Assembly: GCF_000219625.1 (NCBI RefSeq)
Contig: NC_018210.1
Location: 372,001 to 436,000 of the forward strand
DNA length: 64,000 bases
Source of the DNA: Zymoseptoria tritici IPO323
Taxonomy: Eukaryota; Ascomycota; Dothideomycetes; Mycosphaerellales; Mycosphaerellaceae
Direction: 5' to 3'
The position numbers and the translations under genes are program-made. Shown here piece after piece: positions 1-64,000 of this stretch (position 1 is its first letter; each line of letters opens with the position of its first letter). The notes under the pieces are model-generated. The model had not been told where the DNA came from. It saw only the letters and a program-made list of their open reading frames with translations, and made no database searches.

Positions 1-1
1 C

Positions 2-517
2 CACAAAACTCACGGCCCGGTCTTCGCTTTCGAAGTCGACGGATACGGCTCCGCTTTACTCATGGACGACGCGAACCTCCCTTCCCTCCTCGCCCTTCCT
101 CTTCTCGGCTTCTTGAAGCGGGAAGAGCGAACCTACCAAAACACCCGCAAAATGATCCTCAGCAAAGCAGGAAACCCTTACTACCTCACCGGCTCCGTCT
201 TCAGCGGTATCGGCGGTCCACACGTGGGACTAAGGAATGCGTGGCCGATGAGTTTGTTGGTGCAAGCGATGACGAGCGACGATGATGAGGAGATTAGAGG
301 GTGTTTGGAGGCGGTGAAGAAGGTCAGTCCGTTGGGATTGGTGCATGAGAGCGTGAATGTGGAGGTGAAGAAGGATTTTACGAGGAGTTGGTTTGCGTGG
401 GCGAATAGCGTGTTTGCGCAGACGATTTTGGATTTGGCGGAGAGGAAGCCGCATTTGTTGTTCAAGGAGGGGAGGGGGAAGTATGTTGTTGGGGAGGAGG
501 GTGGGAAGGAAGCTTGA
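2..517 (+). CDS. GH125 exo-alpha-1,6-mannosidase, C-terminal part
   Basis: The frame is open from base 2, so this is the 3' end of a gene that begins before the window; 171 codons are visible, ending at TGA 515-517. The stretch HGPVFAFEVDGYG followed by LLMDDANLPSLL and GNPYYLTGSVFSGIGGPH is typical of the C-terminal half of glycoside hydrolase family 125 (old DUF1237). These are metal-independent exo-alpha-1,6-mannosidases of the secretory or vacuolar route that trim mannose from glycans. The last ~50 residues (TRSWFAWANSVFAQTILDL) form the closing helices of the (alpha/alpha)6 barrel. The signal peptide and most of the catalytic domain lie outside the window. Family assignment is by motif recognition; substrate is inferred from the family. 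Confidence 0.85.
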   Translation, partial: HKTHGPVFAFEVDGYGSALLMDDANLPSLLALPLLGFLKREERTYQNTRKMILSKAGNPYYLTGSVFSGIGGPHVGLRNAWPMSLLVQAMTSDDDEEIRGCLEAVKKVSPLGLVHESVNVEVKKDFTRSWFAWANSVFAQTILDLAERKPHLLFKEGRGKYVVGEEGGKEA

Positions 518-784
518 GGTTGCTGGTCGAATGTCGCTGGACGGCTGGAGTTTGTTATTGAGCGGGCATTGTAGGCGTTAGACCATAGCTCTGGTAGCAT
601 CTTCCAATATACCCCAACATCATACCTATCGTCTCGACTCGCTTGCACAAGAGTTATGCATTACACAAGCCCCGCTAGCGAAGAATTATGTCATCCCCTC
701 CAAATTTTTATGCAAACCGTCTCGAGAACTTCAGCTTTCCCGCACCAGACCTCGCTCTTGTCCACCACACCAACACACCACAAA

Positions 785-1825
785 ATGCCAATACGCAAGC
801 GAAATGAATTCCTGGATGGAGGCGACAGCGAGGAAGAGCTTGAGAATGGATCTGACTCGGACGCGGAAGAGGGAAGGGCGGCGATAGGCGGGCATGCGAA
901 TAAGAGGCGCAGGGTCGATACAGAGTCTGAGAGATCTTTGAGTGAGGTGGAGGATGAGGTGAAGGAGGAGAAGGTGGTGGAGAAGAATGCAGTGGAGGAG
1001 AAGTCTGGTAAAGGGAAGAGGGCGAAAGAGAACAAGTCGGGGAAGGGCGAGGATACTCGCTTCGACTTCAGCAATTTCGAGGATGCAGAACCTCCGGCCG
1101 ACGACCAGGACGAAGACATAGCTCAGGACGACAACGCCGACACACCTCCCACCTTACCTCTCAAACCCGCCAAAAAGTCCTCCGACCTCAAACAATACGA
1201 AGCCGCCCAACGCGCCCTCCGCAAATCCGGCGTAATCTACATCTCGCGAGTCCCACCCTTCATGAAACCCCACACGCTCAAACACCTCCTCTCGCCGCAC
1301 GCTCCCTCCGGCCTCAACCGCATCTTCCTCACCCCCGAAGACCAGATTCAACACACCAAACGCGTCAAAAACGGCGGCAACAAGAAAAAATCCTTCACCG
1401 ACGGCTGGGTCGAATTCACCTCCAAACGCGAAGCCCAACGCGCCGCGGAGCTGCTCAATGGCAACATCATCGGCGGGAAAAAGGGCGGGTTCTATCACGA
1501 TGATTTGTGGAATGTCAAGTATTTGAAAGGGTTCAAGTGGAATCATTTGACGGAGCAGGTGGCGAATGAGAATGCGGAACGGGCGGCGAGGACGAGGGAG
1601 GAGATTCGACGGACGAGGAAGGAGAATAAGGCTTTTGTGGAGGATGTGGAGAGGGGGAAGATGTTGGAGGGGATGGAGGGGAAGGCGAGGAGGAAGAAGG
1701 AGAGAGGGGGTGAGGGTGGGGAGGTGAGGAGGAGGAAGTTGGAGTTTACGCAGAGGAAGGCGAAGAGGGGTGGGGAGGAGGGGGATGGGGTGGGGAGTAG
1801 TAGGGTTTTGGGGATGATTTTTTGA
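785..1825 (+). CDS. ESF2: ESF2/ABT1-type pre-rRNA processing RNA-binding protein
   Basis: 346-residue nucleolar protein needed for early 18S pre-rRNA cleavages in the small-subunit processome (known role of yeast Esf2 and animal ABT1). An upstream in-frame ATG exists at 656, but the ATG at 785 (context CACAAAATGCC) begins the usual N-terminus MPIRKRNEFLDG, so I start there. Residues ~10-125 are acidic and low-complexity with a KRRR nuclear-localisation patch near 40. An RRM-like domain spans ~150-245 (KSGVIYISRVPPFMKPHTL, then GWVEFTSKREAQRAAELLNG). The tail after ~260 is Lys/Arg/Glu-rich, ending in QRKAKRGG. Codon use shifts from C-rich to G-rich in the last third, as in the GH125 gene before it. 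The ORF is intact, with no intron needed. Confidence 0.9.
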   Translation: MPIRKRNEFLDGGDSEEELENGSDSDAEEGRAAIGGHANKRRRVDTESERSLSEVEDEVKEEKVVEKNAVEEKSGKGKRAKENKSGKGEDTRFDFSNFEDAEPPADDQDEDIAQDDNADTPPTLPLKPAKKSSDLKQYEAAQRALRKSGVIYISRVPPFMKPHTLKHLLSPHAPSGLNRIFLTPEDQIQHTKRVKNGGNKKKSFTDGWVEFTSKREAQRAAELLNGNIIGGKKGGFYHDDLWNVKYLKGFKWNHLTEQVANENAERAARTREEIRRTRKENKAFVEDVERGKMLEGMEGKARRKKERGGEGGEVRRRKLEFTQRKAKRGGEEGDGVGSSRVLGMIF

Positions 1826-2122
1826 GGGGAGGTACGGTGTGGACGATGTTCAAGTACTGCAGGGCTTCCTGCACCCTTCTCGTTGTGATGTTCAACGGTC
1901 TGTGATTATTGTGCTGACTGACCAGTTTCTTTGGCAAGAGATTGGGCTTTTCGCTGCTCATGACGAGATAGTACGGATCAAGAGAGGCCCACAGGGAAAG
2001 CAGCGACTACGTGACACGGTTGCGGACTGACGTTGAGCACAAAAGAAAGAAGTGTTCGTCATTCGTAGGTCTATGTTGTTCATCGATTCATCCCACTCGT
2101 CATTCGTTCTTTCCTTCTTGCA

Positions 2123-2262
2123 TGCATTCGGGAATGCATTTATTCGGCAGGCATTCGTTCGGTAATGCATTCATTCGATGATGCATTCGTTCGGTGATGC
2201 ATTCGTTCGGTGATGCTTTCGTTCGTGGATGCACTCGTTCGTCGATGATGCAATCATTCATT
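2123..2262. repeat. Degenerate 16-bp tandem repeat (minisatellite)
   Basis: Repeats of a unit close to gatgcattcgttcggt run head to tail, clearest at 2178-2220, with decayed units on both sides (gcattcgggaat, gcaggcattcgttcggtaat, ggatgcactcgttcgtcgat). The unit carries the tetranucleotide core attcg/ttcg. No ORF uses it. Confidence 0.75.
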
Positions 2263-4155
2263 CATCCGTCCAATCGACATCCCAAGAAAACCTATCCTCC
2301 ATCTCCTGCTCACTTCTATGGCACCGTAGCATCGTGCAAGCGTCGACCATGAGGTGACGTAACTTGGTGATCGTCGCTGGAGGATGCTTCCGTTGCTCAT
2401 CAAGTCCCTCATGAATCAACTCATTCCATCGCTGCTCCTCGTTCTCATGGTTTCCATGGACAATGCGCCCGTGCTGTCGTCCGAAGTTGTCGATCGTCAT
2501 CGTTCATTGCTCCTTCAGTTTGATCGATGTTGTATTTGCGGTGTTCGAGAGGATTGGCCTGCAGGATCGTGATACGTCAAGCGTGAGTTCTGGATTGAGA
2601 CGGGCAATGTCGAGAGGGTTGATTGGTCTTCCGTGTCTCTCGGAACGGCGTCCAAAAGGTAGTGGTTGTGGTTGATGTCCTCAGTGGAGAAGCATTTGGC
2701 CGGTGAGCTCCTCGGTATCGATGGCGTGTTCGAGAGGCAGAGGCATTTGTGCTCTGCATGGTGGCTGTTGAGCTTGAATGCCATTTGCAGACAGTGGATG
2801 TTGGTCTAAGCAAAGATGTACAAGGCAGCGTAAGCCAGGACAACGACCGGGACAAGAGGCAACATCTTTGCTAACGGATCCGCTGTTGCAACCATCGCGA
2901 GCAAGGACCAGAAGGCGAGGCACGCCGCAGTATATGTATTTTCACCCCAGCACACTCAACAGACCCTTAAGATCCCCGTCCGGAGATGTCAAAAAGTAAG
3001 CAGCACCGGTATCCAGGTTCAAATCGTAGAATCCTTGTCTCAATCCGATCGAAAACATCCAAGTTCCCTTCCTCAACGGGTGTTGAAACACAAGGGTCCC
3101 AAGAAATCCAATCTTCAAGCCTGGGGGTCGTCGACGGAAAGTTGGAAACTGCAAAATCGCGCGAACGACAACGGGGACAAACCCAGCTATATGTAAGCTA
3201 CGGTTGTGCTCGGATCTGCCACGTCAAAAGAGAAAAAAGTATGTACCGGCGCCCGGGCGTGTCATATGCAAGGGACCTCATGACCACGCACAGCAGCTGC
3301 AGGCCTGCACGAGAGCTTCCCCTCGGCACGCGATCAAACTTGTTCGATTTTTTGGCGAGCTCTATTGGATGAATGACGAGAAGATGCGTTAGTCTACACC
3401 GCCCTCGTTGAAAAGATCGCCAACCACTAAAGCCGAGGACGTCTTGCTGCTATAGGCAGCTGGCTAGAGTTGTTCGCCGTTTGGGGCAGGTAGAAACGGC
3501 CGCTAGAGGCTGGAAGTCGAGTGAAGCTTTCGATCTTGCCCGCGGATCGAACACTCTGAGAAGTGCGGTGATGACTGACTTGCTATGGGATTGAGCGGCA
3601 TCGGCTTCGTACAATCCTCCCGTGCCTACATGGTTGCTGAGAAATTCGAGCTCGCCATTCCGTGGAAGGGTCAGAACGGAACAGCTTCTGTGGAGAAGAC
3701 CATCACGAATCGCAAGTTGTGACGCTTGAAGTATCAGCTCTGTTCGGATTGTTGACGCGAGCAGCTCGTCAAAAGCCTGAAGAGCATCGCTTTGAAGTCA
3801 TTAATGTGGATCGATGTCGCATTGTGAATACGCAATACCGGAAGTACGAAGATTGGTTTCAAAGCTGCTCCTGAGTGTGCCGAAGTGCCGACGGCGATCA
3901 TTGACATGCCGTGCCGTGCTTCCTTTGAAGAAGCTTCGACTTCACGGTTGCTTCGATTCATGGCTGTTCTCAGGAAGCTTGCTTCAATTTTGCGTCGACT
4001 GACGGCGTTTACGTTAAACTGAGTACGTAGCTGTCGCAAGTAGGCAGTCGGCCCCCACGAACTCGAGATCTGGTCCTGCCGGCTGCACGCGGACGCTATT
4101 CTCTCGACCACAAATCGAGTGCCATGCACTCAAACCTCTTCCGTGGGCAACGCAA

Positions 4156-4187
4156 GCCATGCCGTGTCGGACCGGACACGGCATGGC
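4156..4187. repeat. 32-bp palindrome, 13-bp perfect arms
   Basis: Arm gccatgccgtgtc (4156-4168), loop ggaccg (4169-4174) and the exact reverse complement gacacggcatggc (4175-4187). It lies ~240 bp past the stop codon of the RPC37 gene. There is no T-run or gene context that assigns a role; it could be a foldback in a 3' UTR, a protein-binding palindrome or a transposon scar. Confidence 0.8.
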
Positions 4188-4426
4188 GCGACTCAACCCA
4201 AGGGCTGCCATGGAGCATAGTCAACGTTGATGTCCAGTCGCACTTTTGCTGTACCGCCGTGCTGTGAAGTCCTGCGTAGAACAATGGGCCACACGGCGGC
4301 CTGCTGAATCGGAGTCAACGTCCCGCTAACGACGACTCGTGAGCGGCTCTGGATAAGCGATCAGGACTCCTGGCATTCCCATGCTGCCGGAAGTCCAGTC
4401 TGTTCAGTTCGTTGTCTTAACCAAGC

Positions 4427-5530
4427 TCAGACTCCACCTTCGGTCGCTGCGTCTGCCTCCATCTCGTCCTCATCCTCGATATTGATCGTCTCCTTGTTGT
4501 TGCCCTTCTTGGGCTGACGCTTCCTCCGCCTGGTTGGACTGTCATGTCTCGGAGTGCTGATAGCGTCCAAGAAAGCATCATTGTCCATCTCGCTCTTCAA
4601 CATCGGCGCCCCAGCAACATCTCTCACCTTCAGCTTGTCCTCAAAAGCGTCGTACGCCTCTTCATCCTCCTCGTCCACGTAATCCATCTTGATCCATGGC
4701 TCGTGTTGCGCTTCGTACAGCATCTTCTTCATTCTGTACTCAATCGTGCTTTGATCTTCCTTGTCCATCTGACGTTGTCGAAGTGTATGTGCCACGGGCT
4801 CGGGCACCGGTCCTGCTGCATCAGCTTGAGCACGCGAAGCTGCGATCCGGCCACGCTGCTCCTCAGCATCAAGGTGGTGGAAGTGAGGTCGCATTTGCAC
4901 GGTGCCTGTGAGTTTTGACAAGTGAAGCTGATCGCCTTGGAATGCACCCACGAAGTAGTATGGCTTTCCCACCTCTGCATCTCCGTCGTGACGGATGATC
5001 TGTCCGCCCAATGTTTGCGACGCATGAATCTTCCGCTCAGCTTCAGCTTGGTGGAAATTTGCAAGGTCGTTCTCAAAGTCCAATTCTCTGTCGCTCTTGT
5101 CCTTCAGAGCAGCTCGATTGTTGGCCATTGTTCGTGCTTTTGCTGGCTGAAGACCTGCCGCTGGCCCATAGGTACCAGATATATTGTGCAAATCGCGCGA
5201 CGCCCTGTTCGCGTCTCCCCACTTGAGACCCATGTACTTGTTGAAGTTCTGCTCCGTGTTGAGCTTCACATCCACTTCCATGTACCCAGCAGTCGGCTTG
5301 ATGCGCATCTCTTGCGGCGTCGCACCGAATGCTTTGCTGTAGGGTCGATTTCGAGGACGATTGGGGTACTGCAGCAGGTAAATGTGCTCCTGGAGCTCAG
5401 GTGTGAGGTAGACATCGTATTCTGCCGTGACAGGATCGTCTTCGGCCTTTACTGCTGTGGTGTGCGTTAGTCGGAGAGCAAGCTCCTCTTGACGAGGCGG
5501 TTCAGGCGATAGCAGCGACTTACGCGACAT
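4427..5530 (-). CDS. RPC37: RNA polymerase III subunit RPC37/RPC5
   Basis: Spliced gene, exons 5530-5524 and 5454-4427, giving 344 residues. The 69-bp intron (5523-5455) has donor GTAAGT directly after ATGTCGC, branch CTAAC and acceptor CACAG. It is a multiple of three without stops, so an unspliced reading looks open and could mislead. Splicing gives the N-terminus MSPVKAEDDPVTAEYDVYL followed by YLLQYPNRPRNRPYS, the conserved dimerisation region of the RPC5/RPC37 (Sin-like) family. RPC37 pairs with RPC53 in a TFIIF-like module of Pol III for initiation, termination and reinitiation in the nucleus. The C-terminus is basic then acidic (RRRKRQPKKGNN, EDEDEMEADAA). It is divergent from DDB1 with 328 bp between starts. 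Confidence 0.88.
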   Translation of the reverse strand: MSRKSLLSPEPPRQEELALRLTHTTAVKAEDDPVTAEYDVYLTPELQEHIYLLQYPNRPRNRPYSKAFGATPQEMRIKPTAGYMEVDVKLNTEQNFNKYMGLKWGDANRASRDLHNISGTYGPAAGLQPAKARTMANNRAALKDKSDRELDFENDLANFHQAEAERKIHASQTLGGQIIRHDGDAEVGKPYYFVGAFQGDQLHLSKLTGTVQMRPHFHHLDAEEQRGRIAASRAQADAAGPVPEPVAHTLRQRQMDKEDQSTIEYRMKKMLYEAQHEPWIKMDYVDEEDEEAYDAFEDKLKVRDVAGAPMLKSEMDNDAFLDAISTPRHDSPTRRRKRQPKKGNNKETINIEDEDEMEADAATEGGV

Positions 5531-5858
5531 GATGCCGCGAAGCTTTCGAGGCAACGAGTATGCTGTTGTTGTTGGAGGGAAAAAGTCTCGTGGAGAAACA
5601 GCTTCTGAGAAAGTCGCGCTTGAAATCCCCGCCTTCGCGTCGGCGTCATGAGATAGAGCTCACTTCCACTCAGTATCGTCCTATCTTCCTCCAACAATAT
5701 CTCACGAATCCCAAGAAGAACGCCCCTTTGCATACGATACAACAGCTTCCACGAAGTCATGTGAAACGATCGAATTGTAGATCAAAAGCAAACTAGAGCT
5801 GTTACGACAATCCTCATCGACCCGCATTGCCACCCTCTTCCCTTGAGCTCACATCGAC
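5531..5858. promoter_or_regulatory. Shared intergenic promoter region of RPC37 and DDB1
   Basis: 328 bp between two divergent start codons. The stretch before the DDB1 ATG is pyrimidine-rich (ccaccctcttcccttgagctcacatcgac), as is usual just upstream of fungal starts. I see no clear TATA box or named factor site. The bidirectional role is inferred from position only. Confidence 0.4.
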
Positions 5859-8800
5859 ATGGCGTACCTTGCACCGATCCATCGAGCTTCGAGCGTTCGA
5901 CATGCGATCAAACTGTCCTTCCTCGGACCAGATACTCAAGACTTGATCGTAGCCAAAGCCAACCGACTAGAGATCTGGTCCTCCAATCCACAGTTTCCCG
6001 ATGATCCTACATTATTCCTGCAGCATACCAAAGCACTCTACGGCAAGGCGACATTGCTACACAAGCTCAGACCGGCGACGAGTCCCACAGATCATCTATT
6101 CGTAGGAACAGACCGGTACAACTACCTTACCCTCAGCTGGGATGCCGAGCTTAAGGAGCTCAAGACCGAGAAGAGCTATGTCGACATTGCCGAGAAGGCA
6201 GCAAGAGACAGTCAGACTGGCGACAGAGTACACATTGATCCCACATCACGATTCATGACTTTGGAATGCTACGAGGGTGTCGTCAATATTCTGCCCATTG
6301 CACACGCAGGAAAGGGCAAGCGGAAGGCGGCGGATGATGAGATTGGTGAGCTCGCGGACCCTATACAAGTGCGGATACCAGAGTTGTTTGTGAGAAGTAC
6401 TTGCTTCTTGCACAGAAGGCAGGCCGGCGCGAAGCATGCGAAGCCAGCATTTGCTCTGATGTACGAGGACAGTCAGAATAAGGTTCGGATAAAGGTGCGA
6501 GAGTTGGAATACGGGCAGTCACTAAGGCCGAGCGAAGAGCCTTCGACTGCAGATTTGGACGAAGGCAAGGAAGTGTCTGGACAGCTGGAGCTTGGTGCCA
6601 GCCATTTAATACCACTTCCACCACCGATGTATGGCATGCTGGTCGTGGGAGAGACCAGCATTTCGTATGTCGAGGAATTCGAGCATCAGGTCAAAGAGAC
6701 GCAGCCATTGGAAGAGGCCACAGTATTCGTGGACTGGTGTCAGATTGACGATCAGAGATATGCACTTGCGGACGACTACGGCAAGCTTTATCTTCTCATG
6801 ATACAGCAGACCAGCAACGGCGAGTACTCCAGCCATCAAATCGACATTCTCGGCGAGACAAGTCGAGCGAGCACCCTGGTCTACTTGGATGAGGGCCGAG
6901 TCTTCGTTGGCAGCCACCAAGGAGACAGCCAGATCATCCAGATCTTGCCACAGAAGATTGAGGTTCTACAGACGTTCCCGAACATCGCGCCCATTTTGGA
7001 CTTCGCAGTGATGGATATGGGTAACAGAAGCTCCGATGCGCCTGTCAATGAATTCTCTAGTGGTCAGGCGAGGATTGTTACCGGCTCGGGCGCCTTCAAG
7101 GATGGAAGTCTGCGATCAGTGCGGTCTGGCGTTGGACTCGAAGATCGAGGTGATCTGGGAAGCCTGGACGCGCCCATCTCCTCGCTCTTTGCTCTGCGGT
7201 CTCGACCTGCGCCTGCCGTGGTAAATACACTTGTAGTGAGCTTTGTCTCGCATACGAGGGTGTTCGTCTTCACCGCAGAAGGCGACGTGGAGGAACAGGA
7301 GCAATATCGGGGCTTCGAGCTCGGAGAGAGCACGCTTCACGCCGGGAACCTCGCAGACGGCAGAGTCATTCAGATCACCAATTCCTCGGTGGTACTGGCT
7401 GATCAGGAAGGTGATATGGTCACCGATCGCTGGCAATCACCCAGTGGCACCTCAATCACGGCCGTCTCTGCGAATGGAAACAACATCCTCGTATCTCTCA
7501 AGGGCGCGTCTCTGCTGGTGTTGGATGTGTCGGGATCTACTATTAAGGTTCACGCACAACGCGAGTTTGGCAGTGATGAACAGGTCTCATGCATTGCCCT
7601 GTCACCTTCAATACCAACTCAGTGTGTTGCTGGCTTCTGGAAGGATGGCAAAGTGGCATTCCTGGACTTGGAGACATTGAAGACCCAGGCAAGCGAGACA
7701 GTAACAGAGGAAGACTCCCTCGCGGTACCCCGATCTCTCACCGTGGCCAAGATACTCGAGGGGCAGCCTGCTACGCTGTTTGTCGGTCTCGCGGATGGCA
7801 ATGTGGTCACATACTCGATCCAGTCGGCCAGCAATCCCTTCACCGCGCGCAAGAGCATCATTCTCGGCACACAACAAGCAAATTTTGCAGTACTGCCACG
7901 CGATAATGGTCTGGAGAATGTATTTGCCACATGCGAGCATCCATCTTTGATCTACGGCTCGGAGGGTAGAATCGTCTTTTCCGCGGTCACTGCTGAGAAT
8001 GCTACGTGCATTTGTTCGTTCGATTCATTCGAGCCATACGGCAACGCCATCGCCATTGCGTCCAACGATGAGCTCAAGATCGCAGTCGTGGACGAAGAAC
8101 GAACTACGCATGTGCAAGATCTGTTCCTCAATCAGACTGTGCGACGCATTGCATACTCCGCGGACATGAAAGCTTTCGGGCTAGGATGTATTCGACGAAC
8201 ACTTTCTGCTGGTCGAGAGGAAGTCGTGAGCTGCTTCAAGCTGGTGGATGAGATCGCGTTTAAGGAACTCGACTCTTACCAACTCAATGAAGACGAGCTT
8301 GTGGAGTCTGTTATTCGCTGCAAACTCGACGATGGATCAGGCGGCGATGCCGAGCGCTTTGTCATTGGAACAGCATATCTCGATGACCAAGATGCGAGCA
8401 ATGCGAAGGGCAGAATCCTTGTCTTGGAAGTGACCGAGGACAGGAGGTTGAAGCTTGTGACAGAGATCTCCGTCCGCGGAGCATGTCGATGCCTCGCGGT
8501 CTCGCACGGGCGAATCGTTGCGGCTTTGATCAAGACCGTAAGTCACCTCATCGAATGCGCAACGAATCGATCTAACCAATTCGCAGGTCATCATCTATTC
8601 TTTCGAGTACGAAACGCCCAGCTCACCGGCCATGGTCAAGAAAGCAGCCTACCGCACTTCCACCGCACCCATCGACATGTGTGTCACCGGCGACATAATC
8701 GCAGTCACCGATTTGATGAAGTCAATGTCCCTCGTGCAGCATACTCTCGGCCAAGCCGGCGGGCCCGACAACCTGACCGAAGTCGCTCGCCATTTCGATA

Positions 8801-9339
8801 CGCTGTGGGGAACAGCGGTGGCCAATGTGGACGAGAACATCTACCTCGAATCCGATGCCGAGGGCAATCTCGTCGTTCTCGAACACGACGTCAAAGGATT
8901 TAGCGAGGAGGATCGCAGACGACTTCGTGTGACGTCGGAAATTCTGCTCGGAGAAATGGTCAACCGCATTCGCCGGATCGATGTGTCGCCTACGCCCAAC
9001 GCGACGGTCATTCCTCGAGCTTTCCTCGCCACTGTCGAGGGATCGATCTATCTCTTCGCGCTGATCGCAGAGGGCAAGCAGGACTTGTTGATTCGCATGC
9101 AGAACAAGATGGCGGAGATGGTGCAGAGTCCGGGTCATGTTCCGTTCGCCAAGTTCAGAGGTTTCAAGACGCAGGTCAGGGATATGGGAGAGGAGGGACC
9201 GAGTCGATTTGTGGATGGCGAACTGATTGAGCGATTCCTGGATTGTGACGAGGATGTGCAGGCGGAGGTTGCAAAGGAGCTGGGTGGAGACGTGGAGGAG
9301 TTGAAGATCATGGTTGAGGGGTTGAAGAGGATTCATTGA
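5859..9339 (+). CDS. ddb1: DNA damage-binding protein 1 (DDB1), CUL4 adaptor
   Basis: Two exons, 5859-8537 and 8587-9339, encode 1,143 residues, close to the ~1,140 of animal DDB1. The 49-bp intron (8538-8586) has donor GTAAGT, branch TCTAAC and acceptor TCGCAG; without splicing the frame runs on to a stop at 8903. The N-terminus MAYLAPIHRASSVRHA and the triple beta-propeller repeats (e.g. VFVGSHQGDSQIIQI, LFVGLADGNVVTYSI) lead to the C-terminal CPSF-A region (LWGTAVANVDENIYLESDAEGNLVVLEHD). DDB1 links CUL4 ubiquitin ligase to WD40 substrate receptors in the nucleus. In Neurospora it acts with the DIM-5 complex to direct H3K9 and DNA methylation, which is notable beside a heterochromatin-like region; the link here is only suggestive. 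Confidence 0.93.
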
Positions 9340-9749
9340 TGTGGAGGAGTTGAAGAATCGAACGGCAGAAATTATTGACTTGGATCCTTCCACGAAATCC
9401 TACCGACACATGAAGCACGACTGCGGCATCCTTCCAATATTCGACCCACCAAACTCGTTCACCGGAATCGATATGAAAGCTAAAAAAAATCGGCCCTGAT
9501 CGACGCTCGGTTACACAGGATGCATACAGTGCATCTCGCATTCCACTAAGGCGGCATGGTGGAGCAGCCGAAAAGATAGAAATAGCATACACGATCATAC
9601 AGGATTCCAGGTCCCAACGAAAGATGTCGGCCCAGATTGAACTCCCTCCACTGGTAGCAAGGCAAGTACACATAAAAGCTTCCTCCCAGCTCATTCACTA
9701 GTCGTTTCATCTCCCATCTTCCCCATCTTCCCAACTCCCATCTTCAATC
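9340..9749. other. Intergenic, likely 3' UTR of DDB1 and promoter of next gene
   Basis: 410 bp with no gene. The last ~60 bp before the next ATG are strongly pyrimidine-rich (tttcatctcccatcttccccatcttccc in part), as expected for a core promoter/5' UTR of a fungal secreted-protein gene. Confidence 0.45.
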
Positions 9750-10362
9750 ATGTTGTCCTCCCTTCTCAGCCTCCTCGCTCTCAGCGCCTCCCTCATCTCC
9801 GCCGAAGAGAGCATCCCCTACAAGCTCAAAACCGAATCCGACAGCACATTCCTCTACATCACCCCCATCGACGACTGCAAATACAAAGTCTCCGCGACCG
9901 GCTACTCCGGCGCCGGCTCCAAATTCCACTGGACGGATACCCAGAACATCAACAACTCCACCATTGTGGCGACCGACTATGGTCCCAACGCCCTGCTGGA
10001 CGTCTACGCCGTGCGACGCCCGGAGTCGTTGGGTATGGCGCAAGTTTTCGTGCGCACGAACATTAGCGAGGAGGAGAGGACGTTTACGCAGCAGATCAGT
10101 ATTGCCGACTCGCAGTTGAGGTATGGAGGGTATGAGGGGGTGCCTTATGTGTTTTTCTGTGAGTATTTGTATGGGTGATGGAGGTTTGGAGAGAGGGCTT
10201 GCTGACGGTGGATGAATTATAGTCTGCAACACGGAGGTGACGGATGATTTTGTGGATCTTCCTCATACGCTGTTCATCAGGAGGTCGGACATTTGCTTGC
10301 CAGAGGGATGCTGGGATACTGTGCTGGACCTTACCAGCCAGGGATTGAGAGGCAACTCGTAG
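9750..10362 (+). CDS. Small secreted four-cysteine protein, unknown function
   Basis: Exons 9750-10158 and 10223-10362 give 182 residues. The 64-bp intron (10159-10222) has donor GTGAGT, branch GCTGAC and acceptor ATTATAG. Without splicing the protein would stop 6 codons into the intron; with splicing the frame continues to TAG 10360-10362 and gains three of its four cysteines, which supports the model. Residues 1-18 are a clear signal peptide (MLSSLLSLLALSASLISA). The cysteines are at about 43, 138, 161 and 166, allowing two disulfides, and there are two N-glycosylation sequons (NNST, NIS). I recognise no family. Size, signal and cysteines fit a secreted effector-like or cell-surface protein, but this is inference. 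It lies in a gene-sparse stretch ~2.6 kb from the RIP island. Confidence 0.72.
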
Positions 10363-10910
10363 ATGATCGACATGGCGAGGATCCCGTGAGGCTGGTGAAT
10401 ACCAATGAGGCGCTCGGGATCATCGCTACATCCGTCTCGACAGTGGACGAAGCTCATCGTTCCTACCGCTTCTTGCTTCCAGCTTTGGACAGTGGTAATC
10501 ATCCTGTACGGCAGTCAGACAATTTTCCAAGGCACCGTGTAAACATTTTCATTCGACTCATATGTACTACCACGCTTTCGCAGCGATGTGCGCGTCTCTT
10601 CGGATAGCATGACTGCCCTGTCAATTGTCCCGTGAAGAAATTGGTGCGACTTGACGGCACTTTGCAATGAAGAGTGGTCCATTTTACTACAATCAAGGCT
10701 GTTTCAACCACGTACTGTCACATCCATCTGCTATATACAAGTCGTATCTAACCAGGAGTGCTCGCGGCGTGAGCAACCATCTACTCTCCCTGTTCGCTGT
10801 GTCGAAAGTAAAATGGTGCCTGAGGCTCCACTTGCTTAGTCATGACATTCACTCACACGCAACGTGCCTTCCTTTTATACATTCAACATCGGCCAACACG
10901 ACCAGGACAT
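10363..10910. other. Intergenic region between convergent genes
   Basis: 548 bp between the stop of the small secreted protein and the stop of the aldehyde dehydrogenase on the other strand. Only short ORFs without family features; CpA/TpG are normal here, so no RIP. Confidence 0.5.
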
Positions 10911-12528
10911 CTATGCCTTGGACAGGTAGATGCTGCGCACCTGGCACCAGCCCTTGAGACCGGCCGTGCCGTTCTCACAGCCGACACCGGAGCCCTTGAA
11001 GCCTCCGAAGGGAACCTCCTGTAAAATTCGTTAGCAAGCTCATCCCACGACTCCACAACTACTCCAGGACATCAGGAAACTCACTGGGTGCTGCTGCATC
11101 ATTGTGTTTGTCCTGTTGGCTTTTCATTAGCAATGCTCAAATAAAAAAGATTGAAATTAAGTCCAGAAATCGGCTGAGAAATATCTCGACCGCCACAGGT
11201 CTTTGTGCTTTCGAAGGAAGAACTTACCAAACAACACCGGCTTGCACTTGCCGTGCAAGCTTCTCAACGCGAGCGAGGTCCTTGCCGAAGATAGTAGCTC
11301 CAAGACCCCAGTCGGAGTCATTGACGCGGGTCAACACCTCCGCATCGTCCTTCCACTTCAACAGTGGCACGATTGGACCAAAAGGCTCCTCGCGAACAAG
11401 GCGAGAGTCCTCAGGTGGGTTGTTGACCAGCGTCAATGGCGCAAAGAAACCCTTTCCTTCCGGAATGGTGCCACCGGTAAGGAAATCGTGGCCATTCTTC
11501 TGCGAGTCGGCGAAGAATTCGGAGACCTTCTCGTACACCATACGGTTGTTGAGAGGACCGTACATGACTCCCTCGTCGGATCCAGGACCCACACCGGCGG
11601 ACTTGGCCGCCTTGACGAGAGCGGCGGAAAGCTTGTCGAAGACGTCCTCGTGTACGTAGATGCGCTTCGCGGCGTGGCAGACTTGGCCGGAGTTGAAGAA
11701 CGCGGAGAGCAAGATCGTAGGAGCGACCTCGTCGACATCCACGTCTGGCAACACAATGGAAGCGTCGTTGCCGCCGAGTTCGAGCGTGTAGCGCTTGAGC
11801 GTCGCGGAGCAGGACTTGGCTACGAGACGGCCGGTGGCAGTGGATCCGGTGAAGGAGATCTTGCGAATGTCGGGGTGTTCGGTAACCCATGGGCCGAGAG
11901 AGTCATCGCCCAGCACGATTTGGACGACACCAGCTGGGATGTGCTTGTTGAAGAGCTCGACGACGCGGACGTCGCAGAGAGGTGTGAACGGAGAGGGCTT
12001 GATGATGATTGTGTTGCCGGTCAGGATGGCTGGGATGATTTTCCAGGTCATCAGGAGGACTGGGAAGTTCCATGGGACGATTCCTGCAGTCACGCCGAGT
12101 GGCACGTACTGCTCAATGGCCTTGAGGCTGTCGTCTTCCCACGCAACACGCTCTTCAATCTTCATCGATGGCATACGCTCGAACCACTCATTGACAAGAG
12201 CGACTTCGCCCTGAGCGAAAGGTGTGGCTTTACCCTGCTCGAGAACGAGCAACTCCGTCAAATCGGCGGCGAGCTCCTTGTAGTCTTTGCCTACAGCCTC
12301 GACAAGCTTGGCACGCTCTTCCCAGCTCGTCTTCGACCATGATTCGAACGCCTTCTGGGAGTGCTTGACGGCTTCGTCGAGGACCTCGCGGGTTGCGATT
12401 GGGACGGAGGCGAGCTTCTCCTCGGTTGCGGGGTTGATTACATCGAGGGTTTTGGCGTTGGAGGCATCGTAGGCCTTGCCGTTAATGATGTGGGAGAATG
12501 AACCTTGAAGGAGTTTGGCGGAAGGCAT
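10911..12528 (-). CDS. NAD(P)-dependent aldehyde dehydrogenase
   Basis: Three exons, 12528-11228, 11112-11085 (28 bp) and 11018-10911, encode 478 residues. Intron 1 (11227-11113) is 115 bp and intron 2 (11084-11019) 66 bp, with donors GTAAGT and GTGAGT and acceptors CAACAG and TTACAG. The tiny middle exon codes only for TNTMMQQHP, and the last exon for EVPFGGFKGSGVGCENG to the end, both standard ALDH C-terminal motifs. Catalytic features are present: VPWNFP with Asn154, Lys177 in KPSP, Glu250 in LELGGN, nucleophile Cys284 in NSGQVCHAAKR, and EEPFGP near 382. It oxidises an aldehyde to the acid with NAD(P)+ in the cytosol; no targeting signal is seen. The substrate cannot be told; length and motifs fit general fungal cytosolic ALDHs. 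It is the last gene before the transposon nest. Confidence 0.93.
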
Positions 12529-12985
12529 GATGGATACGGATGAGAGGGTATGATATGTTGTTTAAGGAGATGTGTAGCGAGGAGGACAGAAAGAAGATGG
12601 AAGTAAATAGACAAATAGCTTTGTCCTCGGCAGTACTTTTTTGGCGGGGCTGTCAAAAGCTGTCACTGTCATCATCGCGTGGTGGGGCCACGTGGTGGGG
12701 CATGGCATGGCGCCGGTGGCATTGGGAATGCGCCGACAGATGCTGCTTTGTGATGCTTCGTGCAAGACAGGAACATCCATGACTTGTGAGAGGTTGAGTT
12801 GTGCGGGATCGAGGAGGTGACGTCTAGAAGCGCTTGACCGCACGTGGCAATGGCATGGGAGCGTGGCTGACTAGGAGAATGCCTACAACAACGATACAAT
12901 CAGTAAACCAGTGCGATGGTGACCCACTTAAACCATGTCACGTGCAAGGGTCCCTTGGCGTGATAGAAGCTAGCGGAAGGTGCGG
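12529..12985. promoter_or_regulatory. ALDH upstream region up to the RIP border
   Basis: 457 bp upstream of the ALDH start. It is rich in TG and CA (e.g. ccacgtggtggggcatggcatgg) and therefore untouched by RIP. The change to TA-rich, CA/TG-poor sequence occurs within a few tens of bases near 12985-13000. It includes an E-box-like CACGTG at the centre of ccacgtgg. Promoter role is inferred. Confidence 0.4.
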
Positions 12986-13375
12986 CCCGCGTTAAGCGAG
13001 CTAATTAAATCAGTCTATTCGACCTTACTTAACGAACTCTATAATTATAAAGTAAAATCCGGGAAAGACTAGATAGCTAAAAATTTAGCTTAACTTCGCA
13101 TCCTTACCGCTCTATAACTACTAACACTACTATCTCGAAACCGATCCTAATCGATTCGCCGGCATTAATAGCCCGTATAGCGACCCTTATAAGTAATTAC
13201 CTTCTTATAGTAATACCGAAACGAGCCCGTAATCCGACTAATATCGTACTCTATTAGCGAGTCCTATACCTCTTAGATTTACTATCTATGCACCTCCTTA
13301 GTCGACGGTAATAGGTAGAAACGATTTAGACGGTATTTTATTATAGCCTATACGTTCTCGATTAGATTAAGGTCT

Positions 13376-13499
13376 TATTACGGATATAGCGGCTAGCCTT
13401 AGTAGCCGGACGTATACTTCTTTCTAGAACGTAGATAGACAGATATACTAAATTAGCTTTCTAATACTTATCTTCCGTACTTACCCTCCGGACTTAATA
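13376..13499 (+). repeat. Gypsy-1 5' LTR (124 bp)
   Basis: Matches 26116-26239 with about four differences, three of them C/T transitions and one C/G. The ends read tatta...taata where TG...CA is expected, consistent with RIP of the terminal TG and CA. Flanked on the left by ggtct. Confidence 0.9.
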
Positions 13500-13561
13500 A
13501 TTAGTAGCTAAGAACGCTTCGATCTCGAATCTTATTCGAAAGAACGTATACTACTCGGACG

Positions 13562-16500
13562 AATAAGTTTTAAGCCCTCCTCGGAGAAGATTATTAACCC
13601 CCGGGCGCGCGACTAGGATCCCCGGTCGTATCCCTATAAGATAGCTCTTACGCTTATATAACTAGAAGACCTTACGAGAGGTATACGAACGAATACTATT
13701 ATCCTTAAATATTCCGTATAAACTAACCTTATAAGCGCGTCCGTACTTAGCTAGCTCCCTCGGATAAGGAGAGCGGACTTATACATCCCTTCTACCTTCT
13801 AGGAAACGACTATTAACACCGTATCCGAACCTCCTATAGGAACGCTATACTAAGCCTACCTATCGTAGCTACCTAGTACTCGTAGCTATCGGACGAGGAC
13901 ATCGAACTCGTATACTACTTCCGTTACTTCGTAGGAGAAGAGAACCGTTCTCGCCTCGTTACTAAGAAGTTCCTATAGTTAGCCGTACTTATAAGAGAAG
14001 TTACTCGGTTATACCCTATACCGAACTTATATATACCTACTAGGGTAATAGTACTAGATAATATACCTAGCCTTAGCTTCCCGAACAACTAGGTAGTCGA
14101 TAAGTCGGATATAACCCGCGTAGTAAAGGTATTCGTCTCCGGTACGACTAGAGCGGGCATCGCGCTATAGATAGACGTAGAAGCTAACCTTTCGAGCGAT
14201 ACTATAGCCGCTATAGTCCTTTACCGCGAACCGGACGGTATAGCCGGACCTACTCTACCTTAGAGCCTAGTCGCTTACGTACTAGTACTAGTATAGAACC
14301 TAGTCGCTCGCGAACTAGCTCCGCTAGCGAATACGGCGGTAGCTCTAAGAGCTAGACCTATTATAGTAGTAGAACGTAGAGTATAGAGAGCCTTACGCGA
14401 ACTTAGAGAACGCCCGCTAGTCCGAACGTAGGCTCTAGTTAACCGTAGACCGCTACGTAGGCTAAACCCGCTAGCCCGATAGGCTCGATAGCGCTTAGCT
14501 AGTCCGAGGCCGCGGCTACCCTTTCGTTAGCTAACGCCCTTATAGTAGTAGAACCGCTTATTAGAGACATCTATACCGATACCCTTACCTCTAAACTCTC
14601 CCGAGCTCCCGGCTAAAGGGGAACCTAAGGAACTCGTACCGAATATACTAAACGTACCTAACGTACTAAGCGTACTACGTAGACTAACTCCGGAACTACT
14701 AACGCCGATTATAGACCGGGACGGTAACGTAGAGGAGATACCTCGTCTATATATTCCTATTTAGCGTAAAGTACCTCCGCGGTACTAATAAGTCCTACTA
14801 GACGCCCTATAAGCTTGCCGCTAGGCCGACCGTAGAGGCTACTAACGTTAGGAGAGCCTAGTAGTACCCTAACGCGAACAGACTCCTAAGGTACCGGACT
14901 TAGACGTCCTAGAGGAACTTACTCCGGAGGAACTTCGACAACTTATACGATATATATATAATAACTAGGTACGCGAACCGGAAGTACTAGACTAGTATTA
15001 GGCCTAGTATCGAGCCGAACTAGAGTAGCCTCGAGCCTAGTAAGAGTAAGAGGATAAAGACTATATTAAGCGTACGGAGCGGAGACGTATCGTAGTAGAA
15101 CGCCTTAAGCGCGGTAGGTATAAGAGACTCGTAATAGCCGGTCTCGGACCTCGTATATCGGGTACTATTCTAGACGACCTACGTAGTCTACGACGTAATA
15201 GAGTAGTCGATAGCTACTATCCCTCGTACCGTAACTCGAGTAGTAAGCTATCGTCTCGCCGTAGACGTAAATATAAGAAAGATAAGCGTAGTAAGAAGAA
15301 GAGACGATCGCTAAGCTCTTCGGACTCGGACGCGTTAGACGATTCTTTAGATTTATCGGATAGGAGTATTAACCTCCGATCTATACGCTTACGCCGCCGC
15401 GAATACTATAGTCGCTTATAACATCGCGATAGCTATTACGATCGCCGGTTACGATCTAGATCCCGCTTAGTCTTATACGATAGGTATTATAAGGTTAAGT
15501 ACTTTAATCTAAAGGAAGTCGGATTCTTCGACCTATACCTTAAGTTCCCGGACAACGATAGTTAGACATATACAGACGATATAGTTAAGTTTATAGGTAA
15601 ATGCTTCTTCCGTTCTATTTATCTATTCTTAGATGCGGCCGCTAAGTACGCCGGACTTAGCTTAGCGACGCTCGCTAGATATAATCTAAGTAAATGCCTT
15701 CGAGGTAAAGCGAGCGTATAGTATATATACTAATTAGATAAGAAGACGCGTCGTTAGCTCTACTACGGTAAGGGCATTAAGCGCTAGACTAAACTCTTAA
15801 CGCGGAAATATAAGATAAGCGTCGGCGAAGTATAGACTAAACTTAATACCGAGCACTATATACGGGACGACGTACGTACCGGACGATTAGTCGAGTCGTT
15901 CGTTATAAATATCGTCTACTAGTACCGCGAGGCGGAAGTAATAGACCTATAGGTATAGCTAACCTAGGTATAGCTATACCTAGAAGCTCGCTTCTAAGAG
16001 GTTATAACTAAGCTAGACGAGTATATAGTACTAAACGAGTTTATCCGCGAACTTTAAGATAAGTACGATACGTAGCGTAAGATGTTCCTCCTAGCGAAGG
16101 ACGCTAACTAAGAGGATAAGGGTAAGTATACTAAGAACGACTACGAACCTCGGAGAATACGAGACGACCGTAATCGGAACGGCTACGGTAATAGCTTTAA
16201 TAGTAATAGCTATCGCCGGTTAGGTTTCGGGGATCGAGCAGACAACGACGGATATAGAGACCGAACCGACTATAATAATACTAATAATAACTAGTAGCGT
16301 AAGGACCGAAACGATAGCTAGAAGCCGACGAACTAAGGTAAAGGCGACCGTTAGCTAAAAGAGTCCGCTTCGGATAATTGTCGTAATAATTATAACCGCT
16401 ATAATAATCGCGATAGTAGAGATAACCGCGATAACCGCGATCGTCGTAATAATCGCGATAATCGTCGACTACGTAACTACTACGGTAAAGTATCGGATAG

Positions 16501-19500
16501 TAAGTCGGACGTAAATAACGAACACTCGTACGCGGACTTAGACGCTAACGTAGAAGCTATATTTAATAATATTATATACTACGGATTAGATAGCGAGGGA
16601 TTACTATAGAACTACTATTAAGAGGTAGCGAACTACTTTACGGAAGTATTACTACCGACCCCGTTCGTATTCGTTAATTAGGTAGAATTATCCCGTAGAC
16701 TAGTACTATCTTTATTAATGTCTCCTATTACGTATACGGGCGGTAGTATAGTCGTTCGTTGTTTCGACTATATAGATACCTTTATATCTAAGAACGAGCT
16801 ATATAGATACCGGCGTAAGACGTACCTAGCTAAAGCAAACGTACGGCCGACTCTACCGCCTAACTAGTAGCGCGAGGTTATATCTATAGTTATAGAAGCC
16901 GCTAATAAGGCCGGTTTCTACTTCCGAGGATTTTACTACCTACGTATCCTAGTCCGCTTAAGTAAGGACGGCTAGGATTAGGCCGTATACCTAGATACGG
17001 GGGCGACGGTCTCGCTAGTAGACTAAGACTAGCTATTTAAATAGCTACTAGACATACTAATCTATACGCTAGTAACACCGTTCTAGGTTAAGGGCATTAG
17101 CAAAACCTAATATATACGATACGTAAAGCTTACCTTCTAGATCCCGGCGGCCGTAAAGGATAAACGTATACTTACTCGTATAATATACGAAGTATACCTA
17201 ATCCCTAACCTCCGGGCTAAAATGCTAATTACGATAGACATTATCGTACTATAGTAAATAAAGGCGGACATACCGCGTAAACTCCTTACGATTAGAGTAT
17301 ACGAGTCGGTACGAGTACTACTTATAGTTAAGAGACGTAACGATGTTCGCTTCCGGTCCGGCGTAACCGCCGTAGACGATCTTACCGTACCCGTATATAT
17401 AGTAGTATACCTTCCTATTAACGCGGTAGAGGCTAGACCTACCGGCCGCGATTTTAAGTTTATCCTAGACGTAAACATTAAGTTACCGCTATTAGTTTAC
17501 GCGTATATCGTAGATACCGACATAGACTTTATACTCGTACGGAACGATATAGACGTAGATTAGCTAATACTAAAGGACATACGGCTCGGTAATGTCTACG
17601 AATACAATATCGAGGGTTACTATAGCCTTAATCCTAAGGATTACGGTCTGTCCGCACTACCCTAGATTCTAGGAAAGGTAGACCCTTTAAAGGTAATAGC
17701 CCTACTAAACGGTGTCTTAGTCTATAGAGAGCTAGAATTCTAGGACCGGGTGTCTAAACTAGTATATAAATACTAGGAGGTATAGATCGATAACGGTAGA
17801 ATAGTTAATATACTCGAAGACTAGTATATAGAGATTAGACTTAAGCTAGACGCGGATATATTACGCCTATCGAATAAACCGTACCCGGTAAGCGGACTAG
17901 ATAGATAGATAATCGATCGAACGTATAATAAACTCTACGATTAGAATAAGATGTTCTAGCGTACGAAGCCTACTATATAGGGCTTCCTAAGCTTCGTAGT
18001 ATAGTAGGACGCTATCGTCGATAATAAGCCTACAACTAAGGGTAGATGTAAGGGTCTGAACCGAAGTTGCGCACAAAGGTCCAGATCCGAATGTATGAAA
18101 TTCTAAAGCTACCGAAAAGAAGATCTATCTAGAACAACGGAACGTCGAGTATAAGCTGTGTGTGCGCGTAGCGTCGCTTGGCGCATACGTGGCCTTCTAG
18201 TCGGCCGAAAGGAAGCTTGTTCCCGATTCGGCCTAGTGGATTTCTGAACCGGCGTTCGTCCGTTAGGCGTTGGCCTAGGCATCGGCACAGCCGATGCAGC
18301 CTTAGGCACCAGCCTCTGATAGTAGATTAGTTATAGATATCCGTAGCCTAAATCGAATAGTCCTTAAGGATAGCTACCTACTCCCCTTATAGTAGGACAT
18401 CTTAGTAGAACTAAAGGGTACTATATATATTATAGTCGTAGACGCCGTCGCTTTCTTTTACTAATAGTTAGTTAAAGAGTCCGATTATAAGAAATTTACT
18501 ATTAATATATACCGCGGCTAGGAAACCTTAAACGTAGCTATAATAGGCTACGCCGGTTCGGTTTAATATGTTTAGCGTTAGCTTAATCGTATATTAAGGG
18601 ACTTCCGTTATTTCTATCGGGCATATATCGACGACATTATTATCTTTACAAGGAGCGTAGACGAGCACCTCGAGTACCTAGAGAAATTATACTAGCGATT
18701 TATCGAGTATAATATAACGCTTAGCCTATATAAGACGTTTATCGGCTATCTAATAGCTATATTGCTTAGATAGAAGGTCTCCGGACTCGGATATACGACT
18801 TACGAAGAGAAACTAGTAGTAATTACGAACCTAAAATTCCCTACTACTCTTAAGGAACTCGAGTTCTATATCGGACTAACCGGCTAGTAACGAACGTATA
18901 TCCTATACTATATATATATTATCGAGCCGTTCGAGAAGCGTAAGACCGAGCTACTTAAGCTATCGCCGTTAAATAAGGGATAGGTACGTAAGAACTACTC
19001 TAAGCTTATAGAAGTATAGATATAGTCCGAGAACCTAGAACCGATACGTAGATTATTCGAGATAATAAAGACTCTATACGCGGGCGCTAAGTTCCTTTAC
19101 TACTACGACCGGTCTAGACTACTATACTATAACCTAGATGCGTTATACTTAGGCATTGCCTACGTAGTATATATAGTTAAAGGTAATCCGGACCTAACGA
19201 GCGTAGTAGATAAGGTAATACGCTTCCCGGACGCGGATATATAAGTTATCCTATACCTTAGTAAGGCCCTCTTAGATACGGAGAAGCGCTATCTAGCGAC
19301 TAAACTTAAGGTTACCGGACTTGTTTAGGCATTAAGAAAGACCCGCTATCTTATATAGGTAGCCTAGAAGCTAGTATACGTCTTTTCCGACTATATTATA
19401 GCTCTTAGACTCGCTAAATAGTACTCACTAGTAACGATAACGTCTATAGATAGGATAAACTTACGACTCGTACGAGCGTCGTAATATGTCTTATAATATA

Positions 19501-21270
19501 ACCTTACTATTTTATATCGCCCCGGACGCTTATATAGGATTCTAGACGCTCTTAGTAGAATAGTCGACGAGAACCTAACCTCGTTAGGTAGCTACCTAGA
19601 GGACATACTAAACCCGTATATATATAAGGATATAGGAGCGCCGTATACGACGCTAGATCCGCTAGTCTTCTATATAGTACTAGTCGAACTCTCGGATAAC
19701 TTTAAGTAGCGTCTAAAAAACGGATACTAAACGGACAGCGTATAGTATAAGCGAATAGAGTAGCTCGGGAAGGCGATCGAACTCTATAACTAGCGAGTAT
19801 TAGTAAACTACCTAGACAACGGTAGGGAGATAGGTTCCCTAGACAGCGAACTAGAGTCTAGCCCTCTAGATATTCGCTTCTTCCTTCGAGATAGTCTAAT
19901 TTATTATAAGAATAATATAGACGGACGCGAACGCCTCTATATTCCGAAAGGACTTTACCGCGAAGTCTTCAAAATAGCCTACGATCGCTACTACTACGTA
20001 GGCTACTATCGATCCTACGCGAACGTATAAGCTAGCTTCTATATCCTATATATATCTAAGGAGCTCCGAAAGTACATCGACTATTACCTACCCTACTTAA
20101 GTATATAAACCCTACGTAACAAACCGTATAGCGAACTAGTACCGATTACTTAATAGCCTATACCGTAGTATATAAGTACGGTAGACTAGGTACATACGCT
20201 CCCGACTATAGTAGCTAGATTTAATAGTCTACTAACCGAGACATATAAATTTATAAAGGATATCCTTCTAACACCGACTAAGTCGACGTAGACGGCTAGG
20301 GAGTAGGGACATAATTACCTACTCGTATATATCCGTACCGAACGTAATCTACCGGCTATTCTAATAGGTAATCGCGACCTAATCTAGCTATTAGACTTCT
20401 TTAAGGGAGTCTTTGAGAAGCTTAGTACGACGTTCCTAGCTATAATAGCGTACTATCCTTAGATAGATAGGTAGTCCGAACGTACGAACTAAACCGTCGA
20501 GATTACGATTCGTTTCTTTATTACCTATAACCTAGACTTAGAGTAGATAGACGGACTACTATATATTTAAGCTTACCTTAATAACTCGAGAAACGTATCT
20601 ACGAATAAGATCCTATACGTAATAATTTAAGGCTTTAAGTCGAACTTCGACGCCTTAAACCTACTCGTCGAACTACCTATATAGGACTACTACGTACTAC
20701 GACAACTATCGAGAGAATAGGCGATAGACTCGCTTACCTAGGCTTAGGCGAATATAAAGGACGTATACGACAGGTAGTATTAGCCTATTTAGTTTAGACC
20801 CGGTTAATAGGTCCTCCTTAAACTCTATAAGGGGTATAAGATACCCGGATATATATAGCGAAAGATCTCTTACTAACGCACCGGACCGTTTAAGATTAAG
20901 AGACGGGTTAGGAACCTCGTTTATAAACTCGAACTCCTACTAACTATACGTATATACCCGGTTATTTCGCTCGTATAGCTAGCGAGGTACCTAGATATAT
21001 AGGACCTATACGATAGAGAGCCGAATCGTCTAGGTCCGGTCGAAATAGAGAACGATACGAACCCGGACGCACCTTATTATAAGATCGAACGCCTACTAGA
21101 TAAGCGTATCTATCGAGGCAATACCGAATACCTAGTTAAGTAGAAAGGATATCTAGACTTAGAGAACTAGTAGTATAAGCTTAGCGACCTCGCGGACGCC
21201 TTAGAGCTAGTAGAGGCATACGACCGTAATTATCTAGAACCGCCGACTATAATAGGTAGACGTACGCGCG
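13562..21270 (+). pseudogene. Gypsy-1 gag-pol with chromodomain, RIP-dead
   Basis: One reading frame can be followed from ~13562 through the insert at 18048 (which shifts it numerically by 280 bp) to the chromodomain. It is interrupted only by TAG and TAA, which RIP makes from CAG, CAA, TGG and TGA. Landmarks: an Arg/Ser-rich gag region to ~15400; a gag core ~15500-16100; an Asn/Arg/Asp-rich linker at 16150-16470; a decayed zinc knuckle at ~16475-16515 (cysteines now Tyr); protease YLDTGATVSLVD at ~16988; RT from ~17700 with IDIRSLN at ~18332 and YIDD at 18624-18635; RNase H ~19000-19450; integrase ~19500-20900 with SERTN; and a chromodomain (EYLVK-stop-KGYLDLEN) at ~21087-21240. The Trp of the chromodomain cage is a stop (TGG to TAG). 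Confidence 0.85.
18048..18321. mobile_element. 274-bp un-RIPped insertion within Gypsy-1 RT
   Basis: The RT frame is cut between KGR and VIDIRSLN by a block with normal CpA/TpG content (cgcacaaaggtccagatcc, gaagcttgttcccgattcgg). The hexamer gtagat occurs on both sides (18042-18047 and 18322-18327), as a target duplication would. Near the right end is an 8-bp perfect hairpin, gcatcggc-aca-gccgatgc (18279-18297), inside a wider gcctag/ccttaggc near-palindrome. The block begins GTAAGG, and a TTAG at 18327-18330 would let it splice in frame, so an introner-like element is possible. A MITE or SINE is equally possible. Terminal repeats are not obvious and the family is unknown. Confidence 0.6.
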
Positions 21271-24200
21271 CGTAAGTAGTAGTAGACCGTAACGTTTAAC
21301 GTACGAAGAGACGCTAGCTACGGCGTAGGCGATAACTCCTAGACCGTTTACCTACTCGGCTATCTACCGATATATCTTATAGCATTTTTTTACGATATAA
21401 TACGAACAAACTAATTCTTATTATCGAACCTTATTATAGGGTAACCGGTAACGACGAAAGTAAAGCGAGCCTTAGTAAACATAGCGTTTGCCTTATAAGC
21501 TTTACTAGCGACGACTAGAGCTTCGTACTAGATACTATAAACACCTTATATACTATCTTACGCGCGTAACGTATACTACGTAGACAAGGTCTATTTATTA
21601 TAGACGACTCCGAGGGAACGTAGAGCCCGCTACTAATAGACGCGTAAGCTACCTAGCGGACGCCTAAATAGTTAAGCGCCGCCGCAAAATAGATACTAGT
21701 AAGCGATAAAGTCGAATCGACGTAGACGTTTAACTAAATCGACGAAACTTAGTAGACGGTAGTAGAAGCTCCGTATATAGTAGCCGAACAGATAGCGTAA
21801 GTACTAATAGTACTATAAGCGCAAAACCCTTTAGTACTACTACCTATAAATACGCTCGCCGATTAGCGCCTAAAGCCGAAGGCGAAATCCGTACGCGCCT
21901 CGTCCGCTCTACTAATACTAGCTATATCCGACGCTCTACTAGCGCCGTTCCTAGCTTTATTAATAGTAAAGAAGCTAAAGGATATAGGTAAGAAAGGAAA
22001 CGAGTAAGGATACGTAGGCGAGAAATACGAGTAGTAAACCGCGTAAGGCCTAATCTTAAGAGTAGATTCGCCGGAACCGTACGTAGACCCGTATCCCGAA
22101 CTATCTATTCGCCGAACTAGTTAGCTTTATACATTAATTAGGTAATATAAGCTAGGAACACCTACGCCGCTTATAAACATACTAGCGGCTTAAGGACTAC
22201 GCGTCGTAGACCTTCCTCTTAAGGATCCTAAAGGCGTACTACCGTAGGATCTACCGAATAATAAAATTTTATAGGACTTCTATACTATCGATCTAGAAGT
22301 ATTATAGGCTAGATACATTCCGTGCGAACATAGGAACGTACTCGACCCCGGTAGCTCTAGGTTTATCTTCTCCTAGATATTCGATCTCGGTAGATAGGAC
22401 TTCGAATTCCCCTCCTACTACGTAGGGAGCGTAGTTAGCGAGACCGGATACTATATAATCGTACTACTAATAGTCTATCGCGTCCGTAAGAACATAGACC
22501 TACTATTACTAGCCGCGGTTATACTATACGACCCGGTAATCGCGTTCGTCGCTCTAGGAGTATTCGATAAATACTTACGTACGAGGAATAGCCCGGTCGA
22601 ATACTTTACTCTATTACGAACCGTAGACGCGCTTATACGCGGGTATCGCTTTACCTTAGACGTAATTATGCCCCTTATCCGTATTACCGAATCTTACCTA
22701 GGTAACTAGACCGTAGATAACGCCGCGAAATTTCTTATTAATATCGCCGAACGCGTAGGTTAGGGTAGAGACGCGGATACTACCGACGAGGATACGTTTA
22801 AGCTATTCGACCCTATACTAGACTTCCTAGGATTCGATAGACGTAAGCTTATATCCTCGAAATTCTACGTATAGTAAGAGATAGCGTAGGTAGAAACAAT
22901 CGTACTATACGTAGTTAAGAAGACGGGTCGTTTCCGTACCGAACTCCGATACTAACTATATCGAACATACGTCTACGCTAGCTATAGGTAGAAGATAGTC
23001 CGCGTAACTATTAACTTTACGGACATAGACGCCTAGGATAAGTAGATACTACTCGACGTAAGCGGTAGCCTAGTATACCGCCTAAACGAGGAGGTTTAGG
23101 GAGATAACTATCTCCTTCTTACTAAGCCGTATAGTATAGGTATATAGCCGGAAGAAGAGTACGTCCTCCTCGTCCGCTTATACGGTACGGACGGATAGGA
23201 CACTATCGTAGAAGACGTACCGGTAGAAATCGAGCGCTCGAGACGTATCTAGGTAGTAATTCCGGAGGAGTATAAGCTATAGAGCGGCAATACGGCCGGC
23301 AGCCTCTTAAAGCTACCGATACTAGCTATCTATAAGACGGTTATCTATATACTAATCCTATAGAGTATGTTCGGCGAACCTTAAGACTAGACGGGTAAAC
23401 TAGTAGTAGTACTAGCTTCCGTACCTATTAGGAGCTCGCTATTCGTAAGCCCTATTACCGAACACGAATAATCTTAGACATTATAGACCGTACGTAACGA
23501 ACAGTACGCTAATAACGACGACGAAGACCTACCGGCGTTAAAAATAGTATACGACGAGTAGGTAAACGAGGAGGAGGCAAACGAAGAGGCAATTACGGAT
23601 ACCGGGGAATTCGATCTTACGACTACGCTTAAGTACTACGACCTTAAGTTTATAGTCCCGATACTAGACCTTAAGATCTAGAAGTAGGGACTCGGCTACC
23701 CCTCTACGTTTCCTATCTAGGTTAATAATAAGCGCGTATTCGTATACGACGCTATCGGACTAGACGTTACTATAGCGAGTCTCCCTCCGCTATATACGAG
23801 GCTTAGCAATTTCTAGGTCGGACGTATCTTTACCCTACTCTACGACAATAACTAGATCTTAAGAGCGATAATATATAAGCTTTAGTTGGGAGACTTCGTA
23901 GATCGCGGGAACCTATACGAGGACCGCGAACTATAAGGACGCCTATATATTAGCCTAATAAACGAGGATACCGAGGTATACGCGATCTCCCTTACGCATC
24001 TTACTATATACCTTATAGGATTAGAGATCTACCGGCTCTTACGTAAACTCGTAAAGGATAATAACGTAAACGTATAGATTACCTATAAGTTCTATCCCTC
24101 GGCAAACTAGTTTATAATTAAGACTATAGTAGCTAAGAAGCGCGTACGGGTTATAAGTATATTAGATACTATAATCTAGTAGGATAAATACTTCGAAAAG

Positions 24201-25934
24201 AAGGTCCTCTACCCTACGAACGTAGACTAGAGCCGTCTCGACGAGACGATAATTTTAGAGTATAATATATATAGCGGAACGGCGTCTAAGAACGTAATAG
24301 CTATATAGTACGCGTAGGACTTATTCTATATTATCTATAACGCCGATCGTAAGCCGTATAAGGAGAAGAAGGTACCGGTCCCCGGTATACCGAACACGCC
24401 TACTAAACCTCCTAAGCCGATTAGCCTCGCTAGCCCTATACGATATATCGATAGACTATTCTTTACCCTAGCTATAGTTACCGGCCGCTATAAGGTACTA
24501 AAACCTTAAGAGCGCGTAGACCCTTCGCTTACGTTCTATAGGGACTACCGTACGTTAGAGCTATATATATTTAACCCTCGCGAGAAGGACGTAAATACGG
24601 CTAAAGAGTATAAGACGAATAAGCCTACGGAGGTAGATAACTAGGACAGCGACATACTCGACATTATAGATAAGGTAGTTAGCGACGCGGACGCGGACGC
24701 GGACGCGGACACGCCTTCTAAGACTTCCGTAAAGCTAGTACCTATAAAACATATTACCGACCTATAAACTACTACGGCGTATATATACGCTATGTTCTAG
24801 AGTTAGGGAGCAACTTATAGGGACACGAAGGCGGCTATTAAGAGGAGCATATAGACTATTAAGGTAATAGCGATATACTACTAGGAATACGACCTTACGG
24901 TATCGATACTACTATCGAGTAATACCGCTAGGCAAAATTTAGGGTATATCGAAGAAATATATAACCTTAGTATAAAGCCGTATACCGACCTTAAGTACCT
25001 CTCGTCTACGGACAACGGACGTAAACTAGTCGAGTATACGACCTACTACCTAGCTATTACGCCTACCTTCTACGTAGATAATAGAAATAAGGACGAAGAC
25101 GACGCCGAGCTAGATAATAACCTATTAGATAATAATAGCGCACCGCGCGTACGGGTTGCCTAAAACGTAGCCGCGAAAGTAGCTACGGCGGTAGCAAATA
25201 CCTTCTAGCTCGGGAAATCTTCCCTAGGTTAGGGACGTAAGTAGGTACCTTTTAGTAAGGCCCTACTCGATAAGGCGTTCCCGGATATACCGGCGACGAC
25301 TATATAGGCGATACTAACGACGCGTAGAGGACGACTATTCGGCTAGGAAAAGAAGGATAGCACTACGACGTAGGATTATAACCTTAGTTTTCCGCTAAAT
25401 ACCCTAATAGCGTAAAAGCTATAAAAGCCGGATACCGCCTCCGATACTTCGCGCCGAACTCGCTAAACTACTAAGGACCTAAAGGATACGTACGATAAGG
25501 AGACGGAGATAGGTAAGCGTAAGCTCCGTTCGGTAGACGACATACTATCTAAACGCTAGAAGGCGGATAATAAACCGGAGGCCGTACTAAAAAAGAAGAA
25601 GAACGCCCCGAAGACGCTAGCTAAGAAGCTAACTAAGACTCTAAATAAGGCACTACTACTACTAACGGTAGTCTCGCTATAAGGTAATTTATAGGAGCGC
25701 GAGACTTCGCTAGACTCGCCGGACATAGACTAGCTATCGGACTTAGAACCCGAGCCTACTAAGAAGACTACTAAGGCGAAGGGTAAGAATAGTAAGCGAG
25801 GTAAGAACCGTACTAAGTCTATAGTCGCCGACGACGTTAAAGACGACGACTTACTATTACTAATAAACCCTACTACTAAACCGAACTCTACGAACGCGAT
25901 AGAGATAATCCCGGATAGTAGTAACGAGGAATAA
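21271..25934 (+). pseudogene. Gypsy-1 extra coding tail after chromodomain (~1,550 codons), function unknown
   Basis: After the chromodomain the same frame stays readable to TAA 25932-25934, broken only by TAG/TAA. Because RIP turns CAA, CAG, TGG and TGA into these, I cannot tell whether it was a separate ORF or part of one polyprotein; the true pol stop is not identifiable. The middle part (~22200-24500) has the look of a folded protein, with alternating hydrophobic segments. The last ~1.2 kb codes for a Lys-rich tail (e.g. KKKKNAPKTL around 25590) and acidic clusters ending SSNEE. A hexanucleotide run gcggac x4 lies at ~24690-24712. I recognise no family: it is not a typical env (no clear signal peptide plus membrane anchor) and not a duplicated RNase H. 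Confidence 0.65.
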
Positions 25935-26115
25935 AAAGAGCTTAGAATACGGTACGGTAGATAAGGACAAAGGACTCGAAGGATAAGATATAGACTATAA
26001 GGTTATATATAAGGCGGTCGAGCGCTAGAAGGACAAAAGCTCGGCGCTAAATATACGTAATTACTATATATAATTACTAAGGACTAGTAAGGTTTTCTTC
26101 TTTAGGGGAGGGTAA

Positions 26116-26239
26116 TATTACGGACATAGCGGCTAGCCTTAGTAGCCGGACGTATACTTCTTTCTAGAACGTAGATAGATAGACATACTAAATTAGCTTT
26201 CTAATACTTATCTTCCGTACTTACCGTCCGGACTTAATA
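26116..26239 (+). repeat. Gypsy-1 3' LTR (124 bp)
   Basis: Direct repeat of 13376-13499. It is preceded immediately by the purine tract aggggagggtaa and followed by the target duplication ggtct at 26240-26244. Confidence 0.9.
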
Positions 26240-26548
26240 GGTCTAGTAAGTTAGCTAGCTAGACGTCGAGACTATAAGGAATGTCGAGGCGCTCTAGCTC
26301 GTTCCTAAAGGTAGTAGCTTTATAGACCGAAGCACCGTCTAGTATAAGTATTAGTAAGAGTATAGTATCGTCCGCGTCCGCGTTAGCGAGCGAGATATCT
26401 ATATTACTATTAGTAATATCGTCCGGAATAGCGTCCTTATCCGTAGGTATTAGGCTTCTAAAGCGTTCGCTATTAAAGAAGGAGCCCTTATCGATAAACG
26501 AGCTAATACTACTACTACTATCGAAGCGCTCTTACTATCTTAAAGTAG

Positions 26549-26878
26549 TATTAGAAACACCTTAAGAGGGAATGTAGGCTTATACCGAAAACAAAAGGCT
26601 ATAGAATATAACAAGTCGATTCGATAAGGAAGGGAATAAACGAGAGTGTCCTTCGAGGCTATATACCCGTCCTTCGTATTACTAAATATGTCCCTCCGCC
26701 TAGACTAGGTACCGGTCGCGACCTAACGTCCGCTCGGGGATTATCGTACGCCCGTAAGGTTCGTTCCTCTATAGGATGTCCTAGTCTAGGCTAGATAAGA
26801 TAGCACCGGTAATCTATAGTACTAGGATAGTCTAGGTTAAGGGTAGGTAGAGGGCGTTATTATAAGGGTATCCTTATA
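26549..26878 (-). repeat. Gypsy-2 3' LTR (330 bp)
   Basis: Aligns end to end with 33598-33927. All differences I see (about a dozen) are C/T or G/A transitions, e.g. tattag versus tgttag at the start and gggtatcc versus gggtgtcc at the end, as RIP predicts. Confidence 0.9.
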
Positions 26879-27125
26879 TTATCCCCCTCCCCTCTCTATA
26901 ACTAACCTTAGTTACGGTAGAAAATTTATAAGCTGTTAGCTACTAGGTGTCCTAATCTAGAAGGTTTTACGGGTCTATAGCGTCGCTATATTAATTTAAT
27001 TCTTCTTCTAAAACTTTCTCTTTTCTTTACTAACTACTAAAAGTAAGTAATCTAGGGTAGTACTAGTATAGTCTAGTTTAGGGCTAGTTAGCGCCGGACA
27101 AGCCTATTAAGGGCATTACTACTAA

Positions 27126-27854
27126 ATGCGCCGGCTATCTAGATAATAGAAACGCCGATTGCTTCTAGGTAGGGTATTTCTAGACTGTTTTAGAGTGTTT
27201 TAGATCTAGGCTAACCCTAAATAGCTCCCCCCGGCCCGTAAGAACGAGTAGGACAACATTAATGCCTAGATTTAAGCCGAGTACGCTAATCCGGTAGTAA
27301 ATACGGATAATAGGAAGAAGTTAAGGAATAAAGTGCTCCTATTTACTAGTTCGATTAAGTTATATATATCGTTCTAGCTTATTTTAGACTAGTATACTAA
27401 TAGTTAGTACCTTAGGGAGCTTAGAAATAGCGTTCGCGGCCCGGAGGGTCTTACTTTATACTAGGGTACCCGTAAGTAGGACACGACGGGACTTAAGGTT
27501 AAGAAGCGGGATAGGTCGGCCGCTACTTTTATAGAGAAGGCCGTAAGTGTACCCTTCTAGCGCATTTAGGACTATACTAATACTAGGATATAGGAGTAGG
27601 CTACTACCGGGACCCCGAAGTCTAAGAGGAGCCGCCTAATTAATCTAAAAGGCGCTATTACGGTCTAGTCGTTAATAGCTAAGCTCGATAAGTATAAGAC
27701 TACGTTATATCGTAATAGTAAGGCCCTATAGGGGTTTAATACGTACGCTAGGGGTACGGGAAAGACTAATAGGGAGGCGTTAAAGGCTTTAGTACGTACG
27801 ACGGCTACTTAGGAGCGTAGAGAGGACGTTTCGGACGAGGATAGCGATAATTAA
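27126..27854 (+). pseudogene. Decayed ORF antisense to pol in Gypsy-2, unknown function
   Basis: Between the chromodomain and the 3' LTR of Gypsy-2, but on the opposite strand to pol, a frame runs from ATG 27126 to TAA 27852-27854 (242 codons before the stop). Its internal stops are TAG plus a few TAA codons, all explicable as RIP-converted Gln or Trp codons. The reading is rich in Lys/Arg and Gln, e.g. KSKRSRLINLKGA and an acidic end SDEDSDN, suggesting a small basic, perhaps nucleic-acid-binding protein. I recognise no family. The lack of non-RIP breaks over ~240 codons argues that it was a real gene; chance is not excluded. Confidence 0.5.
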
Positions 27855-30800
27855 GCCGGTTTAGTCTAGTTAGTCCTAGCGGTATATAGGGTATAATATA
27901 TAACGCTATTACGTAGAGTAATAGGGCCCTTTAAGTTATAATAGCTTAGAATAGCTTAATATAGGCTAGAATAGTCTAGAATAGAAAACATTAACGCCCG
28001 AATAAAATCCCTAGAATTATTAAAAATGTTTAAGTCTAGTATTATAATAAAAAAAAAAGATTAAAATTTAACTAAGGGGGTTAGCGTTTTTTCTAGAATT
28101 TCCCGCGCGTAGTTAGTCCTTTCTAGCCTATTCTACGCCGGTAGGCCCTTATTACTAACGGGCTAATATTAACTACTACTTCCTAGGAGTTCTCGGACTA
28201 GTCGTAGTCTTTCTACTTAATAAGGTACTCCCGATTATTTAGTTCGTCGACCCGTTCGGCTAGAATAGCCTCGACTTCGTATTCGTTGTCTTCCCCTACG
28301 TCGTACCGCATTATTCTATCCTATTTACGACCGAACTAGTCCGGGATAGACGGTTCTAGTAGAGAGACGTAGAAGGTTAGGTAGATCTTTAGTAAGTCTA
28401 GGAGATCGAGCGTATATACGACTCTATTAATAATAGCTTTTACCTTATAGGGTCTAATATACTTATAGTCGAGTTTCGATAAAGGTCTAAGAGACCTAAT
28501 GTTACGTATATTAAGGTAGACTTCGTCTCCGACGTTAAAAGAGATATCTTTTCTATACTCGTTCGCCTACTTAGCTATTTGTTTCTTCGTTTTAGCTAGT
28601 CTAACGCGTAGTTTCTTTTAGTTAGAGATTATACGGTCCGCGAGTTATACGGCAAACGGGGCTTCTCGTCTATCCTAGCGTAGTCTAGGCTAGTAGTACC
28701 GCCGAGGGTCTCGTATTATATATACCTAGAATAGCGTAACCCCTATTACGGAGTATACGCTATTATTATACGAGAATTCCGTAGTAGATAGTAGGGACGC
28801 CTAGTTGTCCTATTTATAGTTGTAGTATATACGAAGATACTACTCTAGCGTCTAATTCTAGCGCTCTATCTATCCGTTAGTCTAAGGGTAGAACGCTATA
28901 CTTAGTTTTCGACGTATGCTAAGGTAGAAACAGAACGTACTCTAGAACTTTAAGGTTAGGATAGGCCCTCGATCCGACGTAATCGTAGCTAGTACGCTAT
29001 AGAGTCGTACGACTTCCCTTATAAACACCTCTACGAGCTCTGCTACGGTAATCATCTTCTTATATAGCGCATAATAGACTATTTTAGTGCATCTGTCTAC
29101 GATTACTAGGATTAAGTCGTAAGCCTAGCCTAGAAACATACTAGGTAGCAGGTCCGTTATAAAGTCTAGCGTTACATCCTCCTATAGTGTAAGCGATAGT
29201 AGCTCTACATACAGCAATCCGTAGGGTTTGTGCCGCCGTAGCTTTAACCTACTATACGCTTAATACGTTCGTGTGTAGTCCTTAACGTATTTCCTTATTT
29301 TGGGCTAGTAGAAACTCCTTTATAGAAGTTCGAGCGTTCGAGAGAAGCCGAAGTGCCCTACTATAGGGTCGTCGTAGTATTCCTAAAGTAGTTAGAGTCT
29401 TATACTTCCTTTAGGTACGTAGGCCTTACCGTCTATATATGCGACTCTATCCTCGTTAGTCTATCAATCTACCTAGAAAGTAGGTTCCGCTTAGTCCTTC
29501 TCCTCGTTAATCCTATTAAAGGTCGGATCTTTTAAGAGGGCGCTTTTTAGGCGCGTTTTTAGGTCTAGGGCGTTCTTTACTACCCCTACGTACCTCGCTA
29601 GTCTATTATAGTCTACCTACGGATAGAACGCCGTCTAGAAGAGCCGTAAGCTTATAGATAACTCTTCGTCTATAGCCTACCGTCTAGAGTAGTCCTTGTC
29701 TGTTAGGTCGGGTCTTCTACTTAGTATATCTACCGCCCTATTTACCTTACCGGGTCTATAGATAGTCCGGAAGTCGATCTGCGACAACTACTCGGCCTAT
29801 CTAACCTATCGCCTAGATAGGGTCTTAGTTATTATAAGAGTCTATAGGTTTACGTAGTCCGTTAGTAGTTCGACCTAGTATCGAGCTCCTTCTAGGTACT
29901 ATCTAAAGTATTTAAAGGAGTCTATAATAGCTAATAATTTAGCGTCTTCCGTAACGTAGTTCCGTTCTACTACGATTATCTTCTATAAGAAGTATAATAT
30001 AGGGAACTATTACATTTTACCGTAGTCTTCGTATAGTTAGCTTAGGATGCCCGAGATTGCCTTACCTAAGGCGTCGGTTTCTACCCTATAGGGTAGTTCT
30101 AGGTTAAAATAGCGTAGGATAGGAGCTTCCGAGAACCTCTTCCGTAGTTCGTTAAAGGAAAGTATAGCTTACTCGTCGAGCTCTAAGTATACTCGTTCCT
30201 TCTTATATTAGTTTACTACCTTCTTCCTCTCTATATAGCGGTTAAGTACCGTAGCGAGGCGTAAGAATCTCTTAATAAAGCGCCTATAGTAGTTCGCGAA
30301 GCCGATAAAGACCCTAATGTTATATACTAACTAAGGGAGTAGCTACTCTTAGACCGATCTAACCCGTTCTAGGTCGATCTCTAGCCTATTACGTATAATA
30401 ACGTACCCGAGGTAGTCGATACGGTCCTTATAGAACTCGTACTTTAATAAGTTAGTATATAACTTATACCTCCGGAGGCGCTTAAGTACCTCCCGGACGT
30501 AATCCTCGTATTCTTCTATCGTTTTAGAGTATATAAGGATATCGTCGAGGTAAACGACGTAGAATACGTCGATTAGCCCTACTAATACGCTATTAATAAA
30601 GTTTTAGAACACCGCGGGGGCGTTATAGAGCCTAAAGGGCATTACGGTATACTCGAAGTAGCCGTATCTAGTCCGGAAGACCGTCTTCTACTCGTTGCCC
30701 TCCCGGATACGTATATAGTAGTACACGTAGCGGAGGTCTATCTTCGTAAAGTACCTAGCGCTAGCTAGCTAGTCTATTAATTCGGAAATTAGTAGGAGAC

Positions 30801-31303
30801 CCCCCCTATTCTTTACTATAATAGTATTTAGGCCGCGGTAGTCGATATAGAGGCGGAGTATATTATCTTTCTTTCTTATAAAGAGGATTAGCGCGCCCGC
30901 CGAGGATGTCGAGTAGCGAATAAAGCTACTCTTTAGGTGTTTAGGGAGCTACTTACGTATCGCGTCTATTTCTACCTCCGATAGAGCGTATATAGGGCTA
31001 AATAGGACCTTTCCTCCCTTAACTAAGTCGATTCTAAGATTATAAGGTCTATACGGCGCTAATTCGCCGGCTAATTCCTCCGAAAAGACGTCGGAGAAGT
31101 TAGAATACGCTACTAGGACACTATTCTAGCCTAGTTCGAGTCTATCCTCGACCTCCTAGATAGATATAATATAAAGAGCTACCTCGACTTCTCCGAGACA
31201 CTCCCGGTAGAACCTGTCCGGGGATACTACTACTATTACTTATCGCCTTCGAGGTTTTAGTCTCTAGAAGACCTTCTTTAGGGCGAAGTTAATACCCGGG
31301 TTA

Positions 31304-31379
31304 GACGGCCGAACAGACTGCACCTTCACGCGGTGGCCGTTGTAAGTACCTTCCTTAGAAGGGAAACCAAGACAGTCTG
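31304..31379 (+). ncRNA. HDV-like self-cleaving ribozyme (copy 1)
   Basis: 76 nt. P1 gacggcc/ggccgtt (first pair G-U), P2 cagactg/cagtctg, P3 acc/ggt with loop ttcacgc, P4 ccttc/gaagg with loop ctta, junction J4/2 gaaaccaaga with the proposed catalytic C in ACCAA. Cleavage is predicted 5' of 31304, the first base after the target duplication. Confidence 0.82.
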
Positions 31380-32029
31380 GAAGAAACCTCCTCGAAAACC
31401 TCTCGAAATCCGCCCGAAATCCTTCTCGAAATCCGCCTCGAAACACAAGCTACAGAACAACAGCACGATTCGAACGCCCTCTACGCTACAAACGCTACAA
31501 ACAAGAAGAAGAAGAAGAAGCAATCCACTCTGCCCTATACGCGCACCTCCTCGAAATCCGAACCGAAACACTTTAAAGAGCTAGAACAGTTAGTGGAATC
31601 TATAACTCTACGATTAACCTACGTAGCTGTATACGTTTAGAAGCGGCATACAGTTCCACAAAGGCATATTGAGGATAAGAGAAGGCAGCGAGTTGGACAG
31701 CTGCTTCTGCTTTTGCACTGCTTTTGCACTACGTTTCGAATTTGCAGCATGCGTACGTGCGAAGCGGAAGGATCCGCTGAAAATTCTACAAAAAGCTTGG
31801 CGCGAAAATTCTACAGCCCCGGCTACACGACACTCGTTGGATTTCCTTTGTTTTGCGCTGCTTCTAAAGTCCTTTGGCATTTTGCCTTAGGCACGGGGTT
31901 TCCCCTAAGGTCAAAGAATACCGAAAGAATTTGATTGTAAATAGATCTACTGCCTTGCTTACAAGGCCGTCCTACATAGTCTTGGACTCCGAAAGGACGT
32001 AAATGGAACAAACAAACAAACAAACAAAC
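31304..32029 (+). mobile_element. SINE-like element copy 1 with 5' HDV-like ribozyme
   Basis: Inserted in Gypsy-2 with the 13-bp duplication aatacccgggtta (31291-31303; 32030-32042) and ending in (aaac)n. It starts exactly at the ribozyme P1 strand gacggcc. Normal CpA/TpG content against a RIP-mutated background shows a later insertion. Copy 1 shares with copy 2 the motif ggggtttcccc and the gccttg/caaggc 3' hairpin. It contains an (aag)n run and repeats of gcttttgcact. It has no coding capacity that I can support; ORFs in it are short and not shared by all copies. A non-autonomous non-LTR retroelement is the best call; the partner LINE is not in this window. Confidence 0.85.
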
Positions 32030-33597
32030 AATACCCGGGTTATACTTCTCGAGCTAGGGTATACCGAGTAGGACTTCGAAACTATAGATACGTCCTACCT
32101 TAAACGTATCTACGTACCCCTACGCCTTACTAGAGGTGTCTATAGCTTTATAGGAGTTTCTCGTTTCTCTAAAGACCTATAGGCTCTAACTATTTAGAGT
32201 TAGGTACTTTATCTAGGTAGATAGCTCGGAAACTATCTACCCTATCTCCTTTACTAGTATAGAGTCGTAGAAGTTGTCCTAGGCGCCGCTATTAATTAGG
32301 CCCCGGACCTTTCTAGACCCCCCTAGGCCGTTTAGCGTTAACTCGACGCTAATTAGGCGCCCCTACTAGGCGCGGCGCTTTCCTAGCTTAGTAGAACGCT
32401 ACTAATCCTTACTATAGAGGACTTAGCCTACCTAAGTAATAGCGTCTACTTAGGGGGCGTCTCTTTCCCTAAATCCTTCTATAGGTACTAGTTAGTATAG
32501 TCGCGGCGGATATGCCCGACTTGTTAGTATCCGTAGTACGTAGCCTTAGAAGGGGCCTTCTAGTCCTAATCGCTATAGCTAGTCTTCGCCTTCTTACTAT
32601 AAGGAGTAATAGAGCTATCGCTAGGGCGCTTCTTCGCCTATCTAGCGGCCTTCTCGGTAGACTACCTCTTACGAGCCTCTTATTTAGAACCTTCGTTAGC
32701 GCAATAGGCCTTCTTAGCCCTCTCCTCGGCGTCTACTAGGTTTAGTAGAGCGGTAAGATAGTTCGAGAGGCGGTTACGAAGGGTCTATAGAAGGGCGCTA
32801 TAGAAACTAAGGATCTTCTTACTATTGTCCCTTTTATCGAGCTCCTTCTAGAGGGTCTTTAGCTCCTCGAGGAGTTCCTCTAGCGTACAGTTACCTAGGG
32901 TAACCTTTTTTAGCTTCTCGTAGGCCTTTTTACGCCGTTCGGTTTCTATACCTATCGAGTTAAGTATAACCTCCTTTATTATAGGCTAAGTTAGATTAGA
33001 ATAGTCGTCGAGGCCGTCGACGTAGCGCTCCTAGTAGTCTTACTAGAGCTTTCCTATATAGTCGGTAGTAAAGTCGACCTTATAGTCTTCGCGTTCGGCG
33101 AAACCTTCGTATTGCCTAAAGGCTCTTTCGAGGGCTCGGACCTAGTCGTCGTAGCTTATACGCGACTTACCCTCGAAGACTAGTAGCTCCTTTAACTTAG
33201 GGAGGTTATCCCTTATCTTAGTATACTAGTTAGGTTTGGAGAAAAGCTAGTAGAGGGTAGCCGTCCTTAGGTTTCCTTCTAGCGTAGAATAGTCTAGCTC
33301 GGTATAGAGTTCCTTAATCTTCTACTAGAGGATTAAGAATTCGAAAGTAGTACGGGCGACTTCGTTATCGTACTCCCGGGTAGCCTTTCCTTCCGCGGTC
33401 TCTCCCGAGCTAGGCTAGTTAGGAAGGTTAACGTCCTATAGCTAACTAGTAGGCGTAGTAGATAGCTCCGTAGAGGAAGCGCTTACCTACTATCGGGTAG
33501 AGGTATTAGGAAGAGAATCGTCCTAACGACGAGTAACCTTTAGAGCTATATTAGTAGTTTTCGGTATAGTTATACGGTTGTTTTTAATCGAATCGAA

Positions 33598-33927
33598 TGT
33601 TAGAAACACCTTAAGAAGGAATATAGGCTTACACCGAAAACAAAAGGCTATAGAATATAACGAGTCGATTCGATAAGGAAGGGAATAAACGAGAGTATCC
33701 CTCGAGGCTATATACCTATCCTTCGTATTACTAAATATGTCCCTCCGCCTAGACTAGGTACCGGTCGCGACCTAACGTCCGCTCGGGGATTATCGTACGC
33801 CCGTAAGGTTCGTTCCTCTATAGGATGTCCTAGTCTAGGCTAGATAAGATAGCACCGGTAATCTATAGTACTAGGATAGTCTAGGTTAAGGGTAGGTAGA
33901 GGGCGTTATCGTAAGGGTGTCCTTATA
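33598..33927 (-). repeat. Gypsy-2 5' LTR (330 bp)
   Basis: Less mutated partner of 26549-26878; keeps the TG at its left end (tgttagaaacacc). Followed by target duplication agtag. The primer-binding site would lie just left of 33598 on the minus strand (reading ttcgattcgattaaa); I cannot assign a tRNA. Confidence 0.88.
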
Positions 33928-34647
33928 AGTAGCCTCTATATTAATATACTTACGCTAGAATTAGTATAGCTCTAGCATTATATACTCCTTAAGGCTTATA
34001 GCGGTTATCTTACCCTATTACTTATTCTAGAGGATAAGTCTACTCTTCTTATTACCGTAGATAAAGCTATATACGAACTACGTCTTCTTATACTTAAACT
34101 TAGGCCTAAGATAGTCCGGATCGAACGCCTTATTAGTACGACGAATAACTAGGAATCTCTATAGACCGCCTTAACCGAATATAGCTATATTGCCGAACTA
34201 GAAGGTCCGGCTATTATTAAGCTAATTAATGTACTACTAACCGAACTATAGCCTTAAATCGAGACTATTAGCGTCTAAGAACGGCGTACGTTTAGCTACT
34301 CTTTTAAAGTAACTAGCCTCGTTAAGCCTACGGCGAATAGTGTTAACTAAGTATACTAATTCGAGCCGCTCCTTAATCTACTAGTAGGTCGCTCTACGTC
34401 CTTCTACGCTACTAGTAATATACTCGATAATCCGGTTAGTAATAGGGGTACTAAACTAACGTAGTCCGTAAAGGTAAAGGGTTCGGCTAGATATTACTAC
34501 CTCGTTAGTAACTGTTCGAACAGTAGTATATAGCTTATTAAGAGCTATCGTAATACGAGTAAAGGTCTAGCTAGCGATACGTTTAAGAGCCTTAATTTAC
34601 TAACGAATAGTATATAGAATAAGTCCTTATTTTGGCGCCTTAATACT

Positions 34648-34690
34648 AACTAGCTAACCGACTAGCTAACCGACTAGCTAATCGACTAGT
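34648..34690. repeat. 12-bp tandem repeat at edge of Tc1-like element
   Basis: Units aaccgactagct repeat three to four times, the last ones decayed (aatcgactagt). It lies ~20 bp beyond the N-terminal end of the transposase pseudogene, so it may belong to its subterminal region. Confidence 0.7.
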
Positions 34691-34848
34691 TTAGGTGTTT
34701 CCGGAGCTAGCTATAGTAATAGTCGACGACCGACTATACTATTTACGAGTACTAGACGGTAACTAACGATACGAGCTAAAGGAAGGGGGTATTATAGTAG
34801 ATTAAAGGCGTTAGAGCTACTAGAGCTTATAAACGAGTATTATAGATT

Positions 34849-34924
34849 GACGGCCGAACAGACTGCACCTTCACGCGGTGGCCGTCGTAAGTACCTTCCT
34901 CGGAAGGGAAACTAAGACAGTTTG
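34849..34924 (+). ncRNA. HDV-like self-cleaving ribozyme (copy 2)
   Basis: 76 nt. P1 gacggcc/ggccgtc perfect; P2 cagactg/cagtttg with one G-U; P3 acc/ggt; loop ttcacgc; P4 ccttc/gaagg with loop ctcg; J4/2 gaaactaaga with the proposed catalytic C in ACUAA. All pairings are kept. Confidence 0.85.
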
Positions 34925-35640
34925 GAAGAAACCTCCTCGAAAACCTCTCGAAATCCGCCCGAAATCTATCCTTCTCGAAATCCGCCTCGAAACACAAGCT
35001 ATAACAGAACAACGGCACGATTCGAACGAACAGCCCTCTACGAACAAGAAGAAGCAGTCTACTCTATCCTATACGCGCACCTCCTCGAAATCCGAATCGA
35101 AATCGCATGTCCCTAGAGACGTCGTCGCCCTCGAAAGGAAGCATACATGCACTTTAAAGAGCTGGAACTCGGTGGAATCCACAACTCTGCGATTAACCTG
35201 CGTTGTCGTAGATAGAACTGCTACTACGATACTACAAAGGCATATTAAGGATAAGAGAAGGCAGCGAGTTAGATAGCTGCTTTTGTACTGCTTTTGCACG
35301 GCATTTTGCACTGCTTTTGCATGGCATTTTGCACTGCTTCTGCACTACATTTCGAATTTGCAGCGTGCGAAGCGGAAGGATCCGCTGAAAATTCTGCAAA
35401 AAGCTTGGCGCGAAAATTCTGCAGCCTTGGGCCGCAGCAACACTCGTTTGATTTCCTTTGTCTCGCATTTGTTTAAAGTCCTTTAGCATTGCCTTAGGCA
35501 CGGGGTTTCCCCTAAGGTTAAAGAATACCGAAGAATTTGATTGTAAATAGATCTACTGCCTTGCCCTTAGGGCAAGGCCGTCCTACATAGTCTTGGACTC
35601 CGAAAGGACGTAAATGGAACAAACAAACAAACAAACAAAC
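34849..35640 (+). mobile_element. SINE-like element copy 2 with 5' HDV-like ribozyme
   Basis: Longest copy (792 bp), with perfect duplications at 34831-34848 and 35641-35658; the first four bases (aaac) may belong to the tail, leaving at least 14 bp (gagtattatagatt). The extra length comes from a tandem expansion of actgcttttgca/cggcattttgc around 35283-35345. The (aag)n run is short here. The 3' hairpin is gccttgccc/gggcaaggc at 35558-35578. It lies in RIP-mutated DNA to the right of the Tc1-like transposase. Confidence 0.87.
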
Positions 35641-35658
35641 AAACGAGTATTATAGATT

Positions 35659-36060
35659 AATATAGGGCATTACGAGTAAACAGACAATTAAAGGGATAGT
35701 AGAGGTTTAGATATACTAATTTACTACGATCTACTACTATATATATATACTAGTAACCTACCTTCTATCGTAGATAACGCGATTATAAATACGAGCATAT
35801 AGCGGTAATTATACTACTTAAAACCTCTACTAGCGGTAGCTATACTACTTATAATTTACCGCTCTAATAGCGACTAATAGCGCTAATAATAGCGACACTA
35901 ATATAAAGCTATTAAAGGCTAATAAGCTAATATATAAGGGCATAGCTATACAATATGCTTAATAGCCTTATAAGCGTTTAACCGGTCGCTCTGAACTATA
36001 GTTAGCACACTTACAGCCGTTTAACCGGTCGCTCTAAACCATAGCTAGCACCCTTACAAC
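35659..36060. repeat. RIP-mutated remnant with 43-bp tandem duplication
   Basis: CA/TG-poor, TA-rich sequence without readable coding frames, the right edge of the nest. At 35975-36060 a 43-bp unit starting cgtttaaccggtcgctct occurs twice in tandem (starts 35975 and 36018). RIP signature fades at ~36060. Confidence 0.6.
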
Positions 36061-36873
36061 CTTGCTAATTATACGCACCACTATGCACAGACGACAACAC
36101 TACCAATCAATTAATCGACAACCCTTGGCATTGCCCTTGTATCACCACCGGCTCTGCGATTGCACTGTATGAATCCACGATGTCAAGCTGACTGGGGAAA
36201 TGCCTGCAACAGCGGTATTAATCCACGATGTCAAGCTGACGTCCATCTCCGACGACATGCTAAGCCACATAGACAATACGCTGCCAAGTTCTCCGCAGCG
36301 GAGATCTATACATCAGCAAGCGAGGGCTTGAGGCGAGAGGTCTTTTCGAAGTCTTGAACGAGCACCCAGCACGAACGTCGTTGGTGGCTCACGAATTTGT
36401 TAGGGTTAGTCGTTAGGGTTAGTCGTTAGGGTTAGAACAGGTCGAGGAATTTGTGCAGATGTCTAAGTTGCCAAACCGCTTTCTGGCCTGTAAGCCTGGC
36501 GACAAGTACAAGACATCATGTCAATCGTGCTGATCGATAATCCTTCAACAACGCTCACGGACAAGCACGCTCGGTCCAGCAGCACGGGTTGCAAGACCGT
36601 CGACCCCGAGGAAGTAGACGCTGCTCATCGAATGTGTACTGGAACCAACAAAAATCACTACATTGCAGTCACCACATGACATTCAGGGCGCTGAAGAGCA
36701 TACTTCATATGTCATGTTCATTCAGATAGCTGCATCGTAATGCTATTTTTCTTTTTGATGTCGTCCCTCCGAAGACAGCCAGCAAAACATGCTCGCCGTA
36801 ACGATGCATCGTGCCGTAGTCCATACTTTTCCTGACTCTACCACTCCGATCGTCGGACAGCCCTCTCGGTGGA
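36061..36873. other. Intergenic region between RIP nest and SCC2
   Basis: 813 bp, no supportable gene. It has a 21-bp direct repeat aatccacgatgtcaagctga at ~36173 and ~36219, and three telomere-like TTAGGG units at 36399-36435. CpA/TpG content is normal. Confidence 0.5.
36399..36435 (+). repeat. Interstitial telomere-like repeat (gttagggttagtc)n
   Basis: Two full 13-bp units gttagggttagtc (36399-36411, 36412-36424) and an 11-bp third one. Each contains TTAGGG, the usual ascomycete telomere repeat, spaced by ttagtcg. Too short and irregular to be a telomere. Confidence 0.75.
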
Positions 36874-39800
36874 TCAATCCCATCCACCATCCTCATCATC
36901 ACTCAAACTCTTTCCCCTCCCCGCACCACTATTCTTCCTCGGCCGACCCCTCTTCTTCGGCGGCCCACCTCCATTCCCATCCATACTCTTCCGCTTCGTA
37001 CCCCTCTTACTTGGACTCTTCCCCGGCTCACTGCCACCAGCCTCACTCCTCGCATCGCCCTCCCAGCTCTCGCCGTCCAGCCCATCTTCCTCCGCGGCAT
37101 CATCTACGACCTTGACTTCGCTGTCAACGGACATGAGTTCGACGAATTCCTTACAGACGAGCGTCTTCACCTCCACAGTCAGCACCGGAGCCATGATGTC
37201 CACGATACGGGCTTGATACGCATCCGTCAGAGCAGGAGCGTTTGTAGCGCGATTGGGAGCACGGTTCGTCTCTTTCGCAGCCGCTTTGCCTTTTCCATTG
37301 CCGAATTTCTGCAGGAGCCAGACGCGGCGGAGGAAGGAGCGGGTCTCCCACAAGACGGAGAGAATTTGTGCGGATGTAGTGAGCTGCTCGAGACGCTCGG
37401 GTTTGATTTGAGGTTCCGATGGGAGCGTTGTAGGGTCCGAGGTGGGATCTTGAAATTGCGATTGGGACAGCACCGGGACTTGTAGACGGAGCACTTCCGA
37501 TTCTATCGACTGTGCTACCGAGGTTCCAGTTCCGGTGAAGACCTTTTCGAGACATGAGAGGAGGTGGAGAAGCTCGTCGATGCGATCGTACTCGAGGAAA
37601 GCGAGGACCTCGGAGCAGAAGCGGACGTAGAGGAGGTGTGGGTTGGCCTCGTCGCCGCTGGGTTTGAGCTCGGAAGGATCAAAGTCGAGACCGGCGCAGA
37701 GATTGGTAAAGAACTTCGTGCGGACTTTGCCTTTGCCTGTCTTGAGCACATCCCAGACGTGGTGGAACTTGGAGACTGGCGGGTGGCCAGTGAATCCCAA
37801 AGTGCTCTGTGCCACACGCTTCTGGTAGTCGAAGGCGGATTGCACTGACTTGACGAGAGTCTTCTCCAGCACACTTTCATTCTTGGCGAACTGGTCTTTG
37901 TAGGAGATGAAAGCCAGCTTGGCGATCGCGGAGGAGGGGCAGGTCTGCAAAGCGACAACAGCGGGACCACTGTCACCAGGATGAGCAATACCCTGTCTGT
38001 TGATGCTGGCCACGATACGGGCTGCTGACAGCGCGACCTCAGAGCAAGAGGACAAGGCGATGCGGAGAAATTCTTTCAGAAAGCGCTGCGAGATGTACGC
38101 CGAGGCACTATCATGCCCAGTCGCCTGGTAAGTTCCTCCAAGTCGCTGCGTGCCGCTGTCCATGCCAGCACCTAACTCCGGAGCGTCTTGGTCGTCGGCT
38201 GACTTCTCCCTCGCACCAAAGAAATCCTCCAGATTGGCCAGCAGTACTTGCTCGAGGGCGGGATCCCGCTCTTGGAACACCGTCTGAATGACATTGACCA
38301 CGTCCGGACGCATGAAATGCACAGGGAAGCTCTGACTGACAGCACAAACCGCTTCGATGGCAGCCTCGCGTACTTCCGCGGAGTACTTTGGCACGGTGAA
38401 GCTGCAGCAGACTTCGACCAGCAAGCCAGCCACGGAGTTGCCCTTGAACGTGGGAAACTTCTGCCGGAATTGCTCGATGCTGGCGTCGAAATTGCATGCC
38501 TTGCCGAATTGACCCACAATGGTCAGCAGCTTGATGGCTTTGTTCTTGATCTTCGGGTCATCGTCGACCTTCTGACTGCGCAAACCGGACACGTTGCCAA
38601 GCGCAGACATTGCGAAACGCACGAGAAGGGTAGTGTCTCGCAGAATGGACGCAATTGTCCAAAGGCACGGCGCAGCGACGGCCACTTCTGCCCTCCCCAG
38701 CTTTTGGGCCGAACTCAGTAGAGAGAGCTGCAGTGCGCGCAGGAATTCAGGTTTGATGTCCGAAACCACTGGGAGGGTGTACCGGAGGATAGTCACCACA
38801 AAGACGTAGACATCGAGATCGTCAGTAGTTATGAGGTTCTTTGCGTACGGCTCCAAGCGCTCCAGCTGAGCCGAAGTGAACAGGCCTGGCCCGGCTCGCG
38901 CGAAGACAGCAAGGGCCTGCATGATGGAGGTCTGCTCGGGAGAACCGGGAATGTCGTCCTTGTCGATGACTCCGTCGGAGAGAACGTCCACGAACGCCTG
39001 ACAAATGCGAAAGTTCTCTGTAGCTTGCTTGGAGGTACTCAACAGCATCTTGATCAAGGCCTCCAGCACAGCAACGACATTCTCGCCAAGCGCGACTGTT
39101 TGAATAATCAAGGCAGCATGGGACCGCAACCGGAGGTTGGTGTCAACCGAGCGATCACTGTGACCGACCTCGAGATTTCTGAACGCGGAGAACCAGATCT
39201 CCTCGACGGTGGCTTTTGCAGCTTCCGCAACACTCTCTTCGGTATCCTGGATGCGAGAGATGACCGCATTGGAGATCCTCGCCCGAACCTCATTGCCGTC
39301 ATTGCGGAGATAGACCTGCTTCAGGAAAGCCATGGCACGCTTGCGCACTCCGACGGCTGTATCTGCGGTGCGGGGGATGATACGTTCGTAGGCATCAAGC
39401 TCAAGGGCAGGGCGGAGAGACACGCACTTCTGAACGAGGCCAAGAGCCGAGTCGCGAACCAGAGAGGACGGGTCGTTGAGGCAGCGGAGGATGCCTCTGA
39501 GGACTGCAGGGTTGTGCTCCAGCACCGACGGATCCTTCTCCAAAAGTGTCGTGACGCTCTTGAGACTCCGACTTCTGATGGTGGGTTGTTCGCTGCTCAT
39601 CGAGGACAACACCGTGTTGAAGATCCTGTTGAACGCTTTACAGAGCATCGAGTTGGAGGCGACGATCCTTGCAGCAAGCTTGCCTTGTGCGGTCGTCGGC
39701 TTCGGAAAGTCAGAGTTCTCTTCGAGCCATTGCGTGTCCTCAATCATGCTCCGAATCTTATGCTGCAAATCCTTGGACGGCGACACGGGATGGCCCTCGG

Positions 39801-42598
39801 CATCTCTTCCCTCACAGACCTGAGCCGCCCACTGCACGAGATGATATCCGCGCGCAGTCCGCAACTGTGGGTCTTTGAGGTCTCGCTCGTGGAGGTATTC
39901 CATGACCACCCGGTATGGTCCCTCGAACGAATTGAGAGTATCCGAGTCGAGACTACCGTTTCCGTTCTCCATTCGTCGGACCATATTACTCAATTGACGC
40001 GAGATGTCATCCGTGGTCTCAAGAGATCTCCCAGAGCTGAAGGTTGCAGCCCGAATATCGAGAATTCCGGTGCCAATCGTACCGAGGAGCTCTAGCGCAA
40101 GTGCTCGCGACGGCGCAGGGCTCTTTGCATTGTCGGCAAGCCCAATCATCTGGTGAGTGAGAATGCGAAGAAGGACCTCCGCGGAAGGCCAGTCACTCGA
40201 GCCGAGGACATTCAGAAAGTCTTCTGTAAAGATGTCCAGAAGTTTCCGGAACGGTTCGTCGCTGGACTTGGTCGTTCTGAGGGCTCGCTGGAGAAGGTTC
40301 GTAATGATGTACCCTGCATGGTGCTGAGAGGCTTTCTTCAGAGGCATGTATGTAGCATCCAAATCGTGACCGCCTTTCTTGGGCTTTGTCTTCTTCGCAG
40401 ATCCGACGACAATTTCGTCATCTTCATCATATTCTGCATCTTCGGATTCATCGGAATCTTCGGACTCTGACCCGTCCTCGTCCTCGACTTCGTCTTTCGT
40501 TTTCCGCACCCGCAGAGCACTCTCACTGGTAGTCGCACTCGTCTGCACAAGTCGCATGAGAAGAGCAGAAATGAGCTGGATGGGCTTCGCGTCAATGAGC
40601 TTGAATTGACGAGCGCTCTGCTTGCCTGCGGGAAGCTTCTCCACGGACAGAAGTAGCTCATTCAAAATGTGGGCGCGCTGATTGTCGTATTTGGTGAAGA
40701 TGATAGCCAAGAGGTCCATGGCAGCCACTCGCATATTCTCTATGACCTGCGTCCCGAGTGCAGCATCCTTCTCGGTGCCACTGTTCTGTGCGAATATGAG
40801 TGACCTGCAGAGGAATTCGATGCTGGAAATGGCGGTTTCGTCGACATCAGTCTTGGCCAGCAATTCCCCAAGCAGACGTAGACATTTGATCGTCGCGTTG
40901 ATCAACTTCCGCAAGCTCGTTCGATGCTCCACGGCGATCGCAAACTTTGGATTCGATGAGCCATCCTTGTCTCCTCGGACTTTCTCTCCCAAAGACGATC
41001 GCTCCTCCATCGTGGGCATGATGCAGCTGTCGACGACATTCCGTGCGGCCTCCAAGACACCTCGAAGGTACTCCTCTGACTGCAACTCCTTGTACTTGGA
41101 TCCACCGGTCATGATTCTCAAGATAGTCCGCCCAGCGATCAGGCCATTCTCCGCGCCACTGATGCGATTCAGCCACTCGATAGTATCGTCATCGTTCCAA
41201 TCTTCGCCGATCGTAAGTGATCCGGAGCCAACGACAGCTAGCGAAGCTTCACACAAACGCTGTACGCGAGCCAGCTGTTCCACGTCCATGGTATCGAGTC
41301 TTCCGCACGAGACGACTTTCTGCACGGCAGAGTCCAGGGCAGACTGAGCAGTAGCCTGGAGTACCATAGCCGAGCCCTCTGCAGTGTCCCGCATGACAAA
41401 CATTGAGTTCGTACTCGCAGCGACTTCCTCTGATGTGTCCGGCTGCATGTGGTCTTGGGCTTCGAAGATTGCATGCAACTGGTTCTGCAAAACCTCGACT
41501 GCGGCATCCGCCTTCTGTCGTTGGTCTGCGCTGGCTCCCCTCGCACCGTTGGTGAGGTAAGCATTATTGTTACGGGTCGGAGTCTCAACCGGGACATTAA
41601 CTCGCTGGAATTCGGCGCGTTGTGCTGGAGTCATGGCTGTGGGCATGACAAATGCTCTGGGCGTTGAGATTGGCGGAGTCGAGGTAAATGCATTCTGGTT
41701 GAAGGCGTTGTTGTTGGCTGAGATAGCTGGCACTTGTATCTGCGCTGGAGTGTGTGTTTGCTGCGGTGATCTACCAATGATCTGTACCTGGGCAGGCTGT
41801 AGGGATCGACCATGAATGTGGACTTGCGCAGCCGATTTAGGCATTGGCTTTCCAGAATGCTGTTGTCCTGGAGTCGAATGCTTCGAATTGACATGGACTT
41901 GTGCGGCCGCGGGATTCGTTTTGATAATCTTCTGCGGCTTCACCACCGGTTTCGAGTCCGCCCGACCATTCACTCTTCCGGCAATAGCATCAGGAGCTGG
42001 AGACACTGGAGTCATGTACCGAAATTCGACCTTCGTGTTGTCGAACACCATCTTCGCGAAAGAGCTCAACTGCGGCTGCGAAGGAGCTTTCTCCTTATCA
42101 CTGTCCTTCTTCAACCGCTTCGTCGTTTTGAACTTGAACTCCGTCAAACCCTGCCTGTCCAACAGCCTCTGCACATCACCGAGAGTCTGACGACACCGCT
42201 GTGAAGCGTGTTCCGCGCTCTTAGCTCCAGCACTTAGTCGTTCGAGTTCGCGTTGTGCAGTTTTGGTGTCCTCGTAGTTGGTGAAGGCGGTCGGTGCGGT
42301 GGTGGGTAGCGAGAGAGGTGGTGTTATGAGTTCTGTGTGGTGAAGAAGAAGAAGAAGTTAGTGGTGTTGGTGGAAGTGGGGCAGCGCTGGCTGCTGATGC
42401 ATTACCCGCAAGACAAGTGCGGGCAGCTGTGGTGAACGGAGACTGACCGGGATTGAATGGGACGATCGAGGCGAAGGGCGAATATGGGAGGGCCTCGTGG
42501 ACGGTCGGGAGGTGCATGTTCGGGATTCGGGCCTGCGAGCCTGCTGGATGGCCATTTGTATGTGGCCCATGGCTGGACGTCTTGTCTCGAGGATCCAT
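36874..42598 (-). CDS. SCC2: Cohesin loader subunit SCC2/MIS4 (NIPBL family)
   Basis: Two exons, 42598-42406 and 42332-36874, give 1,883 residues. The 73-bp intron (42405-42333) has donor GTAATG, branch CTAAC, a TTC run and acceptor CACACAG. Exon 1 supplies MDPRDKTSSHG and the conserved TVHEALPYSPFASIVPFNP motif found at the N-terminus of fungal Mis4, followed in exon 2 by a coiled segment (RELERLSAGAK). The body is HEAT repeats, clearest at RSLKSVTTLLEKDP, LRCLNDPSSLVRDSALGL and GVRKRAMAFLKQVYLR. An acidic linker (EDEDGSESEDSDESEDAEYD) interrupts the N-terminal third. The tail carries an AT-hook-like PKKRGRPRK and ends SDDEDGGWD. With SCC4 it loads cohesin onto chromatin and binds DNA. It is divergent from RPA12 and ~0.8 kb from the RIP island. 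Confidence 0.9.
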
Positions 42599-43082
42599 CT
42601 CCGCAGAGATCTTGAGAGAGTGCGCAATTCGCTATCTCTTGCTGAGACTCATCGCGGATCACTTCGTGTGAAGTCAGAAGCCGTTTGCGCTGTGGGCTGG
42701 CTGCATCCGGTGGAGGAGTTTCCCAAATCGCGTCGGTGAGCGTCCTTCTCTTGACGATTCCTCCTCTTGTGATGTGTATGTCAGATTTCCCATTTCACGC
42801 CACGAGAAACAGTATCAGGCAACAGGCCTCGTAGGAGGTTGTCGCGTGGAGGTTTGAAGACAGGTCGAAGTAAGGCAGGTCCGGCTTAGGAAAGTGCCAA
42901 CGGGCGGGAATCCCTGCCATCGAACTTCATAATCCCATGCCGAATTCTGCAGATCCCGACGTTCTCCCGACCACGCCCTCGTCGACGACTTTTTGTTCTT
43001 CTGCGATCGTTCACCTGCACATCGCTATCACATGCAAATCCGACAGAGCTTCACTCTTCTCACTGACCTCACTCCACTGATC
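42599..43082. promoter_or_regulatory. Divergent promoter region of SCC2 and RPA12
   Basis: 484 bp between the two start codons. Pyrimidine-rich blocks flank the RPA12 start (cttcactcttctcactgacctc). No named element recognised; role inferred from the head-to-head layout. Confidence 0.4.
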
Positions 43083-43500
43083 ATGGCTGCGATTGGATCC
43101 CTGGTCTTTTGCACGGACTGCGGCAACCTCCTCGAGAACAATACCGGCCGTAAAGCCCTTCTCACATGCGATGTCTGCGGCACGCAAAATAAAGGTATGC
43201 AACGACGATGTCGTGACGTGGAGGTCTTACTAACAATCTACAGACACATCTTCAAAGGTCGTAGTCACGCACTCCAAACCATCAGCCTTTCCATCCACAT
43301 TGCGCACGAGACTGCGATCAGACGTGCAGGAAATCCTCGAGGAAGACCGTCAGAAAGGCAACTGGATCAACGTGCAATGCGAAAATTGCGGCGAACCTCG
43401 TGTCACGTTCTACGAGAAGCAACTGCGATCTGCTGATGAAGGAAGCACAATCTTTTACACGTGTCCGGCGTGTAATCACAAGTGGAACACTAACAATTGA
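43083..43500 (+). CDS. RPA12: RNA polymerase I subunit RPA12 (zinc ribbon)
   Basis: Exons 43083-43194 and 43244-43500 encode 122 residues, the normal size of the family (yeast 125). The 49-bp intron (43195-43243) has donor GTATGC, branch TACTAAC and acceptor CTACAG. The N-terminal zinc ribbon uses Cys10, Cys13, Cys30 and Cys33 (FCTDCGNLL, LTCDVCG). The C-terminal TFIIS-like ribbon uses Cys83, Cys86, Cys111 and Cys114, with the acidic hairpin LRSADEG (Asp102-Glu103) that reaches the active site for transcript cleavage. It acts in nucleolar Pol I in rRNA synthesis, proofreading and termination. It is convergent with the DOHH gene, whose stop lies only 84 bp away. Confidence 0.95.
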
Positions 43501-43584
43501 GCGATTCGAAACGGACTGGTATACGTCTACATGCTTTTTGCTATGTTCAAAGATCCACGCGGCCAAAAAGGACTCCCCGACGAT

Positions 43585-44630
43585 CTACGCCGCCTGAGCG
43601 ATTGGAATCGTGGCATACTCCGTTTCGCCACTCCTCTCAAAGTCCGCCATATCCAGCGCCACGATAATACTATCCCTCACCACCTGCTCTGGATCATTCA
43701 GGAACTTCTTGAGCGTATCCTCAACACCCGGCTCGTCGCCCAAACTACCGAGCGCTTCAGCAGCCTCATGTCGAACCATGCTCGCCTCTTTCGCATTGCC
43801 CAGCATTTCCGTCAGACACGGAATGGAAGCCGGATGCGATAGTTGTCCGAAGACGAATGCGATTTCATGGCGGAAGAGTGCTGAGGGATCTTTGCGTCCT
43901 GCTGCGAGAGCGTTGACGGCGGGAACGGCTGTGGGAAGATCTGGTGGTGAAGCGAGATCGCGGAGCGCGAACATGGCTCGGTATCGGAGGAAGAGTGGAA
44001 GCTTGGTGTCTAGTAGTGATCGTTCGAGTTCGGGAATGGAAGGTGTGTCGGCTTGCGCTGCCATCGGAGGTGCTGGATCGATGGAGGAGAAGTCGCTGTT
44101 ACGCACAGTCAGTACATCGAGGTCCTCGAACGTGCATTCATCGCATACCTCGTCTTCAAAGTCTCCTTCTTCCCCTCCTCAGAATGTAACCACTCAATCC
44201 TCTCCACCGCAATATCACACGTCTCCCTGACAACTTCCTCCTCCGACTTATCGTCCCTCCTCTCCTTCAGCAGCCCCAAACTATTCCAATCTCCCAACGC
44301 AGCAATTGCCTCTGCCGCCTCATGTCTGCACATCGCATCCTCCTGTCGATCCTCAATCACCGCTCGTAGAAAAGGTATCGCCTCCTCCTTTCCCGACTGG
44401 CCAAGACAGTACGCTAACTCATGTTTAAGAAGAGCAGAGTCGGAAACCAGCGCTGCAGCGATCGCCTCGACTGCGGGGATGGATTGTTCAGTCGCGGGGT
44501 TCTGCGAAGCGAGATGTTTGAGAGAGAAGAGATCGCGGAAACGTTGGCCGAGTGGGGCGGTCTCGTTGCAGAGGGAAGAGCGGAGGCTGGAGACGACGGT
44601 GTCTTCTGGGAGTGTAGCGGCGGGCGACAT
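43585..44630 (-). CDS. LIA1: Deoxyhypusine hydroxylase (DOHH)
   Basis: Exons 44630-44149 and 44095-43585 give 330 residues. The 53-bp intron (44148-44096) has donor GTATGC, branch TACTGAC and acceptor GTAACAG; without it the halves lie in different frames. The protein is two sets of HEAT-like repeats, each with two His-Glu pairs: His70-Glu71 (KHELAYCLGQ), His103-Glu104 (CRHEAAEAIAALG), His237-Glu238 (FRHEIAFVFGQ) and His270-Glu271 (VRHEAAEALGSLG). These four pairs bind the di-iron centre. The enzyme completes hypusine on eIF5A in the cytosol and is needed for translation of proline-rich and other hard motifs. All metal ligands are intact, so it is likely functional. Confidence 0.95.
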
Positions 44631-44905
44631 GATGGGCGTGAGTTGGATGCGAGGGTTGGAGATCGCGAGTTGAAGTCATGGAAATTCCGTGTCAAGAAAG
44701 ACGAAGATCAAGATTGATAAGATTTAAAGAAGGGGTCCAGCGGCAGCGGGCCGCTGCATGCACTCCCGAGCGATCGGGTCAGCCTTGCGGTCCAAGACCA
44801 TCCTCTACTATAGGGAGTGGTTTTTACATGTCGCTGTCACTCCGCGAACTAATTCTACACAACCTCACGCACAGGCTACACAGTCCCTGTCTCCTCGCAC
44901 ACCTC

Positions 44906-47287
44906 TCAGTACCCATTAACACCAACAAACTTGTAAAAGCCATTATTATTCGGTTGTCGCCCCAAGAAACTCCGCAGCAGCTCTACCGGGTCCTTCGACG
45001 CACCGGGCTGCAAAACTTGCGTGCGATACCGCATGCCCACTTCGCGGTTGAACGGGTCGGCTGCAAAGGCCGTCTCGAAGATGTCCTGCGCATAACTTGC
45101 GCACCAAGTGTAGGTGTACGTCGACCCGCCATAGCTCGAGACCAAAAACCCCTGGCTCAGCTCACCATAGCCCCATCTCAAGCCCTGACCGAGATCGGAG
45201 GGATCCTGCAATTGAGTGTAATTCCGCTGGAGGGTGTTCCAAGCCACGTTGAGATCGATCGCGGAGACTTCGTCGGGGTTGGAGACTTGGGAAACTTCCT
45301 GATCGTACTTCATGAGGAACAAAATGTTCATTTGGTCGGCGGCTCGGTTGACGCGCGCTGATCCGGTGAGGTTGGCGATGAGGTCGTCGGGCATGGTTGC
45401 TGGAGGGAGAGGAATGTCGTCGGGATTGGCGCCGCCTTGGTCCTTTCTCCATTCTGCGGCAGCTTGCGGCGAAAACGAGGACCAGTGTCGAGCAATGCTT
45501 TTGATCGCTTTGGGAACCAGGCTGTAGTTTTCCATGAAACGGGCGGGCGTCTCAACGAAATCGATGGGAACATAAGTCCCGTGCGTACGAGTGTAGTCGG
45601 TGACGGACAATAAATCATGCATGCCGTGTCCGAGTTCATGCATGAGCAGGTGGAGCCTATCGTATTCGAAAAGGGATGGCTTTATGTCCTCCTGTGCTGA
45701 CTTGATGAAGCTGGTAAGCACACGCACCGAGGGATAATGCAAGGAACCATCGGCCCTGCGGAAACCCGGACCGAACATCTGTTCGTTCGACTCGGCAGGG
45801 CTTTTGACGCCTTCTCGGTAGAATAAATCCAGGAAGATGTAACCTCGGAAACCGGGGTCAAGGATTCTCGGATCATAGCCAGAGCCATGATCATCGTCCC
45901 AAACAGCGTAAAGGAGAACATCCGGATGCCACAGGAGGTCACTGCCCTTGCCCGTAGGAGACAAGTCATCGGCGTCTTGCCCTTCAATCCGGTCGAAACG
46001 GATCCCGTAGATCTCCCCGTAGAAGGCGAGAATGGCGGCAGTTGTGAAGTTCACAGGAAAGTAGTCCTTGATATGGTCTCGGTCAATCTTGTAGAGTGTC
46101 TGGCGCTCAATCTCGGGATACCTATAGTAATCCCATCTGTATGCGACGCTCTTGTCGCCCACAGGATCGACTAGCGTCGTGTCCTTTGACTTGAACTGAG
46201 CGATGCTTGCGACATCCTTCGCGTTGACAGCGGCGATGTGGGTGCGGATGTCCTCGATGAACGCGTTGACGGTCTCCTTATTTTTCGCAATATTGCTGGC
46301 TAGTCTGCACGTCGAATAAGCATGCTGCTTTGCGTGCGGTGATCTGACTTACTTATAGTCTGCCCATGTTGTGTAATTGAACAACTGCGCGAACTGCATG
46401 CGAAGACCAATGAGCTCTTTCAATATCGGTTCATTGTCCGGTGCAATTTGTTCATGGGCCAGAGATGTAACGTATCTCGTCGTCCCATTCACTGCGCTGC
46501 TCATGACGCTTGCGTACGTCGTACCAACTTGGACATCGAAATAAAGCTTCCCAGCATTTTCGCCAGTATCGTCGGCGTTTTTGAGAATCTGGAGAATATC
46601 CGAGGGCACTCCGTCAAGCTCTTGAGTCGTAAAGTAGACATACTTTGGCTTATTGACATTGCTGTAGAATCCGTTCGCAAGCTCACCAAGGCGTGCCGAC
46701 AAGTTGTTGAACTGTTCTCGCTGAGCTGCTGCAAGATTCAGACCTGTGCCAGCAAAATTGGACCAGACGCTGGACAAGACAATCCGATCCTCTTCGCTCA
46801 AGGCTGGGTTCTTTGCATCAGCGTGGTAGACGTGATCGACGAGTTTGAAAAAGGCCTCATTGGTGAATGTATCCTGGATCGCAGCCGAGACGATGTTGCG
46901 CTCTTCGCTCAAGGCACTGGAAAGGTCTGACTTGCCAGAGAGGGCGTAGGGAATAAGCCCATATCTAACGGCGTTGTTTTCTTGCTCATTCCGAAGGTAA
47001 GGCAGGATCACATTGTCGAAAGTTGCGTCGTCCGGCGAAACACTGTCCAAGATCGAGTGTACAATGGCAGCCTCATTAGCAGCGCAAGTTTTGCCTATCT
47101 GCTTGACAGAGTCGGCTGTATCATTGAAAATATATGGAGCCTGCGGAGGCCTCTTGATACCAGAGGCCAAAGTGTCGACGTCTCTGCGAGACCGGGCGCG
47201 GGGACGAGGCGGGCCTGCGCCTTCTCCCAACTGTAGAAGAGCTAAGAACAGGGACCACCTCATAATGGTGAACATGAACTGAGCCAT
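44906..47287 (-). CDS. M3-family zinc metallopeptidase with N-terminal signal
   Basis: Exons 47287-46353 and 46304-44906 give 777 residues. The 48-bp intron (46352-46305) has donor GTAAGT and acceptor GTGCAG. The zinc site is HELGHGMHD with His534, Glu535 and His538; the third ligand is likely Glu563 in VPIDFVETPAR. The downstream ENYSLVPKAI and the GFLVSSYGGSTYTYTW region with YRTQVLQPGASKDP fit thimet/saccharolysin-type M3 peptidases, which cut short peptides. Unlike cytosolic PRD1/saccharolysin, the start MRWSLFLALLQLGEGAG (Met9) looks like a signal peptide, and many NxS/T sequons follow, suggesting a secreted or vacuolar form. A start at Met1 or Met9 is possible. The family normally has HEFGH; here Leu replaces Phe. 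Confidence 0.9.
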
Positions 47288-47899
47288 AGTTGGGAGTAGC
47301 GTCCAATCAACAAGCTTTGGTGAGGATGAGTGCGGGCACTGACGAATATCAGTTATGCACCAGGCGGTAACGGAAGTGAGCGCCGTCGAGTAAATAGCAC
47401 CGGCGATGAAGCTCGGTCATCGGGTGTCCACTGCCCATCGCAGTACGCAGGCGTGCCTCGAGGGGGTCGAGGCCGTCACATTTCACCAGGCCATCCTGGA
47501 CAATGCGGAGAAATTCCCCAAGGCTGAAAGGACTAGTGGCCCCCTTGAATAGCTTTCCGGCCTTGCCGAGCCAGCATGAGTTCGCGAAGTTTACTGATCC
47601 CTGCCAGAAGACTTCGTCTCATCTCGTGTTGTCAAATACCGATTGCGACAATCCAAGAGACGCCCCATGAAGCCAGAATGATGTGCAGAACATCTGTGTT
47701 TTGCGGGAGAATCGACGCAAAGGTGCCTGCTCTTCTCTGGGACCGCGACTTGCCTTGGCCGAAGTCATCGATGTGATGTTTGAGGTGTCGTCCTGCAGAT
47801 TTCGTTCGAAATCCGATACTATAGAGTAGAGATGGTGTTTGTCAGCCAATTATCGCGGCCGAATAGTGGACGTGCATGAACTGTCTCGATACAGCCTCT
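47288..47899. other. Intergenic, M3 peptidase promoter up to copia element
   Basis: 612 bp without a recognisable gene; ORFs are short and lack features. Normal CpA/TpG. The copia insertion lies ~620 bp upstream of the peptidase start codon. Confidence 0.5.
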
Positions 47900-47904
47900 G
47901 CACT

Positions 47905-48027
47905 TGTTGTAATGTGGGTCTATGCATAGGTCATGGTCATAGGTAACCGATGTCGGTCTACCAGCACATAAGTCACTTGAGAGGTAGATAGATCCTTTTT
48001 CAATCTAATAGCTTATAATCTTCAACA
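47905..48027 (+). repeat. Copia 5' LTR (123 bp)
   Basis: Begins TGTTG and ends AACA, both canonical ends intact. Differs from the 3' LTR by about nine transitions, nearly all being C-to-T or G-to-A changes in the 3' copy. Preceded by gcact. Confidence 0.92.
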
Positions 48028-48048
48028 GGTTATAAGCCCGGACAGCGT
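48028..48048 (+). promoter_or_regulatory. Copia primer-binding site matching initiator tRNA anticodon arm
   Basis: Directly after the LTR is ggttataagcccgg. The complement of the anticodon arm of eukaryotic initiator tRNA-Met (GGGCUCAUAACC) is ggttatgagccc; the single difference g to a is a RIP change in TpG. This matches the half-tRNA internal priming known from Drosophila copia, instead of the usual tRNA 3' end beginning tgg. Confidence 0.7.
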
Positions 48049-50200
48049 TTCCGCGGCTTTAATAGCTAAAATACATATTATAACGATTATAAGCCTAACC
48101 GAGAGATCGAATGCGAATGTTAATCGATAAACATTAAGTAGTGTTATTACCTAGAGCCTTCAAAACTTCTATATGCCCTCGTAGCTCGTCGCAGGACGTA
48201 TACTAAACCTACGAGATGTTTCTTTATAGGAACTCGTCTACGCGACGTAAAATAACTACGGTATTCGACGGGACAATGCTATCTAATTTAAGAACCTAAT
48301 TTACGATTGCGTAGTACAAAACGAGGACGAGGACGAGGCGATAGACGATTAAAGCGATTAAAGCGATTAAAGCGACTACGAATAACTTAATACGATAATA
48401 CTTTATACGAATACTAGTTACTCGGTAGGGACACGTTATAAAATTTTTAAACCTAATTTCGACTAAATTAATTAGACATTAACGACATAGGGTCTCTAAT
48501 CTCTCTAATCCCGGGAAAAAACTCTTACCTATTATTAACTACGGCCGACACGATAGCTAAACTACCGCCTAACGAGACTACTAAAGTACGTAAAAGACGC
48601 CTTTAATCTACGAGAGACTTAAGTTAAAAGTACTAGGACAAGAAGAAAGAACAAGAACGACAAGCCGCTACTACCGCTAAACGAGCGCGAGAAAACTAAC
48701 GACGACTTAAAGTATAGCGACAAACTGCTCTTACTTAGAAGCAACAAAAGACTTTCTTATTACTTAAATACGGAGGAACTAAGGTCCTACGTTAATACTT
48801 TAACGTCGATATAACTAACAACGCAATTCTAGTAACTACTACTAAAGGGGTGCAAGGCGATAAGAATTCTATACACCTACTAAAAAATCTAAAATCTAAG
48901 CGCCGTACCGAGGCTACAATTACTTTAACTACCGATATACCTACACCGGCTAAGCTATCTGCTATTAAACCAAAGACGAAGAAGCCTAAAGACAAAACAA
49001 AGAAACGTAAAAAGCGCGCATTAAAACGCGCTAAACGACTACCTTAGACTAAGGTAAACTCGGCCCTAGAGACAACTAGTAAAAACAACGACGAGAACGA
49101 CGAAGAAGAAGAAGAGGACCTGTACGGTGCGACCTTAAGCGACGAGTCTAACACGCAAGATATTAAGGTTAAACTAATTTTACGTACGCCCTTACCGATT
49201 ATTAACGAGACGACTCGACGTTTTAGCGCTACCCCGATTAACGACATTATCTATACGTCTATAATGCTACTAAAAAGACAACCGGCGCGTGCGAGCGTAA
49301 GCACGAGTAGGAGCGCTCCGAATACTTCCTCGCGAGCTATTATATCCTCCTCGTAGAAATACCGATAAGCGAAGCAAAAGGCGGCACTCGATTAGAAGAA
49401 CTTTACCGCGGTAAAGAAGTTAAGGAACTCGGATAACTACACCGATTAGTATAACTTACTTAAAATTGCATGCCTTTAAGCGGGTATCTCGGACTTCTTC
49501 CTAGGACTCGAAGCCGAGCTATAGCCTATTAAGAGCAATAACATTAATAATGTTAATAACTATATGCTCGAATTAGCTAACTAGTAAGGGAAGAACGAGT
49601 CGCTGCTCGGTTTTATCTTATCTACGTATAAGTAGCACATGTAGGATAAAATTGTTTAGTATACGAAGGCCTATAATGCGCTATTAATTCTCGACATTAA
49701 ATGCATAAACACTAGAAGCAACATTGCGTAGGAGCGGTTTAATAACCTCCTTAATTATAACTTCGGACTCGCGAAAGATTTTCCTAAATTCCTTCGTAAA
49801 TTTAACAAGAAACATAGCGATCTATGTCGCTTACGAGGGGATATTAACTAGAGCGGCGAGAACATAAAGTGTTTCTTCTTCGAAAGGTTACTAGGAGATT
49901 ATTTCGCTAACTTCCTACGATTAACCGCATTAACCTTTGTAATCGCTAGATACGGTAGACGAGGATCTAGTCGCAACCTAACGTTCGAAGAAATAGCCTC
50001 TCGCGCCGAGGATTACTAGACTAGCATCTCTCGAAACGATACGACAAAGGATTTAATTAAGAGCCGCTTATTTGCTACCTATAATCCTATAAAGAGAAAA
50101 TTCGACGGTTAAGGAGAACCCCGACTTAGTTAGCTTATTAGTAATCTAAACGCTAAGTGTTAATCAAAAGGTTATAAGAAGCACAATTATACGAACGGTA

Positions 50201-50276
50201 GACGGCCGAACAGACTGCACCTTCACGCGGTGGCCGTCGTAAGTACCTTCCTCGGAAGGGAAACTAAGACAGTCTG
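50201..50276 (+). ncRNA. HDV-like self-cleaving ribozyme (copy 3)
   Basis: The cleanest copy: P1 gacggcc/ggccgtc, P2 cagactg/cagtctg, P3 acc/ggt and P4 ccttc/gaagg are all Watson-Crick. Loop L3 is ttcacgc and loop L4 ctcg. The AC in L3 can pair with the GU right after P1 to form P1.1. J4/2 is gaaactaaga. Predicted cut before 50201. Confidence 0.87.
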
Positions 50277-50963
50277 GAAGAAACCTCCTCGAAAACCTCT
50301 CGAAATCCGCCCGAAATCCTTCTCGAAATCCGCCTCGAAACACAAGCTACAGAACAGCACGATTCGAACGAATAGCCCTCTACGCTACGAACGAGAAGAA
50401 GAAGAAGAAGAAGAAGCAGTCCACTCTGCCCTATACGCGCACCTCCTCGAAATCCGAATCGAAATCGTATGTCCCTTCTCTAGAGACTTCGTCGCCCTCG
50501 AAGGAAGTATACATACACTTTAAAGAGCTGGAACAGTCGGTAGAATCTACAACTCTGCGATTAACCTACGTAGCTATATTGTTTGGAAGCGATGCAGTTC
50601 TACAAAGGCATATTAAGGACAAGAGAAGACAGCGAGTTAGATAGCTGCTTTGCATTCGAATTTTGCATTCGAATTTGCAGCGTATGTACGAAGCGGAAGG
50701 ATCCGCTGAAAATTCTGCAAAAGCTTAGCGCGAAAATTCTGCAGCCTTAGGCTGCAACACTCGTTTAATTTCCTTTGTCTCGCATTTGTTTAAAGTCCTT
50801 TAGCATTGCCTTAGGCACGGGGTCTCCCCTAAGGTTAAAGAATACCGAAAAATCTGATTGTAACTAGATCTACTGCTTTGCCTTTATGGCAAAGCCGTCT
50901 TATATAGTCTTGGACTCCGAAAGGACGTAAATGGAACAAACAAACAAACAAACAAACAAACAA
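50201..50963 (+). mobile_element. SINE-like element copy 3 with 5' HDV-like ribozyme
   Basis: Inserted in the copia gag zinc-knuckle region with the 13-bp duplication tatacgaacggta (50188-50200; 50964-50976). It ends in (caaa)n. It belongs with copy 4 to a second subfamily marked by ggggtctcccc and the gctttgcc/ggcaaagc 3' hairpin (50875-50895). (aag)n run present at ~50395. Light mutation only. Confidence 0.88.
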
Positions 50964-51295
50964 TATACGAACGGTATGTACTAGAAACAGAATAACGAAG
51001 AGTACTAGAAGATAAAGAAGTAGCGGATACTAGAGGGTACGTAGCGGGACAACAAGCCTAGGGCGACTAGCTTAAACTCGACCGGTGTTTACCCTTAACG
51101 ACGCTCGTACTTAACATAAGGCGACCCTGCCGACGAAGCACTAATAGGAACTAACATTAACACTAGCGTTAGAATAGCTACGAAATCGACCGGCAACTTT
51201 ATAAAGAATATAGTAACATTTAGCGATAACAGCTAACTAGCGGACTTCCGACCTAAACAATCGACGATTTTCCTATTAAATTTATGCTCTACTTT

Positions 51296-52059
51296 CGACG
51301 GCCGAACAGACTGCACCTTCACGCGGTGGCCGTCGTAAGTACCTTCCTCGGAAGGGAAACTAAGACAGTCTAGAAGAAACCTCCTCGAAAACCTCTCGAA
51401 ATCCGCCCGAAATCCTTCTCGAAATCCGCCTCGAAACACAAGCTACAGAACAGCACGATTCGAACGAATAGCCCTCTACGCTACGAACAAGAAGAAGAAG
51501 AAGAAGAAGAAGCAGTCCACTCTGCCCTATACGCGCACCTCCTCGAAATCCGAATCGAAATCGCATGTCCCTTCTCTAGAGACTTCGTCGCCCTCGAAGG
51601 AAGCATACATACACTTTAAAGAGCTGGAACAGTCGGTAGAATCCACAACTCTGCGATTAACCTACGTAGCTATATCGTTTGGAAGCGATGCAGTTCCACA
51701 AAGGCATATTAAGGACAAGAGAAGACAGCGAGTTAGACAGCTGCTTTACATTCGAATTTTGCATTCGAATTTGTAGCGTATGTGCGAAGCGGAAGGATCC
51801 GCTAAAAATTCTGCAAAAGCTTGGCGCGAAAATTCTGTAGCCTTAGGCTGCAACACTCGTTTAATTTCCTTTGTCTCGCATTTGTTTAAAGTCCTTTAGC
51901 ATTGCCTTAGGCACGGGGTCTCCCCTAAGGTCAAAGAATACCGAAAAATCTAATTGTAACTAGATCTACTGCTTTGCCTTTATGGCAAAGCCGTCCTACA
52001 TAGTCTTAGACTCCGAAAGGACGTAAATGGAACAAACAAACAAACAAACAAACAAACAA
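51296..52059 (+). mobile_element. SINE-like element copy 4 with 5' HDV-like ribozyme
   Basis: Inserted in copia between gag and protease with the 13-bp duplication tatgctctacttt (51283-51295; 52060-52072). One extra base c precedes the ribozyme start at 51297. Same subfamily as copy 3, with 3' hairpin at 51971-51991. Full length, (caaa)n tail, normal CpA/TpG. Confidence 0.87.
51297..51372 (+). ncRNA. HDV-like self-cleaving ribozyme (copy 4)
   Basis: As copy 3, except that the last base of P2 is a instead of g (cagtcta), opening only the terminal P2 pair. P1, P3, P4, L3 and the ACUAA junction are unchanged. Confidence 0.83.
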
Positions 52060-55000
52060 TATGCTCTACTTTTATTACATACTACAAGACGGTAAAAGAA
52101 GTTAAGCCTAATATTACACCGGCAAAGATTAAGGAATTTGCGTTAAAAGAGGATAACTAGATTGTCGACACAGGTTCGGAGGAACACATCTACAACAATC
52201 TCGCCTACTTCGAGGACTATTAAGAACTCGCTAAACCTATTAAGATTATCGGCGCTAGCACTAGTTTTCAAATACTCGGTGTTAGAAAGGTAACCCTAAC
52301 AGTTACTTATCTAGGGGGAGCACAAAGGATAGTGCTGTCGAAAGCGTGCTACGTGCCTTAAATAGGGGTTAACTTACTATTAGTCGTACGACTAACTACC
52401 GAAGAAACCGGATTCTCTACGATTAAGGGATTATGCGCTTTTACGTTCCTAAAGACTAGACAAGTTATCTGCACTAGTACGTAGCACGGGCATCTCTAGA
52501 AACTAGACGTCTTAATCGTACGCTCGTTTCTCTTTACCTAGGCTAATAGCTTACCGGACGATTACTTTACTTCCGCGTTCTTTAATGCGAGGACCTTAAA
52601 TCGATTGCCTATTTATGTTTAGCATTAAAGGATAGGACACATAGGCGTCTCTATTCTGCGAGGTTACCTAGATCGGCTAGGTATTAACTACATTAATAGA
52701 GATTTTATCTATAAGTCCTACCGACGTATAAAAGCGAAACAAAGGTTCCCTAAGTTAGAGCCTATGCGAGAAATAGAGCGATGCGCGAAGATATATATAG
52801 ACTTAGGAGGATACCTTCCGGACTCTCGTAGTAGAGAAAGATACTACCTTCTAATAGTCGATGATTTTACCCGATACTCCTAGATATATACGCTAAAATC
52901 GAAGTAAGCCGGTAAAGTCTACCGATGTTATCGAGACTTCGAACGGCGAATAGCTATAAAAGGCTAGGTAATTAAGGCGATTCGCGCGGACGGTAGCTTA
53001 GAGTTTACTAATATTATAACTAATACTATACGAGCCTATAGGATCGAATTTACGATTTCCTCGCTCTACGAACTATCGCAAAATGGAGTCGTTAAGCGTA
53101 AGTACTAAACGCTATAGAACATTATTCGATGTATAAAATAGGATAGCGCTCTTTAAAATAAGATGTAGCCTAAATTGCTAAAGGCTACGATATTTATTAA
53201 CAACAGATCGCCGACCTCTTTATTAAAGAACATAAAAACGCTATACGAAGCGCTAACTAGTAACATACCGGAGATCGACTAGATTCGAAGAGTTAGCTGT
53301 CGCGCGTATAAACTCGTTCTAAAGAGAAAATTCCCGAAGAAATACGATAAACGCGCACATTTGCGAATACTAGTTAGTTTCGAGGGAACAAATCTCTTCC
53401 GCCTATAGGACCCTATTACTAGAAAAGTTGAGCGAGCGCGAGAAGTACTTTTCGATAAAGACGTACGACTTAACGCTGCTACGCTTAAAATGCTAGTACA
53501 ACTACTACCTCTCTCGGCAAACCTCGATGCGCCTAACTACGCCGAAGACATTATTCCTAACATTACTAAGAACTACCCGCCTAGTTTCCCCGAATAGTAG
53601 GCTGTACGGCTTAAGGGGGAGAAACATAGGCGTCTACTAAACGACATTCTGTTTAATCCTATTTAGCCTATACTAACGCTAACTCCGAATAGACTAACGC
53701 TAATTTAAGTGCTAACGAATCCTCGACTCCCCTCGATACGCGAATAGGCACTAATAGTTAACTTTATATATACCGGCACTCGGTTAGCGAACTTAGTATT
53801 AATTTTCTATATAGCAAAGCGAGGAGACGCAGATCTAGTCCTTAAAATTAAGATCGAGGACGAGAGCGACCCTATTATAATAGAACACTAACCGAGTAAC
53901 AAAGAGGACGAATCCCTTACGACTATAGCATAACTGTCGGAGAGCGACCCTATCGCACTAAAGACTATTTACGAGGCGAAGTTATCCCTACATTATCGAT
54001 AATAGAATATAGCGGTCGACGAAGAGATGAAATCGCTAAAGGACAACGACACCTAGGAAATAGTCGATAAAGGTACGGTTACCGTACTAATCCTATTAGG
54101 AAAATAGGTCTTTACCCTAAAACGAGGTGTCGACGGTACGATCGAAAGATTTAAGGCACGATAGGTCGTCCGCGGTTTCGAGCAACGCGAGGGAATTAAC
54201 TTCTCCGAGACGTTCGCCGCGGTCGTTAAACTAATAAGCTACCGAATTATATTCGTACTCGTAGCAAAGAATAGGTAGCATATCTATTAAATAGATGTTA
54301 AAATAGCGTTCCTCTACGGCAAAATCGATGCGGAGATTTACGTTAAGCTACTACCTAGCTTCGAGATTAAGGGAAAAGTGTACAAACTAAAGAAAGCGCT
54401 CTACGGACTAAAACAAGCACCGAGGATATAGTATTAAATATTAACGACTACTTTGCGAGAGTTAGGCTACGAACCCTGCCCGTATAATTATGCGGTCTTT
54501 AAGAAGGGATTAACATTAATCCTCGCCTACGTCGATAACCTACTAATCGTAGGACCTAACCTTAAACAGATTAATTAATTAAAGGAAGACCTATTAAAAC
54601 GCTTCTAAATAAAGGACATAGGAGAATACAAATTCTTCCTTAGAATTAGCATTAAACGGTTAGAGGGTAAGATTCGACTAACGTAAACAGCGCTCTTTAA
54701 GGCCATAATAGAGAAATTCGGACTCGTAGACGCTAACCCTACCGCAACGCTATATGTCTCGAAGGACAGATAGAAGCCTACACCCGAAGGAGAAATCGCG
54801 ACAGACGCACAACGTCTTAAATATTAATTAATAGTAGGATCCTTAATATATAGGATGCTAGGAACCCGACCAGACCTTGCATTTAGCGTCTTAATAGCTA
54901 GTCGATACTACTCGAACCTATTAAAGAAACACTTCGAGTAGGTTAAACGGATCCTTCGATATATTCTCGGTACCCTAGATTACGGACTAGAATACGGAGG

Positions 55001-55690
55001 AGGTAACGATGTTCTTAGATTTAGCGACGTAGAATACGCTAGCGACAGATCTAATAGCAAATCTATCGGTAGCTACGTGTTTACTATTAGTAGAACTACA
55101 GTTAGCTAGAGATGTAAGAAACAAACGACTATTACGCTATCGACGGCGGAAGCTAAGTACACCGCACTTTACTACGCTACTAAAGAGGCCGTATAGTTAA
55201 AGAACATACTAGATTTCCTCGGATACCCGTAAGAGGTAATAAAATTAAAGGTCGACAACTAAAGTGCTATTCGTATCGCGAACAACCCCGAAATGTACGA
55301 AAGGACTAAACACATCCGTGTTTAATTCCATTATACTTATTAATTAGTTAATAAGAAACTCATCCGAATTAACTATGTCCCTAGACACTTTAATACCTCC
55401 GACATCTTTACTAAAGCACTAGATAAGAGGACTTTCGAATTTTATACGCGCGGACTCGGGATTACTAGACTAGATCCGGACAGGATTTCTAAGGCAAAGA
55501 AGGGCGGTAAAGGAGTAAAAGCACTATTCGCGCGGTTAAACATCGGTATAGAGAGATATACCTTCCCTAGCAATTACGCTACTTAAAATCTCTTTAATAA
55601 CCTAGTAACCGTCTTTAAAAGCACCTATACCTACGAAAGCTTAAACTTACAAACTTACTATAACAACAATAACAACTAATACTACTAACT

Positions 55691-56566
55691 ATGCCTTTAA
55701 TTAAAGAGGAACGACGACAACGCCGCGAGCTAGAGCTCGAAGCGGAAAATGCGAGACTAGAAGCCGAACTACGCGCGAGGACGACATTGTAGCTCGTAGC
55801 GGAGGTAGTAAGGCCTAAAAATTAAGACGCTATAATCTAGGTAAGACGACAAGTTAAAGGTTTTCCTTACCTCGATCTTAATCTAGACCTTCTGCACTAT
55901 AAGCGAGTAGCTAAAATCGCTATTAGAACCTTTAATTTACTTAAACCGGAAATCCTTACTAATAATCTACCGATGCTAAACTACTACCCTATAACGAACG
56001 CACTCTACTAGAGGGACAGAGTTTAAGACATAGCTGTCGCACTTAAACAATCGATATCGCTAAAGGACCTGTTTAGTAATTGCCTTAGACGACTATAGAT
56101 CTTATTAACTCCTAAAGTTCGAACATACTTTAATGCGAGATATAACGCGGAGTTCGTCTAATAGAATAGGATATGTTTCCTATAGGCAAACTGTCTTTTA
56201 GTAGCTATTATTAAGGCGAGAATACCTCTAGAGGTGCACTACTTTATCGGAGAGAATCTACTAGCCTACGATCTAGTCGCTAGTTTACTCGGAGCAAAGG
56301 ATCTAAAGGCCCGAGGCAATTTATAGCGCTAGAACGCACAACGAGTACTTCTAGCAATAATAATCTAAGTTAGAGCCCGGGAGATAGCTTAAAGGGAGTA
56401 TAGCGACACTAGCGAGACGGCAATTAACCTAGTAATATAACAAGTTCGACGAGAAGTAGCGGAGGAGGAAGAGCAATTAAAGAATTAGGAAGAACGACTA
56501 AGGAATTAGGAACGAGGACTACGCTAACGCTATATTAAGCGAGTAGCTATACTCTTTTTCCCTTAA
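55691..56566 (+). pseudogene. Extra ORF after pol in copia element, unknown function
   Basis: From ATG 55691 to TAA 56564-56566 a single frame of 291 codons is interrupted only by TAG/TAA of RIP type. The start reads MPLIKEERRQRRELELEAENARLEAEL, an Arg/Glu-rich heptad-like coiled coil; the middle is a mixed globular sequence (FPYLDLNLDLLHYKRVAK, VHYFIGENLLAYDLVASLL); the end is again Glu/Arg-rich. I see no signal peptide or membrane anchor, so it does not look like env. No family recognised. Position between pol and the polypurine tract suggests an accessory gene of this copia lineage. Confidence 0.6.
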
Positions 56567-56657
56567 AGTCAACCGAGGTTTTTAACGAGGCAGTAGGATA
56601 TTAGGCGTTATAGTGTTAGTATTATTTAATTACGACCGACTGTCAGTTAAGGGGGAG

Positions 56658-56780
56658 TGTTGTAATATAGGTCTATGCATAGGTTATAGTTATGGGTAAC
56701 CGATGTCGGTCTACTAGCACATAAGTCACTTAAGAGGTAGATAGATCCTTTTTCAATCTAATAGCTTATAATCTTTAACA
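56658..56780 (+). repeat. Copia 3' LTR (123 bp)
   Basis: Preceded by aagggggag and followed by gcact at 56781-56785. It carries most of the transitions separating the two LTRs, e.g. aatataggtc versus aatgtgggtc. Confidence 0.92.
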
Positions 56781-56785
56781 GCACT

Positions 56786-58124
56786 GCATACGGTAATAGT
56801 GTCGAAGATCTTCTACTAATGTCTGCGATGCGATTATGTCGACGACGCCCTTTGATGTGATCTAATAGGCTCCCGGTTAGACCTTGCTTGCTTTCTAGGC
56901 CACCCCTACGTGTTCAGAAATAGTAGGCTTAAGCGCTAACTACAAACTGTAGCAGTTCAGCAATTGATTAGTCGTCGTACGGCATTTTGAGCTACAACAA
57001 GCCGAATTAGAAATGCGCTAAACCCGCGGAAGATGTTGTCCCATTCCTCCTTAGTGACCGTCTCTCCGCCGTCCTTAGACTCGATAACTTTCTGCTAGGT
57101 CTAAGAAAGCTACGTCTCGTACATAAGACTCCGGTAGTGATAGACTAATCCGGACCCGACGAGTTGCGATGCGTGTCTTAAAACTAGAGCTCATGGAGAG
57201 TATGCTCTTCGTTCGGTAGATTCAAGTTGAGACTAAAGTAGGAGGTAGGTAGGAGGATTGCACGTACTACATAGTATATAGCGGTTAAGGTCTAGCGGTA
57301 GCGGGCCGTTGCTAGTCTTAGTATTTAGCTCTCGCTGCCTCCTTCCTATTCGGGGTCGGAGTCCTCGAGAGTCTAAGTGCCCAAGTGCGGCTTTGGCAGA
57401 TAGGGTTTTAGCGTAAGCTTTAAAGCCCGAACAACAATAAAACACGACGAACGCTAATACCGATACCTCGACAACGACACCCTTTATCGAAAATCGCCGT
57501 TAGTTATCTTCTAGCGCCGGACACGACGAATCTAACGCCGCAAAATTCGAAAAATTCGAGCCGGTTTTAATAGAGGAGTAGGCTTTCGCGTTTTTCGACG
57601 TTTTTGCTAACAAACTCGAAAAAACGAAAAAAGCCTACTCCTCCCGTAGTTCGAAAGCTATCGAGACAAAAAGTAGTTTATATTAAAGCTACGATCTATA
57701 GCTATAAGATAACTGACGGCGATTTTTCGATTTCGATGTCGTCGTCGCAATATCGTCGTTTATTCGATTTTCGAAAAATTTAAGCTAACACTCTATACTT
57801 GCGGTATTTTTTAGAACGCCATATTATCGTACGCGTAGATCTAAGTAACTAACTCTCTATCTAACAAAAAGTCGAGTTGGGCCCTTAGACTATACCTGTA
57901 AGCTTGCGACGGCCGTCCCAAAACGGTTGTCGCTAAAGCTTACCGGTTATGGACTGAGGTTCTGAGACTAGGCCGTTGCATGAACTCCTGCGCGATCGGC
58001 GGCTTGCATGTGAAGCGTCGTCCACCCTGCAGCACAACTCTCTCCGTCTGCACGCATCTGACCGCGCCCGCCGCAGCAACACAACAGCTCAGATAGATAT
58101 TCGACCAAGCGCGTCCCGACCACA
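56786..58124. other. Intergenic region with partly RIP-mutated remnants
   Basis: 1.3 kb without a supportable gene. The first ~270 bp keep CpA/TpG; from ~57250 to ~57930 the sequence is CA/TG-poor like the transposons and contains the foldback at 57455-57780. A 23-bp motif at ~57290 is a RIP-altered version of one at ~44737. Confidence 0.5.
57455..57780. repeat. Foldback (MITE-like) inverted-repeat region
   Basis: Nested inverted repeats. The outer arms gaaaatcgccgttagttatc... (57489-57510) and aagataactgacggcgattt... (57706-57727) differ by two bases, and pairing continues imperfectly outward. The inner arms gaggagtaggcttt (57573-57586) and aaaagcctactcctc (57629-57643) are near perfect around a short loop with cg(ttttt) and (aaaaa)cg sides. 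No ORF. CA/TG-poor, so it too was RIP-mutated, implying that it existed in more than one copy. Confidence 0.65.
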
Positions 58125-58877
58125 ATGCCAATGCTCGACCCCGCAACCGGCACGCCCCTCCCCGACTCCGCCATCCAACGCGTCCTGCACCTCACCCCCG
58201 CCGTCCACATCTACCAAATCCCACCCCTCACCTCCTCCACCGCAGGCTTCTCCGCCGGATCCTGGACCGCACCGCCCCGTCCCACCGCCCAGAAAATCTT
58301 CACCGCTCGTCTCCGTGTCCTCGAAACCGCTCATGCCGATCGTATAAAAGCCGACATTGTCTTCGAGGATGCATCCTCGGGAGCATTGTTCGCTGCGGCG
58401 CCTTACACGACACCCGCGGTGGTGCAGCAAGCGAATGATAGTTCGAGGTTCTTTGCTGTGAGGGTGCAAGGCGAGGGAGGTATGAAAGCTACGTTGGGGA
58501 TTGGGTTTGAGGATCGGAGCGAGGCGTTTGATTTTGGGGTCGCGTTGGGGGAGGTGAGGAAGGTTTTAGGGATGGAGGGGGTGGGAGGGAAGGGGAGAGG
58601 GAAGGTTGTGGAGAAAGAGGTGAAGCAGGATTTTAGTTTGAAAGAGGGGGAGAAGATCCATATTCAGGTGGGTGGGAAGGGGAGGAGACAGCAGCCGTTG
58701 AGTAGTGAGAGTGGAGAGGGGAAGAAGGACGATGGGACGGCGCTGTTCTCGATTGCACCTCCGCCGGCGGGAGCAAAGTCGCATGACGGGGGAGTCGAGG
58801 CTGAAGCAGATTCAATACAAGGGAAGACGGCGGAAGAGCTGGGATTTGATGATGGAGAATTTGGAGAGTTTCAATGA
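58125..58877 (+). CDS. NECAP-like clathrin adaptor-associated protein
   Basis: 250 residues, single exon. The PH-like ear domain of NECAP spans ~17-150: VLHLTPAVHIYQIPP, then FTARLRVLETA, and the family motif FFAVRVQGEGGMKATLGIGFEDRSEAFDFGVAL. NECAPs bind AP-2 and other endocytic accessory proteins at clathrin-coated pits. The C-terminal half is low-complexity and Lys/Gly-rich, ending in the acidic short motif GFDDGEFGEFQ, which resembles adaptor-binding FxxF/WxxF peptides. Start MPMLDP follows a CACA context; a start at Met3 is also possible. Its stop lies 26 bp from the stop of the convergent SHE9 gene. First intact gene to the right of the repeat block. Confidence 0.88.
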   Translation: MPMLDPATGTPLPDSAIQRVLHLTPAVHIYQIPPLTSSTAGFSAGSWTAPPRPTAQKIFTARLRVLETAHADRIKADIVFEDASSGALFAAAPYTTPAVVQQANDSSRFFAVRVQGEGGMKATLGIGFEDRSEAFDFGVALGEVRKVLGMEGVGGKGRGKVVEKEVKQDFSLKEGEKIHIQVGGKGRRQQPLSSESGEGKKDDGTALFSIAPPPAGAKSHDGGVEAEADSIQGKTAEELGFDDGEFGEFQ

Positions 58878-58903
58878 GCCTGGATTTTGAGCTATGATAC
58901 TCA

Positions 58904-60319
58904 TCACTTTGGTCGGAAGAGGAGGAAGAGGAAGCCCATTAGAGCTACGCCGCTCGCCGCGCCTTGTAGTGCAGCGTTCGTCAGGTCGACCTTCTTGATC
59001 TGTATGAGCCGCTCGCTGAACAGATCGTGGAGGATCTCCTGGTAGATTTCCATGGTAGTGGAGGGTGCAGGCTTCGAAGCTGCCACTTCAGGAAGCTCGA
59101 CAGGTAGTTCCGACGGAGCTGTTGGAGGTGCTGTCTCTATCGCTGCTGGCACGGCTCCAACGAAGTCTGAAGCCTCTGGCGGCAGCACCTTCTCCACAGC
59201 CAGAGGAATGTCCTCGCTCTTCTTGCTGGACTCGTCCTCGGGAGGTAGCAATGCCTCGAGCAGACTCCGCGCCTTCTTATCGGCTTCCTTGTCCACCACC
59301 GGCGTTGTCAGAACCACCCCTGTCTCTGCAGGCGTCTCGCCGACCGGGCTTACAGACAGCGTCCTCTCATCCAACGCAGCCTTGACATCCCTCACAATCT
59401 TCTTCCTCCGATTCGGCTCAAACACCGCAATCTGCGTCAATAGCAGCAGAATATTGACGCCCATCAACCCAAACGTCACCCACGTACTATTCCTCCTAAT
59501 CGTATCACTCCAAATCTGCTCTTCATGATACTGTTTCCTCTCCAATCTCTCCAACAAACTCCTCGCATCTTCCAAATTCCTCTCCGCCGTCGCGAGATTC
59601 TCCTTTGCAATTTGCACATCCCGCTCGTTCAAATGCTCCGATCTCACCAGCGACATGTATCGTTCCAAGTCCGACGGTGACCAGGAAGCTTTCCGCTCTA
59701 GCAGTCCGACTATCTCCCGCTGTGCATTTGTCTGTTTCGCGTGGGCGTCGTGATGACTTGATTTGGTGTCGTCGACTTCTCGTCTGTAGCTCCGCACTTT
59801 TTGTTCTTGATCGCTGATCTCTTTGCGGAGGGCTTCAATGCCGGAGAAGTCTGTGCCTGTGTAGGCGTTGATGTGTTGGCTTGCGACGGAGGCTCGGGCG
59901 AGGAGATCGTCCATTAGTTTGGACATTCGCTTTGAGAGGTCGGATCGCGCGCTTTCAGTGCGTGAGGGGAGGGTTGTGGAGGTCGAGGCTGGGGTGTTTG
60001 GGACGGGGGATGGTTCAGGTTTGTCGGGTCGGATAGTTGGTGAGGGTGGAGATGTCTCTGGTTGTGATATGGGCGCAGCAGTATCGTTACGCTTCTCATC
60101 GTGTAGCCTGGCTGATCTTGAGAAAGGCCGGCTTTGCGTTACCAGCTCTCCAACGCGTGGTCTTCGTCTTTCGAGCTTCACTCGGCAATCCGCGCATGTC
60201 CATGGCTTCGAAGTGGTGGTGTAGCTCGCCGTGGTTCTCGGAGTCGTGTTCCTCTGCATGCTCTTCACAACTTCCGCACCTAGGCGACTGCTCGGAAGCC
60301 GCGTCCAGTGCATGATCAT
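58904..60319 (-). CDS. SHE9: SHE9/MDM33 mitochondrial inner-membrane shaping protein
   Basis: 471 residues, single exon. The N-terminus is basic and Ser/Thr-rich (a likely mitochondrial presequence), followed by a Pro-rich linker to ~125. The matrix coiled-coil domain covers ~128-270, containing NAYTGTDFSGIEALRKEI and the signature SWSPSDLERYMSLVRSEH. Transmembrane segment 1 is at ~280-300 (TWVTFGLMGVNILLLLTQIAVF), followed by EPNRRKKIVRDVKAAL. A variable acidic/Pro-Ala linker leads to a short hydrophobic C-terminus (AALQGAASGVALMGFLFLLF). The protein controls inner-membrane fission/morphology; overexpression in yeast vesiculates the inner membrane. Start Met1 or Met3 are both possible. It is divergent from the HAD phosphatase gene by 308 bp. 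Confidence 0.92.
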   Translation of the reverse strand: MIMHWTRLPSSRLGAEVVKSMQRNTTPRTTASYTTTSKPWTCADCRVKLERRRPRVGELVTQSRPFSRSARLHDEKRNDTAAPISQPETSPPSPTIRPDKPEPSPVPNTPASTSTTLPSRTESARSDLSKRMSKLMDDLLARASVASQHINAYTGTDFSGIEALRKEISDQEQKVRSYRREVDDTKSSHHDAHAKQTNAQREIVGLLERKASWSPSDLERYMSLVRSEHLNERDVQIAKENLATAERNLEDARSLLERLERKQYHEEQIWSDTIRRNSTWVTFGLMGVNILLLLTQIAVFEPNRRKKIVRDVKAALDERTLSVSPVGETPAETGVVLTTPVVDKEADKKARSLLEALLPPEDESSKKSEDIPLAVEKVLPPEASDFVGAVPAAIETAPPTAPSELPVELPEVAASKPAPSTTMEIYQEILHDLFSERLIQIKKVDLTNAALQGAASGVALMGFLFLLFRPK

Positions 60320-60627
60320 CCTCTCATGCGCCTGAGATATCTCTAGGAGTTCAAGATTCGAGAAACATCAATGTCGTCAAGCTGTCAAGCTCTCCACTAA
60401 AAGTCGGCTGCACCACGACAATGGCGCGGCCGGCGATCGACCGGCTGTCATTCGTCTGCAGGAACAACTTGACGCCGCTCAGCGAACAAAGATTCTCCGG
60501 AGATCAACATTTCAAACTTGTCTCGACTGGACAAGATCTGTGACATCTCTCTTTCCCCCGTCCTCAACCCTTTTCTCCAGATCAATTGTAGAACTCTCAA
60601 TAATACTGTCAGAACACCACCGTCGAC
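60320..60627. promoter_or_regulatory. Divergent promoter region of SHE9 and HAD phosphatase
   Basis: 308 bp between two start codons. Contains a pyrimidine-rich stretch (ctctctttcccccgtcctc, ~60545) ahead of the HAD gene. No named site recognised. Confidence 0.4.
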
Positions 60628-61656
60628 ATGGGATCAACAACACAATCAGATGAGCTTAAAGCTTTGCATTTCCCTTTCGAGGATCCCAAGTTTATCTTTT
60701 TCACCGATTTCGATGGCACCATCACAGAGAGGGACAGCAATGATTACATGGTGAGGCCTCTTGCGCGAATACAATAGAGACCACAGAGCTGAATCGACAT
60801 CCAGACGGACAACATCGGATTCGGCACGGCGGAGCGAAAGCAGGGCAACAAAGATGTGCTCGAAGACAAGAAGACATTTCGGTAGGATCATTCCCCACAT
60901 TATTTCCATGACATATCAATCTAATGAACTCGCAGCCAATCCTTCAGAGAGATGATGGACTCCATCACAGCACCATACAACGAATGCATCGACCTGCTCG
61001 TGAAGAACATCACCCTCGACCCCGGCTTCAAGGAGTATTTCGAATGGTCCCTTGAAAACAAGATCCCCACGGTCGTTGTGTCCTCTGGCATGGAGCCCAT
61101 CATCCGGGCAATCTTGCAGAACTTGATCGGAAAAGATGCCGACAAGCTGGATATCATCAGCAATGACGTTGAGGCTCGACCGGGCAAGACGATCAACGAG
61201 AAGAGCGGCTGGCAGATCAAGTTTCATGATGACAGGTAGGCAGTCCTCCATGACCCTGAGTTCCAGTTTGTACTGACACAACTTGTAGTGACTTCGGCCA
61301 CGACAAGTCACTGTGCCTACGACCATACAGCACTCTGCCCAAGGACAAGCGTCCTACCATGTTCTACGCTGGTGATGGAGTTTCCGACCTGTCGGCTGCT
61401 CGCGAGACGGACCTACTGTTTGCGAAGAAGGGACATGGTAAGTCATAAATGGCCATGGAATTTCGCCCCTCTAACCTCGCCCCCAGATCTCATCAGCTAC
61501 TGCGCTCGCGAGAATGTGCCGTTCACCGTCTTTGGCGACTGGACTGATATCCTGAGGGAGGTGAAGAGGATCACGGCAGGGGAGACGACTGTGGAGCAAG
61601 CTGCAAAGGAGGGCTACGAACAATTCAAGAAGGGTGATGCTGGCGTCAGTGCTTAG
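60628..61656 (+). CDS. HAD-superfamily phosphatase, phosphoserine phosphatase-like
   Basis: Five exons, 60628-60750, 60805-60881, 60936-61235, 61289-61437 and 61487-61656, give 272 residues. The four introns are 54, 54, 53 and 49 bp, with donors GTGAGG, GTAGGA, GTAGGC and GTAAGT and acceptors CCAG, CGCAG, TGTAG and CCCAG; each join keeps the frame. HAD motif I is FFTDFDGTIT with nucleophile Asp27 and acid Asp29; motif II is VVVSSGM; motif IV is YAGDGVSDLSAA. The cap is small and helical, as in subclass IB (phosphoserine/phosphocholine phosphatase and MtnX-like 2-hydroxy-3-keto-5-methylthiopentenyl-1-phosphate phosphatase). The exact substrate cannot be told from sequence. No targeting signal, so probably cytosolic. 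Confidence 0.9.
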
Positions 61657-62604
61657 ATCTCTGCATTGCAGAAAGGACAGGCTTCAGTTTTTGGCTCGAT
61701 GGTATCGTAACGAATCAGCGAACAGAACTGCGGAAGGAGTCCTGCATAGACGAAGAGCGGTAGAGACGTAGAGCTAGATGCATACCCGCAAATATGAGTG
61801 TTCCATAGGTTGTTCACGACAGACCAACAAAGCGAGCCCATTTAATCGTGTCAACCGCAGATTAGCCGGTGCAATGAAGCCGACTCAATGGCAACGAACA
61901 CCTCTTGACCTTTGTCCTCTTCTCTTTCCATCTCGTCCACCTCACTGTCCGACGATTTTTCAGCATGCGTCTTCTCCAGGCGACGTGATGGATACCTTAC
62001 GTCACGGCCATCGCACTGATGCAGAACGTCCATCAAATGACCCCATCAATTGACATCCATTTGACGGGCTGTCAGCCTCTCCACTTTAGCGCCGGGCTAT
62101 TTCGATCAGCACACCTGCCAACTGCTTCCTTCCAGGTTCTCTGCAACAACATTCCATTCACTTCGCATTCCGTGCATTGATCTCGACCTCTGACCGTGTC
62201 CGGATATCCTCCTCCGGACGAGAGATGAGATTTCTCGTGCTCGTCGCTCTCGAATCACCCCATCTTTCTCCTTGATGACTCACGCCCCGACCACGGTAAT
62301 ATTGCTCTCTCTGCCACATTCTCAAGACGCTGTTCTCGGCGCTTGGAAAACAGCCTGCTTCCCTCTCGCTCGCGCTGGAGTTTCTTTCTTTAGATTTCTG
62401 CGACCGCTGCCGTGAAGCAGAGTGCGTTCTTCCGCGAATCTCCACTCCATACTGATCGAAAGTAATCCCAATCTACAGTCCATTCGCATCAATCTCCTTC
62501 TTGCTCTTGCCTCGATCTCTCGCTCATACTCACCTCAACCTAGCCTGCTCTCACAACTCGCTAAGGATATCGTACAGCGATCCCGACGTGTGCCATTGAG
62601 AACC
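61657..62604. other. Intergenic/5' region of the APH-like gene
   Basis: 948 bp with no independent gene. The last ~180 bp before the ATG at 62605 are open in frame but contain no ATG, so I treat them as 5' UTR. Confidence 0.5.
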
Positions 62605-63879
62605 ATGTTGAACCAATATGGCCTCGAGTGGGAGGGCACCCTCAGCGGACTAGAGCCACGATGGACGACAGATCCGGACCTTCCAAAGATCGACGAGATC
62701 TTACGACAACATCTGAACCTTGATGTCACGTCAAAATGCGCCGTGCAGTTCTTCGCCCAAGGCGGGTTCAACAAGCTGTACTCTGTAAGTACGGATGCGG
62801 GACAGTGGTTGATGCGAGTCGCCTTGCCCGTGGATCCGCAGAGAAAGACGGCAAGTGAAGTGGCGACCATGAACTTCGTGCGGGAAACCACGACGACACC
62901 GATTCCTTCCGTGCGTGGCCACTCCGCGACAAACGAGAATGCCGTTGGTTTCGAATGGATCCTCATGGAGATGATGCCCGGCATGGTGCTGGAGCGGAAA
63001 TGGCGGCAAATGTCCATGGAGCAAAAGGAAGACCTCGTCAAGCAACTCGCTCAGTATCAATCTCAGCTCTTCGCCGCCGAATCTCGCTATCAATCAATCG
63101 GTAATCTTTACCAACCGTCTTCCGAACGCTACGAAGTCGGCAGCATCGTCTCAATGTCCTTTTTCTGGGGCGACCGCGGAGCACAAGACAGCGTTAATCG
63201 AGGGCCCTTCATGACCAGCCATGCTTGGCTCTCCGCTCGCCTGAACCTCGTGCTCGACTCCCAAGCTGAAATCCTACCCAATCCCGACTCCGACGAAGAC
63301 GACATCGAAGACGCAGAAGCCATCAAGGCCCTCGCTGAGCGCCTTCTCGCGCTTCTGCCAAGTCGATTCCCCGCCGATGAAGTCCAGTCCACGATGCTTT
63401 TCCACGATGATCTCCACGCGAACAACATCCTCGTGTCGAGCGAGGACCCTGCACGCATTACGGCCATACTCGATTGGGAATGCGTCTCTTTCCTGCCTCT
63501 CTGGATGGCGTGCCAACCTCCTGCGCTGCTGGAAGGCAGAGTCCGCGACAAGGCCCCTCAGCGCGACATCTACGCCGCTCACGATCCCGAACTCGACGGG
63601 CCGGATGAAGAAGATCACGCTCAGGGCAAGACGACGTTATATTGGGAGCATCAACTCGAGTACGAGCGCGGCGTGCTGCGGCCCATGTTTCTGCAGGAGA
63701 TGTTGCGCCTGCAGCCCGCATGGATGGAGGTGTTTCGGGACGGCGAAGCGAAGAGGGAGTTCGAGCTGGCGGTGCAGCATTGCGATGGGTTGTTCACCGT
63801 GAGGACGGTGGGAAGATGGGTGGACGAGGTGGAGAAGGGAGGTGAAAGTGGTAGCCTGCGGGAGATTTTGTATGCGTGA
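62605..63879 (+). CDS. APH-fold phosphotransferase-like protein
   Basis: 424 residues, single exon. The frame is open from 62422, but the first ATG is 62605 (MLNQYGLEWEG), which I use. Phosphotransferase enzyme family (aminoglycoside/choline kinase fold): N-lobe FFAQGGFNKLYSV (Gly-rich region, ~50-62) and WLMRVALPV with the ATP-binding position normally Lys occupied by Arg71; hinge WILMEMMPG (~118-126); catalytic loop LFHDDLHANNILV with Asp269 and Asn274; metal site AILDWE with Asp290. The usual HGD is HDD here. These fungal proteins are a large family of unknown small-molecule kinases, not drug-resistance genes as such. A C-terminal helical part follows to residue 424. Likely cytosolic; substrate unknown. 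Confidence 0.88.
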   Translation: MLNQYGLEWEGTLSGLEPRWTTDPDLPKIDEILRQHLNLDVTSKCAVQFFAQGGFNKLYSVSTDAGQWLMRVALPVDPQRKTASEVATMNFVRETTTTPIPSVRGHSATNENAVGFEWILMEMMPGMVLERKWRQMSMEQKEDLVKQLAQYQSQLFAAESRYQSIGNLYQPSSERYEVGSIVSMSFFWGDRGAQDSVNRGPFMTSHAWLSARLNLVLDSQAEILPNPDSDEDDIEDAEAIKALAERLLALLPSRFPADEVQSTMLFHDDLHANNILVSSEDPARITAILDWECVSFLPLWMACQPPALLEGRVRDKAPQRDIYAAHDPELDGPDEEDHAQGKTTLYWEHQLEYERGVLRPMFLQEMLRLQPAWMEVFRDGEAKREFELAVQHCDGLFTVRTVGRWVDEVEKGGESGSLREILYA

Positions 63880-64000
63880 GGCGCATGTGGTTAGCATATG
63901 TTTTGCCTAACACGGTGGTAAAGTAGGAAAGAGCCTGCGGTGGGCTGATTGGTCTGCAGCAGGAGGACGAAGGTATCATTGACAGCACACCGCAGGAGCA

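Follow-up and report, generated by a model that had tools for sequence, protein, structure and literature searches.

In a 64,000-nucleotide stretch of the Zymoseptoria tritici IPO323 genome (the window), we found that positions 50201..50276 are best read as an HDV-like self-cleaving ribozyme, which would make up the 5'-terminal 76 nt of a SIDE-like retroelement, non-autonomous and dependent on a LINE, and not the head of a classical Pol III SINE. From sequence comparison, we put the probability of this reading at about 0.8. The fold and its place are real. It very probably belongs to the HDV-like ribozyme family and sits on a SIDE-type element, and the RNA of the element probably excises itself from longer transcripts and is then copied by a helper retrotransposon.

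Table 1. Positions in the window of the ribozyme fold and of the element copies that carry it.
Feature	Position	Strand	Remarks
Type-A HDV-like ribozyme, copy 3	50201..50276	+	76 nt
Copy 3 P1, 5' strand GACGGCC	50201..50207	+	predicted cut before 50201
Copy 3 P1, 3' strand GGCCGTC	50232..50238	+	
Copy 3 P2, 5' strand CAGACTG	50211..50217	+	
Copy 3 P2, 3' strand CAGTCTG	50270..50276	+	
Copy 3 P3 (ACC/GGT) and 7-nt L3 TTCACGC	50219..50231	+	C50224-G50239 is the P1.1 pair
Copy 3 P1.1, 3' side GT	50239..50240	+	G50239-C50224 pair; T50240/T50223 mismatch
Copy 3 P4 hairpin CCTTC-CTCG-GAAGG	50246..50259	+	
Copy 3 J4/2 core C-T-A-A	50264..50267	+	C50264 is the presumed general acid
Copy 3 5' TSD (TATACGAACGGTA)	50188..50200	+	
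Copy 3 3' TSD	50964..50976	+	
Element copy 3, G1 to end of (AAAC)n tail	50201..50963	+	
Copy 3 3' part common with LINE L053, including 3' hairpin and (AAAC)n tail	50757..50963	+	71% over 224 aligned nt
Type-A ribozyme, copy 1	31304..31379	+	C38T gives a G1-U wobble
Element copy 1	31304..32029	+	TSD AATACCCGGGTTA at 31291-31303 / 32030-32042
Type-A ribozyme, copy 2	34849..34924	+	G-U in P2
Element copy 2	34849..35640	+	18-nt direct repeat 34831-34848 / 35641-35658; first letters of the repeat may be tail
Type-A ribozyme, copy 4	51297..51372	+	G76A breaks last P2 pair; RF02682 match 51297-51373
Element copy 4	51297..52059	+	TSD TATGCTCTACTTT at 51283-51295 / 52060-52072; extra c at 51296

The four copies of the element in the window (Table 1) are 726–792 nt long, all four end in (AAAC)n, and exact direct repeats of 13, 18, 13 and 13 nt surround copies 1, 2, 3 and 4, respectively. 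An earlier sequence-only reading had claimed four 76-nt HDV double pseudoknots, and these are present at 31304, 34849, 50201 and 51297 with the letters that it gave for P1, P2, P3, L3 and P4 in every copy. The differences between copies that it described (a G-U pair in P1 of copy 1, a G-U pair in P2 of copy 2 and a broken terminal P2 pair in copy 4) were also seen. It had placed the cut exactly at the junction of element and target. In copies 1–3, the predicted site lies at the edge of the TSD and G1 adjoins the end of the repeat; in copy 4, the site is one nucleotide off. Copy 4 starts 1,096 bp downstream of the start of copy 3 and matches it at 98%; by eye, the sequence around the two (50977-51282, 52073-52580) resembles a mutated Copia-type polyprotein gene. 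The window holds further direct repeats outside the element, at 91–97% identity (26551-26850/33600-33899, 13355-13499/26095-26239 and 47905-48028/56658-56781).

The window spans C9:372001-436000 of the assembly. We searched the genome (39,686,251 bases in 21 contigs) with the 39-nt 5' end of these copies, which we call type A, and found 172 matches with up to three mismatches as compared to 0 for a reversed-pattern control; the places listed individually are the exact matches only. The 29-nt 3' end of the element has 416 genome matches. We read 20 regions, a non-random sample in which 3 came from partial matches and 17 (two of them overlapping) contain the 3' end but have no exact type-A match in their vicinity. 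Some of the 20 regions are type A; the others resemble the element only from position 133-138 onwards, and upstream of that point they carry a different 5' end, type B (GGYCGGC-GAC-GAGGAA-C-ACC-TGTACGY-GGT-GCCGGCT...), which has the same HDV topology and, like type A, starts directly after the TSD. A 38-nt type-B pattern with up to three mismatches has 95 genome matches, with 0 for its reversed-pattern control and none within the window, and the element body is present in all 19 type-B copies read. When we compared the two types, we found that the letters of P1, P2 and P4 differ, while the topology, P3, the C-N-A-A core and the place at the TSD junction are alike. The TSD adjoins nt 1 in 37 of the 40 type-A copies (two have one extra nucleotide and one TSD is lost at a locus end) and in 18 of the 19 type-B copies; in the 19th (L052_3167), the same TSD is visible by eye with two differences. 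The copies were collected by similarity of their 5' ends (up to four substitutions in 39 nt for type A, up to three in 30 nt for type B), which favours intact helices and inflates 5'-end conservation. Types A and B may represent two acquisitions or one deeply diverged ribozyme. Because the A and B leaders differ up to body position 133-138, the breakpoint there favours exchange of a whole 5' module, which stops short of proving separate origins.

Pairing in the helices is nearly complete in both types. Standard pairs make up 278/280 positions of P1, 272/280 of P2, 120/120 of P3 and 200/200 of P4 in the 40 type-A copies, and 133/133 of P1, 114/114 of P2 and 56/57 of P3 in the 19 type-B copies, where an anchor pattern, found in 19/19, served to place the C-N-A-A and the P2 3' strand. 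Both types form the nested pseudoknot of P2/P3 with P1, with P3 abutting P1, and in both P1 begins at nt 1, where HDV-like ribozymes have a P1 of 6–7 bp. HDV-like ribozymes share a conserved J4/2 cytosine followed by N-A-A, and the RF02682 consensus agrees with this pattern. The C-N-A-A that the sequence-only reading had located in J4/2 is indeed there, as C-Y-A-A-G, in 40/40 type-A copies and also in 19/19 type-B copies. The first pair, at the predicted cut, is G-C in 35, G-U in 3 and A-C in 2 of the 40 type-A copies and G-U in 19/19 type-B copies. P4 is a plain hairpin in both types; in type B it takes seven forms, including CTGCG/CGCAG and CTACG/CGTAG, and its pair 46-64 shows a two-sided change from G-C to A-U.

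P1.1 is the weakest point of type A. The register first proposed for it (AC with GU, nt 25-26 with nt 39-40) is paired at 80/80 positions in type A but at 0/38 in type B, and this assignment is probably off register. An alternative register, in which L3 nt 2-3 face the two nucleotides following P1, pairs at 38/38 positions in type B, and by eye it also fits the printed RF02682 consensus and a stand-alone fold from elsewhere in the genome (L031, described below). Applied to type A, it leaves a single standard pair (C24-G39 in 33 and U24-G39 in 7 of 40 copies) and a U-U mismatch. Since P1.1 of HDV-like ribozymes has been described with one or two pairs (PMC4908430), type A may still be HDV-like.

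To compare the two types pair by pair, we aligned 9 of the 59 copies (8 distinct rows), chosen for differing letters and, in type B, for a short P4 form; L031 was excluded because MAFFT misplaced the 3' strand of its P1, and P2 and P4, which gap placement made uncountable here, were counted per type instead. Between A and B, three of the seven P1 pairs differ on both sides. With a structure that derives from the same sequences, the covariation score was 0.360 as compared to a shuffled mean of 0.177 (0 of 500 shuffles as high), and slid controls reached at most 0.131. The number of pairs changed on both sides (4; 39 of 500 shuffles as high) and the number of further pair types (7; 227 of 500) are not clearly above the shuffles.

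The 39 type-A copies that have a TSD differ pairwise by 0.036 on average within the ribozyme and by 0.097 over the remainder of the element; among 18 type-B copies, the values are 0.064 and 0.095. Low difference is not confined to the type-A ribozyme (0.024 at nt 81-120 and 0.018 at nt 721-760), and nt 41-80 of type B, where P4 length varies, are not conserved (0.103). All 75 differing letters in the type-A ribozyme are transitions, and outside it the commonest changes are C-to-T (371) and G-to-A (365). Within the type-A ribozyme, variation falls mainly in L4 (nt 53 and 54), the N of C-N-A-A (nt 65), L3 nt 24 and the last P2 pair (nt 76).

How often such a fold arises by chance was estimated with a descriptor (P1 of 7 bp, P2 of at least 6 bp, P3 of 3 bp, a 7-nt L3, P4 and C-N-A-A) that was composed after the copies had been seen. 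It matches the window four times on the + strand, at exactly the four copies, which as copies of one element count as one independent event, and 0 times on the – strand. On 406 dinucleotide-shuffled single-strand windows there were 3 matches, approximately 1e-7 per position. The descriptor permits one P1 wobble, and in the loci read it gives 39 type-A and 9 type-B matches (overlapping loci counted twice); type-B matches are few because B copies with T3 have two P1 wobbles. Folded without pseudoknots, copy 3 (z = –2.05) and a type-B copy (z = –1.92) are mildly unusual.

The sequence-only reading had asked for HDV-family matches in Rfam and had named their absence above threshold, together with absence of cleavage in vitro, as evidence against itself. 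The computational half of this is what we observed: at gathering thresholds, no Rfam family matched anywhere in the window. The sole sub-threshold match came from RF02682 (HDV-F-prausnitzii) run in E-value mode on 50150-51450, where copy 4 aligned end to end, including G1, P1, P3/L3 and CUAAGA, at 19.5 bits (E = 0.74; gathering cut-off 44). This alignment backs the HDV fold only mildly. Copy 3, inside the same scanned interval, gives no RF02682 match at E ≤ 10, and in the four type-B loci scanned, type B itself gave no match at E ≤ 1. When we searched the genome with RF02682, RF00094 and RF01787, with the best 56–86 candidates scored, no type-A or type-B copy was among the matches listed; RF00094 and RF01787 gave nothing at E ≤ 5 (best 86 of 1114 and best 56 of 5924 candidates, respectively), and RF01788 gave fragments only (14–15 bits, E = 2.2–4). 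RF02682 at E ≤ 10 also gives matches in 8 of 14 control genomes.

A separate observation from these searches is the stand-alone HDV-like fold at L031 1501-1590 (G000:C3:3261629-3261718), which reaches 31.5 bits with RF02682 (E = 0.0087 genome-wide; cut-off 44) and satisfies the descriptor, being its only match among the 59 loci other than types A and B. Its P1 is CCCGAGC/GCTCGGG and its P2 is GGCAGGG/CCCTGCC; a C separates P2 from P3 and the pair at the cut is C-G, two features in which it resembles a published fungal HDV variant. No link between L031 and the element was seen.

At its 3' end, the element resembles a LINE. This LINE lies in the locus L053 (C2:3608600-3617000). Its ORF1-like frame had no match in Pfam; its ORF2 contains Exo_endo_phos_2 (9e-18) and RVT_1 (1.3e-30) domains. 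Only the last ~215 nt of this LINE match the 3' end of the element, at 71–80%, and in both a hairpin precedes the GGACGTAAATGGAACAAAC tail. The folding energy of the 3' hairpin is unusual in copy 1 (z = –3.24) and in the LINE (z = –3.27) but not in copy 3 (z = –1.12). The LINE 3' end was read in L053, and L054-L059 cover 5' regions only. In L053-L059, 7/7 LINE 5' ends begin at one base, CATCGACATCC..., behind different flanks, and by the descriptor none of the seven has the HDV fold. The TSDs and tail of the element fit target-primed reverse transcription, and the joining of an HDV-like 5' end to a LINE 3' end is the arrangement of a SIDE-type element. Classical Pol III SINEs have a tRNA, 5S or 7SL-like head; ARAGORN found no tRNA in the window, and with no Rfam family there at gathering, we rejected this class.

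The LINE in L053 (363-5962) has a long open ORF2, a 1148-aa frame with no stop, and the seven LINE copies share their 5' start and are about 91–98% alike there. Because of the open ORF2 and the near-alike 5' ends, this LINE is possibly recently active. Two other candidate drivers were set aside. A 3' end at C7:2657528 with RT 1.42 kb away turned out by eye to be type-B copies in or beside an LTR-type RT gene (L052), and L060, an RT locus near the end of C9 and the one other RT locus read beyond L053-L059, has the common 3' end only via another type-B copy. A ribozyme-bearing LINE may be present elsewhere in the genome, since few of the 150 scored RT matches were followed.

The earlier claim that all copies are full length holds for 4/4 in the window but not beyond it. 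Among 62 distinct 3' ends in the loci read (five mismatches allowed), a sample skewed towards full copies, a type-A 5' end lies upstream of 39 and a type-B 5' end upstream of 20, one belongs to the LINE and two are very short 5'-truncated copies. The short copies, L045 2231-2296 (–) and L056 near 377 (+; one of the two near a locus end), have by eye their own TSDs; they contain little beyond the (AAAC)n tail and the 3' hairpin, and their starts differ by 1–2 nt, which would fit a halt of reverse transcription at the foot of the hairpin. That the ribozyme is the cause of full length, as had been proposed, is a weak argument. Uniform 5' ends fit ribozyme processing but are no proof of ribozyme action, because the LINE without an HDV fold likewise starts uniformly (7/7).

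We weighed three other accounts of the 5' structure against these data. That it is a chance match in repeated sequence gains something from the fact that the four window copies are one independent sequence and from the descriptor having been made with them in view; however, the descriptor is very rarely matched in shuffles, and a chance fold is very unlikely because a second 5' end with other stem letters folds alike at the same junction. We give this account next to no weight. The pair of 5' ends also bears on the idea that the conserved block acts mainly as a promoter or as a site for protein binding, with the fold secondary. The trypanosomatid Pr77 is described as a promoter as well as a ribozyme (PMC8190864, PMC4035085), the LINE has precise 5' ends without the fold, and type-A conservation extends beyond the ribozyme. 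In contrast, a sequence-specific promoter would not explain why A and B have a common fold built from other stem sequences at the same place, and we regard this account as improbable.

A degenerate or inactive HDV relative, which folds alike without cutting and is kept by descent only, would account for the weak type-A P1.1, the sub-threshold Rfam score and the broken terminal pairs in some type-A copies (G1A in 2/39 and G76A in 7/39). However, the helices and C-Y-A-A-G are maintained in the 40 type-A and 19 type-B copies (chosen by 5'-end similarity), type B retains a two-pair P1.1, and variation in type A is concentrated at the few places named above. An inactive relative thus seems unlikely, although its probability is not negligible, and we favour an active HDV-like ribozyme at the 5' end of a SIDE-like element.

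Taken together, these data suggest a route by which the element could spread. A transcript started upstream, for example by read-through at the insertion site, would fold at the 5' end of the element, and self-cleavage ahead of G1 would release a 5'-OH RNA whose first nucleotide is that of the element. The LINE in L053, with intact endonuclease and RT, has the 3' hairpin and (AAAC)n tail in common with the element, and these would then recruit the LINE machinery for target-primed reverse transcription, which would yield TSDs adjoining nt 1. The family has two 5' forms, A and B, with a common ribozyme fold and position but not common stem sequences. We see even odds that a dispersed fungal element swapped one HDV-like ribozyme module for another while keeping its body and 3' end, with a ribozyme-free LINE as its driver. 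In that case, HDV-like ribozymes would act as interchangeable, promoter-free 'start modules' with which a LINE parasite spreads from read-through transcripts genome-wide. Retroelements of animals and trypanosomatids are known to carry HDV-like ribozymes, and such ribozymes are known independently as RNA motifs of fungi; here the fold caps a fungal retroelement that is abundant in one genome and whose likely driver lacks the fold. The element would thus be a tractable system in which to study how ribozymes are gained or swapped by non-autonomous elements and whether excision from longer transcripts replaces a promoter, and the fold could help to annotate such elements in fungal genomes by marking their 5' ends.

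PMC5640933 describes 230 HDV ribozyme representatives from 26 species of fungi, of which constructs from two species cleaved in vitro; the words 'transposon' and 'retrotranspos' are absent from the main text of that paper. The fungal variants have an extra nucleotide, usually C, between P2 and P3, as also seen here (C18 in type A, C17 in type B). The published variant typically has C-G at the cut and an E-loop in P4 (PMC5640933), whereas types A and B have G-C or G-U (A-C in two copies) and a plain P4 hairpin. Among the matches listed in our literature search, whose coverage lies mostly outside subscription papers, no title or abstract described an HDV-like ribozyme on a fungal retroelement. 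Papers on Z. tritici TEs mention SINEs ('RSX'; one SINE in a curated library), and the word 'ribozyme' is absent from their main texts. The published SINE 'RSX' and LINE 'RII_Cassini' are candidate counterparts of the elements described here.

HDV-like ribozymes at the 5' ends of R2, L1Tc and their relatives are established (PMC3774820, PMC4035085). The trypanosomatid NARTc, RIME and SIDER elements likewise carry a 5' HDV-like ribozyme (Pr77/L1Tc) on short retroelements, with the cut expected 5' of nt 1; there, the ribozyme is common to the autonomous element (PMC4035085), while here the LINE with the common 3' end is without the fold at 7/7 5' ends. Drosophila R2, with cleavage at the junction, has variable 5' junctions, in contrast to the tidy junctions of the element here (PMC3774820). 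The nearest precedent is provided by the Drosophila R2/R1 SIDEs as described in PMC3414825. These are also non-autonomous, with an HDV-like 5' end and the 3' end of another LINE (R1), and their TSDs are 14 bp as compared to 13–18 bp for the window copies. The R2/R1 SIDEs lie in rDNA and take their ribozyme from R2 (PMC3414825); in contrast, the element here is dispersed over many fungal contigs, its long body shows no relation to the LINE read, and it carries two alternative ribozymes.
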